Assembly: GCF_934924865.1 (NCBI RefSeq)
Contig: NZ_OW235315.1
Span: 1,178,001 to 1,242,000, forward strand
Direction: 5' to 3'
Length of the DNA: 64,000 nt
Source: Tepidibacter aestuarii
Lineage (GTDB): Bacteria > Bacillota > Clostridia > Peptostreptococcales > Peptostreptococcaceae
The translations under genes were made by a program, and so were the position numbers. Of this stretch, positions 1 to 64,000 are shown one piece after another (position 1 is the first letter of the stretch; each line of letters begins with the position of its first letter). The notes beneath the pieces were generated by a model, which saw only the letters and a list, made by a program, of their open reading frames with translations, had not been told where the DNA came from and made no database searches.

Positions 1-726
1 GATTATGAGCTTACATTTAAAGATGCTACACCGTTAAAAAATGACGAGATAGAAATAGATAAGAAAAAAATAGAAAACTTAAAGAATCAAATAAAGAGAA
101 TCGGAAACGTAAATCTTGATTCAATACAGGAATATAAAGAAGTAAAAGAAAGATATGATTTTTATGAAGAACAAAAGAAGGATCTTGAAAAATCTATAGA
201 ATCAATAGAAAAATTAATAGTAGATCTTGAGGCTAATATGAGAAGTGAGTTTAGTGTTAACTTTAAAAAGATAAATGAGTACTACATGGTTATTTACAAA
301 AAACTATTCGGTGGAGGACATGGAGAGCTTAAGATAGTAGATCCATCTAACCTTTTACAAAGTGACATAGAAATAATAGCACAACCTCCTGGTAAAAAGC
401 TTAAAAACATAAATCTTTTATCTGGAGGAGAAAAAGCATTAACTGCAATAGCCATATTATTTAGTATAATAAGTACAAGACCTACACCGTTTTGTGTATT
501 AGATGAAATTGAAGCACCTCTTGATGATGCTAATATTTATAGATATGGAGAATTCTTAAGAGGTTTATCTAAAGATACACAATTCATAGCTATAACTCAC
601 AGAAGAGGAACTATGCAGGTATCAGATTACATATATGGTGTAACTATGGAGCAAAAAGCAATATCTAAAGTACTGAGTCTAAAACTAGAACAAGCACAAG
701 AATTAACTAATGAAAATGCGAGCTAG
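1..726 (+). CDS. smc: SMC chromosome segregation ATPase, C-terminal part (cut by window start)
   Basis: The reading frame is open from base 1 and gives the last 241 residues of the condensin ATPase that organises and segregates the chromosome with ScpA/ScpB. The first 80 residues are the end of the charged coiled coil. The C-terminal head follows, with the ABC signature LSGGEKAL, a Walker B strand FCVLDEIEAPLDDAN and the H-loop ITHRR. These head motifs distinguish SMC from other coiled-coil proteins. It ends 10 bases before ftsY, the usual smc-ftsY order of Bacillota. The N-terminal Walker A half lies outside the window. Confidence 0.97.
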   Translation, partial: DYELTFKDATPLKNDEIEIDKKKIENLKNQIKRIGNVNLDSIQEYKEVKERYDFYEEQKKDLEKSIESIEKLIVDLEANMRSEFSVNFKKINEYYMVIYKKLFGGGHGELKIVDPSNLLQSDIEIIAQPPGKKLKNINLLSGGEKALTAIAILFSIISTRPTPFCVLDEIEAPLDDANIYRYGEFLRGLSKDTQFIAITHRRGTMQVSDYIYGVTMEQKAISKVLSLKLEQAQELTNENAS

Positions 727-736
727 GAGGTAAATT

Positions 737-2020
737 ATGTTAAAAAAAATATTTGATAAGTTTAAGAAAAAAGAAAATCAAGAAATTCAGGAAATAGAAC
801 AAGAAGTAGAAGAATCTAAAGAAGACATTAAAGGGGAATCAAAGGAAGAACAGGAAGAGGAAGCTAAAGAAGAAGTTAATAAAGAAAAGACCATAGAAGA
901 AAAGCCTAAAGAGGGACTTAAAGTAGATGAAATAAGTGTTGATGAATACGTTGAACAAGATTTAGAAGAAGTAATAGAAGAAAAATTAGAGAAAGCTAAA
1001 GAAGAGAAAATAGAAGAAACTAAAGAAGATGAAATTGAATCAAGTGAAGAAATTGAAGAGGAAGTTAAAGAAGAACAAGAAGAAAAAAAGGAAGAAATAA
1101 AGGTAAGCCTATTCTCAAGATTAAAGGATGGATTGTCTAAAACAAAAAAAGGGATAACAGATAGAGTAGATCAAGTTTTAAAAGCCTATGTAAAGGTAGA
1201 TGAAGAACTATTTGAAGATTTAGAAGAGATACTTATAACATCAGATGTAGGTGTTAATACTACAATGGACATTGTAGAGAAACTTAGAGATAGAGTAAAA
1301 AGTAAAAAAATAACTGAGGCAAAAGATGTTAGAGATGAACTTAAAGAAATACTTTCTGATATATTAGGTGATGAACAATCAAGTCTTAACATAGAGCCAG
1401 CTCCAGCTATTGTATTGGTTGTGGGCGTTAATGGAGTAGGAAAAACTACTACTATAGGAAAAATGGCTAATAGATTTAAAAAAGAAGGAAAACGTGTAAT
1501 GTTAGCTGCAGGAGATACATTTAGAGCTGCTGCAATAGACCAGTTAGAAGTTTGGGCAAATAGAGTTGGAGTGGATATGATAAATCACTCAGAGGGATCA
1601 GATCCTGGAGCTGTAATATTTGATGCAATAGCTGCAGCAAAATCTAGAAAGGCAGATGTACTAATATGTGATACAGCTGGTAGACTTCACAATAAAAAGA
1701 ATCTTATGAATGAACTGGGTAAAGTATTTAAAATTGTAGATAGAGAATATCCACAAGCTACTAAAGAGGTTTTACTCGTAGTAGATGCTACAACTGGTCA
1801 AAATGCAGTATCTCAGGCAAAGGTATTTAAAGAGGCTGCTAATATAACTGGTATAGTACTTACGAAACTGGATGGAACTGCAAAAGGTGGAGTTGTACTT
1901 GCAGTAAAATCAGAACTTGATGTACCCGTTAAGCTTATAGGTGTTGGAGAAAAAATGGAAGATCTTCAAGATTTTAATGCTAAAGATTTTGTAAAAGCAT
2001 TATTTGGTGACGAAAATTAA
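737..2020 (+). CDS. ftsY: Signal recognition particle receptor FtsY
   Basis: This is the SRP receptor GTPase that docks ribosome-nascent-chain-SRP complexes at the membrane and pairs with Ffh encoded downstream. Residues 1 to about 120 are an almost pure Glu/Lys low-complexity acidic region. The N domain follows from about residue 123. The G domain shows G1 GVNGVGKTTT (230-239), DTAGRL (from 312) and TKLDG (376-380). The ATG is preceded by TAGGAGG. At 427 residues it is longer than many Gram-positive FtsY proteins because of the acidic arm, which is presumed to act in membrane or translocon contact. Confidence 0.97.
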   Translation: MLKKIFDKFKKKENQEIQEIEQEVEESKEDIKGESKEEQEEEAKEEVNKEKTIEEKPKEGLKVDEISVDEYVEQDLEEVIEEKLEKAKEEKIEETKEDEIESSEEIEEEVKEEQEEKKEEIKVSLFSRLKDGLSKTKKGITDRVDQVLKAYVKVDEELFEDLEEILITSDVGVNTTMDIVEKLRDRVKSKKITEAKDVRDELKEILSDILGDEQSSLNIEPAPAIVLVVGVNGVGKTTTIGKMANRFKKEGKRVMLAAGDTFRAAAIDQLEVWANRVGVDMINHSEGSDPGAVIFDAIAAAKSRKADVLICDTAGRLHNKKNLMNELGKVFKIVDREYPQATKEVLLVVDATTGQNAVSQAKVFKEAANITGIVLTKLDGTAKGGVVLAVKSELDVPVKLIGVGEKMEDLQDFNAKDFVKALFGDEN

Positions 2021-2029
2021 TAAAAATTA

Positions 2030-2058
2030 TTGACAAGATGGATTATCTGATATAAAAT
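2030..2058 (+). promoter_or_regulatory. Sigma-A promoter for ylxM-ffh-rpsP operon
   Basis: TTGACA (2030-2035) and TAAAAT (2053-2058) are separated by exactly 17 bases, right after the ftsY stop codon. Transcription would start near 2065 and leave a short leader before ylxM. Confidence 0.75.
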
Positions 2059-2111
2059 ACATCTGTAAAGGCGACAAGCTTTACACTTATAATTCTTTGG
2101 GAAGTGTTAAT

Positions 2112-2480
2112 ATGGAATTAAACAAAGTCATAGAGATTGGTATTTTATTCGATTTTTATAAAGAACTTTTAACTGAAAAACAAAGAGAATCAGTTAATCT
2201 ATACTATAATGAGGATTATTCATTGGGTGAGATTAGTGAAAATCTTAAAATTTCAAGACAAGGGGTCTATGACACTTTAAAGAGAGCTGAGAAGATTTTA
2301 CAGGATTATGAAAAAAAATTAAATCTAGTAGAAAAATCCAATAAAAGAAATAAGCTAATAGAGAGCTTGTACGAAAAAGTTGTTGATATAAAAGAAGAAA
2401 TTAAAGTTGATAATAATTTTAATGGTTTAGTCCCTAAGATTGAAAATCTAGAAGAAATTTGTAGGGAGTTGTTGAGATGA
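2112..2480 (+). CDS. ylxM: YlxM-family SRP-associated helix-turn-helix protein
   Basis: This is a 122-residue protein of the YlxM/p13 (UPF0122) family, encoded next to ffh and thought to modulate the SRP. Residues 10-55 form a sigma-70 region 4-like helix-turn-helix with the family hallmark LTEKQRESVNLYY followed by SLGEISENLKISRQGVYDTL. I chose the ATG at 2112, which follows GGGAAGTG and matches the family N terminus, over an in-frame TTG at 2097 that lies upstream of the only ribosome binding site. Its TGA overlaps the ffh ATG by four bases, so the two are translationally coupled. Confidence 0.9.
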   Translation: MELNKVIEIGILFDFYKELLTEKQRESVNLYYNEDYSLGEISENLKISRQGVYDTLKRAEKILQDYEKKLNLVEKSNKRNKLIESLYEKVVDIKEEIKVDNNFNGLVPKIENLEEICRELLR

Positions 2481-3832
2481 TTTTTGAAGGATTAGCAGAG
2501 AAGCTTCAAGGTACTCTTGGGAAATTAAAGAGCAAGGGTAAATTGAATGAAAAAGATGTTAAAGATGCTATGAGAGAGGTAAAACTTGCACTTCTTGAGG
2601 CCGATGTTAACTTTAAGGTTGTAAAAGAGTTTGTAAACAAGGTTAAAGAAAGAGCTGTAGGTCAAGAAGTAATGGAAAGTTTAACTCCAGGACAGCATGT
2701 AATAAAGATAGTTAATGAAGAACTTACAGATTTAATGGGAAATGTTCAAAGTAAAATAAGCTTTGCATCGAAGCCTCCTACTGTAATAATGTTAGTTGGA
2801 CTTCAAGGGGCAGGTAAAACTACTACCGGAGGAAAACTAGGGGGATTACTTAAGAAACAAGGTAAAAAGCCGTTATTAGTAGCCTGTGACGTGTACAGAC
2901 CCGCGGCTATTAAGCAGCTACAAGTTGTAGGAAGTCAACTTGAAATACCTGTTTTTTCAATGGGAGATAAAGAAAATCCTGTTAATATAGCAAAAGAAGG
3001 AATTAACCACGCACTTGATCATAATAACGATGTTGTTATTATAGATACGGCTGGTAGACTTCATATAGATGAACTTTTAATGGATGAATTAAAGAACATA
3101 AAAACTGAGGTTAAACCTCATGAAATATTATTAGTTATAGACTCTATGACAGGTCAAGACGCTGTAAATGTTGCTGAGAATTTCAATGAAGCATTAGGAA
3201 TAGATGGAGTTGTTCTTACTAAATTAGATGGAGACACTAGAGGTGGAGCAGCACTTTCGGTAAGATCTGTTACGAGAAAGCCTATAAAATTTATAGGTAT
3301 GGGAGAAAAGCTTGATGATTTAGAGGCATTTCACCCAGATAGAATGGCATCGAGAATTCTTGGAATGGGAGATGTTCTATCTTTAATAGAAAAAGCTGAA
3401 CAAGCTATAGATGTTAAAAAGGCTAAGGAATTAGAAGCCAAAATTAAAAATCAGGAATTTGATTTTGAAGATTTCTTAACTCAAATGGAACAAGTAAAGA
3501 GCTTAGGACCTTTGAATAAGATTATGGAGATGATTCCTGGAATGAGCGGAGCAAAAGAGCTAAAGAATGTAAGTTTTGATGATAAAGAAATCCGCAGAAT
3601 AGAAGCTATCATAAAGTCTATGACAAAAAAAGAAAGAAAAAATCCATCAATTCTAAATGCAAGTAGAAGAAGAAGGATTGCAAATGGTAGTGGAACCAAG
3701 GTACAAGAGGTTAACAGACTTGTAAAACAGTTTGAACAAACTAAAAAAATGATGAAGCAATTTGGAGATTTAGAAAAGAGTATGAAAAAGGGAGGAAAAA
3801 TGAAACTTCCTTTCTTTGGAAATAAATTATAA
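2477..3832 (+). CDS. ffh: Signal recognition particle protein Ffh (SRP54)
   Basis: This GTPase subunit of the SRP binds signal sequences and 4.5S/SRP RNA and delivers nascent chains to FtsY. The N domain occupies residues 1-85. The G domain has GLQGAGKTT (108-116), DTAGRLHID and TKLDGDTRGGAAL. The Met-rich M domain (about 300-451) ends in the RNA-binding SRRRRIANGSG region and a basic, Met-rich tail. The length of 451 is normal. The ATGA overlap with ylxM and the rpsP gene just downstream fit the conserved Bacillota cluster. Confidence 0.98.
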   Translation: MIFEGLAEKLQGTLGKLKSKGKLNEKDVKDAMREVKLALLEADVNFKVVKEFVNKVKERAVGQEVMESLTPGQHVIKIVNEELTDLMGNVQSKISFASKPPTVIMLVGLQGAGKTTTGGKLGGLLKKQGKKPLLVACDVYRPAAIKQLQVVGSQLEIPVFSMGDKENPVNIAKEGINHALDHNNDVVIIDTAGRLHIDELLMDELKNIKTEVKPHEILLVIDSMTGQDAVNVAENFNEALGIDGVVLTKLDGDTRGGAALSVRSVTRKPIKFIGMGEKLDDLEAFHPDRMASRILGMGDVLSLIEKAEQAIDVKKAKELEAKIKNQEFDFEDFLTQMEQVKSLGPLNKIMEMIPGMSGAKELKNVSFDDKEIRRIEAIIKSMTKKERKNPSILNASRRRRIANGSGTKVQEVNRLVKQFEQTKKMMKQFGDLEKSMKKGGKMKLPFFGNKL

Positions 3833-3853
3833 ATTTTAAGGGAGGTGAAATAC

Positions 3854-4099
3854 ATGGCAGTTAAGATAAGATTAAAAAGAATGGGTGCTAACAAGAAACC
3901 TTTTTATAGAATAGTTGTTGCTGATTCTCGTTCTCCGAGAGATGGTAAGTTCATCGAAGAAATCGGATACTACAATCCAGTTTCTCAACCAAAGCAAATC
4001 AAGATAAATGATGAGAGAGCTTCTAAATGGTTAAAAGATGGTGCTCAACCAACTGATACTGTTAAGTCTTTATTTAAGAAAAACGGAATTATGGAATAG
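3854..4099 (+). CDS. rpsP: 30S ribosomal protein S16
   Basis: This is an 81-residue small-subunit protein needed for 16S rRNA 5'-domain assembly. It starts [11 protein letters not shown] and has the family signature [16 protein letters not shown]. The ATG at 3854 follows GGAGGTGAAATAC; an in-frame GTG at 3845 is part of that ribosome binding site and is not the start. The frame spans nearly the whole family length. The gene lies between ffh and khpA in the classic ffh-rpsP-khpA-rimM-trmD-rplS order. Confidence 0.98.
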
Positions 4100-4126
4100 A
4101 TATCCTTCTAAATAGGAGGTGGTATC

Positions 4127-4357
4127 ATGAGAGAATTGGTCGAGAAGATAGCTAAATCTCTAGTTGATAACCCTGATGAAGTTGTTGTTAAAGAGACAGA
4201 AGGAACACACTCTATAATCATAGAGCTTAGAGTTGCCCAAGAAGACATGGGTAAGGTTATAGGGAAACAAGGTAGAATAGCAAAAGCTATTAGAACCTTA
4301 GTTAAATCTGCAGCTATTAAGCAGAATAAACAAGTTAGTGTTGAAATTGTTCAATAA
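4127..4357 (+). CDS. khpA: KH-domain RNA-binding protein KhpA (YlqC)
   Basis: This single-KH-domain protein of 76 residues has the RNA-binding loop GKVIGKQGRIAKAIRTLV, in which the GxxG is GKQG. KhpA partners with KhpB (Jag/EloR) in Gram-positive bacteria and influences cell elongation and sRNA or ribosomal RNA interactions. The start follows AGGAGGTGGTATC. It is the last gene before a strong terminator, so rimM-trmD probably has its own promoter. Confidence 0.95.
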   Translation: MRELVEKIAKSLVDNPDEVVVKETEGTHSIIIELRVAQEDMGKVIGKQGRIAKAIRTLVKSAAIKQNKQVSVEIVQ

Positions 4358-4390
4358 AAGGATTAGGGTTAACCCTAATCCTTTTTGTGC
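4356..4390 (+). terminator. Rho-independent terminator after khpA
   Basis: A perfect 30-base palindrome (AAAAGGATTAGGGTT and its complement, 4356-4385) overlaps the khpA stop codon and ends in a short T run. It should close the ylxM-ffh-rpsP-khpA transcript. Confidence 0.85.
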
Positions 4391-4395
4391 ATAAT

Positions 4396-4436
4396 AAAAA
4401 AGTCTTCTTTTGGAGAATTTAAACGTAGACTTTTTT
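4396..4436 (+). terminator. Second terminator-like hairpin before rimM
   Basis: A perfect 10-bp stem (AAAAAAGTCT / AGACTTTTTT) with a 21-base loop ends in six T residues. It is a possible backup terminator. The long loop makes it less certain than the first. Confidence 0.4.
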
Positions 4437-4521
4437 GAAATTCATAACAGAAATTATACTTATCCACAATTTAAATAGGAATATAATTTCCTACTCATTA
4501 TAAAAAAGGTAGGTGAAAATA

Positions 4522-5025
4522 ATGATAGAATACTTTAAAATTGGTCAAATAGTAAAAGTTCAAGGGTTAAAAGGTGAAATGAGGGTATACCCACTAACTG
4601 ATTACAAAGAGAGATTTGAAGAAATAGATTGGGTATATATATCTGATGATAAAGAGACTAAGTATGAGATTGAGAAAGTAAGATACAAAGGAAACGTAGT
4701 AATCTTAAAGATAAAAGGAATAGATAGTATAAATGATGCTGAAAAGCTTATGAAAAAATATCTTAGAATACCAAGAGAAAATGCTAGAGAGCTTGAAGAT
4801 GATGAATATTTTATATCTGACTTAATAGGCATAAAAGCATATACAGTAGGTGGAGAATATATTGGAGTTTTAGATGAAGTATTACAAACTGCGGCTAATG
4901 ATGTTTACTTAATAAAGAACGATGAAAATAAAGAAATATTAATTCCAGCTATTAAAAAATTTGTTCCTGAACTTAGTATTGAAGATAAAAAGATGATAAT
5001 AGATCCAATAGAAGGAATGATATAA
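4522..5025 (+). CDS. rimM: Ribosome maturation factor RimM
   Basis: This 167-residue factor for late 30S maturation acts on the 16S 3' domain and S19. The N-terminal RimM barrel begins YFKIGQIVKVQGLKGEMRVY, and the C-terminal PRC-barrel contains GVLDEVLQTAANDVYLI and the ILIPAIKKFV strand. The ATG at 4522 is preferred; an in-frame GTG at 4513 is part of the AGGTG ribosome binding site. Its TAA overlaps the trmD ATG by one base, giving tight coupling. Confidence 0.97.
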   Translation: MIEYFKIGQIVKVQGLKGEMRVYPLTDYKERFEEIDWVYISDDKETKYEIEKVRYKGNVVILKIKGIDSINDAEKLMKKYLRIPRENARELEDDEYFISDLIGIKAYTVGGEYIGVLDEVLQTAANDVYLIKNDENKEILIPAIKKFVPELSIEDKKMIIDPIEGMI

Positions 5026-5780
5026 TGAGAATCCACGTAATGACATTATTTCCTCAAATATTTGAGTCATATATAAATGAAAGTATAATGAAAAGAGCTA
5101 ATGATAAGGGTTTAATAGATATAAAACTTTATAATATAAGAGATTTTTCAAATAATAAGCATAAAAAAGTAGACGATTATCCATATGGTGGGGGAGCAGG
5201 TATGGTTATGACTCCTCAGCCAATATACGATACTTATATGCATATAATACAAAAATTTAACATAGAAGATCCAAAGGTTATATATCTAACTCCAAAAGGG
5301 AAAGTGTATAAGCAAGAAATGGCTGAAAAGTTTTCTCTTGATAATGACATAATACTTTTATGTGGGCATTATGAGGGAGTAGATCAAAGAATAATAGATC
5401 TTATAGTAACTCATGAGATATCTATAGGAGATTATGTTTTAACAGGTGGAGAGCTACCAGCACTTATATTAATAGACTCTATATCAAGATTAATATCTGG
5501 TGTTTTAGGCCAGGATGAATCGTTTGAAGAAGAATCATTCAAAGATAATTTGCTTGAATATCCTCATTATACAAGACCTAGAGAATTTATGGATGAAAAG
5601 GTTCCTAATGTATTGTTATCTGGAAATCATAAAAATATAGATCAGTGGAGAAGAGAGCAATCTATAGATATAACTATACAAAAAAGACCTGATTTGATGA
5701 AAAAAGCAGCTTTAACAGATAAAGACAAGAAATATATACAAAAAAGATCAAAAACTATTGCAAATAATAAAAAAAAGTGA
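5025..5780 (+). CDS. trmD: tRNA (guanine-37-N1)-methyltransferase TrmD
   Basis: This SPOUT-class enzyme methylates G37 of tRNAs reading CNN-type codons to prevent +1 frameshifting. At 251 residues it has the normal N-terminal MRIHVMTLFPQIFESY, the YGGGAGMVM motif and the trefoil-knot SAM loop IGDYVLTGGELPAL. DESFEEESF and the YTRPREF segment typical of TrmD follow. It is coupled to rimM and followed by the rplS leader. Confidence 0.98.
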   Translation: MRIHVMTLFPQIFESYINESIMKRANDKGLIDIKLYNIRDFSNNKHKKVDDYPYGGGAGMVMTPQPIYDTYMHIIQKFNIEDPKVIYLTPKGKVYKQEMAEKFSLDNDIILLCGHYEGVDQRIIDLIVTHEISIGDYVLTGGELPALILIDSISRLISGVLGQDESFEEESFKDNLLEYPHYTRPREFMDEKVPNVLLSGNHKNIDQWRREQSIDITIQKRPDLMKKAALTDKDKKYIQKRSKTIANNKKK

Positions 5781-5800
5781 TAAAATTTAATGGTTGAAAA

Positions 5801-5858
5801 TAACGGGCGTTCCTCTGCTATGGAAAATATTAAGAACGTCTATGATTAGGAGGAAGAA
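5801..5858 (+). promoter_or_regulatory. Putative ribosomal protein L19 leader
   Basis: A 7-bp stem pairs 5806-5812 (GGCGTTC) with 5834-5840 (GAACGTC) around the loop core CCTCTGCTA, immediately before the rplS ribosome binding site. From memory this matches the short L19 leader family of Bacillota, which mediates autogenous control. I cannot run a covariance model to confirm it. Confidence 0.6.
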
Positions 5859-5860
5859 AC

Positions 5861-6202
5861 ATGGATATATTAAGAGCTATTGAGCAAGAACAACTTAAGA
5901 AGGAAATACCTGCATTTGGAACTGGTGATACTGTAAAAGTACACATAAAGATCAAAGAGGGTAAAAGAGAAAGAGTTCAGATGTTTGAAGGAGTAGTTAT
6001 CAAAAGACAAGGTGGAGGAGCTAGAGAAACTTTCACTGTAAGAAAAATATCTTTTGGTGTAGGTGTTGAGAAGGTATTACCTGTTCACTCTCCAAAAATC
6101 GAAAAAATCGAAGTAGTTAGAAAAGGTAAAGTTAGAAGAGCTAAAATCTACTACATCCGTGAAAGAGTTGGAAAGAAAGCTAAAATTAAAGAAGCTAAGT
6201 AA
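5861..6202 (+). CDS. rplS: 50S ribosomal protein L19
   Basis: This 113-residue large-subunit protein lies at the 30S-50S interface. The family core [26 protein letters not shown] is split here only by length limits: it runs from about residue 20 to 45. The signature [16 protein letters not shown] and the basic tail [20 protein letters not shown] follow. The ATG is preceded by AGGAGGAAGAAAC, and the leader upstream probably allows feedback control. It ends the trmD-rplS block at a terminator. Confidence 0.98.
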
Positions 6203-6206
6203 TTTT

Positions 6207-6233
6207 AATGGGACTGTTTTTCAGTCCCTTTTA
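6207..6233 (+). terminator. Terminator after rplS
   Basis: A GGGACTG/CAGTCCC stem (6210-6216 with 6222-6228) followed by TTTT lies directly after the rplS stop. Confidence 0.8.
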
Positions 6234-6383
6234 ATATATATATAGATTATAATAAATTCAACTTATTTATAATGTTGATATATGAATAAAACTATTCACT
6301 ATGGTTACACGAGCTATGCAATAACATGAAATGAACTTTTTAATATATAGAGTAAGATTAAAATATAAAATGGATGTGATAAT

Positions 6384-7262
6384 ATGGAAAACATGGATAA
6401 TAGAATGAATATAAACTGGTATCCAGGACATATGAAAAAAACTAAAGAATCATTACAAAAAAATTTAAAACTAATAGATGTGGTCGTCGAGCTATTAGAC
6501 AGCAGAATCCCATTTAGTAGTAAAAATCCAGATGTAGACAATATAATAAAGGACAAGCCAAAGGTTGTTGTTTTAAATAAGTTCGATATGGCAGATCCAA
6601 GTAAGATAAAATTATGGCAAGACTATTATGAATCACAAGGCGTTAAGGCTATACCTGTAAACACAATCTCTGGAAAAGGTGTAGATAAGATAATACAAGA
6701 ATGTAGAGAAGCAGTAAGAGAAAAGATGGAAGCTTTGATAAAAAAGGGAAGAAAGGAAAGAGCTATTAGACTTATGATAGTTGGAGTTCCAAATGTAGGA
6801 AAATCAACTCTTATAAATAAGCTTGCTGGAAGAAAAAGTACTCAAACTGGAGATAGACCTGGAGTTACAAAGGGAAACCAATGGGTTAAATTAAAGGGGA
6901 ATTTAGAACTTTTAGATACACCAGGAATACTTTGGCCTAGGTTTGAAGATGAAAATGTGGCTATGAATTTAGCATTTACTAGAGCAATAAAGGATGAGAT
7001 ACTAGATGTAGAGACATTAGCTCTAAGATTTATAGAAAAGCTTGAAGATATATATCCTGAAAACTTAAAAGAAAGATATAAGCTAGAAGAATTAGGTCAA
7101 ACACCTCTTGAAACTATGGAGATGATAGGAGTTAAAAGAGGATGTCTAATGGCGCGTAAAGAAATAGATTATACAAGGGTTGCAAAAATAGTTCTAAATG
7201 AATTTAGAGAAGGTAAAACAGGAAAAATGACTTTAGAAGTGCCTGCTGACTTTGAAAAATAA
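6384..7262 (+). CDS. rbgA: Ribosome biogenesis GTPase RbgA (YlqF)
   Basis: This circularly permuted GTPase is needed for late 50S assembly around helix 38/L16. The G motifs appear in permuted order: NKFD (65-68) comes before GVPNVGKST (134-142) and DTPG (178-181). The N-terminal NINWYPGHMKKT and the C-terminal ANTAR-like helical domain are typical. The length of 292 matches the family at about 280. The ATG at 6384 follows GGATGTGAT; a later in-frame ATG (codon 9) would give the more usual MNINWYPGHM start. It is followed by a terminator and rnhB. Confidence 0.96.
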   Translation: MENMDNRMNINWYPGHMKKTKESLQKNLKLIDVVVELLDSRIPFSSKNPDVDNIIKDKPKVVVLNKFDMADPSKIKLWQDYYESQGVKAIPVNTISGKGVDKIIQECREAVREKMEALIKKGRKERAIRLMIVGVPNVGKSTLINKLAGRKSTQTGDRPGVTKGNQWVKLKGNLELLDTPGILWPRFEDENVAMNLAFTRAIKDEILDVETLALRFIEKLEDIYPENLKERYKLEELGQTPLETMEMIGVKRGCLMARKEIDYTRVAKIVLNEFREGKTGKMTLEVPADFEK

Positions 7263-7264
7263 GC

Positions 7265-7296
7265 TAGAGAAAGAATTAATTCTTTCTCTATTTTTT
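7265..7296 (+). terminator. Terminator between rbgA and rnhB
   Basis: A perfect 26-base palindrome (TAGAGAAAGAATT and complement, 7265-7290) is followed by TTTTTT. It probably causes partial termination, because rnhB lies only 20 bases downstream. Confidence 0.75.
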
Positions 7297-7316
7297 ATAT
7301 AAAAGGAGGAAAAAAT

Positions 7317-8096
7317 ATGTTTGGAAATATGAAGGTAAAGGATATAAATGAGTTTGTAAACAATATAGATGAAAATGATTATATGAAGTATATAGATATT
7401 TTAAGTAATGATGAGAGAAAGTCTGTTCAAAAAATAGCTCTTAAGTTATCTAAGAAATTAGATGCTTTAAGAAAAGAAGAAGAGAGAATACATAGAATAA
7501 AAGAATTTGAGAGATGGTCTTATGAAAACGGATATACATATATAGGTGGTATAGATGAGGCAGGGAGAGGTCCTTTAGCTGGTCCTGTTGTTGCAGCAGT
7601 TGTTGTATTTGATAAAGATGTAGATATAAAGTATATAAATGACTCTAAGAAGCTAAGTGAAGAAAAGAGAAACGAATTATTTGAAACAATAAAAAATGAA
7701 GCGCTAGATTATGGAATAGGGATAGTTGATAACGGCAAGATAGATGAAATAAATATATTGAACGCTACATATCTTGCTATGAAAAAAGCCATAAATAATT
7801 TAAAGAATAAGCCAGATTGCTTATTAATAGATGCAGTTACTATACCTAATATAGATATAGCACAAAAAGCTATAATAAAAGGAGATAGCAAGTCTATATC
7901 AATAGCAGCAGCTAGTATTTTAGCTAAGGTAACTAGGGATAAACTTATGTATGAATATGACGATAAATATAGTGAGTATGGATTTTCAAAGCATAAAGGA
8001 TATGGAACAAAGGAGCATTATGAAGCTATAAAAAATCAAGGGATAACTCCTATTCACAGAAGATCCTTTCTCAAATCTATTTTAAACGGAGACTAA
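7317..8096 (+). CDS. rnhB: Ribonuclease HII
   Basis: This enzyme cuts RNA-DNA hybrids and removes misincorporated ribonucleotides. The catalytic start of the fold is GGIDEAGRGPLAGPVVAA (acidic pair D80-E81), with later LLIDAVTIP, GDSKSISIAAASILAKVTRD and SKHKGYGTKEHYEAI. At 259 residues it carries an N-terminal extension of about 70 residues before the catalytic domain, common in Bacillota RNase HII. The start follows AAAGGAGG. The next gene begins one base after its stop. Confidence 0.97.
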   Translation: MFGNMKVKDINEFVNNIDENDYMKYIDILSNDERKSVQKIALKLSKKLDALRKEEERIHRIKEFERWSYENGYTYIGGIDEAGRGPLAGPVVAAVVVFDKDVDIKYINDSKKLSEEKRNELFETIKNEALDYGIGIVDNGKIDEINILNATYLAMKKAINNLKNKPDCLLIDAVTIPNIDIAQKAIIKGDSKSISIAAASILAKVTRDKLMYEYDDKYSEYGFSKHKGYGTKEHYEAIKNQGITPIHRRSFLKSILNGD

Positions 8097-8097
8097 T

Positions 8098-9573
8098 ATG
8101 AGGATTTCGGGATATAGTGATTTTAATTTAAGGACAATAGGTGCCAAGGGAAGCAAGCAGATAAATGACGCTATAAAAAATAATGAATCTGTAACAGGAA
8201 AGATACTAGATGTTAAATCTAATGCAGTAAAAATACTTCTTCAAAACGGTAAAGCGTTTATGGCAAATAGCAATATACCTCTTGAAAATTTACTTGGAGA
8301 AGAGGTTAATTTTAAGGTTTTAAATGGAAATAAGAATATAGTTTTACAACCTCAAATAGAGGGAACCGCACTTGAGAAAGAATTAGATGCTAAGATAAAT
8401 AATTTGATAAGTGATCTTAAACTGCCAAATAATGAAGAAAATAAATCACTCATAAAAGAGATGATAAAACAAAATATTCCTGTTAATTTGAAGAATTTTA
8501 AAATCATAAAAGATAATATAGGTTCATTTAATATACTATCAAGACTTACAAAAGAAGAGGTCGAGATATTAAACAAGAATATAGAGAATATAGAAGCTAA
8601 AGAAATAAAAGAAATCGTAAAAGATATATATATAAACAAAGATGGCAAGAATATATTGAATTTTTTAAAAGACTTAAAGAATATAGATTTTAAAGAAAAA
8701 GATATACTATTTTTATTTAAAAATAAATTTAAAATAAATATAGATAATATGAAAAATTTAGATTCTCTTTTAAAAGGAGAAAATTTAGATGATATATTAA
8801 AGGAAATAAACAATATAATAGATGAAGATTTAGGACTTGGTAAAGGAGTAACTCAGGATATTAAAAAAAATAATCCTCATAATACAAAAGAAGACATACA
8901 AAAGCTCAATGTAATAAAGGAAAATACAACTGAATCTGATACTCAAAAAGATATCTCTAATGATACATCCAAAGCAGATACATTACCTAAAGAGGATATA
9001 AAAAAGATAATAAAAAGTATGATTCAAAATTTAAATACAGATAAAAAAATCGATGTCGAGAAAATAAAACAGGATATGGACTCGTTGGTAAAGGTTTTAA
9101 ATATTCAAAATGAAATAAAGTTAGGAGAGAGCATGAAAGGGGAGTTTCATGAGGTAAATCAAAAGCTTGAGCTTTTAAATGATATATCAAATGAATACAT
9201 GTATTTTCAAATTCCTTTTGAATATAAAGAGTATAAAAATTTAGCTGAAATAGTCTTATCTGAAAAAACAAAAAATAAAAAAGGTAGCAAAAATTCTATA
9301 AGCATACTTATATCATTAAACACTCATAATTTAAATAGAATAGATACTATGTTAAACTACGATAACAAGGATTTAAGTATAGTCTTTGGATTGAGAGATG
9401 AAAAAACAAAGAATATGTTTGAAAAAAATGAAACAAAGCTAGTAGATGTATTAAAGAACATAGGCATAAATAATATCAATATAAACTACAAGATAAAAAC
9501 TCAAAATGAGCAAATACTAAATAATATTGAGTATATAAACAATAAGTTCTCTAATTTTAATATGTGGGTGTGA
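8098..9573 (+). CDS. Hypothetical FliK/YlqG-like protein
   Basis: This 491-residue Lys/Asn-rich protein has no signal peptide or membrane segment. Residues 30-85 are predicted beta-rich (VTGKILDVKSNAVKILLQNG). The middle is helical and low-complexity. The last 120 residues again alternate strands and helices and end in NFNMWV. It sits between rnhB and an FlhB-like gene, the position taken by ylqG in Bacillus, whose product resembles flagellar hook-length control proteins. That assignment rests on synteny and layout rather than a motif. Its start directly follows the rnhB stop, so the two are co-translated. Confidence 0.8.
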   Translation: MRISGYSDFNLRTIGAKGSKQINDAIKNNESVTGKILDVKSNAVKILLQNGKAFMANSNIPLENLLGEEVNFKVLNGNKNIVLQPQIEGTALEKELDAKINNLISDLKLPNNEENKSLIKEMIKQNIPVNLKNFKIIKDNIGSFNILSRLTKEEVEILNKNIENIEAKEIKEIVKDIYINKDGKNILNFLKDLKNIDFKEKDILFLFKNKFKINIDNMKNLDSLLKGENLDDILKEINNIIDEDLGLGKGVTQDIKKNNPHNTKEDIQKLNVIKENTTESDTQKDISNDTSKADTLPKEDIKKIIKSMIQNLNTDKKIDVEKIKQDMDSLVKVLNIQNEIKLGESMKGEFHEVNQKLELLNDISNEYMYFQIPFEYKEYKNLAEIVLSEKTKNKKGSKNSISILISLNTHNLNRIDTMLNYDNKDLSIVFGLRDEKTKNMFEKNETKLVDVLKNIGINNININYKIKTQNEQILNNIEYINNKFSNFNMWV

Positions 9574-9577
9574 TTAT

Positions 9578-9850
9578 ATGAAATTAAATAAGGGAATAAA
9601 AATAGCTACAGCCTTGAAGTACAATATAGATAAAGATGATGCTCCAAAGCTCATAGGTAAGGGAAAGGGAAAGGTTGCTGATAAGATATTAGAAACCGCC
9701 AAAGAAAACAATATACCTATATACAAGGATGAGAAACTTGCAAAACAGCTTGAACACCTAGAATTAGGACAAGAAATACCACAAGAGCTTTACGAAGCTG
9801 TTGCAGAAATTTTGATATTTATATCTGATATGGATTCTAAAATTAAATAG
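9578..9850 (+). CDS. FlhB C-terminal-like protein (YlqH family)
   Basis: This 90-residue protein corresponds to the cytoplasmic export-switch domain of FlhB/EscU. It has the family core ATALKYNIDKDDAPKLIGKG and the ending ELYEAVAEILIFISDMD. It lacks the FlhB membrane domain and the NPTH autocleavage motif, so it is a stand-alone paralogue (YlqH type) rather than a fragment. It is four bases downstream of the FliK-like gene, which supports a paired function reminiscent of FliK-FlhB. Its actual role is unknown. Confidence 0.9.
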   Translation: MKLNKGIKIATALKYNIDKDDAPKLIGKGKGKVADKILETAKENNIPIYKDEKLAKQLEHLELGQEIPQELYEAVAEILIFISDMDSKIK

Positions 9851-9866
9851 TATAAGTTTGTTTTTT

Positions 9867-9905
9867 AATACCCATAATCTAAATAAAAAGATTATGGGTA
9901 TTTTT
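9867..9905 (+). terminator. Terminator after the FlhB-like gene
   Basis: A perfect 14-bp stem (AATACCCATAATCT with its complement) has an 8-base loop and ends in TTTTT. It closes the rnhB transcript. Confidence 0.85.
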
Positions 9906-10046
9906 ATATACTAAAGGATTATAAAAAATAGCATTATGGATAACATTGGTGAAAGAACTACAGTATCAACTATTTTGAGCAACGGAGCCCGTAGGACTCG
10001 TTGGCGACATGAGCTATGCGTTAGCATAAAGCGAATTTTGTTATGT
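9906..10046 (+). repeat. Dispersed repeat, full copy (copy A)
   Basis: The right part (9978-10046) is nearly identical to 37611-37683, including the shared block AGGACTCGTTGGCGACATGA. The left part (9906-9967) resembles 29939-29996 (ACTAA.GGATTATAAAAA and TGGATAA.ATT..TG). The right part can fold into two small hairpins, around CAAC/GTTG and TATGC/GCATA. It ends at the ribosome binding site of yraN. It encodes nothing in frame. Confidence 0.7.
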
Positions 10047-10056
10047 GGAGGAATAT

Positions 10057-10410
10057 ATGAATAATAAGGAAAAAGGAAGATTAGGAGAAAAAATTGCGTG
10101 CAATTATTTGATAAAGAACAACTTTCATATACTTGAGAAGAACTATAGAACGAAAATAGGAGAGATAGATTTAATAGCATATAAAGAGAATAAGATTTTG
10201 TTTGTAGAGGTAAAATCCAGGAAATCTATAAATTATGGATATCCAAGTGAGGCTGTAAATTATAAAAAGCAGAGAAAGATTATATCGACTGCAAAGCAAT
10301 ATATAATGTATAAGAACATAAAAAATATGGATATCGGTTTTGATGTTATAGAGGTATATTTAAGTGATAATGATATCAATCATATAGAAAATGCTTTTTG
10401 TGTTAACTAA
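10057..10410 (+). CDS. yraN: YraN family (UPF0102) endonuclease-like protein
   Basis: This 117-residue member of the YraN family has a small restriction-endonuclease-like fold of unknown substrate. The hallmark motifs are GRLGEKIACNYLIKNNFHIL, the acidic GEIDLIAYKE and the catalytic-looking VEVKSRKS. I chose the ATG at 10057, which follows GTGGAGGAATAT; an in-frame GTG at 10045 lies in the ribosome binding site. The neighbour downstream is a ComM-like ATPase, a common pairing with rnhB and yraN. Confidence 0.95.
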   Translation: MNNKEKGRLGEKIACNYLIKNNFHILEKNYRTKIGEIDLIAYKENKILFVEVKSRKSINYGYPSEAVNYKKQRKIISTAKQYIMYKNIKNMDIGFDVIEVYLSDNDINHIENAFCVN

Positions 10411-10423
10411 GGGTGGTGTTAAT

Positions 10424-11950
10424 GTGTTTTGTAAGATAAAGAGTGCTTGTTTAATAGGAATAGATGGATTTGTTGTAGATGTTGAGGTAGATATAACGAA
10501 GGGGTTACCGGTGTTTAATATAATAGGTCTTCCTGATGCATCTATTAAAGAAGCTAAAGAAAGGATAAAGTCTGCAATATTAAATTCAGGATATGTTTTT
10601 TTGAATTCTAGGATAGTTATTAATCTATCGCCTGCTGATATAAGAAAGGAAGGACCTTATTTTGATCTTTCTATGGCTGTTGGAATATTAAGCAATTTAT
10701 ATGAATTAAATAATGAATATATGAGCCAAACTCTGTTTTTAGGCGAATTATCTCTTGATGGAAAGTTAAAAAAGGTAAGGGGAATTCTTCCTATAATAAT
10801 AAATGCAAAGTCTAATAATATAAAACGGGTGTTTTTACCCTCTAAAAATTTAAAGGAGGCATCATACATAGATGGATTAGATATTTATCCTGTAGATGAT
10901 TTAAAGCAGGTTATAGATTTTTTAGCTGGTAATATAAAGCTTGATATATATACTAATAAAGAAAAGTTGATTAAAAATAAGGATTATAGATTAGATTTTT
11001 CGGATATAAAGGGGAATTATTTTGTGAAAAGAGCCATGGAAATAGCCGCAGCAGGAAACCATAACATGCTAATGATAGGCCCTCCTGGAAGCGGAAAGAC
11101 AATGATAGCTAAAAGGATAAACACTATACTTCCAGATATGACAGAAGAAGAGGTGATAGAAGTTAGTAGGATATACAGCGCAGCAGGACTTATAGATGAG
11201 AATATAGGGATAATAACTCAAAGACCTTTTAGATCAATACACCATACAGCGACTAAGACTGCCTTAATCGGAGGGGGAAGAGATGCAAAACCTGGAGAGG
11301 TAGTGCTGTCTCATAGAGGTGTACTTTTTCTAGATGAAATGCTTGAATTTGATAGGAGAACGTTAGAAAGTTTAAGACAACCGATAGAAGATAAGTATAT
11401 TAATATATCTAGGGTTAAGATGAGTCAAACCTATGATTGTGATACTTTAGTTATTTCAGCTATGAATCCATGCCATTGTGGCTTCTTTCAAGGCCCTAAT
11501 GAGGGAAGATGTAAATGTACTGCTAGTGAAATAAATAGATATTTAAATAGAGCATCAGGCCCACTTCTTGATAGATTTGATTTATTCGTAGAGGTAAATC
11601 CTTTAAATTTTGAAGAATTTCAAAGCAATAAAAAAGAAGAAACATCAAAAGATGTAAAAAAGAGGGTTGAAAAAGCTAGAAAAGTTCAGAGTGAAAGATA
11701 TAATGGTTATGGTATAAATACTAATAATGATATAAATACTAAGAAAATTGAAGAATATTGTTACTTAGATAAAGAGTGCAAGGATTTTATAAAGACTGTG
11801 TTTAGTAAGTATAAATTTAGTTCAAGAAGTTATTATAAACTTTTAAAAACTGCAAGAACTATAGCAGATCTTGAAGAAGATGATATAAAGGTGAGTCATA
11901 TAGCTGAGGCACTTTCTTTTAGGAAGGCTTATTATAATTATTGGGGATAG
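10424..11950 (+). CDS. comM: ComM/YifB-family magnesium-chelatase-like AAA+ ATPase
   Basis: This 508-residue protein is related to ComM, a hexameric helicase that aids branch migration during natural transformation. The N-terminal Lon-like domain starts FCKIKSACLIGIDGFVVDVE and contains GLPVFNIIGLPDASIKEAKE. The AAA+ domain has GPPGSGKT (219-226), HRGVLFLDEM and SAMNPCHCG, followed by a Mg-chelatase C-terminal domain. I place the start at GTG 10424, after GGGTGGTG, because family homology begins there. An in-frame ATG at 10391 would overlap yraN and add 11 unrelated residues. Confidence 0.92.
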   Translation: MFCKIKSACLIGIDGFVVDVEVDITKGLPVFNIIGLPDASIKEAKERIKSAILNSGYVFLNSRIVINLSPADIRKEGPYFDLSMAVGILSNLYELNNEYMSQTLFLGELSLDGKLKKVRGILPIIINAKSNNIKRVFLPSKNLKEASYIDGLDIYPVDDLKQVIDFLAGNIKLDIYTNKEKLIKNKDYRLDFSDIKGNYFVKRAMEIAAAGNHNMLMIGPPGSGKTMIAKRINTILPDMTEEEVIEVSRIYSAAGLIDENIGIITQRPFRSIHHTATKTALIGGGRDAKPGEVVLSHRGVLFLDEMLEFDRRTLESLRQPIEDKYINISRVKMSQTYDCDTLVISAMNPCHCGFFQGPNEGRCKCTASEINRYLNRASGPLLDRFDLFVEVNPLNFEEFQSNKKEETSKDVKKRVEKARKVQSERYNGYGINTNNDINTKKIEEYCYLDKECKDFIKTVFSKYKFSSRSYYKLLKTARTIADLEEDDIKVSHIAEALSFRKAYYNYWG

Positions 11951-12002
11951 TGCTTAATTAAGCGGAAAATAATACTTATTAAAATACAACTGGAATAACA
12001 AT

Positions 12003-12029
12003 CCCCTTAAAGTTATTTACTTTAAGGGG
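12003..12029. terminator. Bidirectional terminator between comM and the chemoreceptor gene
   Basis: An 11-bp perfect stem (CCCCTTAAAGT / ACTTTAAGGGG) lies between convergent genes. The T tracts are weak on both sides, so strength is uncertain. Confidence 0.6.
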
Positions 12030-12036
12030 GTTAATA

Positions 12037-14040
12037 TTACACTTTAAATCTATCTATTTGTTCATTTAACTTTAACGAAAGTTCACTAAGTCTTTCTGCA
12101 CTCCTTGCAACTTCATCAACAGCTATTGATTGCTGATGAGCTGAAGCTGTAACCTCTTCAGATGCTGCTGCTGTTTCTTCTGATACTGCGGACATACTTC
12201 CTATAGACTCAACTATTAAATCTTTATCTTTTATTATATCTATTACAAACTTATTAACCTGCTCTATTTCATTTGTAATATTATCTATTGATTTTGATAT
12301 TTTTCCAAATGAATTATTTACATCTATTACAGATTTATTTTGGTCAATTGAAACATTTTTTACTTCGCTCATAATATCAACTGTATTTTCACTTTCATAT
12401 TTTATAGCATCTACTATTTCTTTTATTTCATCAGTTGCAGCACTGGATCCTTGTGCAAGCTTTCTTATCTCTTCAGCAACAACTGCAAATCCCTTTCCTG
12501 CTTCGCCTGCTCTTGCTGCTTCTATACTTGCATTTAGTGCCAATAAATTTGTTTGCTCAGATATAGATCTTATTGTTTGTAATATATTTTCTATATTACT
12601 AGACTTTTCACTTAACTGTTTTACTGCATCTTCTATTTTATTAATAGATTGGTTATTTAAATCAGTTTTTTCTTTAAGCTCATTAACTACATTTACTCCT
12701 TCTATGTTTACACTAATTGCTTCATTTGCATTTTTAAACATAGTATCTGTATTATTTGCCAATTTATTAAATTTATCATCTAAATTAGATGCAAGCCTTG
12801 CTCCGTTTTCTGCATCTACTGCCTGCTGACTTGCTCCTCTTGCTATTTCTTCTACAGTTTTTGCTATTTCTTCACTGGATGCACTTGTTTGATCTGATGT
12901 AGCCACAAGATTTATTGCAGCACCCGATACTTCTTCACTTACATTCTTTGCATTATTTAAAAGACCTTTAACATTTTCCACCATAATGTCAAAATTATGT
13001 GACATCAATCCAATTTCATCATTTGACTTAACACCTAATTTTACTGTAAAATCTCCATCTTTCACCTTGTTCATACCATTCAATATAGAATTGATATTTT
13101 TTGTCATATTATTTGCAAGCATTATGCCTGCTACTGATGCAATTATAAGTATAATTATCCCTATTAATACAGCATTACTAAGTATCCCACTGGTATCTTT
13201 TTTTATTTCATCTATATATATAGCAGATAAAACTGTCCATCCAAACTCTGGCATTTTTTTATATACTGAAAACTTTTCAGATATAGTTCCATTAGATTCT
13301 TTCCACTTATAATCTACAATACCTGTATCTGAATTACTACTTACAGCGTCTTTTATTTCCGGTACATTTATCTCTTTTCCTATTAACTCAGGATTTTTAT
13401 GAGTAATAAAATTTCCATTAAAATCTAAAATATATGGGTATCCTTTTTCTCCTACTTTTATAGAGTTTATTTTAGTCGATAATACATCTATTGGTATTGT
13501 TACACTAACTACACCAACTAATTTGTTTTTGTCTCCATTTTCATAAACAGGAGATGCACAAGCAATTGATGGTTTTTTATTAACAATATCCTGATATATA
13601 TCTGTAAAAACAGCACTGTGGTTTTCTACAGCTTTTTGATACCACGGTCTTAATCTAGGATCATAATCACTACTCATCTCTGTATGAGGATATATTCTAA
13701 AACCTCCGTCTACTGTTCCCATGTATATGTGAGTTGCATCTGGATAACTTTCTATATAAGTTTCTAATAATTCCATTAAAAAAGGTTCATATTCTGGGTG
13801 AATAAGTATTTGTTCTGCATCCATATTGCTACCTATCATTTGAATACCATGTTTATATCCATCAAAATAATTTTTAATAGATTCCTTAATATCATTATTT
13901 AGAGCTTCCATAGAATGTCTAAACTGTTTTTCTAATACCTTTTTGGATTTTATATAAGATGTACTTCCTAAAATAGACAGAGGTATTACTATTAATGCTA
14001 AAACGAGAATAATTAATTTGCTCTTAATTGTAACTTTCAT
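12037..14040 (-). CDS. Methyl-accepting chemotaxis protein with dCache sensor
   Basis: This 667-residue transmembrane chemoreceptor has TM1 at about 8-28. An extracellular double-Cache sensor (about 40-280) contains [15 protein letters not shown] and the distal [17 protein letters not shown] strand. TM2 is about 283-307, with a HAMP domain to about 360 and a long signalling domain. The CheA/CheW-contact tip is [20 protein letters not shown]. The ligand is unknown; dCache receptors often bind amino acids or related small molecules. It is convergent with comM and stands alone. A decayed piece of a second Cache receptor lies upstream at 14201-14350. Confidence 0.96.
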
Positions 14041-14200
14041 ATATTGCCTCCTTTTTTAAAACTGACTATTTTCGATTGTTTTTTTATATATTCTACAATT
14101 ATCTTTAAATTCCTTGTAATTATTGTTAAATTTTTTGCAAAATTCAATGAAATTATAAAAGTGCAGAAATACTTTAATAAATTAGCATTGGGATAAATAA

Positions 14201-14350
14201 AAAATATTTACGGTGAGAAAATACAATATGTATACTTTGGAAAAGAAAAAGGATATTATATGTATTACTATAGCAAAAGCAGTTTATGATAATGAAGAGT
14301 TCGTAGGTGCCGTAGGAATAGACTTAATACTAGATGAAATATCAAAATAA
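14201..14350 (+). pseudogene. Remnant of a dCache chemoreceptor sensor domain
   Basis: The frame ending in TAA at 14348-14350 reads ITIAKAVYDNEEFVGAVGID followed by LILDEISK, the distal strand pattern of a dCache domain. The neighbouring chemoreceptor has the homologous [10 protein letters not shown]...[12 protein letters not shown] on the opposite strand. In-frame stops lie just upstream (14183 and 14198), there is no start or ribosome binding site, and no transmembrane or signalling region follows. I read it as a gene fragment left by rearrangement next to the tRNA gene. Confidence 0.6.
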
Positions 14351-14362
14351 TATAAAAAAATG

Positions 14363-14391
14363 TTGACGTATTTATAAAAATGTAGTAATAT
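14363..14391 (+). promoter_or_regulatory. Sigma-A promoter of tRNA-Gln
   Basis: TTGACG (14363-14368), a 17-base spacer and TAATAT (14386-14391) lie 45 bases before the mature tRNA 5' end. Confidence 0.75.
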
Positions 14392-14436
14392 GTACGTAAG
14401 CACGGAGTGCAAGTGACATTTAATAATTTATAATAT

Positions 14437-14512
14437 TGGGGATTCGCCAAGTCGGTAAGGCTCAGGATTTTGATTCCTGCATGCGTTGGTTCGAGTCCAG
14501 CATCCCCAGCCA
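14437..14512 (+). tRNA. tRNA-Gln (anticodon TTG), CCA encoded
   Basis: A full cloverleaf is visible: acceptor stem TGGGGAT/ATCCCCA, D arm with GTCGGTAAGGC, anticodon stem CAGGA/TCCTG around the loop TTTTGAT (anticodon TTG), and T arm GTTGG TTCGAGT CCAGC. The discriminator is G, followed by a genomic CCA. It is a single tRNA with its own promoter and terminator. Confidence 0.97.
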
Positions 14513-14517
14513 ATTAA

Positions 14518-14550
14518 AAAAACCTCAAGAATTATGTTCTTGAGGTTTTT
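14518..14550 (+). terminator. Terminator after tRNA-Gln
   Basis: A 14-bp perfect stem (AAAAACCTCAAGAA and complement) with a TTATG loop ends in a T run, six bases after the CCA end. Confidence 0.9.
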
Positions 14551-14598
14551 ATTATATAATAAAAAACTCATAATTTGAAGTATAGGGGAGATTGAGTT

Positions 14599-15666
14599 AT
14601 GAAGATAGCACTACAAGTAATTATATACACCATGTTGATTTTACTGACAGGATGTAGTGAGGTTAATAATATAGTCAAACATAATTTAGAAGAAATAGAG
14701 TTTGTTAATGCAGATTCAGTTTATACAAGTTTAAACCAAGTTGAAGATAATATAAAGACTGCTATAGAAAATCTAGATAATGAAGTGAGTTTTACTTATA
14801 AGGGAGATACTTCTGATATAATACAAAAAATTAGCGAAGTAGTAAAAAGTCTGATTGAGGAAAATGGAGAATATACATTATTGGTGAATAACTATGAAAC
14901 GAATACAACTAGTTATTCTTACAAATCAAAAGTTAAAATATCATTCCAATATAATTTGACGAAAGAAGAATATTCTAAGGTAAAAGATAGGGTGAATTCA
15001 ATTACATCCGAAATAATTGATTCTACGATGTCTGATTTTGAAAAAGAAAAAGCTATAAATGATTGGATAGTAACAAACATAGAGTATGATAAAACCAATA
15101 AAAAAACAAATTCGTATACAGCATTATTTGAAGGAAAGACTGTTTGTTCAGGGTATGCTCACCTAGCAAAGTTAATGTTAGATAAAGTAGGTATACAAAA
15201 TGAATTGGTGACAGGAGGAAATCATGCATGGAATATGGTTTATATAGAAGGAAAATGGTATCATTTAGATACAACTTGGAATGATCCTTCATATGTAAAT
15301 ATATCTGATAAAATAAATGAAGTAAGCTATGAGTATTTTAATTCTACAGATGAATTCATGGAAAAAGATCATTCATGGGATAAAACACTTTATCCTTTAG
15401 CTGATACAAAATATGAAGGAATAAGAAAAGAAACAATGTTATCATTAAGTGATATAAAAATAGATGGAGTATCATTATATAATTTTGATCCAAATATACA
15501 AGAATATTATCTAAATAGAAATGAAATACAGGGAAAGACTATAGAATTTACACCTAGAAGTAGTAATGCAGAGTTGAAATTAAATAAGTTTTCAAATAGA
15601 TGGGAAATAGAGATTAAATCAGAAGAATATGAAGATATAATCATTTATATACTTTATTTTAATTAA
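14599..15666 (+). CDS. Lipoprotein with transglutaminase-like protease domain
   Basis: This 355-residue surface lipoprotein has a signal peptide ending in the lipobox LLTGC, with Cys19 as the likely lipidated residue. Residues about 145-260 form a transglutaminase-like fold with the triad in VCSGYAHLAKL (Cys), GGNHAWNMV (His) and HLDTTWND (Asp). The last 75 residues, LSDIKIDGVSLYNFDPNIQE onward, look like a cadherin-like beta-sandwich found on clostridial surface proteins. A role in wall or peptide cross-link cleavage is plausible but not shown. The start follows AGGGGAG. It is monocistronic. Confidence 0.88.
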   Translation: MKIALQVIIYTMLILLTGCSEVNNIVKHNLEEIEFVNADSVYTSLNQVEDNIKTAIENLDNEVSFTYKGDTSDIIQKISEVVKSLIEENGEYTLLVNNYETNTTSYSYKSKVKISFQYNLTKEEYSKVKDRVNSITSEIIDSTMSDFEKEKAINDWIVTNIEYDKTNKKTNSYTALFEGKTVCSGYAHLAKLMLDKVGIQNELVTGGNHAWNMVYIEGKWYHLDTTWNDPSYVNISDKINEVSYEYFNSTDEFMEKDHSWDKTLYPLADTKYEGIRKETMLSLSDIKIDGVSLYNFDPNIQEYYLNRNEIQGKTIEFTPRSSNAELKLNKFSNRWEIEIKSEEYEDIIIYILYFN

Positions 15667-15727
15667 AATGATATATGAATGTGTAATTGAATATGTGTAA
15701 AGTCAAAATTATTAATCCGATTTTAGA

Positions 15728-15757
15728 TAAAAATGACCTATTTATAGGTCATTTTTA
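15728..15757 (+). terminator. Terminator downstream of the transglutaminase-like lipoprotein
   Basis: The stem TAAAAATGACCTAT pairs with its complement around a 2-4 base loop and is followed by TTATTT. It lies about 60 bases after the stop codon. Confidence 0.7.
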
Positions 15758-15795
15758 TTTAAATACAAATACTACCATGATTTGATATTATTTAA

Positions 15796-15945
15796 GAAAA
15801 GGTAGATGAATTTACTGAATTCATTATAGAGTTGCCTGTTAAGGAATTTGATGAAGAGGATATTTTTATAAGTAATTATAGTGATTATGAAACAAGATTG
15901 ATTGAAAGAATCGATATAGAATTTTCAGATGTATATGGATTATAG
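15796..15945 (+). pseudogene. Fragment resembling the C terminus of a clostridial sensor histidine kinase
   Basis: An open stretch of 49 codons without a start reads EFTEFIIELPVKEFDEEDIF and ends RLIERIDIEFSDVYGL before TAG. From memory the pair 'IELPVK' and 'IEFSDIY' closes many clostridial PAS/histidine-kinase proteins. The upstream ATPase region is absent; the stop at 15793-15795 precedes it. The 190 bases after it (15946-16134) hold no further coding signal that I can see, only the leader of the next small gene. Confidence 0.45.
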
Positions 15946-16134
15946 ACAAGATAATTTTTTGTTATTCAGAGGGAGTAAAAAGTTTATCTGAATTAATTTT
16001 CACTTTATTAATTGATTAAAAAAGATATAAAGTATTTCCAAAAATATAAGAGATTTTCAATAATTTCTACTATATCTTTCTATTGATTGGTTAAATTAAT
16101 AAAGAGAGATAAATAAAATAAGGAGGAAACTCAA

Positions 16135-16323
16135 ATGAATAACAATAAAAATCTTATGAAAACACGTGGAAAATCAAATTCAGAGCTTAGAAAAATGTAT
16201 TCTGAACAAGGAAGCGATATTGGAATTGTAGATAGCAAAAAAATTGATCCAAATAACAAAAGGCTTACAAAAAGATCTAAGCTTTCACATAAAAGATCAG
16301 GCTCGTATGATGAACAAGCATAA
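16135..16323 (+). CDS. Small basic hypothetical protein
   Basis: This 62-residue, Lys/Arg/Ser-rich protein (MNNNKNLMKTRGKSNSELRK start, KRSKLSHKRSGS tail) has no membrane segment or recognised domain. A strong AAGGAGG ribosome binding site eight bases before the ATG makes translation likely. Its composition recalls small sporulation-associated basic proteins, but no family motif supports that. Its stop codon is the first base of an 81-base palindrome. It is flanked on both sides by decayed gene fragments. Confidence 0.65.
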   Translation: MNNNKNLMKTRGKSNSELRKMYSEQGSDIGIVDSKKIDPNNKRLTKRSKLSHKRSGSYDEQA

Positions 16324-16403
16324 AAAAATAATATAATTAATAAAAAATAAAATTCCTTAATTTAATTAAGGAATTTTATTTTTTATTAATTATATTATTT
16401 TTT
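16323..16403. repeat. 81-base near-perfect palindrome (40-bp arms)
   Basis: Bases 16323-16362 are the exact reverse complement of 16364-16403, with one central T. The arms are A/T except for two C and two G bases at the tip (TTCCTTAATT). It begins at the last base of the 62-aa gene's stop codon and ends in TTATTTTTT, so it can act as a bidirectional terminator. It is far longer than the other terminators here. Confidence 0.85.
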
Positions 16404-16468
16404 AAAATTATGGATAAGAATAATTTCTATTACGAATTTTAAGCAAAGGAGTCTGCAAAGATCTGTTG

Positions 16469-16642
16469 GCGCCATTTATACCTCATATAGATGGAATTGA
16501 TAAAATAAATTATTTAATTAATGAGAATATATTTTATTTAGAAAAACTGCCTCAGAAAATGATTATTTTAGTAGGTGGAGCAATAGGTGTTGAACTTGCA
16601 CAATCGCTAAATAGACTGGGTATTAAAATCCATAGGTATTAG
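16469..16642 (+). pseudogene. Fragment of a pyridine nucleotide-disulfide oxidoreductase
   Basis: A frame ending in TAG at 16640 reads APFIPHIDGIDK, then LEKLPQKMIILVGGAIGVEL and AQSLNRLGIKI. This is the junction between the FAD and NAD(P)H domains of dihydrolipoamide dehydrogenase or mercuric-reductase-like flavoproteins. The family nucleotide motif GGGAIGVE reads GGAIGVE after VL, so it is essentially intact. No start and no other domain are present. It is a decayed piece of about 57 codons; the rest of 16404-16806 shows no gene. Confidence 0.75.
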
Positions 16643-16806
16643 TTTTGATAAATTATCAAAAGTAATTCATTCTTATCTGACGTATAGTAAAGTATTGAAT
16701 AAGATTTGGAAGAAAGTTTATGTGGATAATATTTTGAATAACCCTATCAGAATATATGATATAATCTCTAATAAGAAAATTGATTGAAAATATTGGGAGG
16801 GTATTT

Positions 16807-17361
16807 ATGAATGATGTTATCAAAAATATAAAAGAAAGAAGAAGTACTAGAAAGTTTAAAGAAGAACAGATAAAAGAAGAAGAATTACAGGCTATTATTG
16901 AAGCTGGAATATATGCTCCAAGTGCGCATAACCAACAGCCATGGCACTTCACTGTAATCCAAAACAAGAGCATAATATCTGAAATAAATGAAGAGTCTAA
17001 GACGGTGATGAAAGGTTATAGTCATGAATGGATAGCTAAACTAGGTAATAACGAAAGGTATGATATACATTACAATGCCCCTACTGTAATAGTGGTGTCT
17101 GAGAAAAAAGATTGTTACAGCAAATTTGTAAATTCATCAGCTGCTACTCAAAATATGCTGTTAGCTGCAGAAAGTATAGGGATTGGATCTTGTTGGGTAG
17201 GTCTTAGCAAATTTTATTTAGTTCAAAAAGATAAAGTTAAAAAGCTTAATATTCCTGATGGATATGAACCTCAATATACAGTAGCTTTAGGATATAAAGC
17301 TTTAGATAAAAAACAAAATGCACCAAAAAGAAATGAAGATGTAGTAAACTATATTAGATAA
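16807..17361 (+). CDS. Nitroreductase family FMN-dependent oxidoreductase
   Basis: This 184-residue FMN enzyme of the small nitroreductase fold typically reduces nitro compounds, quinones or flavins with NAD(P)H. The N-terminal FMN-phosphate motif is ERRSTRKFKEEQIKEEEL, followed by AGIYAPSAHNQQPWHF and the C-terminal GIGSCWVGLSKF and VALGYKA. The ATG at 16807 follows GGGAGGG; the in-frame TTG at 16780 has no ribosome binding site. The true substrate cannot be told from sequence. It is monocistronic, with a terminator downstream. Confidence 0.92.
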   Translation: MNDVIKNIKERRSTRKFKEEQIKEEELQAIIEAGIYAPSAHNQQPWHFTVIQNKSIISEINEESKTVMKGYSHEWIAKLGNNERYDIHYNAPTVIVVSEKKDCYSKFVNSSAATQNMLLAAESIGIGSCWVGLSKFYLVQKDKVKKLNIPDGYEPQYTVALGYKALDKKQNAPKRNEDVVNYIR

Positions 17362-17414
17362 AAAAACATATGGTTTTATCAAAATGAAAATAGATATTGG
17401 AATATTTATACATG

Positions 17415-17458
17415 AAAAAGCTATTAAACTGTGCAAAACACAGTTAAATAGCTTTTTT
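17415..17458 (+). terminator. Terminator after the nitroreductase gene
   Basis: AAAAAGCTATT-AACTGTG pairs with CACAGTT-AAATAGCTTTTT around a CAAAA loop, followed by a T run. Confidence 0.85.
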
Positions 17459-17480
17459 TGGTGAGAAAATAAAAAATATC

Positions 17481-17509
17481 TTGCGTTATCAAATTGATAA
17501 TGTTAGAAT
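17481..17509 (+). promoter_or_regulatory. Sigma-A promoter of the amino-acid ABC operon
   Basis: TTGCGT (17481-17486), a 17-base spacer and TAGAAT (17504-17509) lie about 45 bases before the first gene. The spacer contains one of two palindromic operator-like sites. Confidence 0.65.
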
Positions 17510-17528
17510 GTAATTATCAATTTGATAA
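17486..17528 (+). promoter_or_regulatory. Paired operator-like palindromes over the ABC transporter promoter
   Basis: TTATCAAATTGATAA (17486-17500) and TTATCAATTTGATAA (17514-17528) are each near-palindromes and are exact reverse complements of one another, 28 bases apart start to start. The first fills the promoter spacer and the second covers the start-site region. That geometry suits a repressor binding cooperatively. The regulator is unknown, and no regulator gene adjoins. Confidence 0.6.
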
Positions 17529-17555
17529 GAACATAAATTTAAAGGAGGATTCAAA

Positions 17556-18350
17556 ATGAAATTTAACAAAAAAGGAATTATACTGGCATTGACAATATTT
17601 ATTTTATTAGTAGGAGTTGTAGGATGTTCTTCAAAAACTGTAGATGAAACAGACAAAAATGTAATAAAAGTTGGAACATCTGGAGGATATCACCCTTATA
17701 CATTTAAAAATGATAAAGGAGAATTAGATGGTTTTGAAATAGATGTATGGAATGAAATTAGTAGTAGAATAGGATATGAAGTTGAATATGTAACATCTGA
17801 ATTTAGTGGATTATTTGGAATGATTGACATTAAAAAAATCGATACAATAGCGAATCAAATAACTATAACAGAGCAAAGAAAACAAAAATATATATTCCCA
17901 ACACCATATGTATATAGTGGAGCACAATTAATAGTTAAAAAAGGAAATGAAGATGTTAAATCGTTAGAGGATTTAAAAGGTAAAAAAGTAGGCGTGAGTC
18001 TTGGATCGAATTACGAACAAATTATAAGAGAGTTTGATGTAAATAACGAGATTGAAGTAGTTACTTATGAAGACTTTTTAGGCTCACTTCAAGATGTAGC
18101 ACTTGGAAGAATAGATGCAGTTTTAAATGATAAGTTAGCAGCTATGACAAATGTTCAAAAATCAGGACTAGATATTCAATTAGGTGGGAATCCTATAAGT
18201 AAAATAGAGAATGCATTCCCATTTGTTGATAATGAAGAGAATAAAGAACTAGTAGATAAAGTAAGTAAAGCAGTTGAAGATATGAGAAGTGATGGAACTT
18301 TAGAAAAAATATCTAAGAAGTGGTTTGAAATAGACATTACTAAAGAATAG
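17556..18350 (+). CDS. Amino-acid ABC transporter substrate-binding lipoprotein
   Basis: This 264-residue solute-binding protein (SBP_bac_3 family) is anchored through Cys24 in the lipobox VVGC. The ligand-pocket motifs are GGYHPYTFKNDKGELDGFEI, NQITITEQRKQKYIF and DAVLNDKLA. The family carries polar amino acids, and the closest known layout is the YxeM/FliY-type cystine or sulfur amino-acid binders, but specificity is not readable here. The start follows AAAGGAGG. The permease begins 15 bases downstream. Confidence 0.94.
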   Translation: MKFNKKGIILALTIFILLVGVVGCSSKTVDETDKNVIKVGTSGGYHPYTFKNDKGELDGFEIDVWNEISSRIGYEVEYVTSEFSGLFGMIDIKKIDTIANQITITEQRKQKYIFPTPYVYSGAQLIVKKGNEDVKSLEDLKGKKVGVSLGSNYEQIIREFDVNNEIEVVTYEDFLGSLQDVALGRIDAVLNDKLAAMTNVQKSGLDIQLGGNPISKIENAFPFVDNEENKELVDKVSKAVEDMRSDGTLEKISKKWFEIDITKE

Positions 18351-18365
18351 AAGATGGTGGATTAA

Positions 18366-19037
18366 ATGAGTATTAATTTTTCGATAGAGTATTTTATAAG
18401 TAGGTTTCCAGAATTTATTAAGTTTTTACCTATTACATTAAGCCTAGCACTAATATCAATATTTATTGGATTAGTGCTAGGAACCAGTATAGCTTTGATT
18501 AGAACGTATAAAATAAGAATATTGTACCCTTTATCTAATATATATGTTTCCTTTTTTAGAGGCACACCACTGCTTGTACAGTTATTCATATTTTATTATG
18601 GACTTCCACAAGTTATTCCTTCATTAGGTGGAATAAATGCATACACAGCAGCTTTTGTAACTTTGAGTGTTAATAGTTCTGCTTATATGTCAGAAATTAT
18701 TAGAGCAGCTATTAATTCTGTAGATAAAGGGCAGATGGAAGCCGCTTTATCAGTTGGAATGACATATTTTCAAGGAATGACAAAAATAGTTCTTCCTCAA
18801 GCTGCAAGAATTGCCATACCATCTTTAGGAAACACTTTCATAAGCCTTATGAAGGAAACTTCATTAGCTTTTGTATTGGGAGTTTCAGAGATGCTTGCAG
18901 CAGCTAAGATGGGTTCAGCAGCAAGTTATAGATTCTTTGAAAATTATTTGGCAGTAGGAATAATATACTGGGTAATTACCATTTTATTTACTTATATTGT
19001 AGATAAATTAGAAAGAAATATGTCTAAGGCATATTAG
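18366..19037 (+). CDS. Amino-acid ABC transporter permease
   Basis: This 223-residue HisMQ/GlnP-type inner-membrane permease has about five membrane spans. The first is [20 protein letters not shown]. The cytoplasmic [20 protein letters not shown] element and the EAA loop, [20 protein letters not shown], contact the ATPase. It is encoded between the binding protein and the ATPase with short gaps, so one operon supplies a complete importer. The start follows GATGGTGG. Confidence 0.95.
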
Positions 19038-19047
19038 GAGTGAAGAA

Positions 19048-19785
19048 ATGATAAATATAAAAGGAATTGATAAAAAGTTCGACAATACACATGTTTTGAA
19101 AGGTATAGATTTAAATGTTAAAAAAGGAGAGGTTGTAGTTATTATAGGACCTTCTGGATCAGGTAAATCAACATTTCTAAGATGTATAAACTATTTAGAA
19201 AAACCAGAGAGTGGAATAATAAACATTGATGATATAACTATAGATGCAGCTAATCCGTTTAAAAAAGATATAAATAATTTAAGAAAATCAACTGCAATGG
19301 TTTTTCAAAATTATAATTTATTTAAAAATAAAACAGCACTTGAAAATATTACTCAGTCTTTAATAGTAAACAAGAAAATGAGTAAAGAAGAAGCAAGTGC
19401 TTTAGGATCAGATATATTAAATCAAGTTGGACTTTCTGATAAAATGAATAATTACCCATCTGCATTATCGGGAGGTCAGCAACAAAGAGTTGGTATTGCT
19501 AGAGCCATGGCATTAAATCCTAAGGTTATATTATTTGATGAGCCAACATCCGCACTTGATCCTGAGCTTGTGGGAGAAGTACTGAATGTTATCAGAAATT
19601 TAGCCAAAAAAGATATGACTATGATTATAGTTACTCATGAAATGGGATTTGCAAAAGAAGTTGCAAACAGAGTTATATTCATGGATAATGGAAACATAAT
19701 AGAAGAAGGACATCCTGATGAAATCTTTAATAATCCAAAACATGAAAGAACTAAAAGATTTTTAAAACAAATAATAAATAAGTAA
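19048..19785 (+). CDS. Amino-acid ABC transporter ATP-binding protein
   Basis: This 245-residue ATPase energises the importer encoded upstream. The Walker A is GPSGSGKST (34-42), the Q-loop is VFQNYNLF, the signature is [14 protein letters not shown], the Walker B is [13 protein letters not shown] and the H-loop is IVTHEM. Length and motifs match the GlnQ/HisP group. The start follows TTAGGAGTGAAG, ten bases after the permease stop. A long perfect terminator follows. Confidence 0.96.
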
Positions 19786-19789
19786 GTAT

Positions 19790-19845
19790 AGTAAAAGGGC
19801 TGTCTTGATCTAGAATAATTTCTAGATCAAGACAGCCCTTTTACT
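19790..19845 (+). terminator. Terminator after the ABC operon
   Basis: A 26-bp perfect stem (19790-19815 with 19820-19845) with a TAAT loop; the 3' arm includes TTTTACT. It is unusually long, but there is no gene inside it. Confidence 0.8.
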
Positions 19846-19985
19846 ATTTATAATATTGAATAGAGAATGAAAGGTATTAATCATTTACATATTTATACAA
19901 GAATGTAATTTGAAGTCGTTAATTATGATAAAATATACATTATATCAAACTAATTAAAAAAATAGCAATTGAGTAGGAGGAGTAT

Positions 19986-20612
19986 ATGGGAAATAAAGTA
20001 TTTGAAGGTTGGACCGATAGTTATTTTATAAAAGATAATGTAAAAAGTAAAAATATTATTGCTGGAGATTATTCTTACTATTCAGGATATTATCATGATA
20101 AACATTTTGAAGATATTTGTATAAGATATCTTCATCCAGATAGAGTTGATGTTGATAAATTAATAATTGGCAAGTTCTGTTCTATTGCTTCAGGAGTGGT
20201 ATTTATTATGGCTGGAAATCAAGGACACAGACAAGATTGGATTAGTACATATCCATTTTACTATTTTGATGAATTTCAGGATGTAAATCCTAACGATGGA
20301 ATTAAGTTTTCTGGAGATACCATCATAGGAAATGATGTGTGGGTTGGAACGGAGGCAATTATAATGCCCGGAGTAAAAATAGGAGATGGAGCAATAATCG
20401 GAGCTAGAGCTATAGTTACAAAAGATGTAGATCCGTATACTGTGGTAGGTGGTAATCCAGCAAAAGTTATAAAAAAAAGATTTACTGATGAAGAAATCAG
20501 AATGCTTATAGAAATTGAATGGTGGAATTGGGATGTTAAAAAGATTAAAGAGTACATGCCTTTGATTACAAGCAATAATATAAAAATTATTTATGATATT
20601 TCGAATATATAG
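19986..20612 (+). CDS. catB: CatB-type (xenobiotic) O-acetyltransferase
   Basis: This 208-residue left-handed beta-helix (hexapeptide) acyltransferase is very close in pattern to type B chloramphenicol acetyltransferases: [44 protein letters not shown] with the likely catalytic His81, [16 protein letters not shown] and [14 protein letters not shown]. It would transfer acetyl from acetyl-CoA to a hydroxyl of chloramphenicol or a related compound. Actual resistance is not shown. The related Vat streptogramin enzymes are the main alternative. It has an AGGAGGAGTAT ribosome binding site and stands alone in an accessory region with typical host codon use. Confidence 0.88.
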
Positions 20613-20709
20613 ATAATCCATGAAATATTATCTCAAGAATTAAAAAAGTATATACATTTGTAATGAAGAGTTTTGAACTCTTGAATATTAATTTGAAGGA
20701 GAAAACTAT

Positions 20710-21132
20710 ATGATAAAAATAGATTTTTATGAAATTGGAAAGGTAGAAGATGAAAAGTTAGAATTTGCAGTTATAGTGGCAGAGTTTAAAAATGAATATA
20801 TATTTGTTAAACATAAAGATAGAGGCACTTGGGAGTTACCAGGAGGGCATAGGGAATTAGGTGAAAGCATAGATGAAGCAGGATCAAGAGAGCTATTTGA
20901 GGAAACAGGAGCGAAAGAATATAGTATCATGGGTGTATATGATTATTCAGTAACAATGGATAATAAAACCAGGTTTGGAAGATTGTTTTATGTAAAAATA
21001 GAAAAGCTTGATGAATTACCAAAATTTGAAATAAAAGAAATCGGAATATTTAAAGAAATTCCAGATGCTTTAACATATGCTCAGATTCAACCTAAGCTGT
21101 ATGAGAAGGTATTAGGCTTAAAAAATATATAA
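20710..21132 (+). CDS. NUDIX hydrolase
   Basis: This 140-residue pyrophosphohydrolase of nucleoside-diphosphate-linked compounds carries the complete Nudix box from G46 to A68 (GGHRELGESIDEAGSRELFE then ETGA), with the Mg-binding REXXEE part intact. N- and C-terminal flanks are short, so no extra domain reveals the substrate; family members hydrolyse oxidised nucleotides, ADP-ribose or dinucleotides. The start follows GAAGGAG. It lies between the CatB-type gene and the Gam gene. Confidence 0.92.
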   Translation: MIKIDFYEIGKVEDEKLEFAVIVAEFKNEYIFVKHKDRGTWELPGGHRELGESIDEAGSRELFEETGAKEYSIMGVYDYSVTMDNKTRFGRLFYVKIEKLDELPKFEIKEIGIFKEIPDALTYAQIQPKLYEKVLGLKNI

Positions 21133-21172
21133 AATACGCATTTGCTTAATTTAAATAAAGGAGAAAATAAAT

Positions 21173-21727
21173 ATGAATGAAAATTTTAGATTATCAGATT
21201 TATTTCTAAATGTAGAGGAAGAAGAAAAAGAAACTTGGAAGATAGAGAATGATAATACAGCTGACTGGGCCTTAGATAAGATAAAAGAAGCTAGAGAAGA
21301 ATATGAAAGATTTGAAAGAGTGGCTTCAAATAAGATAAATGAAATACAATCAGCTTTAGAAAAAGAAAGAAAGAAGATGGAAAGTGAAACAAGCTTTTTT
21401 GAAGCTAAATTAAGAGAATATATTGAAACTGTCAAAATGAAAGAGACTAAGACTCAAAAAACATATTCTTTACCTGCTGGAAAGATAATAATAAAAAAAG
21501 ATAAACAAGATTTTAAAATAGACAAGGAAAAAGTAATTGAAAGTATAAAGAACTTAGATGGATATGAAGAGTATATAAAAATAAAAGAAGATATAGCGTG
21601 GTCAGATTTAAAGAAAAATTTATTTATAAATGAAGGGTGTATAATTAACAAAACTACTGGAGAGGTGCTTGAAGTTGAAGGGCTATATGTGGATATTAAG
21701 CCCGGAAAATTTGAAATTAAATTCTAA
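21173..21727 (+). CDS. Gam-family phage host-nuclease inhibitor, orphan
   Basis: This 184-residue protein resembles the Gam family of clostridial phages, which bind DNA ends and block RecBCD/AddAB-type nucleases. Residues 30-90 form a charged coiled coil starting ADWALDKIKEAREEYERFE. The conserved beta region follows with KETKTQKTYSLPAGKIIIKK and IAWSDLKKNLFI. No other phage gene lies nearby, so this is an isolated remnant or a domesticated gene. The frame is intact, with an AAAGGAG site and its own terminator. Identification is from family pattern memory, without a profile search. Confidence 0.8.
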   Translation: MNENFRLSDLFLNVEEEEKETWKIENDNTADWALDKIKEAREEYERFERVASNKINEIQSALEKERKKMESETSFFEAKLREYIETVKMKETKTQKTYSLPAGKIIIKKDKQDFKIDKEKVIESIKNLDGYEEYIKIKEDIAWSDLKKNLFINEGCIINKTTGEVLEVEGLYVDIKPGKFEIKF

Positions 21728-21745
21728 TAATATATTTAGATTATT

Positions 21746-21774
21746 AAAGCGCTCTAAATAAGAGTGCTTTTTAT
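21746..21774 (+). terminator. Terminator after the Gam-family gene
   Basis: AAAGCGCTCT pairs with AGAGTGCTTT (one G-T pair) around AAATA, followed by a T run. Confidence 0.75.
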
Positions 21775-21833
21775 GTTTTTATGTTAATGAATATATGGTA
21801 AAATATAGTAAAATCATATAAGGAGGAAGATTT

Positions 21834-22283
21834 TTGTATAGGGAATATAGTATAGGAAATAAGAAGAAAAAAATAATATTAATTGTATTTTCTATTGTAG
21901 TTACAATTTTGATATTTCTCACTATAAAAAATATTTTTGTATTTTATAAAGAAGCTATTGTAGAAATTGGTGATAATGAGAACAATTTATTAAAATATAT
22001 GACTCACAATAATGGTGAAGAAGGAATAATAACATATTTTATTTATGCGTTTTTACTTATAATAGTAAGTTATCAGTATTTTCTCCAAAATATAGGCATG
22101 ATTATTGATGATAATTCTATTAAGTTGTATTCAATACATACGAAAAAGCCTTCAAAAGAAATATTTTGGAGTCAAATTAAATCTCTACAAATAGGTAACG
22201 TATATATGGGAAGAAGAGATACAAGTTATTGTATGAAGATTAGATACTTAGATGATATTGAAAAAATAGCATATGAAAATTGA
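21834..22283 (+). CDS. Hypothetical two-span membrane protein
   Basis: This is a 149-residue protein. It is basic at the start (GNKKKK), with membrane spans at about 14-34 and 64-83 and a short C-terminal domain, possibly PH-like (MIIDDNSIKLYS and SQIKSLQIGNVY). The TTG start is fixed by an AGGAGGAAG site seven bases upstream; there is no suitable ATG nearby. The end (DDIEKIAYEN) falls in mid-domain by appearance, so it may be C-terminally shortened. I do not recognise the family. Confidence 0.65.
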   Translation: MYREYSIGNKKKKIILIVFSIVVTILIFLTIKNIFVFYKEAIVEIGDNENNLLKYMTHNNGEEGIITYFIYAFLLIIVSYQYFLQNIGMIIDDNSIKLYSIHTKKPSKEIFWSQIKSLQIGNVYMGRRDTSYCMKIRYLDDIEKIAYEN

Positions 22284-22600
22284 TTATAATTATTATTCAT
22301 GGATGACTAACAAAATATGAATTTAAAAAATAGTTTGACGAAAGATTATTTTGACTGTACAATTAGTTTGTTATCAAACTCTTTTAATAATTAGATATAA
22401 TTTGAATACATATTTCACATTATAATTACAATAAATATCGATTTAACGACATAATTCTATAATAAATTTGAGCTATTCATGTTCTAAAAGATATTACTAA
22501 TATATATATATATATATATACTAAAAATCATTATATTAATAGAATGATCTTTAAAAAAACTTACCTACATAGAGGTGTATTGAATAGGAGGAAAATAAAA
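22284..22600 (+). other. Gene-free AT-rich gap with a (TA)10 tract
   Basis: No coding signal is visible on either strand. The only distinct element is the dinucleotide run (TA)10 at 22501-22520, about 80 bases before the dehydrogenase start. It could affect promoter melting or be a length-variable microsatellite. The in-frame ATG at 22544 lies in this gap but has no ribosome binding site. Confidence 0.6.
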
Positions 22601-23737
22601 TTGCAACTTTTTGAAATCCCAAGTAAAGTATTTTTTGGAGAAGGCTCGCTAAAGAAAATTAAAGATATAATATCAGAACATCAGGTATCTAAGATGTTGT
22701 TGATTTGTGATAAAAGAGTTAAGCAAGTAGGTATCGTAGATTTAGTTTTAGAACATATTAATACTGAAAATGTTGATGTACTAGTATTTGATGGTGTTAT
22801 AGAAAATCCTACAGACACAATGGTTAAAGAGTGTGTGCAAGAATATAAAGAAAAAGATATAGATTTAATTATTGCAGTAGGTGGAGGTAGTGCTATAGAT
22901 TCATCTAAAGCGATAAATATCTTATTATCAAACCAAGGAAATATACGTGATTATGAAGGATTTAATCTTGTGAAAAATCCTGGACTTCCTTTAATTGCTA
23001 TACCTACAACTGCTGGATCAGCTAGTGAGGTAACTAATTTTGCAGTTATAACTGATACTCATAGGAAGATTAAAATGGTAATAGGAGGTAAAAACATTAA
23101 TGCAGATTATGCTATAGTGGATAGTAAATTAACTATAGGATTACCGCCTAGTATTACAGCTACTACAGGAATGGCAGCTTTAACACATGCTATTGAAGCT
23201 TATGTATCGAAGTTTTCTAATGAATTTACAAACATTAATGCTTTAAGATCCATTGAGCTTATTTCTAATAATATTGAAGAAGCTGTTGAAAATAGTACTA
23301 ATTTAGCTTCTAGAGAAAATATGATGAATGGAAGTCTCTTAGCGGGATTTGCTTGTAACTGCGCTTTATTAGGGCTTGTGCACGGTATAGGACATCCGTT
23401 AGGAGCATATTTTAACATAGCTCATGGAGTAGCTAGTGCTATTATGTTACCCTTTGTTGTAGAATACAATGCCCCTTATATGAAGGATAAGCTAAATAAA
23501 ATAGGTCGTGCTATGAAAATTAAAGAAAGTCAAATTTCTGCTGATTCAGTTGTAGCTAAGATTCATGAACTTAATAGAAATATTGGGGTACCAAAGTTAT
23601 CTGATATTGGGATTACAAAGGATGATTGTGATATTATAGCAAACGCTGCAATGGATGAAATTGGTCTGATTATGAATCCTAGAAAAGCCAAAATTGAAGA
23701 TGTAAAAGAAATTTTGAGAAAAGCTTTAAAGTTATAA
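22601..23737 (+). CDS. Iron-containing alcohol dehydrogenase
   Basis: This 378-residue group III (Fe-ADH) oxidoreductase interconverts alcohols and aldehydes with NAD(P)H. The family start is MQLFEIPSKVFFGEGSL. The nucleotide loop is VGGGSAIDSSKAINILL, followed by PTTAGSASEVTNFAVITD. The metal ligands lie in HAIEAYVS and HGIGHPLGAYFNIAHG. The start is TTG 22601, eight bases after AGGAGGA. The ATG at 22544 lacks a ribosome binding site and would add 19 residues absent from the family. Substrate is unknown; it is monocistronic. Confidence 0.94.
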   Translation: MQLFEIPSKVFFGEGSLKKIKDIISEHQVSKMLLICDKRVKQVGIVDLVLEHINTENVDVLVFDGVIENPTDTMVKECVQEYKEKDIDLIIAVGGGSAIDSSKAINILLSNQGNIRDYEGFNLVKNPGLPLIAIPTTAGSASEVTNFAVITDTHRKIKMVIGGKNINADYAIVDSKLTIGLPPSITATTGMAALTHAIEAYVSKFSNEFTNINALRSIELISNNIEEAVENSTNLASRENMMNGSLLAGFACNCALLGLVHGIGHPLGAYFNIAHGVASAIMLPFVVEYNAPYMKDKLNKIGRAMKIKESQISADSVVAKIHELNRNIGVPKLSDIGITKDDCDIIANAAMDEIGLIMNPRKAKIEDVKEILRKALKL

Positions 23738-23867
23738 TAAAAGAATATATAAATTTATAAAATTGATGTTTAAAGAAGAAAAGTTTAGGTATATATATAC
23801 TAAACTATAATAAGTTCTATTAAGTATATTTTGAAACCCCTAATCAAAATATTTTTAAAATCCCCAT

Positions 23868-23904
23868 GAAACTAGGTTTGAATTTTCAAACCTAGTTTTT
23901 CTTT
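23868..23904 (+). terminator. Terminator downstream of the alcohol dehydrogenase
   Basis: GAAACTAGGTTTG pairs with CAAACCTAGTTTT and ends in TTTTTC. It lies about 130 bases beyond the stop codon. Confidence 0.7.
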
Positions 23905-24018
23905 CAGATAAAATAATGTTAATATATTTAGGAATATAGATTAAAGGATACTACTATTTTGACGTCCTACAAAAATCGACAAAGAATGATAAAATTTTTA
24001 AAGAAAGGGGGTTTGCAC

Positions 24019-25434
24019 ATGAAAAGAAATGTTTTAGCTTTAGTTTTGACTGTTTTATTATTTTCAATTGCTTCAGTTAATGTTTTGGCAGAACCTAGTG
24101 AATGGGCTAAAAATGAAATTGAAAAGGCAAAATCAGAAGAGCTACTTACTACTAATAGGTATGAAGATAGATACCAAAGTGATATGAATAGAGTTGAATT
24201 TGTAGAGCTTGCGGTGAGGTTATATGAATCTATTAATAATAAAAAAATAGAGCTTGAATCAAATAACATGAATATCTTTGTAGATACTAAAGATCAATAT
24301 GCTTTAAAAGCAAAAAAGGTAGGAATAATAAATGGAGTATCAGAAAATGAATTTGCTCCTAATGATAGTCTTACTCGTGAACAATTTTGCACGATGGTTT
24401 ATAGAATAACTAAGGATCATGAAGATGCTAATTCAGCGCATAGCTTCAGTCAAATGTATGAAGATGAGAAAGACATATCTAATTGGGCTTTTGAATCTGT
24501 AAAAGCTATGAACTACTATAAAATTATGAATGGATACAACAATCATTTATATCCTAAAGATAATGTTAGCATAGAAGAAGCCATAGCGCTTACTGTTAGA
24601 TGTAATGATAAATTTAATTCAAGTAAACAAAATAATACTAAAGGTAAATATATTTATATAAATCAAAAGAGTATAAATATAGGTGACAGCAAAAATAGTG
24701 TTATTGAAAAATTTGGTCAACCAAATGACACACTTAAATCTTTAAATTTTGGGGAGTGGTATGTTTACTTTAACCAAGATTACTCAAATCATTTTCAAAT
24801 AGAAATTGTAGATGGTAGTGTATATTCAATACTTTCTAATTCAAATAATTTTGAAGCTTTTGGAGGGTATAAAATAGGGGTTACAAGCAATCAGGTAAAT
24901 AGTGATAATTTTGATGAGTACAAGCGAGAAACTAAAGCAAATATCAACTTTTTATATGATAAAAATAATTCTAATAAGTTGGACACTATATATATAACTA
25001 AAGGACAAACTAGAATGTCAAATTCAGATCTTGAATATATATACTCTCAAGAAAAACAAAATTTTCACCTAGTTAATGGGTTAAGAAGTAGATATAATCT
25101 TTCACCTTTGAAGTATAATGATAACGTATCAGCTGTTGCAAGAAAGCATAGTACAGATATGGCTGTTAATAAATATTTTAATCATGTGAACCTAAATGGA
25201 GAAGATCCAGGAAAGAGGCTTACTAATAACAATCTTATTTGGAGAACTTATGGAGAAAATATAGCAGCAGGCCAATCAGATAGTATAGCTGCATATTTTG
25301 TATGGGTTAATTCTGATGGTCATAGAAAAAACATGTTAAATACTAATTGTGAAGAAATGGGAGTAGGTATTAACTATAATTCTAATTCTCCTTATAGAGC
25401 TTATTATACTCAGTTATTCTATACATCTAGATAA
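24019..25434 (+). CDS. Secreted SLH-domain protein with CAP (SCP-like) domain
   Basis: This is a 471-residue exported protein. The signal peptide is MKRNVLALVLTVLLFSIASV with cleavage after VLA. Residues about 25-190 hold three SLH-like repeats for attachment to wall polysaccharide. A CAP-associated domain (GDSKNSVIEKFGQPN, about 220-330) follows. The C-terminal CAP domain has LRSRYNLSPLKYND, HSTDMAVNKYFNHVNL, GENIAAGQ and GHRKNMLN. Such proteins resemble the YkwD and sporulation-related CAP proteins. The ATG follows AAAGGGGG; an in-frame TTG at 23959 would place residues before the signal peptide and is rejected. Confidence 0.92.
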   Translation: MKRNVLALVLTVLLFSIASVNVLAEPSEWAKNEIEKAKSEELLTTNRYEDRYQSDMNRVEFVELAVRLYESINNKKIELESNNMNIFVDTKDQYALKAKKVGIINGVSENEFAPNDSLTREQFCTMVYRITKDHEDANSAHSFSQMYEDEKDISNWAFESVKAMNYYKIMNGYNNHLYPKDNVSIEEAIALTVRCNDKFNSSKQNNTKGKYIYINQKSINIGDSKNSVIEKFGQPNDTLKSLNFGEWYVYFNQDYSNHFQIEIVDGSVYSILSNSNNFEAFGGYKIGVTSNQVNSDNFDEYKRETKANINFLYDKNNSNKLDTIYITKGQTRMSNSDLEYIYSQEKQNFHLVNGLRSRYNLSPLKYNDNVSAVARKHSTDMAVNKYFNHVNLNGEDPGKRLTNNNLIWRTYGENIAAGQSDSIAAYFVWVNSDGHRKNMLNTNCEEMGVGINYNSNSPYRAYYTQLFYTSR

Positions 25435-25451
25435 TAGACATGAAAAAGAGC

Positions 25452-25490
25452 ATAAATAAAACAGTTGGGTTACCCAACTGTTTTATTTAT
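25452..25490. terminator. Bidirectional terminator (19-bp perfect stem)
   Basis: Bases 25452-25470 are the exact reverse complement of 25472-25490 (core ACAGTTGGGT), with T-rich ends on both strands. It serves the CAP gene and overlaps the stop of the small reverse-strand ORF. Confidence 0.85.
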
Positions 25491-25620
25491 TTCTAAATGC
25501 TAATTCTTCACTTAAAATTCTAGATATATTTTCAACTAATATGCTATTATCTTTAGGAGATACAGCTATCATATAATCAGAGAACAAGACGAGTATTGCC
25601 ATTAACTTGTTCTTATTCAA
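25483..25620 (-). CDS. Candidate 45-residue small protein
   Basis: This reverse-strand ORF was found by reading the gap. It starts at TTG (25618-25620), nine bases after an AAAGGAG site (25630-25636). It begins MNKNKLMAILVLFSDYMIAV and ends VENISRILSEELAFRNK. The first half is hydrophobic and the second amphipathic. It ends inside a bidirectional terminator, as expected for a gene convergent with the CAP gene. No family is recognised. It may equally be a chance frame or a gene tail. Confidence 0.4.
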   Translation of the reverse strand: MNKNKLMAILVLFSDYMIAVSPKDNSILVENISRILSEELAFRNK

Positions 25621-25799
25621 CTTAATCTACTCCTTTAAATAAATTGTTAGCAATTATGTTATACTATTAATTTACAACAAATGGGGTATAAAAAATCATT
25701 AAAAATGTTTTAAAATAATAATCAAGGGGTATGTATTAAATAAGCTAGCTAAGATGAACTTGGCAATCCTCTTTAGTGAAGTCATTTAATTATTCCACA

Positions 25800-25835
25800 A
25801 GGATAGATCAAAAATTGATCTATCCTCTTTTTTGT
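25800..25835 (+). terminator. Orphan terminator upstream of the hydrogenase-like gene
   Basis: AGGATAGATCAA pairs perfectly with TTGATCTATCCT around AAA and is followed by CTTTTTT. No forward gene ends between the previous terminator (25490) and here. It must therefore end a short RNA or act as an attenuator in the leader of the gene at 25897. Confidence 0.8.
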
Positions 25836-25896
25836 ACATATAAGGTACTTGCTTTGGTAATAATATCCTAAATAAGATATATTAGAGGTGGGTAAT

Positions 25897-27276
25897 TTGA
25901 ATAAAAAATTTAAAAATTTTCAAGAAAAGAGAATGTATATATTCTCAGAAATTGTGAATAGATATTGGAATGATAAATTAAAGGATAAGGATGATTTAGA
26001 AAATTTAGCTTATGATATTAAAGAAAAGTATGGATTCGAAGAAAAGGATATGAACTTTATCAAAAATCATATAAGGGTAGCAATGGGACTTGATCCGAGC
26101 ACTAATGAAAGATTTGAGGGTGAGATGAAAAACATAAAAGAAATAAAAAAGGTTAATAATCCTATAGTTACTAAAATAGATGGTGTTTGTGATTATTGTG
26201 AAAAGGATTGTAACTGTAAAGATACTTGTAAGTATGAATCTAATATATACAAAAGAACAAAAGGTCCTATTATAGAAAATAATAGATGCTTAGATTGTGG
26301 GGACTGTGTTAAGGAATGTGATTTTGGGGCTTTGGCAGATAAGATAGAGTTTGTTCCTTTAATTGATATGTTAAAAGATGAGAATACCAAGGTATATGCA
26401 ACAGTTGCACCATCAATAACAGGCCAATTTGGAGATGTAACTATGGGTCAAATTAGAACAGCTTTAAAGCTTATGGGGTTTGAGGATATGATAGAGGTTG
26501 CATTATTTGCTGACATATTGACTATAAAAGAAGCTTTTGAATTTATTGAACTTGTTCAAGATGAAGAAGATTTTTATTTGACTAGTTGCTGTTGCCCTGT
26601 GTGGTTTAAACTAGTTCAAAAGAAATATCCTGAGTTATTTGAACATATGCCACCATCTATATCACCAATGATTGCGTCAGGAAGATTTCTCAAGAAGATT
26701 TATGAGGGTTCAAAGGTAGTATTTATAAGTCCTTGTATAGCAAAAAAAGCTGAGGCAAAAGAAGAAGAGTTAAGAGGTGATATTGATTTTGTACTGACGT
26801 TTAGGGAGCTTAAAGAGGTATTTGATACTCTTAATATAAATTTAAGCAGACTTGCAAATGATGAGAAGGATCAAGCATCGTTTGCCGGACGAGTATATGC
26901 AAGAACAGGAGGAGTAAGCTTTTCTGTTAAAAGTGTAGTCAACAGATTAAATCCTAAAAGACTTATAAAGTTAAAATCAAAAAAGGTAGATGGAGCTAAG
27001 GATTGTAATAAACTTTTAAGTGACCTGTCTAGTGATCAAAAGATAGATTATAACTTTGTAGAGGGTATGGGATGTAAAGGTGGGTGCGTTGGAGGACCTA
27101 GAACTAACATAGATGTAGCTAAAGCCACATCACTAGTTAATGAGTTTGGTGAGGATTCTTTAATAATGACTCCTTTTGATAATGAAAATGTAGTTAAGAT
27201 ATTAAGCCAATTTAAAGTTCATGATATAAATAAGATGATGCAAAATGAAGAAATAGTTAATATACTAAAAAGATAG
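25897..27276 (+). CDS. Monomeric [FeFe]-hydrogenase-like iron-sulfur protein
   Basis: This is a 459-residue protein. An N-terminal helical part is followed by a Cys-rich segment (about 95-155) with CDYCEKDCNCKDTC and a ferredoxin-type CLDCGDCVKEC. The H-cluster domain has variant motifs TSCCCPVWFK, SPCIAKKAEA and EGMGCKGGCVGGPR, so all four cluster cysteines appear present. The third motif resembles group B [FeFe] hydrogenases rather than classical HydA. It would evolve or sense hydrogen in the cytoplasm. The TTG start at 25897 follows AGAGGTGGG; an in-frame GTG at 25888 lies within that site. Confidence 0.88.
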   Translation: MNKKFKNFQEKRMYIFSEIVNRYWNDKLKDKDDLENLAYDIKEKYGFEEKDMNFIKNHIRVAMGLDPSTNERFEGEMKNIKEIKKVNNPIVTKIDGVCDYCEKDCNCKDTCKYESNIYKRTKGPIIENNRCLDCGDCVKECDFGALADKIEFVPLIDMLKDENTKVYATVAPSITGQFGDVTMGQIRTALKLMGFEDMIEVALFADILTIKEAFEFIELVQDEEDFYLTSCCCPVWFKLVQKKYPELFEHMPPSISPMIASGRFLKKIYEGSKVVFISPCIAKKAEAKEEELRGDIDFVLTFRELKEVFDTLNINLSRLANDEKDQASFAGRVYARTGGVSFSVKSVVNRLNPKRLIKLKSKKVDGAKDCNKLLSDLSSDQKIDYNFVEGMGCKGGCVGGPRTNIDVAKATSLVNEFGEDSLIMTPFDNENVVKILSQFKVHDINKMMQNEEIVNILKR

Positions 27277-27386
27277 TAGTTATTCAAGAATATAACAGGT
27301 AATATAAAGCAAAATCTTGGTAACTTTTAATATAAAAAATCATAATTTATAGAAAAAAGATTTTTTATAAAAGGAGCCAAAAGACT

Positions 27387-27581
27387 ATGTATTACAACGA
27401 TTATTATAAACCTTATAAACCTTATCACCCTCATCACCCTCATCACCCAAAAAAGGGAGGAAATAAAAAACATAAAAAATATAAGAATTGTATAGATAAA
27501 TGCTATTACAAACATAAAAATAATCCTAGAAAATATATGAATTGTATATATAGATGTATGATGGAATATGGATATAGATGA
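27387..27581 (+). CDS. Small His/Pro/Tyr-rich protein with twin CX3C motif
   Basis: This 64-residue, strongly basic protein has two parts. Residues 2-21 are Tyr/Lys/Pro then His/Pro repeats (YKPYKPYHPHHPHHP, encoded partly by a direct CACCCTCAT repeat). Residues 32-64 carry two copies of a YxNCIxxC unit, giving C35-X3-C39-X13-C53-X3-C57. That spacing suits a disulfide-linked or metal-binding helical hairpin. The ATG follows AAAGGAGCC. Small Tyr/His/Cys-rich clostridial proteins are often spore-coat components, but this is inference only. A terminator follows. Confidence 0.75.
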   Translation: MYYNDYYKPYKPYHPHHPHHPKKGGNKKHKKYKNCIDKCYYKHKNNPRKYMNCIYRCMMEYGYR

Positions 27582-27615
27582 GGAGATGAATAAAATATCT
27601 ACGGAGTAGATAATT

Positions 27616-27647
27616 AAAAAGGGATTCTATTTAGAATCCCTTTTTAA
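27616..27647. terminator. Bidirectional terminator between the small Cys gene and the amidase
   Basis: AAAAAGGGATTCTA pairs with TAGAATCCCTTTTT around TT, with T or A tracts on both sides. It overlaps the amidase stop codon on the reverse strand. Confidence 0.85.
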
Positions 27648-28753
27648 TATGCTTTTTCAAAGTGTTCTATATGGTTTGCAAGTTTTATTATAAGAAGATG
27701 TACATTTTCAATACTGTAAATATCATTATCTAACCAATATTCAGGAGTATTTATAACATTGCAACCGGCAAGATATATAATTCCATCTTCAAATGTAGAT
27801 TTATTAGTATACTTAATAATTAATTCTTCGAAATATTTTATTTCATATGAAGAATTATCTATCCAATAATAAGGAGAGTTTATTACTCCATAATCATAAA
27901 GAGTATAAACAGAATCTGCAAATTCAAAATGCTCTATATTATCGGAGATCTTTATAATAAACAGCTGAATATTTTCAATACTATAAGTATTATTATTTAG
28001 CCAGTAATTAGGTGAATCTATAATATTACATTGAGCTAGATGAATAATGGCTTCATCAAAATTATCTTTGCCAGTATATTTAATCACTAATTCTTCAAAG
28101 TACGGTATCTCATATGAATTACTTTCTATCCAGTAAGATGGAATATTTATAAACCCATACTCACAAAGCTTATTAATTGCATCTATATATTCTGTATTAT
28201 TTTTATAAGGATGATTTATATATTCGCAAAAAGCTTTTATAACTTGTTCGGCATATATTTTCCAATCTTTAAGTAATTTTTCTCTATCATTTTGACTATC
28301 TATAAAGCAGTACTCAACTATGTTGGTTATGCAAGACCCTGTATTTCTGTGCATGAAATAGTAATCTTGACCTGAATACTGAGTACTTTTTTTTGAATAA
28401 ACTCTTCTAGGATATAGTCCAGACTCTACTAATTTATTGAATATTTCATAAGCTAATTTTCCATCATTGTGTATGGAATGAATAACCTCACAACCCTTTC
28501 TACCACCTGTATTTATATGATTGCTTATGCAATAAACTGCGTTAGACTCCATAACTATTTTAGCTCTTTCGTTTGGATTAAGGTATATATCAGAGTATCT
28601 AGTTATAGTCGCATTAATTCCAATCTCTTCAAATCTTTTAAGTTGATACAAGCTTATATCAAGTACAATATTTTTTTCATAAATATCTTGATAAGAACAA
28701 CCAGGGTCAACATCTCCATGGCCAGGGTCTATAATTATTAATGGATTACTCAT
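27644..28753 (-). CDS. N-acetylmuramoyl-L-alanine amidase with repeated C-terminal domain
   Basis: This 369-residue enzyme has a zinc-dependent Amidase_3 domain (1 to about 190): IIIDPGHGDVDPG, NERAKIVMES, SNHINTGGRKGCEVI and NIVEYCFID. It cleaves the lactyl-peptide bond of peptidoglycan. The rest (about 195-369) consists of two copies of an approximately 85-residue unit, each made of two shorter halves sharing a PxYW-(I/L)-(D/E/N)N-x-Y-(S/E)-I pattern. There is no signal peptide, which suits a phage-type lysin or spore-mother-cell enzyme. The ATG at 28753 follows AGAGGTGATT; the GTG at 28762 lies in that site. Confidence 0.88.
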   Translation of the reverse strand: MSNPLIIIDPGHGDVDPGCSYQDIYEKNIVLDISLYQLKRFEEIGINATITRYSDIYLNPNERAKIVMESNAVYCISNHINTGGRKGCEVIHSIHNDGKLAYEIFNKLVESGLYPRRVYSKKSTQYSGQDYYFMHRNTGSCITNIVEYCFIDSQNDREKLLKDWKIYAEQVIKAFCEYINHPYKNNTEYIDAINKLCEYGFINIPSYWIESNSYEIPYFEELVIKYTGKDNFDEAIIHLAQCNIIDSPNYWLNNNTYSIENIQLFIIKISDNIEHFEFADSVYTLYDYGVINSPYYWIDNSSYEIKYFEELIIKYTNKSTFEDGIIYLAGCNVINTPEYWLDNDIYSIENVHLLIIKLANHIEHFEKAY

Positions 28754-29230
28754 TTTAATCACCTCTTTATATAAGTTTATTCGAAAGCTAAAAGTTCTAA
28801 AACTCTATTCTCTTAAGGATAGAGATAAGACCTTAACAGCTTTTAGATTAGCTTAACTAAAAATCCAGCTGGAGCAAAAACTCCACTTGAATTAAGTTTT
28901 GTTTTATTTAATATATGTATATGTTTAAATACTTAAATATAGTTTACCAAAAGTATTGAAAAAAAATTAACGAAATCCGGCGGAAACTAAAAAACTTATA
29001 AAAAAATACAAAGTTGTTTGTAAAGATTAATCATGATTAGAAACATAAAAAATGTTGTATTTTGAATCTATTGAAGCATGTTTTTGAGTGACAAAAATAC
29101 ATAATATTTTTTTGGAGAAAAAATATCAAAAAAACATGAAATCAAAAAAATAACAATGCTAGAAAAACGAAATAAATGGTGTTAATATTGAATTAAGAAA
29201 AGTAAATTTTTAAAAAAAGAGGTGTAAGAA
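28754..29230. other. Divergent gene-free spacer
   Basis: About 480 bases lie between two divergent genes. The amidase-proximal part (28790-28915) is rich in short complementary segments, such as GGAG...CTCC at 28881-28898 and CTCTATTCTC/GGATAGAG, and may be a structured 5' leader on the reverse strand. The rest is A-rich, with a 12-base palindrome TAATCATGATTA (near 29030). I see no ORF with a ribosome binding site. Confidence 0.5.
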
Positions 29231-29899
29231 ATGCAAAAAAGAGAATTAGTTTATGGTAAAAGAAGAAACCTTATTAGTGAAGTAATTGCTAGTTTAGGTA
29301 AGGGCATTAAGGGGCAAATAAAATCATCATCTCCACAGTTTAGTATAGTGGAAAGTATAGGAATGTTAGGATTTTGTTCTATTGTATTTAGTTTGATGAA
29401 TATGGTTTTTTTAGCTAATCTTTCTTCGAATAATATCATAAATAACATATATAGCTTGACAGAAAATTTTGATTTATCGAAAGGGGTTAGTGTATTTAAC
29501 TTATCTAACTGGACAAATGTATTTGTAATTGGATCAAAAGCTATATTCATCGAAAGTTTAATGATAATAAGTTTTATAGCTTTAATAAACTTATTATCTA
29601 ATAAAAAGGTAGATTTTAAGAATCTAATAGTTTCAATAAATATATCGTACATTGTACCTATTGCTTATATATCTTTAGGAATAGTTGCATCAGCTGTATC
29701 AGTACAAATTAGTATGATATTATTTATAATAGCAAAGATTACTCAATATAAGTTACTTTATAACTATATTAAGAGTTTAACTGGATTATCTGTATTAAAA
29801 ACTACTTGTGTATATCCAATGATAATAGTTGCAAGTGAGCTTATAACTGTAGCTTACTTTAAAGAAAGTATTTTTGCTTTAGTTAGTTCAATATTATAA
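29231..29899 (+). CDS. Polytopic membrane protein of unknown function
   Basis: This 222-residue protein has a basic cytoplasmic start (MQKRELVYGKRRN) and about five hydrophobic spans near 40-65, 97-122, 135-158, 159-176 and 190-212. There is no catalytic or transporter motif. The overall layout resembles Yip1-like small membrane proteins, but I cannot assign a family. The ATG follows AGAGGTGTAAG. It is monocistronic, with a terminator downstream. Confidence 0.75.
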   Translation: MQKRELVYGKRRNLISEVIASLGKGIKGQIKSSSPQFSIVESIGMLGFCSIVFSLMNMVFLANLSSNNIINNIYSLTENFDLSKGVSVFNLSNWTNVFVIGSKAIFIESLMIISFIALINLLSNKKVDFKNLIVSINISYIVPIAYISLGIVASAVSVQISMILFIIAKITQYKLLYNYIKSLTGLSVLKTTCVYPMIIVASELITVAYFKESIFALVSSIL

Positions 29900-29904
29900 G
29901 ATTT

Positions 29905-29938
29905 AAAGATGTGTATGATTTTCATATGCATCTTTTTT
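29905..29938 (+). terminator. Terminator after the membrane protein gene
   Basis: AAAGATG-T-GTATGA pairs with TCATAT-G-CATCTTT (two wobble pairs) and ends in seven T residues. Confidence 0.75.
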
Positions 29939-29996
29939 TATACACTAAGGGATTATAAAAATTTTGTTCTCTGGATAATATTGATGTAAAAACTAC
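29939..29996 (+). repeat. Dispersed repeat, left-part copy (copy B)
   Basis: TACACTAAGGGATTATAAAA and TGGATAATATTGATGTAAAA parallel the left part of copy A at 9906-9967, including the position right after a terminator. The right-part hairpins seen at 9978 and 37611 are absent here. Confidence 0.5.
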
Positions 29997-30556
29997 TTAT
30001 AAATAAATTTAACTTCAGACTGATACAATCTTTTATACAGCTTATACTCCGCCTGTACTTCTCTTGTTGTTATGAAAATATTAGTGAAAAATTCCCATAA
30101 AAACACCCATCCACCTATATATATTCCTTCGTGTAAAATATTAAGAAATACGTTTTGTATATCTTTAATAAAAAAATAACCCATACTAAGAAATGAAATA
30201 GAAAGAAATAAATACGATAAAGTTTTTTTGTTAAGATTGGATTTGCTCTTTACAAGTCTATCGAGTGCATAGCTGTAATAATTTTTATAGGCTGATAATA
30301 AAGCTACTTCTTTCTTTGGATCTTTTTTAGACTCAGGTAAATAAAGAATAATTTGGATATTGAAACTTAAAGGTATATCCTCTGATGAATTTACTACAAA
30401 ATCATTAAATTCGTCTTCAATATCTCTTTTCTTAAAAGGTGAAGGGTCCCAATCATCATATACATCATCATAATCATCAAGAGACACTTGTATTAAATAA
30501 GTATTATTATTTTTATCATATTTATAGTGATTTTGAAAATATCTTTTTTTCCTCAT
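29993..30556 (-). CDS. Hypothetical two-span membrane protein with acidic N terminus
   Basis: This 187-residue protein opens with basic residues, then an Asp-rich stretch (VSLDDYDDVYDDWDPSPF). A soluble strand-rich segment ending in NIQIILYLPESKK follows, then two likely membrane spans at about 108-128 and 140-160. The C-terminal tail is basic. The start ATG (30554-30556) follows AAAGGTGATAT; an ATG five codons upstream lies before that site. Family and function are unknown. Confidence 0.7.
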   Translation of the reverse strand: MRKKRYFQNHYKYDKNNNTYLIQVSLDDYDDVYDDWDPSPFKKRDIEDEFNDFVVNSSEDIPLSFNIQIILYLPESKKDPKKEVALLSAYKNYYSYALDRLVKSKSNLNKKTLSYLFLSISFLSMGYFFIKDIQNVFLNILHEGIYIGGWVFLWEFFTNIFITTREVQAEYKLYKRLYQSEVKFIYK

Positions 30557-30809
30557 TATATCACCTTTCATTTTTTTATTTGAACAAGTAAATTATTTCT
30601 GCCCTTTTGTATAATATAACCTTAATTTATTTTATGCACATTATAACACATTTATTTATCATAGTCCCCAAGTTTTGATAAATTATTTTTGTTTCCACTT
30701 TTACTTAAATAGCTGACATATTTACTTCTAACAACTTTATTAAATGCATTTTTTCAGTGGTTCATTTCTGATGATACTAAAATTTAAAACTTTATTTTTA
30801 AAAATATTG
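30557..30809. other. Gene-free spacer upstream of the lysine operon promoter
   Basis: About 250 AT-rich bases lie between the divergent membrane-protein gene and the lysine operon promoter. I see no ORF, hairpin or repeat that I can defend. Confidence 0.5.
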
Positions 30810-30838
30810 TTGACTCTCAGTATAATATCTGTTAGAAT
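30810..30838 (+). promoter_or_regulatory. Sigma-A promoter of the lysine operon
   Basis: TTGACT (30810-30815) and TAGAAT (30833-30838) are separated by 17 bases. Transcription starting near 30845 would include both lysine riboswitches. Confidence 0.75.
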
Positions 30839-30884
30839 TCTTTTAAACAATTAATCAGAAAATAAAAAAAAATATAAACAATAT

Positions 30885-31016
30885 GATATAGAGGCCGCGG
30901 TTGCAATTAGTACTGCATATGATAGATATATACAGGAAAGGTCCAACCGCCGAAATACATAGATGAATAAATCCTATGTATTGGGACTATGTTGAATAAA
31001 CATAGTACTGTCTTTA
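30885..31016 (+). promoter_or_regulatory. Lysine riboswitch, first aptamer
   Basis: This shows the L-box core in order: GATATAGAGGCCGCGGTTG, AGTACTGCATATG, GGAAAGGTCCAACCGCCGAA, a stem ATACATAG/CTATGTAT, TTGGGACTATG, TTGAATAAACATAGTA and CTGTC. These match the conserved elements of the Bacillus lysC leader, including the GCCGAA and GAATAAA-type blocks. Lysine binding should favour the terminator at 31107. Downstream (31012-31039) lies a hairpin CTTTAGAAAAT/ATTTTCTAAAG. Confidence 0.93.
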
Positions 31017-31106
31017 GAAAATAGCCCAATTTTCTAAAGGAGGACTTATCATGTTGGGGCAAAAGGAATAGATGTTTTTGTATAAAACAGTATTTTAGTT
31101 TTGTAT

Positions 31107-31146
31107 AAAGCAGTTATGAGTGCCTTTTGCTCATAACTGCTTTTTT
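31107..31146 (+). terminator. Terminator of the first lysine riboswitch
   Basis: AAAGCAGTTATGAG pairs with CTCATAACTGCTTT and ends in T6. An upstream GGGGCAAAAGG (31056-31066) can pair with the loop/right-arm CCTTTTGCTC (31123-31132) as a possible antiterminator. Confidence 0.88.
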
Positions 31147-31193
31147 ATATACAAGGAATTATTACATTTAAAAATAAAAAATATAAACAATAT

Positions 31194-31325
31194 GATATAG
31201 AGGCCGCGGTTGTAAAGAGTACAGCATATAAATGTTATAGATTGGAAAGGTCCAACCGCCGAAATACATAGAATTTATGTATTGGGACTATGTTGAATAA
31301 GCATAGTACTGTCTTTAGAAAATAG
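31194..31325 (+). promoter_or_regulatory. Lysine riboswitch, second (tandem) aptamer
   Basis: This repeats the first aptamer about 309 bases downstream with high identity: GATATAGAGGCCGCGGTTG, AGTACAGCATATA, GGAAAGGTCCAACCGCCGAA, TTGGGACTATGTTGAATAA and TAGTACTGTC. Differences sit mostly in loops and in paired stems (for example AAACATAG to AAGCATAG), so the fold is preserved. Lysine must be absent from both aptamers for full read-through. Confidence 0.93.
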
Positions 31326-31406
31326 CCCAATTTTCTAAAGGAGGACTTATCATATTGGGGCAAAAGGAATTATTGTTTTTATATAAAATATACTTTGATT
31401 TTGTAT

Positions 31407-31447
31407 AAAACAGTCATGAGTACCTTTTGCTCATGACTGTTTTTTTT
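31407..31447 (+). terminator. Terminator of the second lysine riboswitch
   Basis: AAAACAGTCATGAG pairs with CTCATGACTGTTTT and ends in a long T run. It differs from the first terminator by paired changes, and lies 53 bases before lysA. Confidence 0.9.
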
Positions 31448-31500
31448 ATTTATAAAAAAGCATGAAAAATGAAAACATATATAAGAGAGGTGACGTTATA

Positions 31501-32802
31501 ATGAAATTATTTGGAACAATGAATATAAATGATATGGGAAATTTTGAAATAGGAAATTGTGATGTAGTTGATTTAGCTAAAGAGTATGGAACTCCACTAT
31601 ATGTAGTAGATGAAGAGTTAGTTAGGGATAATTGCAAATTATTTAATAAAAGTTTTTCGTTGAAAGGAATTAATACTGAAGTAATATATGCTTCTAAAGC
31701 ATTTTTAAATTTAGCTATATGTAAAATTATAAAAGCTGAAGGGTTATGTTTAGATGTTGTATCTGGTGGAGAACTATATACTGCGTTAAAAGCAAATTTT
31801 CCTCCAAATAAAATATATATGCATGGAAATAACAAAACAGAAGAAGAATTAACTTTAGCTATTAAATCAGGTGTAGGTAGAATAATAGTAGATAATAGAC
31901 AAGAATTAGACTTATTAGAGAGCTTATGTGAAGAATTAGATAAAAAAATAGATGTATTATTAAGAGTAAATCCAGGAATAGAAGCATATACCCATGAGTA
32001 TATTCAGACTTCTAAAAATGATTCAAAGTTTGGTGAATCAATATTTAGTGATGATATTCATTTTGTAATAAATAAATTTCAAATGAGTGATAGAGTCAAT
32101 TTAAAGGGATTTCATTGTCATATAGGTTCTCAAATTTTTGAGGAGCAGTCATTTTATTCAAGTGTTTTAGCTATGTTTGAATTTATAAAAGAAATAAAAG
32201 ATAAGAGTAATTTTACTACTGAAGAATTAAATTTAGGTGGAGGGTTTGGAGTACGCTATACTGATGAAGATGATCAAATTGATATAAAAAAGTGTCTTAA
32301 TAATATGCTTTTACTAATAAAAGACGTAACACAAAAAATTGGTGTAAAAATTCCAAAGGTAATGATAGAACCAGGACGAGCAATAGTTGCTAATGCAGGA
32401 ACTACACTTTATAAAATAGGAGGAACTAAAAAAACATATTCAGGTAAGGAGTATATATTTGTTGATGGAGGTATGACTGATAATCCAAGAACAGCTTTAT
32501 ATAATGCTAAGTATGAAGCTGTTGTTGCTAATAAAATGAATTTTGAACATGGAAAAACATATACTGTTGCAGGAAAATGTTGTGAATCTGGGGATATTAT
32601 AATAAAAAATATTAAACTACCAAAAGTTCAAAGAAATGATGTATTAGCTGTTCTAAGCACAGGTGCATATAATTACAGCATGTCCAGCAATTACAATAGA
32701 ATTTTAAAGCCGGCAGTAGTATTTGTTAAAGGTGGAGAATCAAGACTTGCTGTTAAAAGAGAAACGTATGAAGATCTTATTAGAAATGATATATTATTTT
32801 AA
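31501..32802 (+). CDS. lysA: Diaminopimelate decarboxylase
   Basis: This 433-residue PLP enzyme converts meso-diaminopimelate to lysine, the last step of the pathway. The PLP lysine is K66 in VIYASKAF. Other motifs are GFHCHIGSQIF, NLGGGFGVRY, EPGRAIVANAG and the substrate-binding CCESGDII near the end. The ATG at 31501 follows AGAGAGGTGACG; an in-frame ATG at 31462 has no such site. It is unusual in being first in the operon, so lysine feedback acts before both lysine and peptidoglycan precursor genes. Confidence 0.97.
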   Translation: MKLFGTMNINDMGNFEIGNCDVVDLAKEYGTPLYVVDEELVRDNCKLFNKSFSLKGINTEVIYASKAFLNLAICKIIKAEGLCLDVVSGGELYTALKANFPPNKIYMHGNNKTEEELTLAIKSGVGRIIVDNRQELDLLESLCEELDKKIDVLLRVNPGIEAYTHEYIQTSKNDSKFGESIFSDDIHFVINKFQMSDRVNLKGFHCHIGSQIFEEQSFYSSVLAMFEFIKEIKDKSNFTTEELNLGGGFGVRYTDEDDQIDIKKCLNNMLLLIKDVTQKIGVKIPKVMIEPGRAIVANAGTTLYKIGGTKKTYSGKEYIFVDGGMTDNPRTALYNAKYEAVVANKMNFEHGKTYTVAGKCCESGDIIIKNIKLPKVQRNDVLAVLSTGAYNYSMSSNYNRILKPAVVFVKGGESRLAVKRETYEDLIRNDILF

Positions 32803-32823
32803 ATATTAAAGGGGGCAATTAAT

Positions 32824-34029
32824 ATGGCTACAATAGTTCAGAAATACGGTGGAACTTCTGTAGGAAGTATAGATAGAATGAAAGATATTGCAAAAAGAGT
32901 GATAGATCAAAGAGAAAAAGGAAATGATGTAGTAGTTGTAGTTTCTGCTATGGGCAAAAGTACTGATAGACTTGTTGAAATGGCTAAAGAAATTTCACAA
33001 AATCCATGCAAGAGAGAGTTAGATATGCTTATGTCTACAGGAGAACAAGTGTCTATTTCATTACTATCAATGATATTTAAGGAACAAGGATACAATTCAA
33101 TATCACTAACTGGTTTTCAAGCAGGAATAAAAACAGAAGGACTGCATACTAAAAATCGTGTTGCAGAAATTAATATTGATATTATAAAAAAACATTTAAA
33201 AGAGGGAAAAATAGTTGTTGTAGCGGGTTTTCAAGGTATAAACGAAAATGGTGATATAACTACTTTAGGAAGAGGCGGATCAGATACTACAGCGGTTGCT
33301 TTAGCTGCTAAACTTAATTGTACTTGCGAAATATATACTGATGTAGAGGGAATTTATGCTGTTGACCCTAGATCTTATTCGAATGCTAAAAAATTAGACT
33401 ATATAAGTTATGAGGAGATGATGGAATTGTCAAGCTTAGGAGCTGGAGTAATGGAGACAAGAGCAGTTGAAATTGGATTTAAGTATAATATACCTATTTA
33501 TGTAGCACTGAATAAAGGAAATAAAAGAGGAACTTATATAAAGGAGTATGATGAAAATATGGAGCAAAAAGTAATAACAGGTCTTACGACTACTGATGAT
33601 GTTTTGATGATTACTATTAATAATGTTTTATATAATTGTAAAAATATAGCAACTATATTTGACAAATTATCACAAAGTAATGTTAATGTAGATATGATAA
33701 GTCAAACAGCACCTAATGATGGATATGTAAATGTTTCTTTTACAACATCTAAAGATGATATATATATTATTCATGATGTAATAAATGAATTGAAAAAAGA
33801 AATGAAAGATATAGAAATATCTGAGGAGGCTAGTATAACTAAGATATCTGTTGTTGGAATAGGCATGATGAATCAATCAGGAGTTGCAGCTAAGATGTTT
33901 AAAATATTTGCAGATAATGATATTGAATTTAAGCAAGTTACAACTTCTGAGATAAGCATATCTTATACTATAAATTCAAGTGACAAGGGAAAAGCAATAA
34001 CTGTAATAGCAAAAGAATTTGATTTATAA
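32824..34029 (+). CDS. lysC: Aspartate kinase
   Basis: This 401-residue enzyme catalyses the first committed step of the aspartate family (aspartate to aspartyl-phosphate). The kinase domain shows KYGGTSVGS (7-15), MSTGEQVSISLLS and FQGINENGDITTLGRGGSDT. Two C-terminal ACT domains (about 265-401) would allow allosteric feedback, with lysine or threonine as usual effectors. The start follows AAAGGGGGC. It is 21 bases downstream of lysA. Confidence 0.97.
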   Translation: MATIVQKYGGTSVGSIDRMKDIAKRVIDQREKGNDVVVVVSAMGKSTDRLVEMAKEISQNPCKRELDMLMSTGEQVSISLLSMIFKEQGYNSISLTGFQAGIKTEGLHTKNRVAEINIDIIKKHLKEGKIVVVAGFQGINENGDITTLGRGGSDTTAVALAAKLNCTCEIYTDVEGIYAVDPRSYSNAKKLDYISYEEMMELSSLGAGVMETRAVEIGFKYNIPIYVALNKGNKRGTYIKEYDENMEQKVITGLTTTDDVLMITINNVLYNCKNIATIFDKLSQSNVNVDMISQTAPNDGYVNVSFTTSKDDIYIIHDVINELKKEMKDIEISEEASITKISVVGIGMMNQSGVAAKMFKIFADNDIEFKQVTTSEISISYTINSSDKGKAITVIAKEFDL

Positions 34030-34039
34030 AATAAAATTG

Positions 34040-34056
34040 TTACTTTTGAAAAGTAA
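34040..34056 (+). other. Short hairpin between lysC and asd
   Basis: TTACTTTT-G-AAAAGTAA is a perfect 8-bp inverted repeat followed by TATATTTTAATTTT, eleven bases after the lysC stop. It may be a weak internal terminator or a processing site in the 133-base lysC-asd gap. Confidence 0.4.
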
Positions 34057-34162
34057 TATATTTTAATTTTAAAGTTATAAGTAATAGAAAATGATTTTAT
34101 GGAATTAGAGGCTAATAGCCATAATTATATAGTTAAATAAAATTGTAAGAGGGGGAATAAAA

Positions 34163-35161
34163 ATGAAAAAAGTAAATGTTGCTGTAGTTGGAGCTACTGG
34201 AATGGTAGGAAGAACATTTTTGAAAGTTTTAGAAGAAAGAGATTTTCCTATAGAAAATCTATATTTAATGGCATCAAAAAGATCAGCTGGCAATACTGTT
34301 AATTTTAAAGGAAAAGATTACATAATTGAAGAATTAAGTGAGAGTTCTTTTGATAAAGATATAGATATTGCTTTATTTTCTGCTGGAGGAGAACTTAGTA
34401 AAAAATATGCTCCAATAGCTAAAGAAAAAGGAGTGGTTGTAGTAGATAATAGTAGTGCTTGGAGAATGGATAAAGATATTCCACTAGTGGTTCCTGAAGT
34501 TAATCCGGAAGATGTCAAAAAACATAATGGAATAATAGCAAATCCTAACTGTTCAACTATTCAAGCGGTAGTACCTTTAAAAGCATTACATGATAAATTT
34601 AAAATCAAAAGAATAGTTTACTCAACATATCAAGCTGTTTCTGGATCTGGAGTCAGAGGCATTATGGATTTAGAAGAAGGCTTAAAAGGAAATGAAAATA
34701 AACTATACCCTCATCCTATAGCGTATAATGCTCTACCTCATATAGATGTATTTATGGATAATGGATATACAAAAGAAGAAATGAAAATGATAGATGAAAC
34801 TAAGAAAATATTAAATGATTATGATCTTAAAATAACTGCTACAACAGTAAGAGTTCCAGTGTTATATAGTCATAGTGAATCTGTTAATGTAGAATTTGAA
34901 AAAGAATTTGAAGTTGAAGAAGTATTTAATACTTTGAAAAATACTGAAGGAGTAGTTGTTGTTGATAATCTAAAAGAAAATAAATATCCTCTAGCAACAG
35001 ATGTTGAAGGAAAAGATGAAGTATATGTTGGAAGAATCAGAAGAGATTTTAGTGTAAACAATGGGATTAACATGTGGGTAGTTGCTGATAACATAAGAAA
35101 AGGTGCTGCAACTAATACAGTTCAAATAGCTGAGCTTTTAGTAAAATATAATTTAGTATAG
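34163..35161 (+). CDS. asd: Aspartate-semialdehyde dehydrogenase
   Basis: This 332-residue NADPH enzyme reduces aspartyl-phosphate to the semialdehyde, the branch point to lysine and threonine/methionine. The N-terminal nucleotide loop is [20 protein letters not shown]. The catalytic Cys130 sits in [13 protein letters not shown]. The phosphate-binding NSSAWRMD and the C-terminal [12 protein letters not shown] and GRIRRD segments are typical. The ATG follows AGAGGGGG. Confidence 0.97.
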
Positions 35162-35175
35162 AAAGGGTGATTTTA

Positions 35176-36069
35176 ATGTTATTTAAAGGTTCTGGTGTTG
35201 CTTTAGTTACTCCTTTTAAAGATGGAAATATAGATTTTAACAAGTTAGAAGAAATTATTGAATACCATATAAAAGAAAAAACAGATGCTTTAATTGTATG
35301 TGGTACTACTGGTGAAGCATCTACAATGACTGATGAAGAACAATTAGCAACTATAAAATTTGTAGTTAAAAAAACAAATAAAAGAATTCCTATAATAGCA
35401 GGAACGGGATCAAATAGTACAACTCATTCAATACATTTAAGCAAAAAAGCTGAAGAGTATGGAGTTGATGGTCTTTTAGTTATAACTCCATACTATAATA
35501 AAGCTACTCAGAAGGGACTTATAGCCCACTTTGAAGCCATTGCAAATTCAGTAAATATACCTATTATAGTTTATAATGTACCAGGAAGAACAGGCGTTAA
35601 TATAAATCCTTCAACACTTGCTCAAATTGCTAAAATTGAAAATATAGTAGCAGTTAAAGAAGCAAGCGGAGATATATCTCAAGTTGCTGAAATGGCAAGG
35701 GTTTGCCCAGAAGGTTTTGGAATATACTCTGGAAATGACGATATGATTCTACCTTTATTATCTTTAGGTGGAATTGGTGTGATTTCGGTAGTTGCTAATA
35801 TATGTCCTAAAGATACTCATGATTTAGTAGCTAAATACTTTGATGGAGATATAGAAGGATCTAGAAAATTACAACTTGATATGAAAAGTTTAATAGATGC
35901 TTTATTTATAGAAGTAAACCCTATTCCTATTAAAACTGCTATGAATTTATTGGGATTTGAAATGGGAACTCTTAGACTTCCACTTGTTGAAATGAGTTCT
36001 GATAACTTAGAAGTACTAAAGAAAGAATTGATAAATTATGGATTTAAATTAGGAGGATCAAATGATTAA
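35176..36069 (+). CDS. dapA: 4-hydroxy-tetrahydrodipicolinate synthase
   Basis: This 297-residue class I aldolase condenses pyruvate with aspartate semialdehyde. The Schiff-base lysine is K161 in AVKEASGDI, the same number as in E. coli Dap[28 protein letters not shown] and [11 protein letters not shown] are family hallmarks. The ATG at 35176 follows AAAGGGTGAT; an in-frame GTG at 35167 belongs to that site. It overlaps dapB by eight bases. Confidence 0.98.
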
Positions 36070-36808
36070 AGTTATAGTTAATGGTTCTCTTGGAAAAATG
36101 GGAAAAGTTTTGACAGATTTAATAATGGAAGATGATGATTTTGAATTAGTTGCAGGAGTATCTAAATACAAAAATGATAATATAAATTATCCTATATACT
36201 CTAATATAGTAGATGTAAAAGAAAAAGCAGATGTTGTTATTGATTTTTCAAAACCTGAAAGTTTAAAAGATTTAATATCTTATTCTAAAAGTACAAAAAC
36301 TCCTTTAGTTATTGCTACTACTGGGTATAGTGATGAAGAGCTTAATATGATAGAAGAAACATCTAAAGAAGTTTCTGTATTCCACAGCTCTAATATGTCA
36401 ATTGGAGTGAATTTAATATTAAAGCTGGTAGAAATTTCAGCTAAGGCTTTAACTAATTTTGATATAGAGATAATTGAAAAACATCATAATAAGAAAGTAG
36501 ATGCTCCTAGTGGGACTGCTTTAATGATAGCTAGTGAAATACAAAAGGTTTTAAATAATGAATTTAATTATGGAAGACATGGTAAAAATGCGAAAAGAAA
36601 AGAAAATGAAATAGGAATACATGCAGTAAGAGGTGGAACTATAGCAGGAGACCACTCTGTAGTATTTGCTGGAAAAGATGAAATAGTAGAACTTAATCAT
36701 ATAGCTTTATCAAAAGAAATATTTGCACAAGGTTCACTAAAAGCAGCTAAATTTATTGTGAATAAAGAAAATGGATATTACAATATGAAGGATGTAGTAA
36801 GTTTGTAG
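36062..36808 (+). CDS. dapB: 4-hydroxy-tetrahydrodipicolinate reductase
   Basis: This 248-residue NAD(P)H reductase acts next in the diaminopimelate pathway. The nucleotide motif is [16 protein letters not shown]. The catalytic block is [20 protein letters not shown], and the C-terminal [15 protein letters not shown] is conserved. Its AGGAGG site lies inside the end of dapA, an eight-base overlap that implies coupling. Confidence 0.97.
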
Positions 36809-36838
36809 ATCATAAGACAATTAGGAGGTACTTTACAA

Positions 36839-37546
36839 ATGATGAAATTGACAGACCCGTATGAAATAGCAAAATTTATAAAAAGTTCCACGAAGAAAAC
36901 ACCTGTAAAAGTTTATTTAAAAGGTAAAATAAACTTTCAAGGTTGTGAAAATGTAAAAATATTTGGAGATGATAATTCTTATATACTTATTGGAGAACAT
37001 GATGTTGTAAAAAATATACTAGAAGATAATAAAGAAAATATAATAGAATATCATATGGAATTTGATAGAAGGAATTCAGCTATACCTATGTATAATTATT
37101 TATATGAAGAAGCTAGAATTGAGCCGGGTGCTGTTATAAGGGATATGGTTTCTATTGGAAAAAATGCAGTTATAATGATGGGAGCAGTTCTAAACATAGG
37201 AGCAGAAATCGGAGAAGGAACAATGATAGATATGAATGCTGTTGTAGGTGCAAGAGGAACTATAGGTAAAAATGTTCATCTTGGAGCTGGAGCTGTTGTT
37301 GCAGGAGTACTTGAGCCTCCTTCTGCAACTCCTGTTATTATAGGAGATGATGTAGTAATTGGAGCTAATGCAGTAATACTTGAAGGAGTAAAAATAGGTA
37401 AAGAAGCTGTTGTTGCAGCTGGTGCTGTTGTAACTAGTGATGTACCTGAAGGTGCAGTTGTAGCAGGATCTCCTGCTAAAATAGTAAAAATGAAAGATGA
37501 TAAAACAAAAGAAAAAACAAAACTAATGGAAGATTTAAGAGGATAA
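36839..37546 (+). CDS. dapH: Tetrahydrodipicolinate N-acetyltransferase
   Basis: This 235-residue hexapeptide-repeat acetyltransferase starts the acetylase branch of diaminopimelate synthesis. The N-terminal [13 protein letters not shown] and the left-handed helix [20 protein letters not shown] to AGSPAKIVK match Bacillus DapH/YkuQ. The length fits. The matching aminotransferase and deacetylase are not in this operon and must lie elsewhere. The start is one of two adjacent ATG codons after TTAGGAGGTAC. A terminator follows. Confidence 0.96.
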
Positions 37547-37566
37547 AAATTTAATTTGCATCATTA

Positions 37567-37603
37567 AAAATAACCTTAGACTTAAATGTCTAAGGTTATT
37601 TTT
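37567..37603 (+). terminator. Terminator after the lysine operon
   Basis: AATAACCTTAGAC pairs with GTCTAAGGTTATT around a six-base loop, ending in TTTTTAT. Confidence 0.88.
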
Positions 37604-37610
37604 ATATTTA

Positions 37611-37683
37611 AGCAACAGAGCCTGTTAGGACTCGTTGGCGACATGAGCCATGCATTAGCATTAAGGAAAGTTTTGGTTTATGT
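37611..37683 (+). repeat. Dispersed repeat, right-part copy (copy C)
   Basis: AGCAAC.GAGCC.GT.AGGACT continues as CTCGTTGGCGACATGAGC, ATGC.TTAGCAT and ends TTATGT, closely matching 9978-10046. Like copies A and B it lies directly after a terminator. It precedes the histidine promoter by 10 bases. Confidence 0.7.
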
Positions 37684-37693
37684 AAAAAAATAG

Positions 37694-37722
37694 TTGTGCA
37701 AAATTTATTAAGGTGTTATAAT
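37694..37722 (+). promoter_or_regulatory. Sigma-A promoter of the histidine operon
   Basis: TTGTGC (37694-37699), a 17-base spacer and a consensus TATAAT (37717-37722). The transcript would start near 37729 and carry a leader of about 300 bases. Confidence 0.8.
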
Positions 37723-37789
37723 ATGAATAACAATTTAACGGTTTAGCGTGATAAAGTGATAAAGCGAAATTATGAAAGGGGTACTTAAC

Positions 37790-37858
37790 ATGAAGAATTT
37801 AGTTTTAGTAAAATCAAATTTAAATTTAAGACATCATCATAGATTTGAGGATTTGTAA
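37790..37858 (+). CDS. Histidine operon leader peptide
   Basis: This 22-codon ORF starts MKNLVLVKSNLNLR and continues HHHRFEDL. The ATG follows GAAAGGGG with good spacing. Three consecutive His codons (37832-37840) sit shortly before the stop, where a ribosome short of charged His-tRNA would stall. It lies between the his promoter and a terminator upstream of hisZ, the layout of a leader-peptide attenuator. The peptide itself presumably has no function. Confidence 0.85.
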   Translation: MKNLVLVKSNLNLRHHHRFEDL

Positions 37859-37994
37859 TAATGAGCTAAAAATAGTTCATAGATACAAGTCCTAGTTATG
37901 TTACAAAAAATATAGGATTTATATCTATGATGGTTTAATATAATTCTTCACAATATTAAAAAGCCATGTAGGTATATACCTATATGGCTTTTTA
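37848..37994 (+). promoter_or_regulatory. Histidine attenuator: competing stems and terminator
   Basis: Segment 1 (37848-37856, AGGATTTGT, overlapping the end of the leader ORF) can pair with segment 2 (37884-37892, ACAAGTCCT). Segment 2 with its flank (37878-37893) can instead pair with 37913-37929 (TAGGAT...TATCTATG). The terminator is AAAAAGCCATGTAGGT/ACCTATATGGCTTTTT (37958-37993, one wobble). An ATGG-TTT-AATAT segment (37930-37941) can pair with the terminator's left flank as an antiterminator. How the switches are linked is inference. Confidence 0.75.
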
Positions 37995-38028
37995 ATATTC
38001 AATAAATTATAAAAAGGTAGGGATTATA

Positions 38029-39003
38029 ATGGAATTTTTAAAAATTAAAGATGAAATAGATTATTCAAATAATAGATATAAAATAACAAGAGAAATAGAA
38101 GATATGTTTATAAATTATGGATGTATTAACATAGAACCTTCAGTTTTTGAAGACTATGATTCTTTTATTTCCGTTAACAAAAGAATAAAAAAAGAATCCA
38201 TGGTAAAGGTTTTAAATGGGAATTCAAATATTTCGATTCTAAGACCCGATATTACAATGAATATAATAAAAAATTTAATTCCAAGATGGGAAAATGATTT
38301 AAAACTTAAGTTGTTTTACAATTCCACAATTTTCAGAAATAAGACTGATTCAAATATTAAAGAATTTAGACAAATGGGTATCGAATATATAGGAGAATCC
38401 TCTATAAAAGCAGATAGAGATGTAATTGGGTTAGCTTTAAATATCTTAAAAAAATATAACAATAGTTTTATTTTAGAAATTGGAAATAGCAAGTATATTG
38501 ATGAATTATTGAAAATGATTGATTTAGAAGAAAGTACTGAAAAAGAACTAAAGAGTTTAATTTATAAAAAAAATAAGATTGAACTAATAGATTATGTGAA
38601 AAATTTAAATATAAAAAAAGAAATATGCGATTTATTATCTAATATTTTGGATTTTCAGGGAAGTATAGAAGAAATTGCAGAAAAAGCTGAGAAATTTTAT
38701 ATGAATGATGAAATGAAAAAATCTATAGACGAGCTTAAGGATTTGAAGGAGTTTATTAAAGAGTATGGATATTTAAAATATATACATTTTGATTTATCTA
38801 TGGTAGCAGAGTTAGATTATTATGAAGGTATAGTATTTAAAGGTTATTACCCAAATTCATATAGAGAAATTATAAGTGGAGGAAGATATGATTCTTTAAC
38901 AGAAGCATTTGGAGAAAACGTTCCAGCAATAGGGTTTTCAATAGATATAGATGAATTAATTAAAGTTTTCAATAAGAAAGGTGATGGAGAGTGGATTATA
39001 TAA
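38029..39003 (+). CDS. hisZ: ATP phosphoribosyltransferase regulatory subunit HisZ
   Basis: This 324-residue histidyl-tRNA-synthetase-like subunit lacks aminoacylation activity and activates short-form HisG. HisRS-like motif 2 (LKLFYNSTIFRNKTDS and FRQMGIEYIG) and motif 3 (SGGRYDSLTEAFGENVPAIG) are visible. At 324 residues it lacks the anticodon-binding domain of HisRS, which separates it from a true synthetase. The start follows AAAAGGTAGGG. It overlaps hisG by 13 bases. Confidence 0.96.
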   Translation: MEFLKIKDEIDYSNNRYKITREIEDMFINYGCINIEPSVFEDYDSFISVNKRIKKESMVKVLNGNSNISILRPDITMNIIKNLIPRWENDLKLKLFYNSTIFRNKTDSNIKEFRQMGIEYIGESSIKADRDVIGLALNILKKYNNSFILEIGNSKYIDELLKMIDLEESTEKELKSLIYKKNKIELIDYVKNLNIKKEICDLLSNILDFQGSIEEIAEKAEKFYMNDEMKKSIDELKDLKEFIKEYGYLKYIHFDLSMVAELDYYEGIVFKGYYPNSYREIISGGRYDSLTEAFGENVPAIGFSIDIDELIKVFNKKGDGEWII

Positions 39004-39620
39004 CTATAGCTCTTTCGAAAGGAAGAATAGGAAAACAAGCTAATGATGTATTTAAAAAAATAGGATTAGGAGATTGTATAGATTTAGATTCTAGAAAGCT
39101 TATATTTAAAGATGAGAAAAATAAGATTAATTTTATATATGTTAAACCATCTGATGTGGTTACATATGTAGAAAAGGGGGTCACGGATTTAGGTATAGTA
39201 GGTAAGGATACAATTTTAGAAAGTGACACTAATGTATATGAGGTTTTTGATTTAGGATTTGGGAAATGTAAATTTTCAATAGCAGGTATAAAAGGTGAAA
39301 CAGTATATAAGAACGAGGAAGTTTTAAAAGTTGCAACAAAATATCCTGGAATAGCTAAAAAATATTTTAAAGAAAGACAGCAAAGAATCGAGATAATAAA
39401 GCTTAATGGTTCTGTAGAATTAGCACCTTTAGTAGGACTTTCTGATGTGATTGTTGATTTGGTGGAAACAGGAAATACTTTAAAAGCTAATGGACTGGAG
39501 GTAATAGAAGATATGTTTGATATAAGTGCGAGATTAATATCTAATAGAGTAAGTTATAGATTTAAATTTGAGAGAATTCAAAATATTATTAAATCATTAA
39601 ATGAAAATATGGAGGGATAA
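38991..39620 (+). CDS. hisG: ATP phosphoribosyltransferase, short form
   Basis: This 209-residue catalytic subunit joins ATP and PRPP in the first step of histidine synthesis. It starts at GTG within hisZ and reads MDYITIALSKGRIGKQ. The PRPP region is DVIVDLVETGNTLKANGLEV, and DLGIVGKDTI is typical. The regulatory C-terminal domain of long-form HisG is missing, consistent with dependence on HisZ. It is followed within three bases by hisD. Confidence 0.96.
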   Translation: MDYITIALSKGRIGKQANDVFKKIGLGDCIDLDSRKLIFKDEKNKINFIYVKPSDVVTYVEKGVTDLGIVGKDTILESDTNVYEVFDLGFGKCKFSIAGIKGETVYKNEEVLKVATKYPGIAKKYFKERQQRIEIIKLNGSVELAPLVGLSDVIVDLVETGNTLKANGLEVIEDMFDISARLISNRVSYRFKFERIQNIIKSLNENMEG

Positions 39621-39622
39621 TT

Positions 39623-40903
39623 ATGATAAGAATAATAGATTCAATAAAAGATAGCGGTTTTTTAAAAAAACTTTTAGATAGAAGTCAATTTGAATTTGAA
39701 GAAGTAAACAAAGTAGTGGATGAAATTTTATTTAATGTAAGAAAAAGAAAAGATGAAGCTTTAAAAGAATATACATTAAAGTTTGACAAAGTGAAAATAA
39801 ATGATTTTCTAGTATCTCAAGAAGAAATAGATAATGCATTTAAAAATATAGCAGGTGATTTAAAAAATGATCTTTTAAAGGCCAAGGAAAATATTGAAAA
39901 ATACCACACTAAGCAGTTAAAAACATCTTATACATTACATGATGGAGAAGACATAATTTTAGGGCAAATTATAAGACCTATAGAGACTGTTGGTATATAT
40001 GTTCCGGGTGGAAGTGCAGCATATCCATCTACTGTTTTAATGAATGCAGTACCTGCAAAAATAGCTGGAGTTAAGGAAATAGTTATGATAACTCCTCCGA
40101 ACAAAGAAGGTAAGGTAAAGGATTCTATTCTTGTAGCAGCATCTATAGCTGGAGTAGATAAGATATACAAGGTAGGAGGAGCACAGGGAATAGGGGCACT
40201 TACTTTTGGAACAGAAAGTGTACCTAAGGTATCTAAAATAGTTGGTCCTGGAAATATATATGTTGCCATGGCTAAAAAGAAAGTCTCAGGATATGTAGGA
40301 ATAGATATGATTGCAGGACCTAGTGAGATTTTGATAATCGCAGATGAATATGCAAATCCAAAATATATAGCTGCTGATTTAATATCTCAAGCAGAGCACG
40401 ATGAAATGGCAGCATCAATACTTGTTACAGATTCCATAAAAATAGCGAAAAAAGTAGAAGAAGAATTAAAAATACAAGTTGAAATGCTTGAAAGAAAAGA
40501 AATAATAAAGAAATCTCTTAAAAATTATGGAGCAATAATAATAACAAATTCTATTAATGAATCAATAAAAATAGCCAATGAAGTAGCACCAGAACATTTA
40601 GAAATACTTACAAGAAATCCTTTTGACTTATATAAACAAGTAAAAAATGCTGGCGCAATATTTCTTGGAGAATTCTCTCCAGAACCATTAGGAGATTATT
40701 TTGCAGGACCAAATCATACGTTGCCTACTAGTTCAACTTCTAAATTTGCTTCACCTTTAGGTGTTGAAGATTTCTTAAAGAAAACTTCATTGATATACTA
40801 CAGCAAAGAGGCTTTAATGAAATCAAAAGATTCTATTATAAGAATTGCGGAGGATGAGGGATTAACGGCACATGCCAATTCCATAAAAGTCAGATTTGAA
40901 TAG
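39623..40903 (+). CDS. hisD: Histidinol dehydrogenase
   Basis: This 426-residue zinc, NAD-linked enzyme oxidises histidinol to histidine, the last two steps. Family motifs are YVPGGSAAYPSTVLMNAVPA, GGAQGIGALTFGTESVP, IAGPSEILIIAD, ISQAEHDEMAAS (zinc and base residues) and AGPNHTLPTSS. Length is normal. The start follows TGGAGGG, immediately after hisG. Confidence 0.98.
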   Translation: MIRIIDSIKDSGFLKKLLDRSQFEFEEVNKVVDEILFNVRKRKDEALKEYTLKFDKVKINDFLVSQEEIDNAFKNIAGDLKNDLLKAKENIEKYHTKQLKTSYTLHDGEDIILGQIIRPIETVGIYVPGGSAAYPSTVLMNAVPAKIAGVKEIVMITPPNKEGKVKDSILVAASIAGVDKIYKVGGAQGIGALTFGTESVPKVSKIVGPGNIYVAMAKKKVSGYVGIDMIAGPSEILIIADEYANPKYIAADLISQAEHDEMAASILVTDSIKIAKKVEEELKIQVEMLERKEIIKKSLKNYGAIIITNSINESIKIANEVAPEHLEILTRNPFDLYKQVKNAGAIFLGEFSPEPLGDYFAGPNHTLPTSSTSKFASPLGVEDFLKKTSLIYYSKEALMKSKDSIIRIAEDEGLTAHANSIKVRFE

Positions 40904-40914
40904 GAGGTATTAAT

Positions 40915-41967
40915 ATGGAATTAGTAAAAGAAAGTATAAAAAATTTAAAGGGATATAAGACGAATAATATTGAGTTTAAAATAAAGCTTGATGCAAATGA
41001 AGGTAAAAATATTTTACTGCAAGACATATATAAAGAAGGAATCAAATTTAATGAAGAATTTAATTTGAATTTTTATCCAGATAATGATTCATATCTTCTA
41101 AAAAAAGAAATAAAGAAATATTTAAATGTTGATATTTCAAATATTATAGCAGGAAATGGTTCTAGTGAGATGATAGAACTTGTGATAAAGACTTTTGTAG
41201 ACAAGGGTGAGATTATTTTAAGTCATATTCCTACATTTAGTATGTACTCAGTATATAGTCAAATATATTCAGCAAAATTTATAGGAGTAAAAAGCAATGA
41301 AGATTTTGGAGTAGATATAGAAAAAATAATAAAAAAAGCAAAAGAAACAAATCCTAAAGTTATATTTATATGCAATCCAAATAATCCAACAGGAAACTTA
41401 ATAAATAAAAATGATATTAAAAAACTTTTGGAAAACACAAATGGATTAGTAGTTGTAGATGAAGCTTATATGGAATTTGCAGATGGTTCAATGGTTGATG
41501 AAATCTCAAATTATGAAAATTTAATAGTTCTAAGAACCTTATCAAAGGCATTAGGACTTGCAGGTATAAGGCTTGGATATATGATAGCTAATCAAAAAAT
41601 AATAAATGTTATAAATAAGGTGAAATCACCCTATAATTTAAACTCTATTTCTCAATATATAGGAGTAAAGGCTCTTGAAAATAAAGATAAAATTTTCGAG
41701 TATATTGAACAAGTAAAAAAAGAAAGAGAAATTTTATATAAAGAGTTAGATGAAATGAAAATAAAAGCTTATAAATCTTATGCAAACTTTATATTTTTTA
41801 AATCAGATATAAAGGATTTATATAAAAAGCTTATAGATTATGGAATACTAATAAGAAAATTTTCTGATGAACTTGAAGGCTACTATAGAGTTAGTATAGG
41901 AAATAAAAGTGAGAATAGAATGTTTATCAAAATATTAAAGGAGATAATGTCAAATGAGAAAATCTAA
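40915..41967 (+). CDS. hisC: Histidinol-phosphate aminotransferase
   Basis: This 350-residue fold-type I PLP transaminase acts on imidazole acetol-phosphate. [26 protein letters not shown] and the PLP-lysine segment [17 protein letters not shown] are intact. The operon position between hisD and hisB fixes the substrate. It starts at ATG after TAGGAGG and overlaps hisB by 14 bases. Confidence 0.97.
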
Positions 41968-42532
41968 AGTACAAAGAAAAACTCTTGAAACTGAGGTTTT
42001 AGTAGAAATAGATTTAGATGGAAGTGGAAAAATTGATATTGATACAGGTATAGGATTTTTAGATCATATGCTTACTTTAATGGCTTTTCACGGCAATTTT
42101 GATTTGAAAGTAAAGTGTAGTGGAGATATATATGTAGATGATCACCACACAGTAGAGGATATAGGAATAACATTAGGGGAAGCTTTTATTAAGGCTTTAG
42201 GCGATAAAAAAGGAATAAAAAGATACTCAAGCCTTTACATTCCAATGGATGAAAGCTTATGCCGTATAGCTTTAGATATAAGTAATAGACCTTATTTAGT
42301 ATTTGATGTTAATTTTGAAAGAGAAAAACTTGGAAATATGGATACTCAAAATTTCAAAGAATTTTTTAAGGCTTTTGTAAATGTAGCTAAATTAACGCTT
42401 CATATTAATGTTTTATACGGAGAAAATGATCATCATAAGATAGAAGCAGTATTTAAGGCATTTTCAAGAGCATTAAATGAAGGGGTGCAAATACTTTCTG
42501 ATAAAATATCGTCATCAAAGGGGGTTTTATAG
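41954..42532 (+). CDS. hisB: Imidazoleglycerol-phosphate dehydratase
   Basis: This 192-residue manganese enzyme has the paired metal motifs [16 protein letters not shown] and, later, [16 protein letters not shown]. The [19 protein letters not shown] block is diagnostic. It is monofunctional and lacks the HAD phosphatase domain of enterobacterial HisB. That agrees with the separate PHP-type phosphatase at the end of the operon. It starts inside hisC. Confidence 0.97.
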
Positions 42533-43135
42533 TTGAATATAATAATTGATTATGGACTTGGAAATTTAGACTCCGTATCTAGAGCATTTGAAATGGTAGG
42601 AGTAGAAACAAAAATTTCAAATAGTATAGATGAAATAAATAATGCCAACTCAATTATTTTGCCTGGAGTTGGAGCATTTAGAGATGCTATAAATTCACTT
42701 AAGGATATGGAATTAATACCGGTAATAAAAGAACATGTAGATAAAGGAAAGTTCTTAATAGGCATATGTCTAGGAATGCAGCTTCTTTATGAAAAAAGCT
42801 ACGAAAATGGAGAATATGAAGGGCTAGGTCTTATAAAAGGAAATGTTGAAAAATTAGATATAGATTTGAAAGTTCCTCATATGGGTTGGAATAATATAAA
42901 GTTTAATAAAAATGATGAAATATTGAAATATATAAATGAAGATGATTATGTGTATTTTGTACATTCTTATTATGTTAATTCTTCAAATGAAGAACTTGTA
43001 GCATATACAGACTATGGAACAACTATTCCTTCTATAGTTAGAAAAAATAATGTTTATGGTATTCAATTTCATCCAGAAAAAAGCTCTCAAGTGGGTGTAA
43101 ATATATTAAAAGCATATGGGGAGATGATAAAATGA
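42533..43135 (+). CDS. hisH: Imidazole glycerol phosphate synthase, glutamine amidotransferase subunit
   Basis: This 200-residue class I glutaminase feeds ammonia to HisF. The nucleophile lies in GICLGMQLLYE and the His-Glu pair in IQFHPEKSSQVG. It begins with TTG (MNIIIDYGLGNLDSV) after AAAGGGGG, adjacent to the hisB stop. It overlaps hisA by four bases (ATGA). Confidence 0.97.
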   Translation: MNIIIDYGLGNLDSVSRAFEMVGVETKISNSIDEINNANSIILPGVGAFRDAINSLKDMELIPVIKEHVDKGKFLIGICLGMQLLYEKSYENGEYEGLGLIKGNVEKLDIDLKVPHMGWNNIKFNKNDEILKYINEDDYVYFVHSYYVNSSNEELVAYTDYGTTIPSIVRKNNVYGIQFHPEKSSQVGVNILKAYGEMIK

Positions 43136-43851
43136 TAATTTTTCCGGCAATAGATATAAAGGATAATAAATGTGTAAGACTTTCTCAAGGAGATTTCGAT
43201 AAGATTAATATATATTCTGATGAGCCATTTGATATGGCAGTTAAGTGGAAAAATGAAGGAGCTTCATTTTTACATTTGGTTGACTTAGATGGTGCTAGAA
43301 GTGAAAAAATTATTAATAAAAAATCTATAGAAAAAATAGCCCAAAATATAGGAATACCAGTACAATTAGGTGGAGGAATAAGAAGTGAAGAAAAGGTTAA
43401 AAACTTAATTGATATGGGAGTAGAAAGGGTAATAGTTGGAACTATTGCAGTTGAAAATAAAGAACTTTTGAAAAAATTGGTTTCTAAGTATAAAGAAAAA
43501 ATAGTAGTTTCCATAGATGCTAAAAATGGTAAAGTAGCTCTTAGAGGATGGGAAGTAGTAAGTGAGGTTGATTCAATAGATTTATGTAAAGAACTTGAAG
43601 AAATAGGTGTCAGAACAATAGTATATACGGACATATCTAAAGATGGAATGCTTGAAGGTCCTAATTTTGAAATATATAAATTATTATCTCAACAAACATC
43701 TTTAAACATAATAGCTTCTGGGGGTATAAGTTCAATTGATGATATAAGAAAGCTTAAAAATATGAATATATATGGAGCCATAACAGGAAAAGCTCTTTAT
43801 GATAATAAAATAGAACTTAAGGAGGCCTTAAAATGCTTACAAGAAGAATAA
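43132..43851 (+). CDS. hisA: Phosphoribosylformimino-AICAR-phosphate isomerase
   Basis: This 239-residue TIM-barrel isomerase opens the ProFAR ribose ring. [20 protein letters not shown] holds the first catalytic Asp. [18 protein letters not shown] and [13 protein letters not shown] (second catalytic Asp) are present. It overlaps hisF by 19 bases, within which the hisF AAGGAGG site lies. Confidence 0.97.
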
Positions 43852-44591
43852 TACCTTGCTTAGATGTTAGGAGTGGAAGAGTAGTTAAAGGTAAAAAATT
43901 TGAAAATATAGTAGATGTAGATAGTCCAGAGATTCTAGGTAAATATTATAGCGATTGTGGAGCTGATGAACTTGTATTTTATGATATAACAGCATCAAAT
44001 GAAGAAAGAAAAACATCTCTAGAATTTGTATCAAAGGTTGCTAAGAATATAAATATTCCATTTTGTGTAGGTGGAGGAGTATCATCAATTGATGATTTCA
44101 CAGATATATTAAGAAGAGGAGCAGATAAAGTATCTATTAATTCTTCTGCTGTTAAAAATCCATATTTAATTAAAGAGGCTTCTTTGAAATTTGGTGCGCA
44201 ATGTGTTGTTTTATCTATGGATGTTAAGAAAAATTATGAAGGTTCTTGGGATGTATACGTAAAAGGTGGAAGAGAAAAAACAGATTTAGATGCAGTAAAG
44301 TGGGCTATAAAAGGAGTCGAACTTGGAGCAGGAGAAATAGTTGTAAATAGTATAGATGAAGATGGAATGAAAAATGGATATGATATTGAGCTTTTAAAAA
44401 GAATTACTAGTGTAGTAAATGTACCTGTAATTGCATCAGGAGGAGCTGGTAATATGAAGGACTTTTATGATGCTGTAAAATACGCAAATGTTGATGGAAT
44501 ACTAGCAGCTTCTGTATTTCATTTTGGAGAAATTAAAATAAAAGATCTTAAAAAATACTTAAAAGATAAAGGGATAGAAATTAGAATTTAG
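43833..44591 (+). CDS. hisF: Imidazole glycerol phosphate synthase, cyclase subunit
   Basis: This 252-residue TIM barrel forms the imidazole ring with ammonia from His[21 protein letters not shown] is the family start with the first catalytic Asp. [22 protein letters not shown] and [13 protein letters not shown] (second Asp) follow. It is translated from within hisA. Confidence 0.98.
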
Positions 44592-44601
44592 GAGTGAGAT
44601 T

Positions 44602-45225
44602 ATGAATGTTGATAATGTAGCAAAGGAAATAAAATTTGATGATAAAGGATTAGTACCTGTAATAGTACAAGATGTAAATACTAATAAGGTTTTGATGCTT
44701 GCATATATGAATGAAGAATCTATTAGAAAAACGTTAGATGAAAAAGTAGCTTGCTATTATAGTAGAAGCAGACAAAAACTTTGGAAAAAAGGAGAAACAT
44801 CAGGAAATATACAGAAATTAAAGGGATTTTATTATGATTGTGATAAGGATACTATTCTTATTCTTGTAGAACAAATAGGAGTAGCGTGTCATACTGGTAG
44901 TTATACATGCTTTTTCAATGAAGTAATAAAAAATGAAAAAAGTAAAGATGAGGTTTTAAAGGATTTATATTCACTTATAAAAGAAAGAAAAAATAATCCT
45001 AAGGAAGGTTCTTATACTAATTATTTATTTGAAAAAGGATTAGATAAGATATTAAAAAAGGTTGGAGAAGAGACTAGTGAAGTTATAATAGGGGCTAAGA
45101 ATAAAAATAAAGAAGAATTAGTTTATGAAATAAGTGATTTGATATACCACCTTTTAGTACTTATGGTAAATGAAAAAGTTACTATTGAGGATATAAAAAA
45201 TGAACTAAAAAAGAGGAGTAAATAA
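44602..45225 (+). CDS. hisI: Bifunctional phosphoribosyl-AMP cyclohydrolase / phosphoribosyl-ATP pyrophosphatase
   Basis: This 207-residue fusion carries out steps two and three. The HisI half (1 to about 110) has [18 protein letters not shown] and the zinc ligands in [20 protein letters not shown]. The HisE half (about 115-207) has a MazG-like helical fold with [15 protein letters not shown]. It ends one base into the next gene. Confidence 0.97.
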
Positions 45226-46028
45226 TGCAATTTATAATAGATAGTCACATTCATACAGATTATTCCCCTGATTGTAAAGCTAAAATGGAGGATATTGTTA
45301 TACAAGCTGTTGAATTAGGGTTAAAGAAAATTATCTTTACAGATCATGTGGATTATGATAGCCCAGATGAACTTTTTGGGGGAGAAATTGATTATAATGA
45401 ATACATGAAAGAAATTAAATATTTAAGAGATAAATATAAAGAAATTGAAATTTTAATGGGTGTAGAAATAGGATATCAACCTCATTTAAATAATAAGCTA
45501 GATAAATTTATAAAGTCATATCCTTTTGATTTTGTAATATGCTCTATGCATTCTTGTGATGGATTGGACTTATATAATGGTGACTTTTTTAAAGGGAAAA
45601 CTCAAAGACAGAGTTACATGAATTATTTTGAAAGTATAAAGCGTTGTATAGAAAATTATGATAATTATGATGTTTATGGACACTTAGATTATATCGTTAG
45701 ATATGGAAACTTTGATAATAAAGAGTTAAAATATGAAGATTTCAAAAAAATTATAGATGAAATTTTAGGCCTTATTATTGAAAAAGGAAAAGGTATTGAA
45801 GTCAATACCGCTGGTTTTAGATATAATCTTAAAACAACCCATCCTAATATTGACATATTAAGAAGATATATTGAAATGGGAGGCAAAGTCATAACATTAG
45901 GTTCAGATGCACACAGACCTAATGAGTTATGTTCAGATTTTGAAAAAACTATAAAAATACTTAAGGGTATAGGAGTAAATAAAATCGCTCAATTTAAAAA
46001 TAGAGTACCAAGCTTTATTGAAATTTAA
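45225..46028 (+). CDS. hisJ: Histidinol-phosphatase, PHP family
   Basis: This 267-residue PHP-fold metal phosphatase converts histidinol-phosphate to histidinol. Metal motifs are DSHIHTDYSPD, IIFTDHVDYD, CSMHSCDG, YGHLDYIVRYG and LGSDAHRPNELC. It completes the pathway because HisB here lacks a phosphatase domain. It starts at ATG overlapping the hisI stop by one base. It is named hisJ or hisK in other Bacillota. Confidence 0.95.
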   Translation: MQFIIDSHIHTDYSPDCKAKMEDIVIQAVELGLKKIIFTDHVDYDSPDELFGGEIDYNEYMKEIKYLRDKYKEIEILMGVEIGYQPHLNNKLDKFIKSYPFDFVICSMHSCDGLDLYNGDFFKGKTQRQSYMNYFESIKRCIENYDNYDVYGHLDYIVRYGNFDNKELKYEDFKKIIDEILGLIIEKGKGIEVNTAGFRYNLKTTHPNIDILRRYIEMGGKVITLGSDAHRPNELCSDFEKTIKILKGIGVNKIAQFKNRVPSFIEI

Positions 46029-46187
46029 AATTTAAAGTAAAAATAATTGTATAATATTAAATTACTCAAAATTGCTAGAGGATAAAATTCTTAAATCATT
46101 TTTATTAAAAGTAGTGGATTAGGAGAATGATTGCATAAATATCAAAAAGAAGTATACGAAGTTTAAAAATTCAGAGAGTTTTTCAAG

Positions 46188-46225
46188 AAGAAGAGGTTAA
46201 ATATTTATATAATCTCTTCTTTTTC
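46188..46225 (+). terminator. Terminator downstream of the histidine operon
   Basis: AAGAAGAGGTT pairs with AATCTCTTCTT (one wobble) and ends in TTTTTCT, about 160 bases after hisJ. No gene is visible in that gap. Confidence 0.65.
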
Positions 46226-46241
46226 TATTATTAATAATATT

Positions 46242-46445
46242 TTACTTAAAAACATATGTAAGTACTATGGTATGAAAACATTAGATAAAGTTGTTCCTAT
46301 CGATGAAGGATTGTTTGTATCATGGATGCCATATCCATAAAGAATAAAAAATAGTGATAATACAATAAAGGTTCTTGAAGCAGAAAATGAAACCTTGGAG
46401 AAACTACTTGGTGATGGAGTATATGGAATAAAATATAAAATATAG
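46242..46445 (+). pseudogene. Decayed coding fragment with one in-frame stop
   Basis: One frame reads KYYGMKTLDKVVPIDEGLFV then SWMPYP, a TAA at 46338-46340, and continues in the same frame RIKNSDNTIKVLEAENETLE KLLGDGVYGIKYKI to TAG. Both halves look protein-like, and a C-to-T change in CAA would give the stop. There is no ribosome binding site or upstream domain. I cannot identify the family. Confidence 0.5.
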
Positions 46446-46501
46446 AATAGATTATTTAAAACAAGCGATTATTTTATATAAAATGATATGAGGTGATATA
46501 T

Positions 46502-47167
46502 ATGGATAGTATGAAAGTTAGTGTTATTGCAGGAACTCCTATAGATACTCAAATGGGAGTGGATTTTTTAATATCAAAAGGGATTAATGCATGTGGGTAT
46601 TCGGTATCTTCATGTCCTGAAGAACAGTCAAAATTTCAAATATTATCTCCTTTTGAACTTGCCGATAAAATTAGAAAGATAATAAAAAAAATAAAATCTG
46701 AAAATATAGATACAATACTGATATACTGCAATTCTCTAAGTGCCTCAGTTGATATGGATAAACTGTCTATCGAAGAAGATATAAGAATTATTACTCCACT
46801 TAGTATTTATAAAAAAATTGCTTACAACTTTAAAAATATCGGTGTACTGACAGCTAATAATAAAAGCTCAGCAGGTATTGAAAAAGTTGTGCAAAGTGTA
46901 AATTCTGATTGTAACGTTATTGGAATAGGAATACTTCCTCTAGTTGTGGATATAGAAAAAGGTATATCTGCTGAAAAAATAGTTGAAAAATTTTCATTAA
47001 GAAATGTAATGGAGTTTTATAATTCTATAAAAGTTGATGTAGTTATTTTGGGATGTACTCACTTCCCTTATTTATACAATGAATTGAAAAAGTATTCTGA
47101 GATTCCTATTCTTGATCCTGCAGAACTAATGTATGATATGATATATGAAAAAGTTGAAATGTTATAA
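46502..47167 (+). CDS. Aspartate/glutamate racemase family protein
   Basis: This 221-residue protein has a two-domain racemase-type fold. The two cysteine sites are ILIYCNSLSASVD and VVILGCTHFPYL, matching the cofactor-independent Asp/Glu/hydantoin racemase superfamily. N-terminal VIAGTPIDTQMGVDFL is unusual in replacing the D-S-G pattern of glutamate racemase, so the substrate is open. The ATG at 46502 follows GAGGTGATAT; the GTG at 46493 lies in that site. It is monocistronic. Confidence 0.88.
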   Translation: MDSMKVSVIAGTPIDTQMGVDFLISKGINACGYSVSSCPEEQSKFQILSPFELADKIRKIIKKIKSENIDTILIYCNSLSASVDMDKLSIEEDIRIITPLSIYKKIAYNFKNIGVLTANNKSSAGIEKVVQSVNSDCNVIGIGILPLVVDIEKGISAEKIVEKFSLRNVMEFYNSIKVDVVILGCTHFPYLYNELKKYSEIPILDPAELMYDMIYEKVEML

Positions 47168-47267
47168 GGTCAGTGAAGTCGGCTAAAAAGAAAAGCCATG
47201 GTTAAATTATAAATTATCATCCATAGCCTTTTAGTAATCTTTATAAGTGCACAATTACAAGTGATCA

Positions 47268-47897
47268 TTACTTTAATTCATTTATTATAGTAATAACTTC
47301 TTCATCTTCAGTTTGTTCAAAATTTTCATAATGTAAACCTACAGCATAAAATTCATCAGGGATTAATAGACATATAACTGTGTCTACAACTCCTTCTAAG
47401 TAAGTAACTGTATCATGTGGTGCTACTGGTACAGCTAAAATAATTCTTTTTGCACCGTGCTTTTTTATTGATTTTATTGCAGCAAGTATTGTGAAACCAG
47501 TAGCAATTCCATCATCAATAATTATTACTGTTTTATCTTTTACCTTAGGAAAGTCTTCATTTCCTTTATATTTATTTAATCTTCTTTTGATTTCATTTTT
47601 TTGTTCATATACTTCTTTTTCTATATATTCTTGAGATATGTTAAACATATTTACATATTTTTCATCTATAAAATAAGTTCCATCTGAAGTTACTGCACCA
47701 ATTGCAAACTCTTTATTGTGAGATGAACCAATTTTTCTTGGAATGATTAGATCCCATTCAAATCCAAATTTTTTGATGCTTTCATAGGCTGTTACTATTC
47801 CACCTCTTGGAACAGCAAGAATAATTGGTTTTTCATCTTGATATTTCTCAAGTTCTATTGAAAGTTTTTTTCCTGCATCTTTTCTATCTATAAACAT
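47268..47897 (-). CDS. Phosphoribosyltransferase-domain protein
   Basis: This 209-residue protein has a type I PRTase fold: AVPRGGIVTAYES near the start and the PRPP loop VIIIDDGIATGFTILAAI. It resembles stand-alone predicted phosphoribosyltransferases (DUF-type, DprA/ComFC-unrelated) of uncertain substrate rather than a known salvage enzyme. The start follows AGAGGTTGAT on the reverse strand. It is divergent from the Memo/AMMECR1 gene, with 158 bases between. Confidence 0.88.
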   Translation of the reverse strand: MFIDRKDAGKKLSIELEKYQDEKPIILAVPRGGIVTAYESIKKFGFEWDLIIPRKIGSSHNKEFAIGAVTSDGTYFIDEKYVNMFNISQEYIEKEVYEQKNEIKRRLNKYKGNEDFPKVKDKTVIIIDDGIATGFTILAAIKSIKKHGAKRIILAVPVAPHDTVTYLEGVVDTVICLLIPDEFYAVGLHYENFEQTEDEEVITIINELK

Positions 47898-48055
47898 GAT
47901 ATCAACCTCTTTCTAATTATATAAATTATTTTAAGTTGAATTTATATAATTATTCAGATAATTTTGTTTCATTGTAATTTAAAATTTAAATTAATTTACA
48001 TATAATGAAATAAAAATATAAATTATTGCAAAAAGTATATAAAGAGGTGAATAAT

Positions 48056-49456
48056 ATGGGAAAAATATCTGCTTTTTATACAATGCCTCATCCACCAATT
48101 ATAATTCCTGAAGTAGGACGAGGAGAAGAAGAAAAAATAAAAGAAACATCTGAGGCATGTTATAAAGTTGCAAAAGAGATAGATAGTATTAAACCAGATA
48201 CTATAATAATAGTTACACCACATGGTCCGTTGTTTAGTGATGCAGTTGCTCTATCTAATGGAGATAGTATATATGGAGATTTAGGGAAATTTGGAGCTTC
48301 ACAAGTAAAATTAGATTTAGATATAAATGTATCTTTAACAGAAAAAATAATAAAGTATTCAGAAAAAGAAAATATTTTAACTGCAAAACTAACAAAAGAT
48401 TCGGCACAGAGATATGGAGTTAAATACGAATTAGACCATGGAACTATAGTACCTTTATATTTTATAAATAAGAAATATTCAAGCTATAAAGTAGTTCACA
48501 TAACATATGGAATGCTGCCTAAAATGCAGCTTTATAAATTTGGTATGAGTATAAAAAAAGCTGTAGAAGATAGCAATACTAATGCAGTATTTATTGCTAG
48601 TGGTGATTTATCACACAAACTTACTGATGATGGACCATATGAATACAGCCCTTATGGTGAGAAATTTGATAAAGAAATTATATCTTTACTAAAAAATGGA
48701 GATGTTTTTGAAGTATTTAATATGGATCATACTACTATTGAAAAAGCAGGTGAGTGTGGGCTTAGATCCTATTATATTATGTTAGGTTCAATGAATGGAT
48801 ATAATATTAAAGGTAATCTTTTGGCTTATGAAGGAACTTTTGGAGTGGGTTACTCTGTTATGAATTTTTCTATTAAAGATAGTAATAAAGATACTTATAA
48901 TCAGTTGATAGAAAAAAAGACAAAAAGATTTACGGACAAAATAAAAAATGAAGGTGTCTATGTAAGGCTTGCTCGTGAAAGTTTAACTCATTATTTGATA
49001 TATGGAGAGTATATGGATATACCTTCGTATGCAACAGATGAAATGAAAGAAAATAAAAGAGGAGTTTTCGTATCATTAAAAAAAGAAGGTCAATTAAGAG
49101 GATGCATAGGAACTATTTTTCCAACTACAGAAAATGTAGCTAAGGAAATCATTAGAAATGCTATAGAAGCTGGAGAACATGATCCTAGATTTAATCCTGT
49201 AACAGAAGAAGAGTTAGAAGAATTAGATTTTTCTGTAGATGTACTTACAGAACCTAAAGAAGCTTTAAAAGAAGATCTTGATCCTAAAAGATATGGTGTA
49301 ATAGTAAGAAGTGGATTAAAATCAGGATTGTTACTTCCTGACTTAGAAGGAGTAGATACTGTAGATCAACAGCTTGATATTGTACTTCAAAAAGCAGGGA
49401 TATCTTCTTATGAAAATTATACTATTGAAAAATTTGAAGTTATAAGACATAGATAG
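48056..49456 (+). CDS. Memo-like (LigB-type) domain fused to AMMECR1 domain
   Basis: This is a 466-residue two-domain protein. Residues 1 to about 280 resemble class III extradiol dioxygenases and Memo: MPHPPIIIPEVGRGEE, IIIVTPHGPLF, ELDHGTIVPLYFI and FIASGDLSHKLTDDGPY. Residues about 290-466 are an AMMECR1 domain with FVSLKKEGQLRGCIGTIFPT and EHDPRFNPVTEEELEELDFS. It corresponds to proteins A and B of the AmmeMemoRadiSam system in one chain. The partner radical SAM gene follows. The ATG at 48056 follows AAAGAGGTGA; a TTG at 48026 is not used. Confidence 0.92.
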   Translation: MGKISAFYTMPHPPIIIPEVGRGEEEKIKETSEACYKVAKEIDSIKPDTIIIVTPHGPLFSDAVALSNGDSIYGDLGKFGASQVKLDLDINVSLTEKIIKYSEKENILTAKLTKDSAQRYGVKYELDHGTIVPLYFINKKYSSYKVVHITYGMLPKMQLYKFGMSIKKAVEDSNTNAVFIASGDLSHKLTDDGPYEYSPYGEKFDKEIISLLKNGDVFEVFNMDHTTIEKAGECGLRSYYIMLGSMNGYNIKGNLLAYEGTFGVGYSVMNFSIKDSNKDTYNQLIEKKTKRFTDKIKNEGVYVRLARESLTHYLIYGEYMDIPSYATDEMKENKRGVFVSLKKEGQLRGCIGTIFPTTENVAKEIIRNAIEAGEHDPRFNPVTEEELEELDFSVDVLTEPKEALKEDLDPKRYGVIVRSGLKSGLLLPDLEGVDTVDQQLDIVLQKAGISSYENYTIEKFEVIRHR

Positions 49457-49488
49457 TAGTTAACAATATTGGAATGTAGGTGATATTT

Positions 49489-50475
49489 TTGTTACATGAT
49501 GGATTATTTTATGAAAAATATAGTGATAAAATAAAGTGCTTTTTATGTCCCCATAACTGCATTATAGGTAATAATAAGTTTGGTTTATGTTCTGTTAGAA
49601 CAAATAAAGGTGGTATTCTTAAAACTATAAATTATGGAGAAATAACAGCCATGGCAGATGATCCTATAGAGAAAAAGCCTCTTTATCATTTTAAACCGAT
49701 GAAAAATATACTATCAGTAGGAAGCTTTGGATGCAATTTTTCCTGTGGATTTTGCCAAAATTATTCAATAGCACATGATAAACCTAAAAGTGAATATGTA
49801 TCTTCTGATAAATTAATAGAGATATGCTCAAACTTAAAGAATAATGTAGGTATAGCCTTCACTTATAATGAACCATCTATATGGTATGAGTATGTATATG
49901 AAACTTCAAAGAAGCTCAAAGAAAAGCATGAAGATCTAAGTATAGTTCTTGTAACTAATGGATATATAAAACATGAACCTCTATTAAAGCTTTTACCTTA
50001 TGTAGACGCTATGAATATAGACTTAAAATCTTTTGATCAAGATTATTATAAAAAAATATGTGGAGGAGATTCTAAAGCAGTACTTAGAACAATTGAAGAA
50101 GCATACAAAAAATGTCATGTAGAAATAACTACATTATTAGTAAATGATCTTAATGATTCTAAAGAAGAAATAGAAAAAATTGCTTGTTATTTAGGAAGTT
50201 TGGATAAAAATATTCCGTTGCATCTATCTCGTTATTTTCCAACATATAAAATGAATCGTCCTCCTACAGAAATAGAGGTAATGTTAAAAGGAAGAGAACT
50301 TGCACAAAAACATTTAAATTATGTATATTTAGGAAATGTAGCTAATGTTGACAATTCTACTTACTGCCCTGAATGTAGTAAGCTTATAGTGAAGCGAAAT
50401 GGTTTTTTATCTAATATCTATATAGACGATAATATATGCCCATCATGTGGATATGATACAAAAATAATACTTTAA
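49489..50475 (+). CDS. AmmeMemoRadiSam system radical SAM enzyme
   Basis: This 328-residue enzyme has an N-terminal Cys cluster (CFLCPHNC and GLCSVR). The radical SAM motif is C82-NFS-C86-GF-C89, and FTYNEPSIWYEYVYE and NGYIKHEPL follow. A zinc-ribbon-like tail is CPECSKLIV...CPSCGYD. It pairs with the upstream fusion protein; the target reaction is unproven, though related to PflA-type activators. The TTG start at 49489 is seven bases after GTAGGTGAT, and the GTG at 49480 overlaps that site. Confidence 0.93.
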   Translation: MLHDGLFYEKYSDKIKCFLCPHNCIIGNNKFGLCSVRTNKGGILKTINYGEITAMADDPIEKKPLYHFKPMKNILSVGSFGCNFSCGFCQNYSIAHDKPKSEYVSSDKLIEICSNLKNNVGIAFTYNEPSIWYEYVYETSKKLKEKHEDLSIVLVTNGYIKHEPLLKLLPYVDAMNIDLKSFDQDYYKKICGGDSKAVLRTIEEAYKKCHVEITTLLVNDLNDSKEEIEKIACYLGSLDKNIPLHLSRYFPTYKMNRPPTEIEVMLKGRELAQKHLNYVYLGNVANVDNSTYCPECSKLIVKRNGFLSNIYIDDNICPSCGYDTKIIL

Positions 50476-50493
50476 AAAGATTCAAAATAAACT

Positions 50494-50524
50494 AAGGAAG
50501 GGATACTAGTTCCCTTCCTTTATT
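50494..50524 (+). terminator. Terminator after the radical SAM gene
   Basis: AAGGAAGGGA pairs with TCCCTTCCTT around a seven-base loop, followed by TATTAATG. Confidence 0.75.
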
Positions 50525-50597
50525 AATGTTTTACAGAACGTAAGTCAACATTATGTATATAGCAGTAAGATTGATAGAATAACTATATTATAAAGTA

Positions 50598-50627
50598 AAG
50601 GTAACTTGATTTTAATTAGGTTACCTT
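50598..50627 (+). other. Hairpin AAGGTAAC...GTTACCTT upstream of deoD
   Basis: A ten-bp stem (one wobble) has no gene before it on the forward strand other than one already terminated. The same GGTAAC stem recurs in the terminator after deoD, so the two hairpins bracket that gene. Confidence 0.5.
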
Positions 50628-50741
50628 AAAAATTTGCAATTTTATTATGATTTAGGGTAATATATAACAGAAACATCAAAATAATACTATGTTGAGATAA
50701 TTATTAAGTTAATTTAAATATTTACTATAAGGAGGTTCAAT

Positions 50742-51455
50742 ATGATACCAACAGCACATATTGAAGTAAAAGAAGAAGGAATTATTGCAAAAACAGTATT
50801 AATGCCAGGAGACCCATTACGTGCAAAATTTATTGCTGATACATTTTTAGAAAATGTTGAAAAATTTAATAATGTACGAAATGTATTTGGATATACAGGA
50901 ACATATAAAGGACGTAAAATATCTGTAATGGCTAGCGGTATGGGGATGCCAAGCATTGGTATTTATTCATATGAGCTATTTAAGTTTTATGGAGTAGAAA
51001 ATATTATACGAATTGGTTCATGTGGAGCTTATACCGCTGACTTAAATTTATATGATGTAATATTAGCTAATGATGCTTGGAGTGAATCAACATTTGCTAA
51101 AGTTCAAGGTGGATATGACAAAGATGTAATTGCCGCATCTTCTGAACTAAATGGGAAGTTAGAAAAGATTTCGGAGGATTTAGGAATAAAAATACATAAA
51201 GAGAGAATTCACTCATCTGACGTATTTTATCGTGAGAACTTTGAGGAATACAAGGAGATTAATAACAATCATGGATGTACTGTAGTAGAAATGGAAGCAT
51301 TTGCTTTATTCCATAATGCAAACGTATTAGGAAAAAATGCAGCTTGCTTATTAACAGTTTCAGATAATTTAGTAACTCAAGAATTAACTACATCTGAAGA
51401 AAGACAAGAATCATTTACAAACATGATGAAAATTGCTTTAGAAATGGCTGAATAA
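50742..51455 (+). CDS. deoD: Purine-nucleoside phosphorylase (DeoD type)
   Basis: This 237-residue hexameric enzyme phosphorolyses purine (deoxy)nucleosides. PTAHIEVKEEGIIAKTVLMP, GDPLRAKFIA, MASGMGMPSIGIYSYEL, RIGSCGAY, VVEMEAFALF and TVSDNLVT are intact; the last carries the catalytic Asp. It is close in pattern to the Bacillus enzyme. Arginine is encoded five of seven times by CGT/CGA, whereas AGA dominates around it, which suggests transfer from a different background. The start follows AAGGAGG. It is monocistronic and flanked by similar hairpins. Confidence 0.96.
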   Translation: MIPTAHIEVKEEGIIAKTVLMPGDPLRAKFIADTFLENVEKFNNVRNVFGYTGTYKGRKISVMASGMGMPSIGIYSYELFKFYGVENIIRIGSCGAYTADLNLYDVILANDAWSESTFAKVQGGYDKDVIAASSELNGKLEKISEDLGIKIHKERIHSSDVFYRENFEEYKEINNNHGCTVVEMEAFALFHNANVLGKNAACLLTVSDNLVTQELTTSEERQESFTNMMKIALEMAE

Positions 51456-51464
51456 TAAAATTAT

Positions 51465-51517
51465 AAGGTAACTATAACTTGAAAAATTATTTTCTAAGTT
51501 ACAGTTACCTTTTTTTA
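51465..51517. terminator. Terminator after deoD
   Basis: AAGGTAACT-A-TAACTT pairs with AAGTTA-C-AGTTACCTT (one mismatch) and ends in T7. It also abuts the stop of the reverse-strand gene at 51515. Confidence 0.8.
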
Positions 51518-51832
51518 ACAAGGAGAATAAGGGCAACGAGGGAATACTTTAATTGTTATTACATCTTTTTTTTCTATTGATAGTAAAGTAAATTTACCAT
51601 TTTGATATACGATTAAACCAAAAGCACAATCATTTTTTTGTTCACCGCAGAAACGCCCAGAAATATTTTTTATAATGCCGCTTGGAGTCATTAGTGTAAC
51701 GCCAACAAAGCTATTAATTGGAGGCCAAAAACACTCATCGCTTATTTCTTCATATAATTCTTTTCCAAAATCACATAAATCATCTTTTAACTCATCAATT
51801 TTATGCTTTATTTTTTTGAATTTACATGACAT
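51515..51832 (-). CDS. Hypothetical cysteine-containing small protein
   Basis: This 105-residue protein has seven cysteines. Residues 1-35 are a charged helix (KIKHKIDELKDDLCDFGKEL). The rest is strand-rich, with SFVGVTLMTPSGIIKNISGR and FGLIVYQNGKFTLLSI suggesting a small beta-barrel, and it ends PRCPYSPC. The ATG follows GAGGTGTTTTC on the reverse strand. I do not recognise the family; a spore or envelope role is only a guess from the cysteines. Confidence 0.7.
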   Translation of the reverse strand: MSCKFKKIKHKIDELKDDLCDFGKELYEEISDECFWPPINSFVGVTLMTPSGIIKNISGRFCGEQKNDCAFGLIVYQNGKFTLLSIEKKDVITIKVFPRCPYSPC

Positions 51833-51964
51833 GAAAACACCTCATTCCTTTTTTTACTACATTATATTCAAAGCTTGTCTTTTGGTGATAAATATATTTG
51901 TCAAGTAACTTATATTGTTACAATACGTATAATGTTATGATATATATATTATTAGGAGGAAAAA

Positions 51965-52735
51965 ATGTATAAATTATATTTAATTCCTTATTGTAATGGG
52001 TCGTTTAGAAATTTATTTCAAAAGATTAATGTACTGCAGCAATATGAATATAATAGATTAGAATATATGGAATCACCAAACATGAAATTTACTATTGATA
52101 TACCAACTTACATTAGGAAAATTGATAAAATTGTAGAAAAGACAGAACGATATGACTTAGCATTAAACAAAATAATGAAAGATTTTAATTTTTATAAAGA
52201 TCAACTTAATCAGATTAATAAAGTTAATTGGAATAGGATTTGTAGAAAAATTAATCAATTAGTGATTAAGCATGGAGAAGTAGATAAAGAGTTACATTAT
52301 TTAAGAAATTTATTAAATAGAGCTCCCAGAACATTAGAAGAAATGTTGAAACTTAATGAAAATCTTCCTAAAAAAATAAAATGGCGTTTATTAGAACCAG
52401 AAAAATCAGTATTTCACATGTACGGTAAGTATGGAGAATTTAATTTGAAATTTGTATCACATGATGGGAAATTTGAAGCTGTTTACAATAAGAATGGAGA
52501 ATTGCTAACAGAAAAAAATGATCAAATTAATATGGGAACATATAATTACGCAGATCCAGATGATATAATAAAACATTTTATATATGATGTTGCTCCATAC
52601 CTCAGGTGGGGGAACACATATAATAGTCTAAAACCACAAATATATGATGTAGATGCAAATTTAGCAAGATTTAAAATGAATAAACATGCTAAAAATCGTT
52701 ACGAAAGAGTTCGTAAACAATTAGAAGGTAAATAA
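51965..52735 (+). CDS. Hypothetical protein, possibly toxin-like C terminus
   Basis: This 256-residue protein has no signal or membrane segment. Residues 40-140 are helical and charged. The C-terminal 100 residues are different: EAVYNKNGELLTEKNDQINM, GTYNYADP and DVAPYLRWGN. From memory, similar 'xGTYNY...DV.PY..(W/Y)GN' blocks close some Bacillota LXG/RHS-type secreted toxins, so this could be a toxin domain or relative; no export or immunity gene adjoins. The start follows TTAGGAGGAAAAA. Its stop is followed by a fragment of the MFS gene. Confidence 0.65.
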   Translation: MYKLYLIPYCNGSFRNLFQKINVLQQYEYNRLEYMESPNMKFTIDIPTYIRKIDKIVEKTERYDLALNKIMKDFNFYKDQLNQINKVNWNRICRKINQLVIKHGEVDKELHYLRNLLNRAPRTLEEMLKLNENLPKKIKWRLLEPEKSVFHMYGKYGEFNLKFVSHDGKFEAVYNKNGELLTEKNDQINMGTYNYADPDDIIKHFIYDVAPYLRWGNTYNSLKPQIYDVDANLARFKMNKHAKNRYERVRKQLEGK

Positions 52736-52749
52736 AGCGAAACTTAAGT

Positions 52750-52838
52750 GTTATTGCACTTACGGCGCTTGGTTTATGTCTTAGTAACGATTTTATTTCT
52801 AATTATTTTAAAGATACTTATCAAATTACAGAATATTA
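52750..52838 (+). pseudogene. Duplicated 5' fragment of the MFS transporter gene
   Basis: About 89 bases match 56590-56678 with only seven or so differences, including the long shared runs ATTGCACTTACGGCGCTTGG and TTATCAAATTACAG. The source is codons about 18-47 of the MFS gene at 56538. No start or continuation exists here; stops follow at once. It lies just after the unknown 256-aa gene and before the MocR regulator. Confidence 0.9.
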
Positions 52839-52961
52839 GATAATTAGGTTAATATATTAATAAAAAAATAGTTCTGAAAAGGAAGATTAGAGATAAATAT
52901 AGAAGAGATAATATGTTAAAAACTATATTTTTATTAATATATACAGGGGTGGGGGATTAAT

Positions 52962-54296
52962 TTGAATAAATATACTCAGATTATTGATTATATAAAAGAT
53001 TTAACACAGACAAAAAAAATAAAAACAGGGGAAAAATTACCTTCTGTAAGGTTACTTGCAGATAAATTTAAATGCAGCACCTTAACTGTTGTTAGGGCAT
53101 ATAAAGAATTAGAACAGGAACATTATATATATTCTGTTCCTAAAAGTGGGTATTATTTAGTTTCAAAATATAAAAAAGAAGTGAAAGAAAAACCTGAGAT
53201 AGATTTTTCAACTGTACTTCCTGATATAAATATACTTCCCTATGATGAATTTCACCACTGTTTAGATAAGGCCATGGATAAATATAAAACGGATTTATTC
53301 TGTTACGGAGATACTCAGGGATTACCTACCTTGATTGAGGCTATTAGAAAATATCTTCAAGATTATCAGGTGTTTTGTAAATCATCTCAAATTGTAGTTA
53401 CATCAGGGTCTCAACAGGCAGCAAGTATACTAATTAATTTACAGTTTCCTAATGGGAAAAATACTATTTTGGTTGAAAACCCTACATATGATAGAATGAT
53501 TAAAAATTTACAATTACATTCTGCTAAAACTCTTGGAATAAGTAGAGAATTTAATGGCATAAACTTAGATAAATTAGAAAAGGTTTTTAAAGAAGAAGAT
53601 ATAAAATTTTTCTATATAGTTCCTAGATTTCATAATCCAACTGGTAGTAGTTATTCAATTAATCAAAAAAAAGAGATTTTAAGATTAGCTAATAAATATG
53701 ATGTGTATATTTTAGAAGATGATTATCTAGTAGACTTAGAGACAGATTCAAGAAACGATTCAATGTATTCACTAGATAACAACAATAGAGTAATATATAT
53801 AAAAACATTTTCCAAAATTTTATTACCTGGATTAAGGATTGCAGCAGTAGTTTTACCAGAAACTTTAGTATATAAATTTTTGAAATATAAGCAGTTAACG
53901 GATATTCACACTTCTATTCTTCCTCAAGGAGCTTTAGAAATTTATATTAATAATGGAATGTTCAAACGCTCTAAAATGAGATTAATGAAGATATACAAAG
54001 AACGTATGGAATATTTAAAAAGTATTTGTAATAATTTTGATCCTGATATTTTAAGTGTAAATGTTCCTCATACGGGTTTTTTTCTTTCTTTAAAATCATA
54101 TAAGCCTATCAACTATGATATTACTCTTTCGAAATTGGAAAAAAACAAAATTATCATTAAAGATGTTCGAGAAAGTTATTTGGAAAAAAAGCATGAAACG
54201 GATTTAATAAAAATAAGTATTTCTAAAACTAATAATAAACAAATAAAAGAAGGGATGCTTAATATATATAATTATTTTCTAAATCAAAAAAAGTAA
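52962..54296 (+). CDS. MocR/PdxR-type GntR-family regulator with aminotransferase domain
   Basis: This is a 444-residue fusion. The N-terminal winged helix (about 1-75) has KLPSVRLLADKFKCSTLTVV and AYKELEQEHYIYSVPKSGYY. The C-terminal fold-type I aminotransferase-like domain has VTSGSQQAASILINL, PRFHNPTGSSYS, EDDYLVDLE and the PLP-lysine-like TFSKILLPGLRIA. Such regulators sense PLP or amino-donor ligands. The target is unknown; the MFS gene fragment upstream and the intact MFS gene beyond cooS make a transporter target plausible. The TTG start follows GGGGTGGGGG. Confidence 0.93.
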   Translation: MNKYTQIIDYIKDLTQTKKIKTGEKLPSVRLLADKFKCSTLTVVRAYKELEQEHYIYSVPKSGYYLVSKYKKEVKEKPEIDFSTVLPDINILPYDEFHHCLDKAMDKYKTDLFCYGDTQGLPTLIEAIRKYLQDYQVFCKSSQIVVTSGSQQAASILINLQFPNGKNTILVENPTYDRMIKNLQLHSAKTLGISREFNGINLDKLEKVFKEEDIKFFYIVPRFHNPTGSSYSINQKKEILRLANKYDVYILEDDYLVDLETDSRNDSMYSLDNNNRVIYIKTFSKILLPGLRIAAVVLPETLVYKFLKYKQLTDIHTSILPQGALEIYINNGMFKRSKMRLMKIYKERMEYLKSICNNFDPDILSVNVPHTGFFLSLKSYKPINYDITLSKLEKNKIIIKDVRESYLEKKHETDLIKISISKTNNKQIKEGMLNIYNYFLNQKK

Positions 54297-54330
54297 ACCT
54301 AGCTATATTGATCTAGTACTAGGTTTACTT
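54291..54330. terminator. Bidirectional terminator between the MocR gene and cooS
   Basis: AAGTAAACCTAG (54291-54302) pairs exactly with CTAGGTTTACTT (54319-54330) between convergent genes. Confidence 0.8.
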
Positions 54331-54343
54331 TGAATTCATAGTA

Positions 54344-56257
54344 TTAAGCTTTTATAGTTTCAACAGATATTCCTAAAGCTTTACGTTTTTCTTCTATCCT
54401 TTCAACCATTTGCTTTGCTGCTTTATATGGATCTGGTTCAACATGGAATTTAGCTCCTACTATATCTTCTGCTTTATTAGTCAATATGTCAACAACATTT
54501 TTGCTACCTGTTATAGGAGGTGCTACACCAAGCCATGTATCTATACCAGATGTAACTATATAAGTTCCTATTGCAATAGCTTTTTCTGACATCCACTCTG
54601 GAGCAGCTCCAACTACTGGTAAGTCACTTATATCTAAATTTAAAAACTTAGCTAGCTCCGATACTAATACGAGTATTCGGCTTATATCAACACATGATCC
54701 CATATGAAGTACCGGTGGTATATCTACAAGTTCGCATACTTGTGCAAGACCTTTACCCGCTAGTTTTCTAGCTTCTTTACTCATAAGTCCAGCTTTTGCT
54801 GCAGCTTGAGCTGCACAACCTGTAGTTACAACTAGAACATCATTTTTGATTAGTTCTTTCATAAGATTTATGTGTCCATAATCATGTTTTACCTTTGGGT
54901 TATTACATCCAACAACTCCTGCTGCTCCTCTTATAACACCTGAAGTAATGCAATCAGCAAGAGGTTTTAATGTTCCAGTCTCATCTAGTTCAGAATTCAC
55001 TACTTTGTCTAGTTGATTTATTATAGCTTCTACACTATATCCAACTGTTGCATGAGATTTAGTTTTAGGTATGAATACTTTTTCTTTTTTTCTATTTTTG
55101 AAGTTTAAAATAGCTTCTTTAACTATTTGTTTAGCTGAATCTAATGCTTTTTCTTCTTCAAATTCTACATGAACTGCTCCTGTGATTTTAGCTTTTGGTG
55201 ATGTGGTTATAAATTTAGTGTGATAACATTTTGTAAGTGGTGCAAGTGCGGGGAATATACATTGAACATCAACTATTACAGCTTCTACAGCTCCTGTTAA
55301 TACAGCAAGTTCTTGCTGATTTAAATTTCCTGCTATTTTAACACCGTGTCTCATTGTAACTTCATTAGATGTGCAGCACATTCCAGTTAAATTTATTCCT
55401 TTTGCACCAACTTCTTTTGCAAGTTCTAGAAGTTGAGGATCTTCTGATGCTAAAACCATCATTTCAGATAAAGAAGGTTCATGTCCATGTACTATTATAT
55501 TTACTTGATCTTCTTCTAAAACTCCTAGATTTGCTTCCGTTTCTCTTGGTACTGGAATTCCAAATAATATATCACTAAATTCTGTACCTATCATAGAACC
55601 ACCCCAACCGTCAGCAAGTGAAGCTCTCATACTTTTATGAATTAAACTCTGTGCATCAGCACAACATCCTATATGAGTTGAATGCATTATTGTTGCTATT
55701 TCTTTGTCTATAGCGCCAGTTCTTATATCGTTATCTTCCCATACTTTTTTTCTTTGCTCGGGAGCTCTTTCTAAAAATCTTAAAGTTCCAAAAGGTTTTC
55801 CAAATTCATTTAATGCAATTTCTGCAACTTCATGAGCTATATCATATATATCTCTATTTTCTATTTTTACTCCCCATTCTTTGGACAGATTCAAAAGTTT
55901 TTCTTCGTTTGTTATTTTATAGTTTCCATTTGGACTTGACATATGTAAAACATGAGCTATATCTCTTCCGTGATCAGAGTGGGTTGCTGTTCCTCCAACT
56001 ACCATTCTAGCTAAATTTCTAGCGACTATAACATCTGCAGTTGCTCCACAAATACCTTTTTGAGCACCTTTGCCCTCTACAGGACTTATTCTACAAGGAC
56101 CCATGGCACATATTCTACAACAAAGCCCTTTTTCACCAAATCCACAAGGTGTTTTCATAGCAGCTTTTCTGTCCCAGATAGTTTCAACATTATCTGATTT
56201 AGCCTTTTTAATAAGCTCTTGTGTTGCAGTATCAATTGAATAATTTTTTTCTTCCAT
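54344..56257 (-). CDS. cooS: Anaerobic carbon monoxide dehydrogenase, catalytic subunit
   Basis: This 637-residue Ni-Fe-S enzyme interconverts CO and CO2. Cluster D/B cysteines lie at C38, C46, C47, C50, C55 and C69. C-cluster regions follow: HGHEPSLSEM, GINLTGMCCTSNE, DVQCIFPAL, GVVGCNNPK, VTTGCAAQAAAKAG and LHMGSCVDISRI. Length matches CooS. No cooC, cooF or acetyl-CoA synthase genes adjoin, so its electron partner and nickel insertion factor must lie elsewhere. The start follows AAAGGGGG on the reverse strand. Confidence 0.97.
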   Translation of the reverse strand: MEEKNYSIDTATQELIKKAKSDNVETIWDRKAAMKTPCGFGEKGLCCRICAMGPCRISPVEGKGAQKGICGATADVIVARNLARMVVGGTATHSDHGRDIAHVLHMSSPNGNYKITNEEKLLNLSKEWGVKIENRDIYDIAHEVAEIALNEFGKPFGTLRFLERAPEQRKKVWEDNDIRTGAIDKEIATIMHSTHIGCCADAQSLIHKSMRASLADGWGGSMIGTEFSDILFGIPVPRETEANLGVLEEDQVNIIVHGHEPSLSEMMVLASEDPQLLELAKEVGAKGINLTGMCCTSNEVTMRHGVKIAGNLNQQELAVLTGAVEAVIVDVQCIFPALAPLTKCYHTKFITTSPKAKITGAVHVEFEEEKALDSAKQIVKEAILNFKNRKKEKVFIPKTKSHATVGYSVEAIINQLDKVVNSELDETGTLKPLADCITSGVIRGAAGVVGCNNPKVKHDYGHINLMKELIKNDVLVVTTGCAAQAAAKAGLMSKEARKLAGKGLAQVCELVDIPPVLHMGSCVDISRILVLVSELAKFLNLDISDLPVVGAAPEWMSEKAIAIGTYIVTSGIDTWLGVAPPITGSKNVVDILTNKAEDIVGAKFHVEPDPYKAAKQMVERIEEKRKALGISVETIKA

Positions 56258-56315
56258 ATTAATTATCCCCCTTTAGAATCTTTTATTGAAAAAAAACTAT
56301 ACCCCTGTTGTTTTT

Positions 56316-56345
56316 AGTATAATAAGTAAATGAGATTACAATCAA
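56316..56345 (-). promoter_or_regulatory. Promoter of cooS
   Basis: Read on the reverse strand, TTGATT (56345-56340), an 18-base spacer and TATACT (56321-56316) lie about 60 bases before the cooS start. Confidence 0.5.
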
Positions 56346-56433
56346 GAAAAGAAAAACATATGTGTATTAATACAGATTTAGTAGGCTTATGTTAGGGAAA
56401 CTAAAAATTAGTATATTCATAATTTAATAATAG

Positions 56434-56462
56434 TTTACTTTTTTAATTACAAATATTATACT
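56434..56462 (+). promoter_or_regulatory. Promoter of the MFS transporter gene
   Basis: TTTACT (56434-56439), a 17-base spacer and TATACT (56457-56462) lie 75 bases before the MFS start. Confidence 0.5.
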
Positions 56463-56537
56463 AATTGGGAGAAAGTAATATTGTTGTTAAGCGTTATTTG
56501 CTTTGTACAAAAATATGAAATGAGAGGATAGAACGAA

Positions 56538-57770
56538 ATGTTTAAAAAGCTTGAAAATATTAGTAAAGTTCAATTGGTTTACTATTTAATTATTGCACTT
56601 ACGGCGCTTGGTTTAGGTCTTAGTAGTGATGTTATTTCTAATTACTTTAAAGATGCTTATCAAATTACAGCATATCAAAGGGGTCTTATAGAATTTCCAA
56701 GAGAATTACCAGGAGTACTTGTTATAGTCATTATTGCATCATTATCATTGTTTTCAGATATTCGCATTGCTATGGTAGCACAATTATTAAGTATAATAGG
56801 TATAGGAACATTAGGCTTTTTTACACCGCCTTTTACAATTATGTTGATTTTTGTTTTTATCAATTCCCTAGGAATGCACATGTTTATGCCGATACAAGAT
56901 AGTATAGGTATGTCACTAATTAAAGATGAGAATATAGGCAAGAAAGTAGGACAATATAAAGGGGTAGCAACGATTTTTACTGTATTAGCGAGCATGGTGG
57001 TTTTTGTTGGATTTAGAGTAGGTTTTTTTAGCTTTACAAGTAAGATGAAGTGGATATTCATTATATCAGCATGTATCTTAGGAGCTGTACTTATTTTATT
57101 TTTTGTTTTGGAAAAGCTAATTGATCAGCCAATAAAAAGCAATAAGAAGGTCAATTTTGTTTTTAGAAAAGAATATAAGTATTATTATATTTTAGTGGTT
57201 ATGTGGGGTGTGCAAAAACAGATAATGATTGTTTATGGACCTTGGGTGCTGATTGATATATTAAATAAAAGAGCGGATACTTTAGCAATTTTAAGTATTA
57301 TTGGTTCATTCATAGGTGTATTTTTTATTCCTGCTGTTGGTAGATGGATTGATAAATTTGGAATTAAGAAGTTACTTTATGCTGATGCTTTATCTTTTAT
57401 TGTTGTTTATTTGGTTTATGGATTATTGAGTGCTGGATTTTCAACAGGAAAATTAGCTACTATAGGTGTTCCTCTATTTTTAGCTTATATGGTGTTTATC
57501 TTTGATAAAATGTCTACTCAAATGGGTATGATAAGAACAATTTATTTACGCTCTATAGCTGTGGAAACTTCTGATATTACACCTACATTGTCTTTAGGGC
57601 TTAGCTTAGACCATATAGTTTCAATTATGTGTGCTTACTTAGGTGGGGTTATCTGGAGTTTATGGGGACCACAATATATATTTTTTCTAGCGGCTTCACT
57701 TTCTTTAGTGAATTTATATGTAGCTAGTAAAGTAAAAGATGATAAACTTATTAAATTGAGAAATTGTTAG
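56538..57770 (+). CDS. Major facilitator superfamily transporter
   Basis: This 410-residue protein has about twelve membrane spans, with LVYYLIIALTALGLGL as the first and a central charged loop (FFVLEKLIDQPIKSNKKVNF). A second-half MFS-like loop reads VGRWIDKFGIKKLLYADAL. The classical first-half RRxGRR motif is not evident. Substrate is unknown. A copy of its codons 18-47 lies at 52750. The start follows TGAGAGGATAG. It is divergent from cooS and followed by rluA. Confidence 0.88.
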   Translation: MFKKLENISKVQLVYYLIIALTALGLGLSSDVISNYFKDAYQITAYQRGLIEFPRELPGVLVIVIIASLSLFSDIRIAMVAQLLSIIGIGTLGFFTPPFTIMLIFVFINSLGMHMFMPIQDSIGMSLIKDENIGKKVGQYKGVATIFTVLASMVVFVGFRVGFFSFTSKMKWIFIISACILGAVLILFFVLEKLIDQPIKSNKKVNFVFRKEYKYYYILVVMWGVQKQIMIVYGPWVLIDILNKRADTLAILSIIGSFIGVFFIPAVGRWIDKFGIKKLLYADALSFIVVYLVYGLLSAGFSTGKLATIGVPLFLAYMVFIFDKMSTQMGMIRTIYLRSIAVETSDITPTLSLGLSLDHIVSIMCAYLGGVIWSLWGPQYIFFLAASLSLVNLYVASKVKDDKLIKLRNC

Positions 57771-57810
57771 TAATTTAAAAACAAAAGTATTAAAAAGGGA
57801 GAAAAATATT

Positions 57811-58506
57811 ATGAAACTGAACATAGTTTATGAAGATAGTTATATTTTAGTAGTAGAAAAGCCGCCAAAAGTACCTTCTCAAAGGGATAAAACAAATGAT
57901 ATGGACATGCTTTCTATGATAAAAGAGCATATTAAGATTTGCTATCCTAAAGCTAGAAATCCTTATGTAGGGTTAGTACATAGGCTGGATAGACCTGTTG
58001 GAGGGTTGATGATATTTGCAAAAACAAAAGAAGCGAATGCAAATTTATCTGAGCAAATAAGAAATAAAAGTTTAAAAAAAGAATATTATGCTGTAGTTTG
58101 TGGAGAGTCAGATGAAAAAAGTGGAACATTTAGAGACTATCTTTTAAAAACAGGCAGAATTAATATGTCTAAGGTGGTTTCTAAAGAAAATAAAAATGCT
58201 AAGGAAGCAATTTTAGAATATGAAGTTATAGATCGTGTTAACACAAATGAAGATGGAATTTTAAGTCTTGTAAAAATAAATCTTAAAACAGGAAGACATC
58301 ATCAAATACGTGTCCAATTCTCAAATGCAAATATGCCTTTATGGGGAGATAATAAATATAATAAAAGATTTGTTAAAATGAAAGGATATACTCAAATAGC
58401 TTTATGGGCTAAGAGTATAGAATTTATTCATCCAAAGGATAAAAGGGTATGCAAATTTGAATTAAAACCGCATAATGAATATCCTTTTTCTTTGTTTGTA
58501 GACTAA
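57811..58506 (+). CDS. RluA-family pseudouridine synthase
   Basis: This 231-residue enzyme isomerises uridine in rRNA or tRNA. The catalytic motif is HRLDRPVGGL with Asp60; KEYYAVVCGE, TGRHHQIRVQF and PLWGDNKY follow. There is no N-terminal S4 domain, so it is the short RluA/YlyB-like type and the target base cannot be stated. The start follows AAGGGAG, 40 bases after the MFS stop. Confidence 0.93.
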   Translation: MKLNIVYEDSYILVVEKPPKVPSQRDKTNDMDMLSMIKEHIKICYPKARNPYVGLVHRLDRPVGGLMIFAKTKEANANLSEQIRNKSLKKEYYAVVCGESDEKSGTFRDYLLKTGRINMSKVVSKENKNAKEAILEYEVIDRVNTNEDGILSLVKINLKTGRHHQIRVQFSNANMPLWGDNKYNKRFVKMKGYTQIALWAKSIEFIHPKDKRVCKFELKPHNEYPFSLFVD

Positions 58507-58589
58507 TGAATATAAAATTGCTGCTATTTATGCTATAAATAAAAAAAATTATTATTGATGAAATAGCAGTTACTATACTTAAATTTATA

Positions 58590-58625
58590 AAATCTCCCTA
58601 GAATTATTGGGAGATTTATATTTTG
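58590..58625. terminator. Bidirectional terminator after rluA
   Basis: AAATCTCCC pairs with GGGAGATTT around a ten-base loop. It lies between the convergent rluA-like gene and the small gene at 58648. Confidence 0.6.
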
Positions 58626-58647
58626 GGAAAAGATAGATAGGTATAGG

Positions 58648-58944
58648 TTAACTCCATAATTCTCGTTCATCTTGAATTAAACCTTTTTTTGCTGCTTTAT
58701 TTACTTTAAACGTTATATTCTCTAACTTAGCTCTTATTTTTTGGCGTGCTTTGGCTGTATATAAATCACTATCCACTACATCATAATGTCCATCTGATGC
58801 TTCACCGTACCACTGAATTTCTATACCATTACTAGTATTTTTATCCTTTTCATCTATATATACTTTTTCTAGATTTAAAGATCCAACATCTAAATTGTCT
58901 AAATCACTTTTTATCTCGCTTAAAAATGTTTCTGTATTATTCAT
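58648..58944 (-). CDS. Hypothetical 98-residue protein
   Basis: This is an acidic-then-basic soluble protein. It begins MNNTETFLSEIKSDLDNLDV. It has a central aromatic patch (GIEIQWYGEASDGHYDVVDS) and a C-terminal Lys-rich helix with KARQKIRAKLEN. It ends ERELWS. A GGAGG site lies eight bases before the ATG on the reverse strand, so translation is likely. The family is not recognised. It is convergent with the pseudouridine synthase gene. Confidence 0.7.
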   Translation of the reverse strand: MNNTETFLSEIKSDLDNLDVGSLNLEKVYIDEKDKNTSNGIEIQWYGEASDGHYDVVDSDLYTAKARQKIRAKLENITFKVNKAAKKGLIQDERELWS

Positions 58945-59062
58945 CTTATAACCTCCAAGCTGATTTTCTTGATATTATTATGCTACTATATATAAAATTT
59001 ATTCATATGTTACGATCTCTTTTCACGATTAGATAAATCTGTTTATCTATAACATAGAATCT

Positions 59063-59092
59063 AAAACACTTGTCGAAATATGAAGTGTTTTT
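59063..59092. terminator. Orphan hairpin in the divergent gap
   Basis: AAAACACTT pairs with AAGTGTTTT around an 11-base loop and is followed by TATG. No forward gene precedes it after the terminator at 58625, so it may belong to a short RNA or be residual. The rest of the gap (58945-59190) shows no supported gene. Confidence 0.45.
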
Positions 59093-59190
59093 ATGTAAAG
59101 ATATATACTTATGGTATATAATATTAACAAGCAAATAATCATACAAATTTGAACTGATATTATAATTATTCAAATGAGAAAGGAAATTAA

Positions 59191-59793
59191 ATGAAAGAAA
59201 AATATTATGAAAATTTATTAAATATAAAAACAACAGGAGATCAAAAATGGGATAAAAATTCAATTCATTATCATCCATACCAGGCTACTTTATATTCTGC
59301 ACTTGAAGTACTATTTAAGAAATATCAATTAGAAAGTGATGATAATATTGTTGATTTTGGATGCGGTAAGGGAAGGCTCGCATTTTACATAAATTATTTT
59401 TATAATTCAAATGTTATAGGGGTAGAAATGGACAAAGATTTACATTTAGAAGCTACTGCTAATAAGTATAGCTATGTGAAAAAATATAGAAAAAATATAG
59501 ATAAGATTAATTTTTTATGTTGCTTTGCTCAAGAGTATAATATAAAACCGATAGATAATAAATTTTATTTTTTTAATCCGTTTTCTATACAGATATTTAG
59601 AAAAATTATAGATAATATTTTACTATCAGTAGAAGAATATGAAAGAAGAGTAGAATTGATCTTATATTATCCATCGGATGATTATATATATTATTTAGAA
59701 AACAATACACCGTTTGTATTAATAGATGAGATTATAGTGGAAGATTTATATAAGAGCGATAGTAGTGAGAGATTTTTAATATATAGATTTTAA
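59191..59793 (+). CDS. SAM-dependent methyltransferase-like protein
   Basis: This 200-residue protein has a class I Rossmann methyltransferase fold: the SAM loop is NIVDFGCGKGRLAFYI, followed by VIGVEMDKDLHLEA and a later FYFFNPFSIQIF that takes the place of the catalytic strand. It resembles small clostridial class I methyltransferases of unknown substrate. The ATG follows GAAAGGAAA. It is followed by nagZ, with 32 bases between. Confidence 0.87.
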   Translation: MKEKYYENLLNIKTTGDQKWDKNSIHYHPYQATLYSALEVLFKKYQLESDDNIVDFGCGKGRLAFYINYFYNSNVIGVEMDKDLHLEATANKYSYVKKYRKNIDKINFLCCFAQEYNIKPIDNKFYFFNPFSIQIFRKIIDNILLSVEEYERRVELILYYPSDDYIYYLENNTPFVLIDEIIVEDLYKSDSSERFLIYRF

Positions 59794-59825
59794 TATACTG
59801 AGCACGTCATAAAAGGAGAGTAGCT

Positions 59826-60995
59826 ATGAAAAAGATACTTATTGGAATTACATTAATATTATTAGCACTAACAGTTATCTTTATAAATATAAAAAATGAT
59901 GGTAATGTGGAAAAAGTTGAAGAAAATAAACAAAAGGTGTTAACTAAAGAAGAATTAGAAGAAAATAAAATAAATGATACTATGAACAGTTTATCCTTAG
60001 AAGAAAAATTAGGGCAAATGATAATAGTAGGTTTTAATGGATATAAAGTTGATTCGGATTTCAGGGATTTGTTGGAAAATTACAAAGTAGGAGGAGTTAT
60101 TCTATTCAAACGTAATATAAAAAATGCAGATCAGCTTTTAAATTTAAATAATAGTATAAAAAATATAAATTCAAAAAATAAATTACCTTTGTTTATATCA
60201 GTTGATGAGGAAGGTGGAAGAATTACAAGATTACCTGAAGGAAGCACAAAATTTCCATCTAATAAAGTAATAGGTGAAAAAAATGATAAAGACCTATCTT
60301 ATAAAATAGGTAAACAAATAGGAACAGAGCTTAATAATTTTGGGTTTAATATGGATTTTGCACCTGTACTTGATATATATAGCAATCCTAAAAATACAGT
60401 TATAAAAGATAGATCCTTTGGAAAGGATTCTGAAATAGTTAAGACATTGGGTACTGCTACTATGAAAGGACTTCAAGATGCAAATGTTATTTCTGTTGTA
60501 AAGCATTTTCCTGGCCATGGCGATACAAAGGTAGATTCTCACATAGGACTTCCTGTTGTAAATCACGACAAACAAAGGCTTGATGAATTTGAGATAATTC
60601 CATTTGAAGAAGCTATTGATAAAGGAGCAGATGCAGTAATGACAGCTCATATAGTCTTACCTAATATTGATAAAAGTAACAAACCAGCTACTCTATCTAA
60701 AAAAATATTGACTGATATTTTAAGAAATGAATTGAATTTTAATGGAATCATAATTACAGATGATATGGAAATGGGTGCTATTGCAAATAATTATGGGACT
60801 AAAGACGCATCAGTCGAAGCTATCAAAGCAGGGGCTGACATTATTTTAATGTGTCATACTAAAGAAAAGCAAATTGAGGCATTAGAAGGTTTAAAAGAAG
60901 CTGTTAATAGTGGAGAAATTAGTATAGAAAGAATCGATGAAAGTGTAAAAAGAATTATTAGATTAAAGAGAAAATATAATTTACATGATATTTAG
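59826..60995 (+). CDS. nagZ: Beta-N-acetylhexosaminidase NagZ-like (GH3), membrane-anchored
   Basis: This 389-residue family 3 glycosidase releases GlcNAc from muropeptides during wall recycling. An N-terminal hydrophobic segment (ILIGITLILLALTVIFINI) anchors or exports it. The catalytic region has LFISVDEEGGRITRLPEG, DFAPVLDI, VVKHFPGHGDTKVDSHIGLP (His/Asp acid-base loop), VMTAHIVLPN and IITDDMEMGAI with the nucleophile Asp. The start follows AAAGGAG. No terminator is obvious in the 215 bases that follow. Confidence 0.94.
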   Translation: MKKILIGITLILLALTVIFINIKNDGNVEKVEENKQKVLTKEELEENKINDTMNSLSLEEKLGQMIIVGFNGYKVDSDFRDLLENYKVGGVILFKRNIKNADQLLNLNNSIKNINSKNKLPLFISVDEEGGRITRLPEGSTKFPSNKVIGEKNDKDLSYKIGKQIGTELNNFGFNMDFAPVLDIYSNPKNTVIKDRSFGKDSEIVKTLGTATMKGLQDANVISVVKHFPGHGDTKVDSHIGLPVVNHDKQRLDEFEIIPFEEAIDKGADAVMTAHIVLPNIDKSNKPATLSKKILTDILRNELNFNGIIITDDMEMGAIANNYGTKDASVEAIKAGADIILMCHTKEKQIEALEGLKEAVNSGEISIERIDESVKRIIRLKRKYNLHDI

Positions 60996-61210
60996 AATGT
61001 CAAAAAAACTACTAACTTTTAAGCTTAAATTAAAAAATAGAAATTAATATTATAAAAAAATAAACGAATTTTATGAATATTATAAATTGAACAAGAATTT
61101 GATGGTGAAAATTATAGGTGTTGTAATTAGTTGACAAAATAAATACATATTATGGTAAATGTATACTTATAAATCTGTATTTTTATATGTTGTTAAGTTA
61201 ATATCAATTG

Positions 61211-61239
61211 TTGAAATATTCAGAAAAGTAATATAATAT
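61211..61239 (+). promoter_or_regulatory. Sigma-A promoter of the gcv operon
   Basis: TTGAAA (61211-61216), a 17-base spacer and TAATAT (61234-61239) place the start about 30 bases before the first glycine aptamer. Confidence 0.7.
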
Positions 61240-61271
61240 AAAGACAAATATTAAATATGATTATCCAAATG

Positions 61272-61458
61272 AGGGTAGCGTGAGATATCTTTAAAAGATA
61301 GCCGAAGAAGCAATATGAAAAAAAGCCAAATTTTCATAGAAACTTTCAGGCAAAAGTATCGTTATCTGATGGGTCTCTGGAAAGTTGGATTGTTTCCACG
61401 CCGAAGGGGAAATACACCATAGTGTGTAAAATCTCTCAGGTAAAAAAGGACAGAGGGG
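61272..61458 (+). promoter_or_regulatory. Tandem glycine riboswitch
   Basis: Two adjacent gcvT-type aptamers are visible. The first (about 61282-61369) has GATAGCCGAAGAAGCAA and AAACTTTCAGGCAAAAGTAT. The second (about 61371-61457) has TCTCTGGAAAGTTGG, CACGCCGAAGGGGAAA and ATCTCTCAGGTAAAAAAGGA ending CAGAGGGG. They are joined by a one- to two-base linker. The 3' end of the second aptamer is also the base of the terminator stem, which implies an ON switch: glycine binding prevents termination. Confidence 0.95.
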
Positions 61459-61503
61459 TATAAAGGCAGTGAAAATCGTCATGCCTTTATATCTCTCTTT
61501 TTT
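61456..61503 (+). terminator. Terminator of the glycine riboswitch
   Basis: TATAAAGGCA (61459-61468) pairs with TGCCTTTATA (61482-61491), extendable through AGAGGGG/TCTCTCT with wobble pairs, then T6. The extension uses the aptamer II closing strand. Confidence 0.85.
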
Positions 61504-61593
61504 ATGCAAAGAATAAGACTATGTCTTTTAGGTATAATATGAGAATCATATTAGATATACATATTGAAAATTATTTTAAGGAGGAGAAATGAA

Positions 61594-62700
61594 ATGTCAA
61601 ATCTTAAAAGAACTGCTCTTTTTGGGACCCATGAGAAGTATGGAGGAAAGATAATAGATTTCTCAGGGTGGCAGCTTCCAGTTCAATATGAGGGTATAAC
61701 TTCAGAACATGAGGCTACTAGAAATAAGGCTGGTCTATTTGATGTATCTCATATGGGAGAAGTTGAAGTTAAAGGTAATGATGCATTTAAATTTGTACAG
61801 AATTTAGTAACTAATGATGTATCTGCTCTTGAAGATAATCAAGTATTGTATACCTTTATGTGTTATGAACACGGTGGGGTAGTAGATGATTTGTTAGTAT
61901 ATAGATTCAATGAAGAACATTTTTTCCTTGTGATAAATGCTGGTAATATAGATAAGGATTTTGAGTGGATGAATAAAAACTCAGATAAGTATGATATAGA
62001 ACTTACGAATATATCTGATCAAGTATGTCAATTGGCAATACAAGGACCTAATGCTCAAGAAATTCTACAAAAACTAACTGATACGGATTTAAAAGAAATA
62101 CAGTTTTTCTACTGTAGAAGAAATGTAGATGTAGCTGGAGTTAGTTGTTTGGTTTCAAGAACGGGGTATACAGGAGAAGATGGTTTTGAAATTTACTTAG
62201 ATAATGACAGAGCAGAGTATTTATGGGAGCAACTTATGGAAGTAGGAAAAGATCTAGGATTAAAACCTGTGGGACTGGGAGCTAGGGATACTTTAAGGTT
62301 TGAAGTTGCATTACCTCTTTATGGGAATGAGTTATCTAAAGATATAACTCCACTAGAGGCAGGGCTTGGATTCTTTGTAAAGTTAGAGACAGATGATTTC
62401 ATAGGAAAAGAGGCTTTAGTTAAACAAAAAGCAGATGGATTAAAGAGAAAAATAGTAGGTTTTGAAATGATAGATAAGGGAATACCTAGACATGGTTATG
62501 AAGTATGGGCAGATGGAAAGCAAGTAGGATTTGTAACTACTGGATATGCGGCTCCTACAGTTAAGAAGAATATAGGGTTTGCCATGGTTCCTATAGAGTA
62601 TTCAAAACTAGGTACAACCATTGAAATAAAGGTTAGAAAAAGAATTTTAAAGGCCGAAGTGGTAAGTAAGAGATTTTACACTAAAAACTATAAGAAATAA
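61594..62700 (+). CDS. gcvT: Aminomethyltransferase (glycine cleavage T-protein)
   Basis: This 368-residue tetrahydrofolate-dependent T-protein releases ammonia and passes the methylene group to folate. Motifs are KIIDFSGWQLPVQYEGI, GLFDVSHMGEVEVKG, SRTGYTGEDGFEIYL, GLGARDTLRFEVALPLYGNE and GYAAPTVKKNIGFA. The ATG at 61594 is eight bases after AAGGAGGA; an in-frame TTG at 61564 precedes that site and is rejected. It is the first gene under the glycine riboswitch. Confidence 0.97.
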   Translation: MSNLKRTALFGTHEKYGGKIIDFSGWQLPVQYEGITSEHEATRNKAGLFDVSHMGEVEVKGNDAFKFVQNLVTNDVSALEDNQVLYTFMCYEHGGVVDDLLVYRFNEEHFFLVINAGNIDKDFEWMNKNSDKYDIELTNISDQVCQLAIQGPNAQEILQKLTDTDLKEIQFFYCRRNVDVAGVSCLVSRTGYTGEDGFEIYLDNDRAEYLWEQLMEVGKDLGLKPVGLGARDTLRFEVALPLYGNELSKDITPLEAGLGFFVKLETDDFIGKEALVKQKADGLKRKIVGFEMIDKGIPRHGYEVWADGKQVGFVTTGYAAPTVKKNIGFAMVPIEYSKLGTTIEIKVRKRILKAEVVSKRFYTKNYKK

Positions 62701-62800
62701 GAACTTAACTAAGTTGAAAAAGTTAATACATTTACGCGAAATATATTCAGAATATTCTAAAAATAATCATGATTATAAAAATATTAAGGAGGAATTTATT

Positions 62801-63187
62801 ATGAAAATAGTAGAAGGAATTTATTATTCAAAGGATCATGAGTGGATTAAGGTAGAGGGAGAAGAAGTTTGTATAGGGATTACAGATTATGCTCAGCATG
62901 CCCTAGGGGAGATCGTTTACGTGGAAATGCCTGAGATAGATGATGAATTGGATGCTGGAGAGGCATTTGGAGTTATTGAATCTGTTAAGGCTGCATCAGA
63001 TTCTTATATGCCAGTTTCAGGAACTGTTATAGAGGTGAATGAAGAGTTAGAAACTACACCTCAACTTTTAAATAGTAATCCTTATGAAAACTGGATATTA
63101 AAAGTAAAAATTAGTGATTTATCAGAATTAGAGAGCTTAATGAGTAATGATGGATATAAGGAGTTTTGTGAAAGTGAAAGCCATTAG
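62801..63187 (+). CDS. gcvH: Glycine cleavage H-protein
   Basis: This 128-residue lipoyl carrier shuttles the aminomethyl group between P- and T-proteins. The lipoylated Lys63 lies in GVIESVKAASDSYMPVSG. YYSKDHEWIKVEGEEVCIGI and NSNPYENWILKV are hallmarks. The ATG at 62801 follows AAGGAGG. A TTG-initiated upstream extension from 62714 has no ribosome binding site and is not part of the family. Confidence 0.97.
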   Translation: MKIVEGIYYSKDHEWIKVEGEEVCIGITDYAQHALGEIVYVEMPEIDDELDAGEAFGVIESVKAASDSYMPVSGTVIEVNEELETTPQLLNSNPYENWILKVKISDLSELESLMSNDGYKEFCESESH

Positions 63188-63211
63188 AAATTAGTTTCTC
63201 CGAAAGTTAAA

Positions 63212-63241
63212 AATTCAGATGGGTTAAACTCCATCTGAATT
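63212..63241 (+). other. Stem-loop between gcvH and gcvPA
   Basis: AATTCAGATGG pairs perfectly with CCATCTGAATT around an eight-base loop. No T run follows, so it is more likely an mRNA stability or processing element than a terminator. Confidence 0.6.
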
Positions 63242-63278
63242 AAGTTTCACTTTATATAAAGTATGAAGGAGGCAGGCT

Positions 63279-64000
63279 ATGCATAGATATATTTCCAATA
63301 CAGAAACAGATAAAAAATATATGTTAAATGAGATAAATGTAAAATCTGTAGATGATTTATTCAGTGATGTTCCAGAAGAACTTAAGTTAGATAGAGATCT
63401 TAATTTAAGAGAGGGAATGTCAGAAATAGAGATATTTAATCATATGAATAATATTGCAAGTAAAAATAAGAGTTTAAATGAGTTAACATGTTTTTTAGGG
63501 GCAGGAGCATATGACCATTACATTCCTGCAATTATAAAGCATATAGCTTCAAGATCTGAGTTTTTAACTGCTTATACACCGTATCAAGCTGAGATAAGCC
63601 AAGGAACATTGCAAGTTATATTTGAGTATCAAACTATGATTAGTAATTTGACAGGAATGGATGTATCTAATGCTTCTATGTATGATGGAGCAACGGCTTG
63701 TACAGAGGCAGCAATAATGGCTTGTTTGAATACTAGACGTAAATCTATTTTAGTATCTAAAACAGTGAATCCTGAGACTCGAAAAGTTTTAAAAACTTAT
63801 ATGCAGTATAAAAATATAGATGTGATTGAAGTGGATATGATAGATGGAGTCACAGATATGGAGCATTTAAAGTCTCTGGTGAGTAAGGAAACAGCAGGAG
63901 TTATAATACAAAGTCCAAACTTCTTTGGAATAATAGAAGATTACTCTAAAGCAGGAGAATTAATACATGAAAATAAAGGCTTATTAATAACTTATGTAGA
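63279..64000 (+). CDS. gcvPA: Glycine dehydrogenase (decarboxylating) subunit 1, cut by window end
   Basis: The first 240 codons of the split P-protein's N-terminal subunit run to the window edge without a stop. The start MHRYISNTETDKKYMLNEI is preceded by GAAGGAGG. FLGAGAYDHYIPAIIKHI, SEFLTAYTPYQAEISQGTLQ and NASMYDGATACTEAA are typical of GcvPA. With GcvPB, expected just outside, it forms the PLP decarboxylase of the system. Confidence 0.96.
   Translation, partial: MHRYISNTETDKKYMLNEINVKSVDDLFSDVPEELKLDRDLNLREGMSEIEIFNHMNNIASKNKSLNELTCFLGAGAYDHYIPAIIKHIASRSEFLTAYTPYQAEISQGTLQVIFEYQTMISNLTGMDVSNASMYDGATACTEAAIMACLNTRRKSILVSKTVNPETRKVLKTYMQYKNIDVIEVDMIDGVTDMEHLKSLVSKETAGVIIQSPNFFGIIEDYSKAGELIHENKGLLITYV

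Follow-up and report, generated by a model that had tools for sequence, protein, structure and literature searches.

Our analysis indicates that the histidine (his) operon of a Tepidibacter sp. is likely controlled by a leader-peptide transcription attenuator placed in series with a candidate HisR-type operator, and that this attenuator belongs to a wider family of leaders with various sensor codons (His, Trp, Tyr/Phe or Leu), which includes RF04312 (the trpB motif). The operon lies in a 64-kb stretch of DNA (64,000 nucleotides, hereafter the window). Among named organisms, its HisZ is closest to Tepidibacter proteins (87-88% identity), and the window was assigned to a Tepidibacter sp., a genus of the Peptostreptococcaceae. 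The gene names hisZ to hisIE are putative and were given from the sequences themselves; hisZ and hisG were the queries for locus searches in relatives. The features discussed below are as follows (window coordinates).

37694..37722, + strand: promoter read from the sequence, with a weak -35 TTGTGC (37694-37699) and an extended -10 TGTTATAAT (37714-37722)
37739..37758, + strand: candidate HisR operator cggTTTAgcgtgaTAAAgtg, agreeing with 12 of 14 positions of the published consensus cacTTTAnnnnnnTAAAgtg
37775..37781, + strand: Shine-Dalgarno sequence AAAGGGG of the leader ORF, from the sequence
37790..37858, + strand: leader ORF of 22 codons, MKNLVLVKSNLNLRHHHRFEDL, stop at 37856-37858; His run conserved in 16 of 16 close loci
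37832-37840, + strand: three His codons within the leader ORF
37832..37844, + strand: segment A, the His codons plus AGAU; 37833-37844, within the His and Arg codons, pairs with C at 37923-37934 (12 bp)
37848..37857, + strand: segment A', the last codons, reaching into the stop; pairs with B at 37884-37893 (swap test and pair counts)
37861-37868 / 37873-37880, + strand: inner hairpin inside A':B, weakly conserved (75% of cells, first four pairs)
37878..37893, + strand: segment B, pairing with A' or with C at 37914-37929
37914..37936, + strand: segment C, pairing with A, B or D
37961..37975, + strand: segment D, the 5' arm of the terminator and a partner of C
37921-37936 / 37961-37975, + strand: C:D antiterminator, 15 pairs, G37929 bulged
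37952-37973 / 37978-37999, + strand: intrinsic terminator D:E, 22-bp stem, with both-sided changes in two D:E pairs
38029..45225, + strand: his operon (ORFs) in the order hisZ, hisG, hisD, hisC, hisB, hisH, hisA, hisF, hisIE
38029-39003, + strand: hisZ, first gene of the operon
end at 45225, + strand: hisIE, last gene of the operon

The his leader and its alternative pairings

A previous sequence-only reading had proposed His-codon attenuation from a 22-codon ORF with a ribosome binding site and three consecutive His codons, two alternative pairings and a terminator ahead of hisZ, and our results support it: the ORF follows AAAGGGG as described, its in-frame His run is conserved, the switch anatomy is complete down to a 22-bp terminator stem, and neither a T-box nor the proteobacterial His leader was found. 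Searches with HisZ returned 15 loci with a close HisZ (L013-L027, the window's own included) together with that of Vulcanibacillus modesticaldus (L011). All 16 carry a leader ORF with 3-5 consecutive His codons upstream of hisZ, a count from which L009 and L010 (second copies of L015 and L016) and L012 (a 29% match) were left out; the run starts 172-375 nt upstream of hisZ. No such His leader was seen at 13 more distant HisZ loci, among which L038 has one weak HNHH ORF. In the family as a whole, hisG is present in 23 of 71 genomes, and the leader stands in front in 19 of the 23.

Two of the close loci differ in ways worth recording. In Tepidibacter mesophilus (L016), a 1-base insertion after the His run shifts the frame. 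The peptide then has RFVGFVIMS as its end, and its stop codon is displaced by 12 nt, where a ribosome would cover A' only in part. The V. modesticaldus locus has a HisZ that is 58% identical and a complete his leader of the window type. Since we take this genus to lie outside the Clostridia, the combination suggests transfer of operon and leader together.

Control by a T-box responding to uncharged tRNA-His was also considered. The genome has 27 T-box matches elsewhere, and T-boxes are reported upstream of hisXYZ transporters in Peptostreptococcaceae by Ashniev et al. 2022 (PMC9413887). However, a covariance search for RF00230 in the leader gave no match at the gathering score or at any E value up to 10, in agreement with the earlier statement that no T-box is visible there, and we regard the probability of T-box control as practically negligible. 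The proteobacterial His leader (RF00514) likewise gave no match in the leader up to E 10, and both models were rejected for the his leader on these empty searches.

The leader folds with a z score of -7.5, and none of 200 shuffles was equally stable. Its RNA can be described by six strands, of which A, B and D form one class and A', C and E the class complementary to it, and A:C, A':B, B:C, C:D and D:E are complementary across relatives. Both alternative pairings given by the sequence-only reading are real, although the first was one base off (it joins 37848-37857 with 37884-37893), and the second, 37878-37893 with 37914-37929, contains one C.A mismatch. That reading did not include the duplex between the His codons and 37923-37934 or the antiterminator formed by 37921-37936 with the 5' arm of the terminator. 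The two pairings first proposed are insufficient as a switch by themselves because neither touches the terminator; C:D does.

Among 15 aligned his leaders, B:C and D:E are formed in 93.5% of cells and show both-sided changes in 3 pairs and 12 cells; none of 500 shuffles reached this number of changed cells, and 199 of 500 reached the number of changed pairs. The pairings A':B and C:D, together with the inner hairpin, are formed in 90.8% of cells with little variation. For A':B plus C:D, 10 of 500 shuffles reached the observed score, and 223 of 500 had as many pairs with changes in both partners. Because C hardly varies, the his leaders among themselves show weak covariation.

The his leader is a new example of a kind of attenuator already described in 2010 and 2022. 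Attenuators of his operons in Peptostreptococcaceae have been reported by Ashniev et al. 2022 (PMC9413887), and their description agrees with the window leader in family, operon, 3-5 His codons and the proposed attenuator, terminator and antiterminator. Tepidibacter is in this family and the leader is common to family genomes. Similarly, Naville and Gautheret 2010 (PMC2965389) describe His leader peptides in bacilli, upstream of hisZ and hisS*, which by their description also combine a run of His codons, a terminator and hisZ/hisS paralogs. The new elements are the candidate HisR site in series with the attenuator and a family in which the sensor codons can be exchanged, RF04312 and RF02863 included.

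A candidate HisR layer at the promoter

The promoter had been called a consensus promoter. This description is valid for the -10 only, as the -35 TTGTGC is identical to TTGACA at 3 of 6 positions and the promoter was absent from the output of a consensus promoter scan. The -10 (TATAAT, 37717-37722) carries an extended TG (37714-37715), has a spacing of 17 nt from TTGTGC and is conserved in 3 of 4 Tepidibacter loci, being altered in L015.

Just beyond this promoter, about 10 nt downstream of the likely transcription start as placed from it, lies a candidate HisR operator that the earlier reading had overlooked, which leaves that reading incomplete, as does the wider set of related leaders described below. 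The consensus cacTTTAnnnnnnTAAAgtg is taken from Ashniev et al. 2022 (PMC9413887). The operator's 17-base core, TTTAN6TAAAGTG, has its sole match in the 64-kb window here (0.23 expected); since at least one match arose in 21 of 100 shuffles, it is the position at the promoter that supports the site. Each of the other three Tepidibacter loci has a HisR-like site at the equivalent position; in two of them the core is perfect and the spacer altered, and the third has one mismatch. As a check on the motif, a TTTAN6TAAA core was found 89-130 nt upstream of the HisZ match in 12 of 13 loci with the other HisZ type; the core with its GTG flank was found at none of 12 other leader-bearing loci.

The window's genome encodes HisR/YerC (TIGR02531, 147.1 bits, over the cut-off). 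The model found it in 10 of 71 family genomes, among them all four Tepidibacter, and in none of the 15 other family genomes with a his leader. Both marks of a HisR regulon, the HisR/YerC gene and a cacTTTAnnnnnnTAAAgtg-like site at the promoter, are therefore present. With a candidate operator after the promoter and HisR encoded in the genome, the operon looks doubly controlled: the Tepidibacter his operon probably has a repressor and an attenuator in series, with HisR predicted to bind the operator and, together with histidine, to add repression at the promoter level. These same two observations could be read as repression by HisR alone, the terminator being a constitutive or processing hairpin. 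Such a reading leaves unexplained why the leader is kept in 15 family genomes that have a his operon and in which no HisR was found, and why the alternative pairings are conserved; we judge it very improbable. Repression and attenuation in series would still set Tepidibacter apart from the his operons of Ashniev et al. 2022 (PMC9413887), which are placed in lineages without HisR. There, most Eubacteriales genomes lacking HisR are stated to be Peptostreptococcaceae, under T-boxes and attenuators. In Tepidibacter, HisR and a matching site coexist with the attenuator, so that a his operon of the Clostridia has a candidate repressor site and an attenuator in series, two devices earlier described as alternatives. 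The trp operon of E. coli has a TrpR-family repressor in series with an attenuator. By analogy, and as part of the likely family reading set out below, the Tepidibacter attenuator would be stacked on a TrpR-family repressor, giving a comparable two-layer logic for histidine.

A probable wider family with exchangeable sensor codons

A covariance model built from the 15 his leaders (R1) gave matches in 81 of 393 genomes of the order, often away from his genes, and 75 further stretches were retrieved for reading these loci. Leader ORFs were picked from their Shine-Dalgarno sequence and location, without regard to the codons. A sensor label could be assigned to 97 of 99 R1 loci, and it varies with the downstream gene. 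His leaders precede hisZ/hisS-type genes, a family-3 amino-acid binding protein of an ABC transporter and one NhaC; Tyr/Phe leaders, sometimes with added Trp, precede SNF symporters, BrnQ-type carriers, BPD_transp_2 permeases (ABC) and one NhaC; Trp leaders precede trpB and ABC transporters; and Leu leaders, obtained from the class search with RF04312, precede SNF symporters (L163, L175). The attenuators described by Ashniev et al. 2022 (PMC9413887) belong to his operons, whereas the scaffold described here also stands upstream of other genes with other codons. The window's own genome has a second member, a Phe leader (L118, G000:C1:407551-407748) followed by an ABC permease, an ATPase and a binding protein. 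The NhaC-like genes (L083, L127) have no obvious amino-acid role.

In Narunsky et al. 2024 (PMC11109978) the trpB motif appears as SRC-39-1, a strong riboswitch candidate that has two covarying hairpins and over 900 representatives, and a classic attenuator is left possible there. Its parts correspond to those of the his leader, P1 to B:C, the terminator to D:E, and the antiterminator, described as 'in the right shoulder of P1', to C. RF04312 finds his leaders, and the model of the his leaders finds RF04312 loci. Against the window leader from B to E, RF04312 scores 44.3 bits (E 4e-05 in 401 bases), below the gathering score of 59, so the window leader is not a formal member; relatives score up to 57 bits. 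In the order of genome G1001, RF04312 was found in 160 of 295 genomes, 52 above the cut-off. The RF04312 model begins at B and contains no leader ORF, and the codons upstream of it are thus an independent test. We read the 30 best-scoring of the above-cut-off loci that were retrieved; these loci are related to one another. Trp occurred in the tail of the chosen leader ORF at all 30, often as W-x-x-W-R-R. At least two Trp fell in the last 8 codons of an ORF at 24 of the 30, compared with 0.13 expected from shuffled upstream DNA, and at least one at 29; the reverse strand of the same loci gave two or more Trp at none. Downstream were an ABC substrate-binding protein (24 loci), a TrpB-like PALP enzyme (3) or unclassified ORFs (3). 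R1, for which his leaders were the sole training set, detects 25 of the 30 loci at E of 0.01 or less. The best RF04312 match overall (L186, 86.6 bits) has, 439 nt downstream, an ORF that seems to resemble a reverse transcriptase or intron maturase and not an amino-acid gene.

The class-wide search with RF04312 gave 26 rows, of which L151, on the reverse strand of the window genome's own Phe leader, was dropped. The remaining 25 same-strand matches include two that are that genome's own leaders, and on reading 21 of them have His, Tyr/Phe or Leu runs. In the other four (L164, L167, L173, L174) reading revealed no sensor run, and these resemble chance matches. Shuffle tests of the sensor codons at single loci reached 0.05 or less at only 9 of the 25, and the script overlooked two runs, one of His in L158 and one of Phe in L148. 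In the window's genome itself, nine RF04312 rows with E up to 0.1 comprise the his and Phe leaders, two rows overlapping the Phe leader and five weak rows, four of which were read and showed no sensor run.

Across the combined table, sensor type tracks the downstream gene. Of 148 rows, 136 had both a label and a gene class and could be used, and none of 2000 permutations gave as high an association, although this is not to be taken as a probability, since the rows are related and the origin of a row partly decided whether it was labelled Trp. Likewise, the leader ORF with a Shine-Dalgarno sequence in 142 of 146 cases is not an independent finding because Shine-Dalgarno strength was used in choosing the ORF. 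A single Trp in the tail sufficed for a row to be labelled W, and rows so labelled that did not come from the RF04312 set (L100, L101, L113, L123, L138) were counted as aromatic. Known errors of labelling are L136, called Leu though its peptide ends HLHF (which makes one of three 'Leu' members doubtful), and L105 and L128, left unlabelled.

Dropping the four rows without a run, the unlabelled rows and duplicate peptide tails reduced the table to 124 non-redundant members, whose strands were exchanged in a swap test. Duplexes between a member's own strands had energies of -13.9 (A:C), -15.1 (A':B) and -11.2 kcal/mol (C:D), compared with -8.9, -9.4 and -8.8 kcal/mol for swaps between sensor groups. 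None of 5000 permutations, which ignore phylogeny, matched the own duplexes, and the control pairings A:B and B:D showed no effect among the 124 members. The results for B:C and D:E are circular because these segments were picked by that same pairing. The Leu leaders showed no preference in C:D (own -8.7, others -8.5, n = 3).

A codon-free model of B to E only (R2), built from 72 members, was run on 270 genomes of the class and matched in 15; 12 of its 24 rows were new loci, some in genomes that also hold training members. In 11 of the 12, an ORF preceded by a Shine-Dalgarno sequence carries a run of His, Tyr, Phe or Leu codons; the remaining locus (38.7 bits) resembles a T-box upstream of TrpRS. 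In the alignment of the 72 members, the hairpin loop is variable and conservation lies in the strands that have two or three partners. These observations bear on the published view of the trpB motif as a metabolite-binding riboswitch, under which a ligand would control the genes and the short ORFs would be incidental. The two covarying hairpins and the standing of SRC-39-1 as a strong candidate speak for a riboswitch, but the Trp codons in the leader ORF tails, the change of codon type with the downstream gene while the hairpins stay, and the pattern of conservation just described all speak against it, and we consider it quite improbable. Judged from the codons, RF04312 instead suggests itself as the Trp branch of a leader-peptide attenuator family, and not as an unexplained riboswitch.

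RF02863 (Enterococcus sRNA 2410), which is catalogued as an sRNA, matches brnQ leaders, with five loci above the cut-off; the likeness is known here from non-Enterococcus loci. The start of its consensus reads S-Y-F-R-stop in one frame. BrnQ-type 'branched-chain' carriers (L100, L101, L123 and others) have leaders with Tyr, Phe and Trp codons, not Leu, Ile or Val, hinting at aromatic substrates for these carriers. The ABC transporters of Trp-led and Phe/Tyr-led loci are related. When the binding protein of the Trp-led L187 was compared with its counterparts at five Phe/Tyr-led loci, four shared 39-42% identity with it. Permease pieces were found at 21 of 30 Trp-led loci and share 34-48% identity with the permease of the window's genome.

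Taken together, we think it likely that a single modular attenuator family with His, Trp, Tyr, Phe or Leu sensor codons on a common RNA relay explains both RF04312 and RF02863, and that its codons predict substrates. The family would extend over biosynthesis, tRNA-synthetase and transporter genes in Clostridia and at least one other order of the phylum. If true, a testable codon-sensing switch takes the place of an orphan riboswitch candidate for which over 900 representatives are reported, three separately catalogued RNAs are joined, and leader codons reveal the substrates of uncharacterised amino-acid transporters, for example aromatics for BrnQ-family carriers led by Phe/Tyr. A literature search, with subscription journals mostly outside its reach, returned no paper linking RF04312 or RF02863 to leader peptides and no Tyr/Phe/Leu leaders of this kind in Clostridia.

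Ribosome position and the proposed wiring

The window leader was folded as far as D with and without a ribosome on the His codons, and its pairing changes with ribosome position, as expected of the attenuator proposed earlier. With no ribosome, A:C (0.92) and A':B (0.97) form; a ribosome stalled on either of the first two His codons gives A':B (0.98) and C:D (0.82); and with a ribosome at the stop, B:C forms (0.92). At the last (third) His the result is mixed, leaning to B:C (0.62 vs 0.36 for C:D). The 124 members were folded using only the RNA downstream of the ribosome, with contact expressed per up to 12 nt, so that values may exceed 1. Before C is made, mean A':B is 1.08 with the ribosome at the first sensor codon, 0.72 at the last and 0.20 at the stop. 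C:D exceeds B:C in 63, 25, 2 and 21 of the 124 (first sensor codon, last, stop and no ribosome, respectively) and in 23, 14, 0 and 2 of the 27 in the Trp branch. Relative to the stop, a ribosome at the first sensor codon lowers B:C in 84 members and raises it in 11, whereas it raises C:D in 75 and lowers it in 31. For the window leader folded in this way, C:D is 0.81 and B:C 1.30 at the stop, and 1.24 and 0.08 at the first His.

The sequence thus holds a short ORF with a ribosome binding site and codons for the regulated amino acid, and in the computed folds, for the window and in the family average, mutually exclusive structures that include the terminator are set by ribosome position. A link between ribosome position and pairing is supported by these models. 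From them we also infer a detailed wiring with A' as relay. When charged His-tRNA is short, the ribosome would stall on the His codons, hiding A and leaving A' free to hold B; C would then be free to pair with D, blocking the terminator, and the operon would be read. When histidine is ample, a ribosome at the stop would cover A', so that B:C could form, D would be left to pair with E and transcription would end. Without a ribosome, A:C and A':B would occupy C, and termination would again be expected. The start of A' lies 7-9 nt past the first base of the last sensor codon in 89 of 143 leaders and 4-10 nt past it in 111, a spacing at which a ribosome at the stop would cover A'.

Several results fit this wiring less well, among them the lean to B:C at the last His and the C:D contact that the window leader keeps at the stop. 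In 6 of 15 his leaders (L011, L014, L016, L022, L023, L024), B:C is dominant at equilibrium in all ribosome states, and the wiring there requires kinetic trapping of A':B. A crude, reduced co-transcriptional script, applied to the window leader alone, ended in B:C in each of five states and showed no switch. It let RNA upstream of the ribosome pair freely, for which reason we consider it unreliable, but it still counts against the wiring. It is also conceivable that the leader peptide is sensed through A:C alone, a stalled ribosome freeing C by covering A while the A':B / B:C relay only tunes the outcome. The swap test shows that A:C coevolves with sensor type (-13.9 vs -8.9 kcal/mol between groups), and A:C is well formed in the ribosome-free window leader (0.92). 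Yet A':B coevolves equally strongly (-15.1 vs -9.4), A' is close enough to the last sensor codon to be covered by a ribosome at the stop, and in the Trp branch A:C is barely formed at equilibrium (0.08). Sensing through A:C alone therefore seems unlikely to us, and we retain the A' relay as the working model.

The his and trp attenuators of Salmonella and E. coli also combine a leader peptide containing codons for the regulated amino acid, competing hairpins and a terminator. The leaders described here have a different sequence, and the logic of A' would differ as well, in that it is left free by the stalled ribosome and covered at the stop. Moreover, unlike in the enterobacterial his and trp attenuators, the codon run A is itself a pairing strand.

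The attenuator is accompanied in the window by other candidate regulatory RNAs. Two lysine riboswitch aptamers lie within a span of 500 nt at 30881-31054 (97.9 bits) and 31190-31355 (85.4 bits), about 1.5 kb upstream of an aspartokinase-like ORF at 32824, and tandem glycine riboswitch aptamers are found at 61269-61455.
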